Of a stretch of DNA of 16,351 bases, positions 1-16,351 are shown in pieces. The stretch comes from Butyriboletus loyo. Lineage: Eukaryota > Basidiomycota > Agaricomycetes > Boletales > Boletaceae. Within the stretch, counting starts at the first letter, position 1. Each line of letters opens with the position of its first letter. The notes under the pieces are model-generated. The model had not been told where the DNA came from. It saw only the letters and a list, made by a program, of their open reading frames with translations, and did not search any database. The stretch lies in assembly GCA_038093515.1 (NCBI GenBank), contig JBBPSI010000391.1, positions 1 through 16,351 on the forward strand, read 5' to 3'. A program made the position numbers and the translations under genes.

Positions 1-418
1 GTGGGAACTTACATGTGATCTCTTGCTGACTAAGCATATGATGTCATGGCCTAGACCAGGCCTAGACTCTATGACGTCACAACACATGTATTTAATCTCC
101 GTTTACTTCCCTTCTTTATGATCCCCGCGCCTCGTGTGGTTAATCACTGCTGCGCTTCTCTTCTTTAGTCTAGCCATGTATAGTAATTCCTCACACACAC
201 AGCATGGTCTGTGCGCATCTCTGTACAATATAAAGGGCTTGTGGTTAGACTAGGATTCCCTAGTTTTAACCACTTGTCTATTCGCTGGCAACAGTTGAGG
301 GCTAAGCTAAGACTCCTAGTTCATACTTGCCAGGTACTTGTGTATACCTGCAACTGTAGTGGACCGCTTGTGGCATTGTATTCGTACTGGCATTCGACTG
401 TGTGTTGCTATCGTTACA
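1..418 (+). repeat. Family B LTR, left end outside the window
   Basis: This stretch aligns with the complete family B LTR at 1168-1687, starting at about its position 100, so the window opens inside the LTR. Shared landmarks are a CRE-like TGACGTCA (72-79), the box GGTCTGTGCGCA (206-217) and a TATA box (229-235), all reading rightward. The right edge is CGTTACA at 418. Directly after it the E protease sequence begins on the other strand, so the LTR sits inside the pol gene of E. It may be a solo LTR or the 3' LTR of an element lying to the left. The expected 5-bp target copy would be CATGT (419-423), but its partner is outside the window. It differs from the second B LTR by many substitutions and small indels near the 3' end, so the two are separate, older insertions. 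Confidence 0.85.
72..235 (+). promoter_or_regulatory. Family B LTR promoter elements (left copy)
   Basis: Three elements lie in order: TGACGTCA (72-79, the palindromic ATF/CREB-type site), GGTCTGTGCGCA (206-217) and TATAAAG (229-235). Transcription would start about 30 bases after the TATA box and read rightward, antisense to the E protease. The roles are inferred from sequence and from the same order in the second B LTR. Confidence 0.5.
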
Positions 419-842
419 CATGTCGAGGTACCGGATGAGGTACTGTTGTGTAATTGCCCATGGGTCGTCAGGGCGTCTCTCTGTGGGTTGTTCTGGAAAT
501 ACGACTCTTCCAGTCGTCCAGTCAATGTCGGGGTTGGCGTCGCGAAGCCAGGGCAGTCCGAGGATAACGTTTTCTTGTCTGACATTGAGGATCAAGAACT
601 CTCGGAGTTGTTCCGTTCCTCCTGTCTGGAGGATCATTGTTGTCGAATACCGTATGGTTCCTCCTTTATTCCTGGAACCGTCGACGTTCTGAGCTACTAG
701 CTCCTTGTTTAAACGTTTGATGGGGAGGTTGTTCCACTTGACAAAATCCCTGTGGACAAAACATCCTGATGCTCCGCTGTCTACCAACGCGGTAGTGTCG
801 AATACTGGCCTGTTCTTGATGGCACATAGCACAACCGGGATG
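419..842 (-). pseudogene. Element E: pol protease region (fragment)
   Basis: Read leftward from 842, this encodes a Ty3/gypsy retropepsin. LVDSGASG carries the catalytic Asp, GLPWL is the C-terminal flap-region motif, and IDW follows as in family A. The fragment aligns with the family A protease from the AQS-x-x-IPV segment to the RYLVRYLD segment, at roughly half identity by eye, so it is a different family of the same clade. The frame is open throughout. It is cut on its 3' side by the family B LTR at 418/419, so the RT, RNase H and integrase of E lie to the left of the window. On its 5' side it is cut by A1 at 842/843. When A1 and one target copy are removed, the frame continues from the gag-like ORF at 8460 without a shift. 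It is inactive because the gene is split twice. Confidence 0.85.
838..842. repeat. A1 target site duplication, left copy
   Basis: GGATG precedes the 5' LTR of A1 and GGATA (8460-8464) follows the 3' LTR: four of five bases match. The assignment is supported because removing the element plus one copy restores the reading frame of E. Confidence 0.75.
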
Positions 843-848
843 TGTTAC

Positions 849-938
849 GGTAGTGGTATACTTTTTCCATCCACTACCACTTGGACTACTTCATTCGCCT
901 AGCCTTTCGCTAGTGCCCTTTGAGCGGTACGAACCGCT
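849..938 (+). other. Two inverted repeats in A1 U3
   Basis: The first is GGTAGTGG (849-856) facing CCACTACC (871-878). The second is AGCGGT (923-928), loop ACGA, ACCGCT (933-938). Both recur in the 3' LTR. In A2 the second becomes AACGGT/ACCGTT, a compensated pair change. U3 is transcribed as the 3' end of the element RNA, so either an RNA hairpin or a DNA palindrome is possible. Confidence 0.6.
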
Positions 939-1051
939 TTAGCTTAGTCATCATTTCTCGCGCACGGACACACTTTCTTTCGTACTCCAGAACTCTCTGG
1001 AATATTCCTTCCCCATTTGTAGTTTCCTTCTCGCGACTCGATTAGGAACTT

Positions 1052-1117
1052 GGTCTGTGCGCAGACCCCCAGTAGTATAAAGACTCGGTCTTTACACCCT
1101 GTACTGTATCTAGTTCT
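1052..1117 (+). promoter_or_regulatory. A1 5' LTR promoter, start site and self-primer
   Basis: The inverted repeat GGTCTGTGCGCAGACC (1052-1067) is followed by TATAAAG (1076-1082). The segment ATCTAGTTCT (1108-1117) starts 32 bases after the TATA box, the usual distance to a start site, and is the exact reverse complement of the primer binding site at 1796-1805. It is therefore the predicted 5' end of the RNA, which would fold back and prime minus-strand synthesis as in Tf1. Confidence 0.7.
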
Positions 1118-1162
1118 ACGCAGCCTACTGCTAGCAATTAGTATCACTTCCAGACTCTTAGT

Positions 1163-1167
1163 GTGCG
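1163..1167. repeat. Target site duplication of the inserted B LTR
   Basis: GTGCG at 1163-1167 is repeated exactly at 1688-1692, flanking the B LTR. The uninterrupted 3' LTR of A1 has a single copy at the matching place (8354-8358). Confidence 0.93.
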
Positions 1168-1687
1168 TGTTATAATCATAACATTTTATTTGTACACTTC
1201 GTACACTTTCAATTCGGACTTAGTCGTTTTCACTTTCAAAGGTCACGTGACATAGCGCACGTGATCGTGGGAACTTACATGTGATCTCTTGCTGACTAAG
1301 CATATGATGTCATGGCCTAGACCAGGCCTAGACTCTATGACGTCACGACACATGTATTTAATCTCCGTTTACTTCTCTTCTTTTTGATCCCCGCGCCTCG
1401 TGTGGTTAATCACCGTTGCGCTTCTCTTCTTTAGTCTATCCATGTATAGTAATTCCTCACACGCACAGCATGGTCTGTGCGCATCCTTGTACAATATAAA
1501 AGGGCTCGTGGTTAGACTAGGATTCCCTAGTTTTAACCACTTGTCTATTCGCTGGCAACAGTTGAAGATTAAGTTGAAACTCCTTGATTCCATCTTGCCA
1601 GGTCTTTGTGTAGACCTGCAACTGTAGTGGGACCTCGTGTGAAAGGGTACTACGTGCTAGCATTCGACTGCGCGTTGCCTCGCAACA
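1168..1687 (+). repeat. Solo LTR of family B inside the A1 5' LTR
   Basis: This is a 520-bp LTR with TGTT...AACA ends and an exact 5-bp target duplication on both sides. No internal sequence is present, so it is a solo LTR, probably left by recombination between the two LTRs of a full element. It begins with an inverted repeat, TGTTAT-AATC-ATAACA (1168-1183). It holds two CACGTG E-boxes (1244-1249 and 1258-1263), a CRE-like TGACGTCA (1338-1345), GGTCTGTGCGCA (1472-1483) and TATAAAAG (1495-1502). It lies downstream of the A1 start site and upstream of the A1 primer binding site, in the same orientation as A1. Confidence 0.93.
1242..1502 (+). promoter_or_regulatory. Family B LTR promoter elements (inserted copy)
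   Basis: GTCACGTGAC (1242-1251) and a second CACGTG (1258-1263) are E-boxes of the type bound by bHLH factors. TGACGTCA (1338-1345) is an ATF/CREB-type site. GGTCTGTGCGCA (1472-1483) and TATAAAAG (1495-1502) form the core promoter. The likely start is near 1525-1530, just before an inverted repeat ACTAGG-ATTC-CCTAGT. Transcription from here would run into A1 gag. Function is inferred from motifs only. Confidence 0.5.
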
Positions 1688-1795
1688 GTGCGCACTAAGA
1701 CATAGTCTGAGACTCACCCAGAATCGTCTCTCGAGTCTCGAGGCCACTCCAGAGTGCCTCCTCGCTGTTCAATTGTTAGCGCCCAGCATAACAAA

Positions 1796-1805
1796 AGAAC
1801 TAGAT
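1796..1805 (+). other. A1 primer binding site (self-priming type)
   Basis: AGAACTAGAT begins two bases after the LTR. It is perfectly complementary to ATCTAGTTCT at the predicted RNA 5' end (1108-1117, and 8299-8308 in the 3' LTR). I see no match to the 3' end of initiator tRNA-Met. The same arrangement occurs in A2 and, with compensating changes, in element E. Confidence 0.75.
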
Positions 1806-2184
1806 CTTCCTCTCGCTTCTGCTTCCCAGCAGTAAAGCCGCCCTCCCCTCGCCCACCATTTCCATCCAACGTCCCAGACGCGTCGGTCGTTCTTTCCGTG
1901 TTCCCTCTCCCGAACCGGAACCCATCGTCGTCGACAACCCATCGCCGCCACACTCTCCCGCCCTGCCAGACCCTCAACCCCAGTTTTCCCCTCTGCCCCA
2001 GTCGGACCCCGAACCCTCTTATCAACCCGAGGACCAGGGTCTAGGGCAGGAAGACGAACCGGAACCCAGCGACGACGGTTATCACAGCGACTGGCTTGAC
2101 AGAACCCCCCACGTATCTCGCTCTCCCTCTCCACCGTATTTCCCACCCGCAGATCCCTCTGACGACGAGAAGGACGACGACGAT
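1804..2184 (+). other. AUG-less open frame joined in frame to gag (A1)
   Basis: The gag frame stays open upstream of its AUG back to a TAG at 1801-1803 inside the primer binding site, about 127 codons. Read this way it gives a proline- and acid-rich segment (for example PSPEPEPIVVDNP) running into DDDD just before the gag Met. Compared with A2, most substitutions fall in third codon positions and the one indel is 12 bases, which is the pattern of coding sequence. No ATG occurs in any frame between the start site and the gag ATG in the uninterrupted leader of A2. The best non-AUG candidate is ATT at 1858, in the strong context CCCACCATTTCC. Alternatives are an untranslated leader or an unseen splice. 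Confidence 0.6.
1813..1843 (+). other. Leader box conserved between families A and E
   Basis: This 31-base segment right after the primer binding site recurs at 12116-12146 (A2) and, on the minus strand, at 10200-10170 (E). The core CAGTAAAGCCGCCC is identical in all three. It could be a packaging or primer-fold element. It also resembles a 3' splice site (pyrimidine run before CAG). Confidence 0.5.
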
Positions 2185-3159
2185 ATGTCTGATAAAAAGA
2201 ATATCGTTCCCAAGGACTTCACCGGTCTTAACGAAGACGCTTCGCGATGGCTCCTCGCCATGCACACCTACTTTGCCACTAATCAAACGGCATTCCCCGA
2301 CGACGAATCCAAAATCAATGCCCTCCTCATGAAGATGAGCGAAGGAAAAGGAAAGACATTCTCCGAAGGATGGATGAGCCTCCTTCTAGATGGACATCCC
2401 ACGGCGCGACAAAGAGAGTTCACAATGGTCTGCGAGGACTTCAACAGAGTCTTCCATCCCTTTGACGTAGGTGAAAGCGCCAGAATTGATCTGGGGAACC
2501 TCACCCAGAACAAAGCCAACCAAAAGGATGGCTACGACACCTACGTCACAGAATTCCAGCTCCTCGCTGCCAAGTCCGGAATCATCGATGAAAAGGCTCT
2601 CATCGAGTGGTTCATCCACGGTCTTGACCCCCGCCTCACAGAATCTGTCCTCTCTTGCGAGAAACCCCCTACCACGCTTGCCGGATGGGCTGAGAAAACA
2701 TCCGCCTTCCATGCACAGCACAAACGCATCAATGACCTCCGCGCCGGGAAAAGATACATCCCCACGTTCTCCTCCTCTTCCAAACCCTCATCCAACCAAA
2801 GGGACCCCAACGCTATGGACGTCGACGCCGTCCGACTTACTCCCATGCAACGCGCGGAGTACATGAAACAGAACAAATGTTTCATATGCCACCAAGTCGG
2901 ATGCCGCTCTACCAACCATCCCCGCCCCCCTCGCAACGGGCAGAACTCCCGAGGACCGCCCTCTCGCCCCCCTCGCAACCCTCAGCGCACACGCGCCGCC
3001 GTCGTCACGCAACCCGAACCAAAGCCCTCCCCGCTCGCCGACTATTTGTCCGAGTTAAAAGGTCGAGGCACTCAACAAGAAGATGTCTTGAGCGTTCTCA
3101 AAGCATGCTTCAACGATGATGAAGAAAGGCTGCCTGTCGCAGCAACTAAGGATTTTTAG
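2185..3159 (+). CDS. gag: A1 Gag (capsid/nucleocapsid) polyprotein
   Basis: This encodes the structural protein that forms the virus-like particle. From the ATG it gives 324 residues. Residues ~15-185 have the helical retrotransposon-gag layout (W-rich helices, FHPFDVGES, DGYDTYVTEFQ, LIEWFIHGLDPRL). A serine/arginine-rich linker follows, then the zinc knuckle CFICHQVGCRSTNH (~232-245), and a basic, proline-rich stretch. The knuckle ligands run C-x2-C-x4-C-x4-H, not the usual C-x2-C-x4-H-x4-C. The ATG is the first in the leader, but the frame is open upstream and may be used. The frame ends at TAG 3157-3159, inside the slip site for pol. Compared with A2 it lacks 21 bases near the 3' end, in frame, between AAG repeats. 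No other damage is visible. Confidence 0.93.
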   Translation: MSDKKNIVPKDFTGLNEDASRWLLAMHTYFATNQTAFPDDESKINALLMKMSEGKGKTFSEGWMSLLLDGHPTARQREFTMVCEDFNRVFHPFDVGESARIDLGNLTQNKANQKDGYDTYVTEFQLLAAKSGIIDEKALIEWFIHGLDPRLTESVLSCEKPPTTLAGWAEKTSAFHAQHKRINDLRAGKRYIPTFSSSSKPSSNQRDPNAMDVDAVRLTPMQRAEYMKQNKCFICHQVGCRSTNHPRPPRNGQNSRGPPSRPPRNPQRTRAAVVTQPEPKPSPLADYLSELKGRGTQQEDVLSVLKACFNDDEERLPVAATKDF

Positions 3160-3191
3160 AAGAGAGGGAAGTTTCGACGTCTTCTCCTCTC
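3153..3191 (+). promoter_or_regulatory. Gag-pol -1 frameshift signal (A1)
   Basis: The gag frame reads GAT TTT TAG. The five T's at 3153-3157 let the tRNA on TTT slip back one base, after which the pol frame reads TTA GAA. Two bases after the stop a hairpin can form: GAGAGGGAAG (3162-3171), a 9-base loop, then CTTC-T-CCTCTC (3181-3191), i.e. ten pairs with one bulged T. The pol frame is closed just upstream by TAA at 3147, so slippage has to occur in this short stretch. The sequence is identical in A2. The slip site is not a full X-XXY-YYZ heptamer, so slippage would use only the last tRNA. Confidence 0.65.
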
Positions 3192-4937
3192 CATACTCTC
3201 GCCCCTGTAGTTTTGTCAAATCCCAATGCGCAATCAATTCGAATTCCTGTGTCTTTATTCGCGCATGAAGAAGGTCAAATCGTCGACACATTCGCCCTGG
3301 TGGACAGTGGCGCAAGCGGATGCTTCATAGACCGAGATCTAGTGAAGCGAAAGAAATTGCCGATGGAACGGCTACCCAAGCCACTAAGTGCCCAAAACGT
3401 GGACGGGTCAAACAACCAAGGAGGAGTAATACGACACAAGGTCACCGTCTCCATCAGAATTGGAGAAACCGAGGAGGAACGGAGTTTCCTAGTCCTCAAC
3501 ATAGGAAAAGAAAACATGATCCTGGGACTACCGTGGTTACGAGAAGCCAACCCGGTAATAGATTGGGCCACCGGCCATATCGATCTCCCAGATCAAATCA
3601 AGAAGCCCCGACACGACTCCCCTCGGGCAATCGCTCAAAGGTACCTGGTACGGTACCTTGACTTGGACCCAGACTCCAAGATCGCCAAGCTCTGGAAGAA
3701 GCGAGTAGACGCTTCAGCAAGGGAAGCTTACCCTGTTCGAAAAGCAACCATCGCGACTGAGATCGCCGCCCAAGTCGTCAAGGAGAAAGCAGTTCTCCCT
3801 ACCCCGTTCGCCGCCTTTGCGGACGTTTTTGACAAAAAGAACACCGAGGAACTACCCCCGTCCCGATCTTTCGACCACGCTATCGACCTCGACAAAGACT
3901 TTGTCCCGAAAGTCGCCAAGGTCTACCCCCTGAACCCGAAAGAATCGGAAGCCTGCAAGGCTTTTGTCGAGGAACACCTCAAGTCAGGAAAGATCACTCC
4001 CTCGAAGTCTCCTCAGGCCGCCCCCTTCTTCTTCGTATCGAAGAAAGACGGCTCACTACGCCCTTGCCAAGACTACAGGTATCTGAATTCCCATACGGTC
4101 AAAAACGCCTATCCCCTCCCTCTCATCTCCGACCTCGTCGATCGCCTCAAGGGATCAAAAATCTTCACCAAGATGGACATCCGTTGGGGATACAACAACG
4201 TCCTCATCAAGCCGAACGACCGTTGGAAGGCGGCCTTCATCACCCCTCAAGGGCTGTTTGAGCCCACTGTGATGTTCTTTGGACTGTGCAACTCTCCCGC
4301 CACGTTCCAAGCGTTGATGGACCACATCTTCGGTGATCTCATGGCAGAAGGCTGGCTAATCATTTACATGGACGACCTTCTTATCCATTCTGCCACGTCT
4401 GCGGAGCACGAGGCCCGCACGATCCGCGTCCTGGAGAGACTCAGGGAACACAAACTCTTCCTCAAACTCGAAAAGTGTTCGTTCGACGCCGAGGAAGTCG
4501 AGTACCTCGGGATGATGGTCCGAGAAGGGCAGGTCAAGATGGACCCCACCAAGTTAAAGGCCATTCGCGAATGGAACCCCCCGACCTTAGTGAAGGCAGT
4601 CAGATCCTTCATTGGGTTCTGCAATTTCTATAGGAGATTTATTCAGGACTTCTCCCACATTGCTAAACCCCTTCACGATCTGACCAAAAAGAACTCCCCC
4701 TGGGCCTGGACCCCGGCTTGCGAACAGGCGTTCCAAGCAATCAAGCAGTCGTTCCTACGACAACCTGTTCTCTCAATGCCCAATGTCACGAAGCCGTTTG
4801 CTGTGATGACGGATGCTTCCCTCACTGCTACTGGAGCAGTGCTCATGCAGAAGGATGTCAACGGTGATTTGCATCCTTGCGCCTACTTGTCTAAAACGCT
4901 CTCACCGGCAGAGCGTAACTATGATATCTATGATCGC

Positions 4938-4988
4938 AAGTTGCTCGCTGTCATCCATGCATTGGAAGAATGGCGCCACTACCTATGA
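4938..4988 (+). other. Two inactivating changes in A1 RNase H
   Basis: Codon 4938-4940 is AAG (Lys) where A2 (DRELLAV) has the conserved acidic residue of Ty3/gypsy RNase H. Codon 4986-4988 is TGA where A2 has CGC (Arg) in WRHYLRG. The frame continues normally after the TGA. Confidence 0.9.
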
Positions 4989-5722
4989 GGTACTGGTCAT
5001 CAAGTAGAGATTCTCACTGACCACAAGAATCTCACGTATTTCCGCCAACCAAACAAGTTGTCCCGCCGGCAGGCACGCTGGCTCATGTTCCTACAGGATT
5101 TCGACCTGCATTTTCACCACGTTCCCGGAACCCAGATGGGCCCTGCAGACGCCCTATTCCGACAAGATGACGTTGACACTTCCGCCGACAACCAGGAAGT
5201 GACCCTCCTCCCAGAAAATCTCTTCGCTCGGAAGATTGACGTCGCCCTCACAGAAAAGGTTGCCGCCTCCACCCCCAGCGACCCCATGATTAAGAGGTGC
5301 ATGCAGGCCCTCTACGAAGACTCGCCCCTCTTCCCCAAGATGAATGCTGGCGATTGGGACTTTGACGGCAAGGAATTATATTTCCACAAGAAACGATATA
5401 TCCCCGAGGCCGCATGTGTCGACCTCATCCGATCCCTGCATGAAAGCCACGCTGGGGGTCACGGTGGAATCTTCCGCACCCAGAATCTGGTACAGCGGGA
5501 TTACTGGTGGCCGGGCATGGCTAATTTGGTCCGACACTTCATCTCTGGCTGCGCCGTATGTCAGGTGCATAAAGTTAATACTCACCCCACCATGCCTCCG
5601 CTCACCCTGCTGGCCAGCATGGCCTCTCGCCCCTTTGAACAGGTCTCAGTTGACCTCATCACCGGCCTTCCTCCCTCTTTAGGATATGATTCTGTCATGG
5701 TCGTGGTAGACCATGGGCTTAC

Positions 5723-5734
5723 GAAGGGGGTAAT
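5723..5734 (+). other. Possible central polypurine tract (A1)
   Basis: GAAGGGGGTAAT inside the integrase core is a 12-base exact copy of the sequence at 8023-8034, the polypurine tract plus the first base of the 3' LTR. The CCATGGG upstream is also shared. The same 12 bases lie at 16056-16067 in A2, within about 73 bases identical between the copies. A second plus-strand primer in this place is known from Ty1 and lentiviruses. The protein motif DHGLTKGV could also explain the conservation. Confidence 0.5.
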
Positions 5735-6710
5735 TTATTCCCCTTGCAACAAGGACATCGACGCGGCTGGAGTCACCAAATTATTTTTCAAAACTGTTTT
5801 CCTTCGGTTCGGCCTACACTCCCGCTGCATCTCGGACAGAGGCCCTCAATTCACATCCGCCTTCGCTAGAGAACTCGCAAGGCTCTTGGACTACGACCTT
5901 GCCCTCTCCTCCGCATACCACCCGCAGACTGACAGAGAAACCGAACGAGTCAATCAAGAATTGGAAACCTACCTACGGATCTTCTGTGATGGCCATCCAG
6001 AACGGTGGGCCGAACTCCTTCCTATGGCCGAATTCTCCCACAACTCCATGACTCACTCGTCGACAAATGTGACTCCCTTCTCCCTGATGGTCGGGTATGA
6101 ACTGAGGTCTTATCCTCCAATCGGAAAGACTTTCCTCCCCGCCCTCGAGTCCAGACTCTTGGAGCTCACGGAAGCCCGAACGGAAGCATTAGAAGCCCAT
6201 GAGAAGGCGCGGCATCTGATGAAGGAATGGATCTCGTCCATGTTCCGCCCATGGAAGACTGGCGACAAAGTTTGGCTTGAAGGGCGCAACCTTCGACTTA
6301 GGTACCCGTCCAAGAAGCTCACCCCAAGGTGGGAAGGACCATTCGAAATCGCACAGGTTGTCTCCCCTGTGGCGTATAGACTCCGACTACCGCCGACCTG
6401 GAAGATCCATGATGTCTTCCACGCGTCCCTCCTGACCCCTTATCGTGAAACAGCGGAACATGGTCCGAATTTCACAAACCCTCCTCCGGAAGAAATAGAC
6501 GGAGATGAAGAGTACGAGATCGATCGGATCCTGTCCCATCGCAGCTCGAAGGGATGCCGTCAGTTCCTTGTGTCCTGGAAGGGGTATTCCGCAGCGGAGA
6601 ACACCTGGGAACCAAACGGGAACTTGGTCCATGCGCAGGCCTTGCTCAAGGCTTATAAACTGCGCCACCCGAAGGACTTTCCCTCTCCATCTTTGCAGTA
6701 ACACTCGAAA

Positions 6711-7982
6711 ATGTCCATCTCCCCAGTCGAAAACAACGCCTCTTCTGCTGCCGACAACAACAATGAGAATCTCCCTCTTCTGCTGCAACCCCCCGTCCGC
6801 TCGTCGCGCCTCCCAGTATCCTCCCGCCGCATACTGTACGCTGCTGTTCTAGAAAACCCTGTCGCCACCTACGCCTTGGAGCAGCATATGGACTTTACCG
6901 GAGACTATGTCCTCCACACACTCGCTTCCCTCTACCGCTCCTACGCCCTCGCCCGCACCATCCACACCCGTCTGTGTCCGGACAACCAGCCGCCCGTCTA
7001 TGCCACCGCCCTTGAGTCCTCCTTGATGGAGGCTAGGGGCTACACCCTCGACATCCTCCACGCCAAAGGATTCGGTTACGTGGTTGATCAACTCCTGCCA
7101 GGTATTCTGGCCCCCGTCCTTAGACCCATCCTCATCGCGCTTGCTCCTAGGGAGCGGCAGTTCTACCTCCATTCCGCCGACCGCATCGGCTACCTCCGTC
7201 CCATGGCTCGCGGCCCCAATCCAGTGCCTCGTCCTCCCCTGGCAAGATCTCCTTCGCCTGTACCTATTCCAGCGCCATCCGCTCGAGAGTCACCTGCAAC
7301 CACGCTGGTAGCAGACTCCTCTCACGAAACAACTGGAGAGTCCCTGGAGTCCTTTCGGACCGACGTCGACAAGCCCCAGGTCGCTCGTCGACACTCCCCC
7401 TTACCGCCTCGTACAGTGCGTCGCCAACCTTGCCAACCATTACTCCAGGCCGGAGCTATCCCAGGGTCAGTCACCCTTACCGCCGCAGGACGCAGAATCG
7501 CCAACCGAGCCATCCGCTCCGTCACCCCCCAACCGTCTACTCGACGAGGAACCCCCTCGATCCAACTCATTCCCTGCGCCACTACCCCTGCCGCCGCAGC
7601 TGGTAGCTCTAATGACTCTTCCTACGGACCCCCGCCCCCCTACCTCGCTGGTCGGGGCACTCGTGATTCCCCTATCGTCGTCGATGATAGATCCCCTGGT
7701 CCCAGCCCGGGCCTTACTCGACCTCGCCTCATCCGCCCGCAACTCTGCTTCGAGTGCGGGACCGTCGGCCACTTCCGCAGGGAATGTCCCAACTATACCT
7801 GCCCGTTTTGCCGCCGCATCGCCCCTGGTCATATACAGGAGTTTTGCCCAGAACGTGTCTGCGGTTTATGCGGCGCCGTTGGCCACATCGTCGCCAACTG
7901 CACGTTCCGAGACGACGCATGGGCGGAGTTACCTGCCGACGATCCTTACGACTATGACTTCAACGAGGGAGCATCTCAATGA
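6711..7982 (+). CDS. A1 third ORF: zinc-knuckle protein downstream of pol
   Basis: This 423-residue ORF starts with ATG nine bases after the pol stop, in the same frame as pol, and ends 51 bases before the 3' LTR, so it belongs to the element. Residues ~36-165 look helical and partly hydrophobic (for example ALEQHMDFTGDYVLHTLASL). Residues ~170-340 are proline/serine/arginine-rich and probably disordered. Three zinc knuckles follow: CFECGTVGHFRREC (346-359), CPFCRRIAPGHIQEFC (364-379, C-x2-C-x6-H-x4-C) and CGLCGAVGHIVANC (384-397). The tail is acidic. The layout, helical part then linker then knuckles, is like a second Gag. No signal peptide and no convincing membrane helix are present, so it is not an env. 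It may bind element RNA or DNA, or supply nucleocapsid function beside the odd knuckle in Gag. Expression could be by reinitiation, stop readthrough or a separate RNA. I do not recognise a named family. Confidence 0.88.
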   Translation: MSISPVENNASSAADNNNENLPLLLQPPVRSSRLPVSSRRILYAAVLENPVATYALEQHMDFTGDYVLHTLASLYRSYALARTIHTRLCPDNQPPVYATALESSLMEARGYTLDILHAKGFGYVVDQLLPGILAPVLRPILIALAPRERQFYLHSADRIGYLRPMARGPNPVPRPPLARSPSPVPIPAPSARESPATTLVADSSHETTGESLESFRTDVDKPQVARRHSPLPPRTVRRQPCQPLLQAGAIPGSVTLTAAGRRIANRAIRSVTPQPSTRRGTPSIQLIPCATTPAAAAGSSNDSSYGPPPPYLAGRGTRDSPIVVDDRSPGPSPGLTRPRLIRPQLCFECGTVGHFRRECPNYTCPFCRRIAPGHIQEFCPERVCGLCGAVGHIVANCTFRDDAWAELPADDPYDYDFNEGASQ

Positions 7983-8020
7983 AGGGAGTTTTCAAGTTGT
8001 GGAGTCGGAGTCTCCACCAT

Positions 8021-8033
8021 GGGAAGGGGGTAA
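8021..8033 (+). other. A1 3' polypurine tract
   Basis: GGGAAGGGGG (8021-8030) plus TAA lies directly before the 3' LTR, the expected place for the plus-strand primer. Confidence 0.85.
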
Positions 8034-8459
8034 TGTTACGGTAGTGGTATACTTTTTCCATCCACTACCACTTGGACTACTTCATTCGCCTAGCCTTTCG
8101 CTAGTGCCCTTTGAGCGGTACGAACCGCTTTAGCTTAGTCATCATTTCTCGCGCACGGACGCGCTTTCTTTCGTACTCCAGAACTCTCTGGAATATTCCT
8201 TCCCCATTTGTAGTTTCCTTCTCGCGACTCGATTAGGAACTTGGTCTGTGCGCAGACCCCCAGTAGTATAAAGACCCGGTCTTTACACCCTGTACTGTAT
8301 CTAGTTCTACGCAGCCTACTGCTAGCAATTAGTATCACTTCCAGACTCTTAGTGTGCGCACTAAGACATAGTCTGAGACTCACCCAGAATCGTCTCTCGA
8401 GTCTCGAGGCCACTCCAGAGTGCCTCCTCGCTGTTCAATTGTTAGCGCCCAGCGTAACA
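8034..8459 (+). repeat. A1 3' LTR
   Basis: This 426-bp LTR is bounded by TGTTACGG and GCGTAACA. It holds the same elements as the 5' copy: U3 hairpins (second one 8114-8129), GGTCTGTGCGCAGACC (8243-8258), TATAAAG (8267-8273) and the self-primer ATCTAGTTCT (8299-8308), which begins 32 bases after the TATA box. It is followed by the target copy GGATA (8460-8464). Confidence 0.95.
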
Positions 8460-10122
8460 GGATATGCATAGACTGGGCCTTCTGTCCAGTTGAATATGTG
8501 AAGGCGGCAATTGTCTTGGGGTGCCGCTCAACCTCGGGGGAGGGGAAACTCGGTTGGTCTCCCATGGCGGGGATCTTGCTCATCCGCTCTGCTGATAGTT
8601 CGTCATCTGCTCCTCTCTTGACTGCTGTTGTCCCAGGAGCATCGTAGAAACGTTCTATAGGGGTTTCTGCCCTAATGGGAGGAATCAGGGGTAGATCATC
8701 ATTGTCTTCCTCGGTGGCGATGAGATTTGGCACGTCCTCGTGCATGGGTCCTGGGGTCTCCAGGGGGGTGGCGTAGGAGGTCTCCTTGGCAGTCTCGTTG
8801 CTACTGCTGGGCTCCCGTCGTCTTTTCTTGTGCTCTTGCGCATCTTCTTCTTCTCGGATCCTTTTTCCGAGGATTTCTTGTGCTACTGCAGCGGCTTGGT
8901 AGGCTTTCCTTAAGTCTGCTGGAGAGGTCGCTTGTTTTGACCTTTTTAATGTTGGCCTAATTTCGATGGCCGGTTCCTTTTCATCTTGGCCTCCGGACTT
9001 CTTTCTCCAGAGGGCGATCAACTCTTTGGTTGTCATTGTTGCTTCTTTTAATTCTGCCCCAGGGGTCATCTCCTCCTTGGGTTCGGCAGTAGTCTCTTTT
9101 GTTGCTTGTGCGGGTACTGGCGTCGGCACAGGCTTCCTTGGTGCGAGCGCGGGTTTCCTCACGAGAGGGCATCGGTGTACGAACGGCTTGCTCCATTGTA
9201 CAAGTGTAAACCCCTCGGAGTCCACTACTGGCTCGGGTTTACTTGTGCTCGACCCAGATATCGGCGATCAGGGTGAGATTCTGTCGATGAGAGGGCGTGG
9301 GGCGATACATTCTGCCAGCGTCTTGGCAGCGGGTTCCTCTTTCTTCTTGCCAAAGGCCTTCTCGAGGCATTGGCGAATTGTATCCTTGCTGATACCTCTC
9401 GACTCCAGGGTCTGGAGGAGTTCCTTAACCGAGGGCTCCGACGTGGAGGCGGCTCGGACTTGTGACGGTGGTGGTGTCGGGGAAGAGGCTTGTCTGGCGT
9501 TCCCAATGTTCCAGGCTCTCGCAAGAGGTGGTGGAAGACTTTTCTGTGGGGTGGAGGTTACGCGAACCTGTACTGGTGGGGACGAAGCGCGTCTGGCTTT
9601 CCCGATCTCCCGTGCCTTGTCGAGGGGGGAGAGTTTCCTTGTGGCGGTGGTGGTGGCGCGTATCTGTGCGGGGGAGGAAGAGGCACGCATGGCTCTCCCT
9701 ATGGCTCTTGCCTTTTCAATAGGGGAGCCAGTTCGGCGGGCTGCTCCCAGGGAGAGGGCTTTCTGAAGTGGGGTCTGTCGGGTGGCGGGGAGGGAGACTG
9801 CGCGTAAGTGCGCGACGGGGGAAGAGGCACGCATGGCTCTTCCGAGGGCTTTCGCTTTCTGTAGCGGGGAACGGCGGGTGACGAGAGTGAAGGGTACTTC
9901 TGCCGCGGCAGGATGACGGTGGAAGGGGTTTCGGCAATCTGCTCGCAAGCAGGTAGAGGTAGGGGCGGCGGGGGCTAAGGTGACTTTGTTGATGACGACG
10001 TCTTCCATTGGGTGTACATGGAAGGGATTGTTGCAGTGGGGACGTTGGCAGGTCCACTGGACACGTTGTCCAAACTCCTCGGTCTTCTCAGCGAGAAGGG
10101 CGTATCGGTTACTGAAGGACAT
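8460..10122 (-). pseudogene. Element E: gag-like ORF fused in frame to protease
   Basis: Read leftward from ATG 10122-10120 (context GCCATGTCC). It begins MSFSNRYALLAEK. Residues 25-37 and 58-70 are two copies of C-x4-C-x4-H-x-H (CQRPHCNNPFHVH and CLRADCRNPFHRH), possible zinc sites. Residues ~84-215 hold five imperfect basic repeats of the type PL-x-KA-x-x-IG-x-A-x-RASSP. A short helical segment (KELLQTLESRG) follows, then TGA at 9270-9268. After it the same frame continues for ~270 codons: a basic KKRRR stretch, acid- and proline-rich sequence, then AQSMHI, which lines up with AQSIRI before the family A protease. I see no capsid domain like that of family A. The TGA may be a mutated CGA (CpG) or a natural readthrough stop. 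The gene is cut at 8460 by A1. Its role as Gag is inferred from position only. Confidence 0.75.
9478..9873 (-). repeat. Internal peptide repeats in the E gag-like ORF
   Basis: Five imperfect units of roughly 25-30 codons share a KA-x-x-(I/L)G-x-A-x-RA-S-S-P core: KAKALGRAMRASSP, KALSLGAARRTGSP, KARAIGRAMRASSSP, KAREIGKARRASSP and RAWNIGNARQASSP. They are strongly basic, suggesting nucleic-acid binding. Confidence 0.8.
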
Positions 10123-10169
10123 GGCGATCTCGGGGCGACTTCGCAAAGTTGGAGATGGCGGCGGGCTGG

Positions 10170-10216
10170 GGGCGGCTTTACTGTTGGAGAACAGAAGCGA
10201 GTAGAGAGCTAATTCT
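10170..10216 (-). other. Element E primer binding site and conserved leader box
   Basis: On the minus strand, AGAATTAGCT (10216-10207) begins two bases after the LTR and is complementary to AGCTAATTCT at the predicted RNA 5' end (10454-10445). The following 31 bases (10200-10170) match the leader box of family A. The frame is open from here to the ATG at 10122. Confidence 0.7.
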
Positions 10217-10218
10217 TT

Positions 10219-10792
10219 TGTTACGCTGATAGCGCACAATAGCTAGCAAGCAAGCACTTATAGGGGCTCGAGCCTAATGAGGAAACTAGCCGACTCGCGT
10301 AGACGACGCTATCGGGTGTCTTGCAAAGCAAGTGTCGGCGAGATCTTGAGTGGTGGCGACCAGACGAGATCGAGCAGACTCTTATCGGCTTTATCGGCAA
10401 GAGAAGGGTATATTGCTAGATTACTATGCACTTGGTAGATGCGTAGAATTAGCTAAAGAGTCTGTACTTCTCTAAGTACTCGTATATATACTACTGGGTA
10501 TCGTGCACAGACCGAGCTGTGCGTGGCAGCGAAGGGCGGAGGGTTATGAGTCTACTCGAGTCATAACGGCGAATGGAGAAGCAGCAAAGTGCCGGTAACG
10601 AGGGAGCTAAGCTCCGAGTAAGAAGGCGACATCGTCAACGAATGAGAAGAGCTGAAGGTGAAGTGACGATGTCCATGAGGCGAGCCCCACAGGGTGAAGG
10701 GTGCGCGAATGGCGGAGCCCTTGGATATGGGTCTCGACGCGAAGGTACTGACGCGTTGTAATCTAGTCACGTGCTAGTCACCTGATGTAACA
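10219..10792 (-). repeat. Element E 5' LTR
   Basis: This 574-bp segment is bounded by perfect inverted TGTTAC...GTAACA and lies directly before the primer binding site of E, so it is the 5' LTR of the minus-strand element. It contains a minus-strand promoter, an E-box CACGTG (10768-10773) and the self-primer. Its partner LTR and left target copy lie outside the window; the candidate right target copy is AAATG (10793-10797). Confidence 0.8.
10445..10513 (-). promoter_or_regulatory. Element E promoter and self-primer
   Basis: Reading leftward: GGTCTGTGCAC (10513-10503), a TATATATA box (10490-10483), and AGCTAATTCT (10454-10445), which begins about 32-36 bases after the TATA box. The order and spacing match family A, and the box before TATA is almost the same. 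Confidence 0.65.
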
Positions 10793-11040
10793 AATGTCAT
10801 TGGTTAAGAAATGAAGGACACGACAGCTCAACTGAAGGTCCGGCCCGATGGGGCGACGAGACAGGGGCTATCTCAGTGTAGCGTCACTGAGACTCGCAGG
10901 AACGACCGGGGAAGTGGATAACGTCCACTAGGCGACTGGGGAGCGGGCGATGGGCGGCATCGCAAGATGGCGGGGGCGGCGGGGACGCGTGAGCGTGGGA
11001 AAACGAGTGGCGGGGTACACTTAGGGGTAAAACTGTAACA
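10793..11040. repeat. Unassigned remnant C, probably part of an LTR
   Basis: This 248-bp GC-rich stretch has no open frame I can support. Its right edge ends ACTGTAACA at 11040, an LTR-like terminus, and the copia reading frame resumes at the next base. The left edge is the border of the E LTR. The simplest reading is that an LTR inserted into the copia gene and was then split by E. If so, GCTCT (11041-11045) is one target copy. Orientation cannot be decided. Confidence 0.45.
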
Positions 11041-11669
11041 GCTCTAGCTGCCTTAGAAGATTGGGAAATCGAGGCTCTAGACGTCAAGACTGCATTTCTC
11101 TTCGGAGATCTTGATGAAGAAATCTATATGGAACAACCTGAGGGGTTCGCTCAAAAAGGCTCAGAAAGTAAAGTCTGTCGCCTACGGAAAGCTATCTATG
11201 ACCTCAAGCAAGTGGCCCTTCAATGGAACAAAGCCTTGCATTTATCACTTATCAAACAAGGTTTCAAGTGTACCTTGTCTGACCCGGGAACTTATATAAA
11301 ATTCATCAGGAAAGTCATCATTATTTTAGTTATATATGTTGATGATGCTCTTTTTATGGGTAGTGATAAAGCACAAGTCCTCGCTCACAAGAAACACTTT
11401 ATGAAGACTTGGGAGAGTCAAGACCTTGGAGAAGCAAAAGAGTATTTAGGCATGCAGATTACCAGGGATCGAAGAAATCGTACCCTGAGGCTGGATCAAT
11501 GCGATTATGCACAGAAGGTCATAAAACGATTCAAGCTTGAAAATGCAAAACCCGCACACACACCTCTTCCTTCTGGTTATAATCCTTCACCATCAACCAC
11601 CGAAGCATCGCCATCTTTGCATTCACAATATCAATCTGTCATCGGATCCCTCCTATTCATCATGCTTGG
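11041..11669 (+). pseudogene. Element D: Ty1/copia reverse transcriptase fragment
   Basis: One open frame runs through the whole segment and matches the copia-type RT domain: EALDVKTAFLFGDLDEEIYM, EQPEGF, AIYDLKQ, the active site YVDD (in VIYVDDALFMG), YLGMQI, and the C-terminal SVIGSLLFIMLG. The 5' side starts in the middle of the domain, right after remnant C. The 3' side is cut within the Gly codon of IMLG by the LTR of A2. No protease, integrase or RNase H of this element is in the window. AT-rich codons differ from the GC-rich family A genes, suggesting a separate history. Confidence 0.92.
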
Positions 11670-12096
11670 TGTTACGGTAGTACTCTACTTTTTCTCTCCA
11701 CTACCGTTAGGACTCTTACATTCGCCTAGCCTCTTGCTAGTTCCAGTTGAACGGTAACAACCGTTCTTAGCTTAGTCATCACTTCCCGCGCACGGACGCA
11801 CTTTCTTTCATACTCCAGAACGTTCTAGAGTATCTTTTCCTCGTTTGTACTTTTGCTCTCGCGACCCGATTAGGGAGCATGGTCTGTGCGCAGACCTCAG
11901 TAGTATAAAGCCACTGTCTTTACACCCTGTAACGGTATCTAGTTCTACGCAGCCTACTGCTAGCAATTAGTATCATTCCAGACTCTTAGTGTGCGCACTA
12001 AGACATAGTCTGAGACTCACTCAGAATCGTCTCCCGAGTCTCGAGGCCACTCCAGAGTGCCTCCTCGCTGTTCAATTGTTAGCGCCCAGCGTAACA
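11670..12096 (+). repeat. A2 5' LTR
   Basis: This 427-bp LTR is bounded by TGTTACGG and GCGTAACA. Contents: inverted repeat GGTAGT (11676-11681)/ACTACC (11700-11705); hairpin AACGGT-AACA-ACCGTT (11750-11765); GGTCTGTGCGCAGACC (11881-11896); TATAAAG (11904-11910); self-primer ATCTAGTTCT (11937-11946), 33 bases from the TATA start. From the start site to the gag ATG there is no ATG. Confidence 0.95.
11881..11946 (+). promoter_or_regulatory. A2 promoter, start site and self-primer
   Basis: The conserved box, TATA and ATCTAGTTCT keep the order and spacing seen in A1. Here the promoter and the primer binding site are not separated by an insertion. Confidence 0.7.
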
Positions 12097-12098
12097 AA

Positions 12099-12108
12099 AG
12101 AACTAGAT
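12099..12108 (+). other. A2 primer binding site (self-priming type)
   Basis: AGAACTAGAT starts two bases after the LTR and is the exact reverse complement of 11937-11946. Confidence 0.75.
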
Positions 12109-12496
12109 CTTCACCTCGCTTCTGCTCTTCAGCAGTAAAGCCGCCCTCCCCTCGCCCACCATTTCCATCCAACGTCCCAGACGCGTCGGCCGTTCTTTCC
12201 GTGTTCCTTCTCCCGAACCGGAACCCATCGTCGTCGACAATCCATCGCCGCCACACTCTCCCGCCCCGCCAAACCCTGAACCCCAGTTTTCCCCTCTGCC
12301 CCAGCTTGACCCCGAACCCTCTTACCAACCCGAGGACCAGGGTCTAGGGCAGGAAGACGAGTCAGCACCCAGCGACGACGGCTATCAAAGCGATTGGCTC
12401 GACAGAACCCCCCACGTTTCCCCACACAACTCCCGCTCTCCCTCTCCGCCGTATTTTCCACCCGCAGATCCCTCTGACGACGAAGACAACGACAAG
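12107..12496 (+). other. AUG-less open frame joined in frame to gag (A2)
   Basis: As in A1, the gag frame is open upstream to a TAG at 12104-12106. The encoded segment is proline- and acid-rich. Relative to A1 there are mostly third-position changes and a 12-base insertion (codons for PHNS). The ATT with the CCCACCATTTCC context is kept. The leader box is at 12116-12146. Confidence 0.6.
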
Positions 12497-13492
12497 ATGT
12501 CCGACAAAGGAAAGATCGTCCCCAAGGACTTCTCCGGGCTCAATGAAGACGCATCGCGATGGCTTCTCGCCATGCGCACCTACTTCGCCGCCAACCAGAC
12601 GGCATTCCCCGACGATGAATCAAAAATCAACGCCCTCCTCATGAAAATGAGCGAAGGAAAGGGCAAGACGTTCTCCGAAGGCTGGATGAGCCTTCTCCTA
12701 GATGGACACCCTACAGCACAACAAAGGGAGTTCACCACCGTCTGCGAAGACTTTCACAGAGTCTTCCATCCCTTCGACGTAGGAGAAAGCGCTCGCATCG
12801 ACCTAGGGAACTTAAACCAGAACAGAGCCAACAAGAAAGACGGCTACGACACATACGTCACGGAGTTCCAGCTCCTCGCCGCCAAGTCAGGAATCATAGA
12901 TGAGAAGGCGCTCATCGAGTGGTTCATCCGCGGTCTCGACCCCCGCCTCGCCGAGTCTGTCCTCTCTTGCGAGAAACCCCCTACCACGCTTGCCGGATGG
13001 GCCGAGAAAACATCCGCATTCCATGCGCAGCACAAGCGCATTGACGACCTCCGCGCCGGGAAGCGCTACATTCCCACATTCTCCTCTTCCTCGAAACCCT
13101 CGTCCAACAGAAGGGACCCCAATGCCATGGACGTCGACGCCGTCCGACTTACTCCCGTGCAACGCGCGGAGTACATGAAACAGAACAAATGTTTCATATG
13201 CCACCAAGTCGGATGCCGCTCCACCAACCATCCTCGCCCCCCACGCAACGGACAGAGCTCCAGAGGACCGCCCTCTCGCCCCCCTCGCAACCCTCAGCGC
13301 ACGCGCGCCGCCGTCGTCACGCAACCAGAAACCAAGCCCTCCCCACTCGTCGACTACTTGTCCGAGTTGAAAGGTCGAGGCACCCAACAAGAAGATGTCC
13401 TGAACGTGCTCAAGGCATGCTTCAATGAAGACGAAGAAAAGCTGCCCGTCGCAGCAACCAAGGTGGCCGAAGAATGGCCAAAGGATTTTTAG
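12497..13492 (+). CDS. gag: A2 Gag polyprotein
   Basis: From the first ATG of the leader (context AAGATGTCC) it gives 331 residues, colinear with A1 Gag. The capsid-type region covers ~15-185, and the zinc knuckle CFICHQVGCRSTNH with C-x2-C-x4-C-x4-H ligands is at ~232-245. A basic proline-rich tail follows. Near the C-terminus it has seven residues (VAEEWPK) that A1 lost. It stops at TAG 13490-13492 inside the slip site. No lesion is visible, and differences from A1 are mostly silent or conservative, as expected for a gene kept under selection until recently. The protein forms the particle shell and packages the RNA. Confidence 0.94.
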   Translation: MSDKGKIVPKDFSGLNEDASRWLLAMRTYFAANQTAFPDDESKINALLMKMSEGKGKTFSEGWMSLLLDGHPTAQQREFTTVCEDFHRVFHPFDVGESARIDLGNLNQNRANKKDGYDTYVTEFQLLAAKSGIIDEKALIEWFIRGLDPRLAESVLSCEKPPTTLAGWAEKTSAFHAQHKRIDDLRAGKRYIPTFSSSSKPSSNRRDPNAMDVDAVRLTPVQRAEYMKQNKCFICHQVGCRSTNHPRPPRNGQSSRGPPSRPPRNPQRTRAAVVTQPETKPSPLVDYLSELKGRGTQQEDVLNVLKACFNEDEEKLPVAATKVAEEWPKDF

Positions 13493-13524
13493 AAGAGAGG
13501 GAAGTTTCGACGTCTTCTCCTCTC
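13486..13524 (+). promoter_or_regulatory. Gag-pol -1 frameshift signal (A2)
   Basis: The run TTTTTAG and the hairpin GAGAGGGAAG (13495-13504)/CTTC-T-CCTCTC (13514-13524) are the same as in A1, with the same spacing. Confidence 0.65.
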
Positions 13525-16351
13525 CATGTAATCGCCCCCGTAGTTTTGTCAAACCCCAATGCGCAATCAATTCGAGTTCCTGTGTCATTATTCGCGCATG
13601 AAGGAGGTCAAATCGTCGACACATTCGCCCTGGTGGACAGCGGCGCTAGCGGATGCTTCATAGATCGCGATCTAGTGAAGCGAAAGAAACTGCCGATGGA
13701 ACGGCTACCCAAACCACTTAGTGCCCAGAACGTGGACGGGTCAAACAACCAAGGAGGAGTCATTCGACACAAGGTCACCCTCTCCATCAGAGTTGGAGAA
13801 ACCGAGGAGGAACGGAGCTTCCTAGTCCTCAACATAGGAAAAGAAAACATGATCTTGGGATTGCCGTGGCTACGAGAGGCCAACCCGGTAATAGATTGGG
13901 CCACTGGCCACATCGATCTCCCAGATCAAATCAAGAAGCCCCGACACGACTCCCCTCGGGCAATCGCTCAACGGTACCTGGTACGGTACCTTGACTTGGA
14001 CCCAGACTCCAAGATCGCCAAGCTCTGGAAGAAGCGAGTAGACGCTTCAGCAAGGGACGCCTACCCTATCAGAAAGGCAACCATCGCGACTGAGATCGCC
14101 GCCCAAGCCGTCAAGGAGAAAGCAGTTCTCCCTACCCCGTTCAAGTCCTTCGCGGACGTTTTTGACAAGAAGAACACTGAGGAACTTCCCCCGTCCCGAT
14201 CTTTCGACCATGCCATCGACCTCGACAAAGACTTTGTCCCGAAAGTCGCCAAGGTCTACCCCCTGAATCCGAAAGAGTCGGAGGCCTGCAAAGCTTTCGT
14301 CGAGGAACACCTCAAGTCGGGAAAGATCACTCCCTCGAAGTCTCCTCAGGCTGCCCCCTTCTTCTTCGTATCAAAGAAGGATGGCTCGCTACGCCCCTGT
14401 CAGGACTACAGGTACCTGAACTCGCATACGGTCAAAAACGCCTACCCTCTCCCCCTCATCTCCGACCTCGTCGACCGTCTCAAAGGGTCCAAAATCTTCA
14501 CAAAGATGGACATCCGCTGGGGATACAACAACGTCCTCATCAAGCCGAATGACCGCTGGAAAGCGGCCTTCATCACCCCCCAAGGGCTGTTCGAACCCAC
14601 CGTGATGTTCTTCGGCCTCTGCAACTCCCCAGCAACCTTCCAGGCTTTGATGGACCATATCTTCGGCGACCTCATGGCAGAAGGGTGGTTGATCATCTAC
14701 ATGGACGACCTCTTGATCCACTCCGCCACCTCTGCAGAACACGAGGCACGAACGATCCGTGTCCTGGAACGACTTCGCGAACACAAGTTGTTCCTCAAAC
14801 TGGAAAAGTGTTCGTTCGATGCCGAAGAAGTGGAATACCTCGGGATGATGGTCCGAGAAGGGCAGGTCAAGATGGACCCGACCAAGTTGAAAGCCATTCG
14901 CGAATGGAACCCCCCGACCTCGGTGAAGGCAGTCAGGTCCTTCATCGGGTTTTGCAATTTTTATCGCAGGTTCATACAGGACTTCTCTCATATCGCGAAA
15001 CCGCTGCACGACCTGACTAAGAAGAACTCTCCATGGGCTTGGACCCCGGCTTGCGAACAGGCGTTCCAAGCAATCAAACAGTCGTTCTTACGACAACCCG
15101 TTCTCTCAATGCCCGATGTCACGAAGCCGTTTGCCGTGATGACGGATGCCTCTCTCACTGCTACTGGAGCAGTACTCATGCAAAAGGATGTCAATGGCGA
15201 CCTACATCCTTGCGCCTACTTGTCAAAGACGCTCTCGCCCGCAGAGCGCAATTACGATATCTATGATCGCGAGTTGCTCGCGGTCATCCACGCATTGGAA
15301 GAATGGCGCCACTACCTGCGCGGTACTGGTCATCAGGTGGAGATTCTCACCGACCACAAGAATCTCACGTACTTCCGCCAACCCAACAAATTGTCTCGCC
15401 GGCAAGCACGCTGGCTTATGTTCCTGCAGGATTTCGACCTGCACTTCCATCACATCCCGGGTACTCAGATGGGCCCGGCCGATGCCTTATCCCGCCGCGA
15501 CGACGTTGACACTTCCACCGACAATCAGGAAGTCACCCTTCTCCCAGAAAATCTCTTCGCTCGAAAGATCGATGTCGCCCTCGCCGAAAAGATCGCCGCC
15601 TCCACCCCCAGCGACCCCATGATTAAACGATGCATGCAGGCCCTTTACGAGGACTCCCCTCTCTTCCCCAAAATGAATGCTGGCGATTGGGACTTCGACG
15701 GAAAGGAATTGTATTTCCGAAAGAAGCGGTATATCCCTGAGGCTGCACGCGTCGACCTCATCCGATCCTTACACGAGAGCCCCGCTGGTGGTCATGGTGG
15801 CATATTCCGCACCCAGAACCTGGTGCAACGTGATTATTGGTGGCCAGGCATGGCTAATCTGGTCCGCCGTTTCGTCTCCGGCTGCGCTGTTTGTCAAGCG
15901 CACAAGGTTAATACCCATCCCACCGTGCCTCCTCTTACCCCGCTGGCCAGCGTGGCCTCTCGCCCCTTTGAACAGGTCTCGGTTGACCTCATCACCGGTC
16001 TCCCCCCATCCTTAGGATATGATTCTGTCATGGTCGTGGTAGACCATGGGCTTACGAAGGGGGTAATTTATTCCCCTTGCAACAAAGACATCGACGCGGC
16101 AGGAGTTGCCAAGTTATTTTTCAAAACTGTCTTCCTTCGATTCGGCCTTCACTCCCGCTGTATCTCTGACAGAGGCCCACAGTTCGCATCCGCCTTCGCT
16201 AGGGAACTTGCGAGACTCCTTGATTACGATCTCGCCCTCTCCTCCGCCTACCACCCCCAGACCGACGGTGAAACCGAACGAGTCAACCAGGAATTGGAAA
16301 CTTATCTACGGATCTTCTGTGATGGTCACCCAGAACGATGGGCAGAACTCC
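13489..16351 (+). CDS. pol: A2 Pol, 3' end outside the window
   Basis: The frame is -1 to gag and open from the slip site to the last base, about 954 codons. Visible domains: retropepsin LVDSGASG; reverse transcriptase with YMDD (just before 14710); RNase H with TDAS, the Glu in DRELLAV and TDHK; linker ADALSRRDD; integrase zinc finger LHESPAGGHGG...CAVC; integrase core with VDLITG, SDRGPQF and QTDGETERVNQ, keeping the D-x35-E spacing. The GPY/F segment, chromodomain and the third ORF should follow but lie outside. At both positions where A1 is broken, A2 has the expected residue (Glu, Arg). QTDGETER also fits the family better than QTDRETER of A1. This copy could encode working enzymes. Confidence 0.94.
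16056..16067 (+). other. Possible central polypurine tract (A2)
   Basis: GAAGGGGGTAAT lies in the integrase core, identical to A1 5723-5734 and to the A1 3' polypurine tract junction. About 73 bases around it match A1 exactly, including third positions. Confidence 0.5.

What the first reader, a model, noticed from the sequence alone, without database searches (positions are those of the whole stretch)
6711..7982. Third ORF after pol encodes a Gag-like protein with three zinc knuckles
The place between pol and the 3' LTR is usually empty or holds env. Here a complete 423-codon ORF has a helical N-terminal part, a disordered linker, three C-terminal zinc knuckles (one with a longer C-x2-C-x6-H-x4-C spacing) and an acidic tail. 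Gag itself has a knuckle with swapped ligands, so this protein may share or replace nucleocapsid function, act in targeting, or counter host silencing. I know of no standard fungal Ty3 element with this gene.
Basis: partly seen in the sequence, partly recalled or inferred. Interest (0 to 1): 0.85.

Follow-up and report, generated by a model that had tools for sequence, protein, structure and literature searches.

The report
Conserved third gene in fungal retrotransposon
A jumping gene in what appears to be a fungal genome carries, besides its usual two genes, a conserved third gene for a protein that probably binds RNA or DNA through three zinc-holding loops and almost completely lacks the amino acid lysine; its role is not known.

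Summary
ORF3 (6711-7982) is a complete 423-codon gene between a chromodomain pol and the 3' LTR, and not a freak of copy A1. Two capped searches of the host genome give 145 distinct ORF3 loci; 86 of 99 scored matches have no internal stop. 37 unique intact copies show purifying selection (median dN/dS 0.10; helical domain 0.03; knuckles 0.055; linkers 0.24-0.38). Sixteen metagenome relatives were found; the fullest, 36% identical, keeps three knuckles including the unusual CX2CX6HX4C one. A sister family with 70-72% identical integrase has no ORF3 in the two copies read. "Gag-like" is supported only as architecture: no Gag, capsid or solved fold was recognised. New here: 33 of 37 intact copies have no lysine against about 44 arginines, and no column has majority lysine; A-poor DNA explains part of this. 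Best reading: an accessory nucleic-acid-binding protein with its own AUG 6-11 nt after the pol stop, acting in trans on element RNA/cDNA. A ubiquitin-resistant host-pathway adaptor is the bolder reading. No expression or functional data.

The parts
843..1167 (+). 5' LTR, first piece (LTR interrupted by a nested insertion at about 1168-1687)
   Evidence: blastn of the 3' LTR, 99.1%
1688..1793 (+). 5' LTR, second piece
   Evidence: blastn 99.1%
1794..1809 (+). putative primer-binding site AAAGAACTAGATCTTC; its AGAACTAGAT is complementary to ATCTAGTTCT within the LTR (self-priming of Tf1 type, inferred)
   Evidence: leader alignment of 11 copies; complementarity read by eye
2185..3159 (+). gag, with a CX2CX4CX4H knuckle
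   Evidence: Retrotrans_gag E 1.1e-6; alignment of 9 Gags
3213..4988 (+). pol, first open part (protease, RT, RNase H); ends at a stop of this copy
5058..6701 (+). pol, second open part (integrase, SH3, chromodomain); stop TAA 6699-6701
6513..6659 (+). chromodomain
   Evidence: PF00385 E 4.6e-14, residues 486-534 of the second open part
6711..7982 (+). ORF3, 423 aa
6816..7184 (+). ORF3 helical domain, residues 36-158
   Evidence: AF2 pLDDT 73.6 for residues 31-159; dN/dS 0.03 for residues 36-165
6990..7001 (+). PPVY motif, residues 94-97 (PPxY in 37 of 37 intact copies)
7632..7643 (+). PPPY motif in the linker, residues 308-311 (36 of 37 intact copies)
7746..7787 (+). zinc knuckle 1, CX2CX4HX4C
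7800..7847 (+). zinc knuckle 2, CX2CX6HX4C
7860..7901 (+). zinc knuckle 3, CX2CX4HX4C
7911..7979 (+). acidic tail, residues 401-423, net charge -8
8021..8030 (+). polypurine tract
   Evidence: read directly
8034..8459 (+). 3' LTR, 426 bp, TGTTACG...CGTAACA

Best explanation
ORF3 is a bona fide accessory gene of a chromodomain-type, probably self-primed Ty3 family. It is translated from its own AUG, which lies 6-11 nt after the pol stop in favourable context, most simply by ribosomes that terminate on pol and re-initiate (inferred). The product has an alpha-helical N-terminal domain (predicted), arginine-bearing linkers that look disordered, three zinc knuckles and an acidic tail. It most likely self-associates through the helical domain and binds the element's RNA or cDNA through the knuckles, helping packaging, annealing or protection in trans beside a Gag whose single knuckle is atypical. 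Its near exclusion of lysine would keep it from being ubiquitinated (inferred). Shown here: gene, conservation, selection, architecture, scarcity of lysine. Inferred: expression, nucleic-acid binding, partner and step of the life cycle.
For: 145 distinct ORF3 loci and 86 of 99 scored matches without stops. LTR-gag-pol-ORF3-LTR order recurs in the longer stretches. dN/dS 0.10 overall, 0.03 helical, 0.055 knuckles, against gag 0.053 and integrase-chromodomain 0.018. Three knuckles in 36 of 37 intact copies and in P0002, 36% identical. The knuckles match AIR2 and a retroviral NC weakly by sequence (E 4.4e-4 and 0.0099). The gap between pol stop and ATG is 6-11 nt in 54 of 54 junction entries; among the 30 copies L001-L030 ORF3 is in pol's frame in 16 and out of it in 14, so it needs its own start. 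The base at -3 is A in 52 and G in 2 of the 54.
Against: No expression, binding or localisation data. Sister family B does without ORF3. The helical domain has no recognised fold, so self-association is a guess. ORF3 as a whole is only weakly basic (net +6), unlike a typical nucleocapsid. ORF3 evolves faster than gag and pol as a whole (0.138 pooled in 11 copies against 0.060 and 0.021-0.028). ORF3 and integrase distances correlate only weakly across 27 copies (Mantel r 0.33, 3 of 2000 permutations as high).
Confidence: 0.42

Rival explanations
1. Host-pathway antagonist or adaptor: a protein almost free of lysine, with PPxY motifs, that recruits a NEDD4/Rsp5-type ubiquitin ligase, or blocks silencing, while escaping ubiquitination itself; the knuckles tie it to element nucleic acid.
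For: 33 of 37 intact copies have zero lysine; K/(K+R) in the Gag and Pol of copy A2 is 0.51. Each of the four columns with a lysine in any intact copy is Glu in the other copies. P0002 has 0 lysine, 32 arginines; 10 of 16 relatives have none (P0007 counted for its ORF3 part). PPxY site 1 in 37 of 37 and site 2 in 36 of 37 intact copies; site 1 in 7 of the 9 relatives in which the site was found. Long lysine deserts are enriched among ubiquitin-pathway proteins; 7 of 14 such S. cerevisiae proteins are in that pathway (PMC10169902, passages).
Against: ORF3 DNA is A-poor (17%), so composition explains part: position-specific composition of the window copy predicts 4.8 lysines, and out-of-frame AAA/AAG triplets average 3.7 and 4.5 per copy. 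PPxY is short, site 1 sits just before a predicted helix, P0002 and P0007 lack it, and site 2 was not seen in the relatives' sequences. The binding of WW domains by PPxY is recalled knowledge, not tested.
Confidence: 0.2
2. Second nucleocapsid or Gag duplicate: ORF3 derives from gag and takes over NC function from an atypical Gag knuckle.
For: Helical domain, linker and C-terminal knuckles resemble Gag layout; Gag's own knuckle has swapped ligands in 9 of 9 aligned copies.
Against: No detectable similarity to this Gag or to Pfam gag families. The ligands of the Gag knuckle are invariant, so it does not look like decaying. No capsid appeared among the weak fold matches.
Confidence: 0.15
3. Nuclear import or integration-targeting factor acting with the chromodomain integrase.
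For: In the longer stretches near-full ORF3 matches follow a pol match on the same strand; 93 of 150 listed chromodomain hits have a listed ORF3 next downstream.
Against: Chromodomain families without ORF3 exist in the same genome: family B, read directly in two copies; 57 of the 150 have no listed ORF3, though that list is incomplete.
Confidence: 0.12
4. Env-like protein.
For: Position between pol and 3' LTR. One 19-residue stretch (residues 128-146) reaches a mean hydropathy of 1.82, above the usual rule-of-thumb of 1.6 for membrane segments (recalled). A CAG, as at splice acceptors, precedes the pol stop in 53 of 54 junction entries.
Against: That stretch lies inside the predicted helical domain; in P0002 the maximum is 1.52 and lies elsewhere. 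No conserved GTRNGY donor (in at least 8 of 10 copies) in the 1,400 nt after the 5' LTR. No Pfam envelope match.
Confidence: 0.04
5. Passenger: captured host gene fragment or chance ORF under no selection.
For: Sister family B lacks it.
Against: dN/dS 0.10 with domain-specific constraint, 145 loci, and distant relatives with the same layout, one of which (P0007) joins chromodomain and ORF3.
Confidence: 0.03

Closest known systems
[quoted passage not shown] PMC5408684, passages)
   Same: Extra gene between pol and 3' LTR, kept in many copies, role largely unknown
   Different: Those in the passages read are env-like, antisense, GDSL esterase or DEDDy exonuclease and others; none in those passages is a three-knuckle protein almost free of lysine
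Fungal Gypsy elements with 'add. ORF' (PMC2864245, section 5 read)
   Same: Fungal Ty3/Gypsy, additional ORF of unknown function drawn in Fig. 3
   Different: The section read gives no sequence or domain for it; the figure is not held, so identity cannot be judged
Tf1/Tf2-type chromodomain Ty3 elements
   Same: SH3_Tf2-1 and chromodomain at the pol end; LTR-complementary primer site suggests self-priming (by eye)
   Different: Separate gag and pol frames plus ORF3; Tf1 as recalled has a single ORF
Multi-knuckle RNA-binding proteins (AIR2, retroviral NC)
   Same: CCHC knuckles; AIR2 E 4.4e-4
   Different: Extended CX2CX6HX4C middle knuckle, a helical domain of its own, almost no lysine

Membership tests
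Ty3/Gypsy chromodomain retrotransposon (the carrier) | protease-RT-RNase H-integrase-chromodomain order between LTRs | tested here: met
zf-CCHC zinc knuckle proteins | match to PF00098 above its cut-off | tested here: met
   31.6 bits against cut-off 20.8; zinc binding itself not tested
Gag / capsid | sequence or profile similarity of the N-terminal domain to a gag or capsid family | tested here: inconclusive
   none found, but the profiles are shallow (Neff about 1.4)
Gag / capsid | capsid fold | tested here: inconclusive
Env | transmembrane segment | tested here: inconclusive
   hydropathy only: maximum 1.82 over 19 residues, inside the predicted helical domain; 1.52 in P0002
Env | spliced subgenomic mRNA | not testable with these tools
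   no RNA data; no conserved donor-like site in 10 copies, CAG before the pol stop in 53 of 54
Lysine-desert proteins | long conserved stretch without lysine | tested here: met
   33 of 37 intact copies without lysine over their whole length; P0002 without lysine over 350 residues

The most novel reading that the evidence does not exclude
ORF3 founds a family of lysine-free, zinc-knuckle retrotransposon proteins that are shielded from ubiquitin and use PPxY motifs to steer a host ubiquitin ligase for the element's benefit, the fungal analogue of a retroviral accessory gene.
Probability: 0.13. Interest if true: 0.85.

Novelty: new variant of a known kind. Interest (0 to 1): 0.57.

Why it matters
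Extra genes in LTR retrotransposons are mostly of unknown role. Here one is held by strong selection across at least 145 loci and has distant relatives, while a sister family in the same genome lacks it, which gives a natural with/without comparison. The near exclusion of lysine points to a concrete, testable interplay with host ubiquitin or other lysine modification, and raises the possibility that fungal retrotransposons, like retroviruses, carry accessory genes aimed at the host.

Tried and rejected
Readthrough of the pol stop: rejected as the general route, because ORF3 is out of pol's frame in 14 of the 30 copies L001-L030. P0007, one metagenome protein, does join chromodomain and ORF3 in one frame; a single case, possibly mutated. 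Splicing onto the CAG before the pol stop: CAG stands in 53 of 54 junction entries, but the last 7 codons rank only 22nd lowest of 194 windows for third-base variation, and no conserved donor-like site was found: left open, unlikely. PPxY and a PIVVDD motif that resembles a SUMO-binding motif (recalled) were counted, not tested. A weak match to acetyl-CoA synthase over the knuckles (Pfam E 0.004, NCBIfam E 0.019) is below the curated cut-offs and taken as shared cysteine spacing. The first fold job (two sequences) was poor, pLDDT 34.6. Fold searches gave nothing usable; this does not show a new fold. A viral-contig scan gave no relative; the genome-contig scan was not used. Papers: ten searches (listings seen), and passages of PMC3248453, PMC3411680 and PMC4122921 and of PMC9289625, PMC10665810, PMC2774666, PMC11963269; none of what I saw describes this ORF, but subscription journals, figures and supplements are not held.

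Full report
What is there. Element A1 has LTRs of 426 bp (TGTTACG...CGTAACA), a gag gene, a pol gene ending in integrase, a Tf2-1-type SH3 domain and a chromodomain, then ORF3, a polypurine tract and the 3' LTR. Its two LTRs differ at 4 of 426 aligned positions. ORF3 starts at an ATG 9 nt after the pol stop and ends in TGA at 7982.

It is a gene of the family. A protein search of the own genome scored 99 of 404 candidates; all 99 scored match at 82-100% identity, and 86 of 99 have no stop inside (frameshifts are not counted there, and only the best candidates are scored, so this leans to good copies). With a second search (143 matches scored of 288 candidates) the union is 145 distinct loci, a lower bound. 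In 20 longer stretches (L031-L050) the order LTR-gag-pol-ORF3-LTR recurs; some are truncated, nested or cut by contig ends. Of 54 ORF3 entries read behind a pol end (three loci appear twice), 43 are open over at least 412 codons and 11 are shorter, broken or cut.

Selection. On 37 unique intact copies (665 pairs with dS above 0.02) median dN/dS is 0.10: N tail 0.05, helical domain 0.03, first linker 0.38, middle part 0.08, second linker 0.24, knuckles 0.055, acidic tail 0.11. For comparison gag gives 0.053 (9 copies), protease-RT-RNase H 0.023 (12) and integrase-chromodomain 0.018 (34); ORF3 in an 11-copy subset gives 0.128. The helical and knuckle parts of ORF3 are thus about as constrained as gag; the linkers are much freer, and ORF3 as a whole is the least constrained of the genes.

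Relatives and absence. The first homology search found one relative; profile searches found 9 and then 16 in all, unnamed JGI metagenome proteins, most of them fragments. P0002 (350 aa, 36% identical) has the same layout with CX2CX4HX4C, CX2CX6HX4C, CX2CX4HX4C; P0010 also shows all three (by eye). The linker motifs SLESFRT and LTAAG are shared with the relatives that cover them, with single changes in some. P0007 joins a chromodomain to ORF3, and the end of P0013 can be read as a polypurine tract plus a TGTTAC LTR start in another frame (my inference), so the relative seems to sit in the same place in its element. In contrast sister family B (integrase part 70-72% identical) has pol stop TAG, then 42 nt with a polypurine tract, then its LTR, and no ORF3 (two copies read). 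Of 150 listed chromodomain hits 93 have a listed ORF3 within 420 nt downstream and 57 do not; both lists are capped, so 93 is a lower bound.

How it is expressed. The gap between pol stop and ATG is 6 to 11 nt in 54 of 54 junction entries (9 nt in 28); among L001-L030 ORF3 is in pol's frame in 16 and out of frame in 14. Readthrough therefore cannot be the rule. The base at -3 is A in 52 and G in 2 of 54. The pol ATG likewise overlaps the gag end (AATGGCCAAAGGATTTTTAG or close to it) in 8 of 9 junctions printed, so re-initiation after a stop may serve both joints; this is inference. A splice acceptor-like CAG before the pol stop is kept in 53 of 54, but no conserved donor-like site was found in the 1,400 nt after the 5' LTR (10 copies).

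Lysine. The window copy has 2 lysines and 41 arginines. Over the 37 intact copies lysine counts are 0 in 33, 1 in 3 and 2 in 1; arginine median 44; no alignment column has majority lysine, and the four columns with any lysine are Glu in the other copies. Of 16 relatives 10 have no lysine in the part considered; most lysines of the others sit where further relatives have Glu (by eye). Gag and Pol of copy A2 have K/(K+R) of 0.51; at that rate 0 of 44 would have a chance of 3e-14. This overstates the case, because ORF3 is A-poor: position-specific composition of the window copy predicts 4.8 lysines, and out-of-frame AAA/AAG triplets average 3.7 and 4.5 per copy against 0.14 in frame, while Glu stands at 18 in frame. 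With an expectation of 4.8 to 7 the chance of none is 0.008 to 0.0009 in one lineage (the figure 7 is my scaling from gag and pol). The relative P0002 (0 lysine, 32 arginines) adds to it, though it is not fully independent, and its DNA was not at hand. A 2023 study finds conserved lysine deserts enriched in ubiquitin-pathway proteins and mentions lysine-poor viral proteins (PMC10169902, passages read).

Structure. AlphaFold2 on residues 31-159 with ten sequences gives six helices, pLDDT 73.6, pTM 0.62 for the best model; the other four models have 68.8 to 46.4. No usable match in PDB or BFVD. No similarity to this element's Gag by profile comparison.

Verdict. Calling it Gag-like goes beyond the evidence. 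I favour a trans-acting nucleic-acid-binding accessory protein; the scarcity of lysine and the PPxY motifs make a host-ubiquitin link the most interesting alternative. Additional ORFs in LTR elements are a known kind, so I file this as a new variant.

Noticed in passing
window 1794-1809 and LTR 8034-8459: The sequence after the 5' LTR is complementary to ATCTAGTTCT inside the LTR, suggesting Tf1-type self-priming (by eye).
   Followed up: partly
window 13474-13492; A1 about 3110-3159 and 4986-4988: The pol ATG lies inside the end of gag in 8 of 9 junctions printed; A1 lacks that stretch, and its pol frame has a stop at 4986-4988 that copy A2 does not have.
   Followed up: partly
Gag residues 232-245, window 13190-13231: Ligand-swapped CX2CX4CX4H knuckle, ligands invariant in 9 of 9 aligned Gags.
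   Followed up: yes
ORF3 residues about 156-185, 206-240, 311-345; pol codons -335 to -316 and -75 to -11 from the stop: Local dips of synonymous variation across copies: RNA element, gene conversion or recombination.
   Followed up: no
ORF3 copies: Of 19 internal stops in 13 copies, 17 are TGA (counted by eye), as CGA to TGA deamination would give.
   Followed up: no
ORF3 versus integrase in 27 copies: Distances correlate weakly (Mantel r 0.33), hinting at recombination between copies.
   Followed up: no
window 9268-10239, minus strand: 323-codon ORF with two C-x4-C-x4-H-x-H repeats (CQRPHCNNPFHVH, CLRADCRNPFHRH, by eye); no Pfam match below E 0.1.
   Followed up: no
window 1168-1687, 1-317, 302-832 (-), 11128-11757: Nested insertion in A1's 5' LTR sharing repeats with 1-317; protease-like fragment of another family and copia-like RT fragment (by eye).
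   Followed up: no
L035:1-1430, L036:1-1700; chromodomain hits: Sister family B lacks ORF3; several chromodomain frames without listed ORF3 are open over 1619-1755 aa, suggesting a fused gag-pol.
   Followed up: partly
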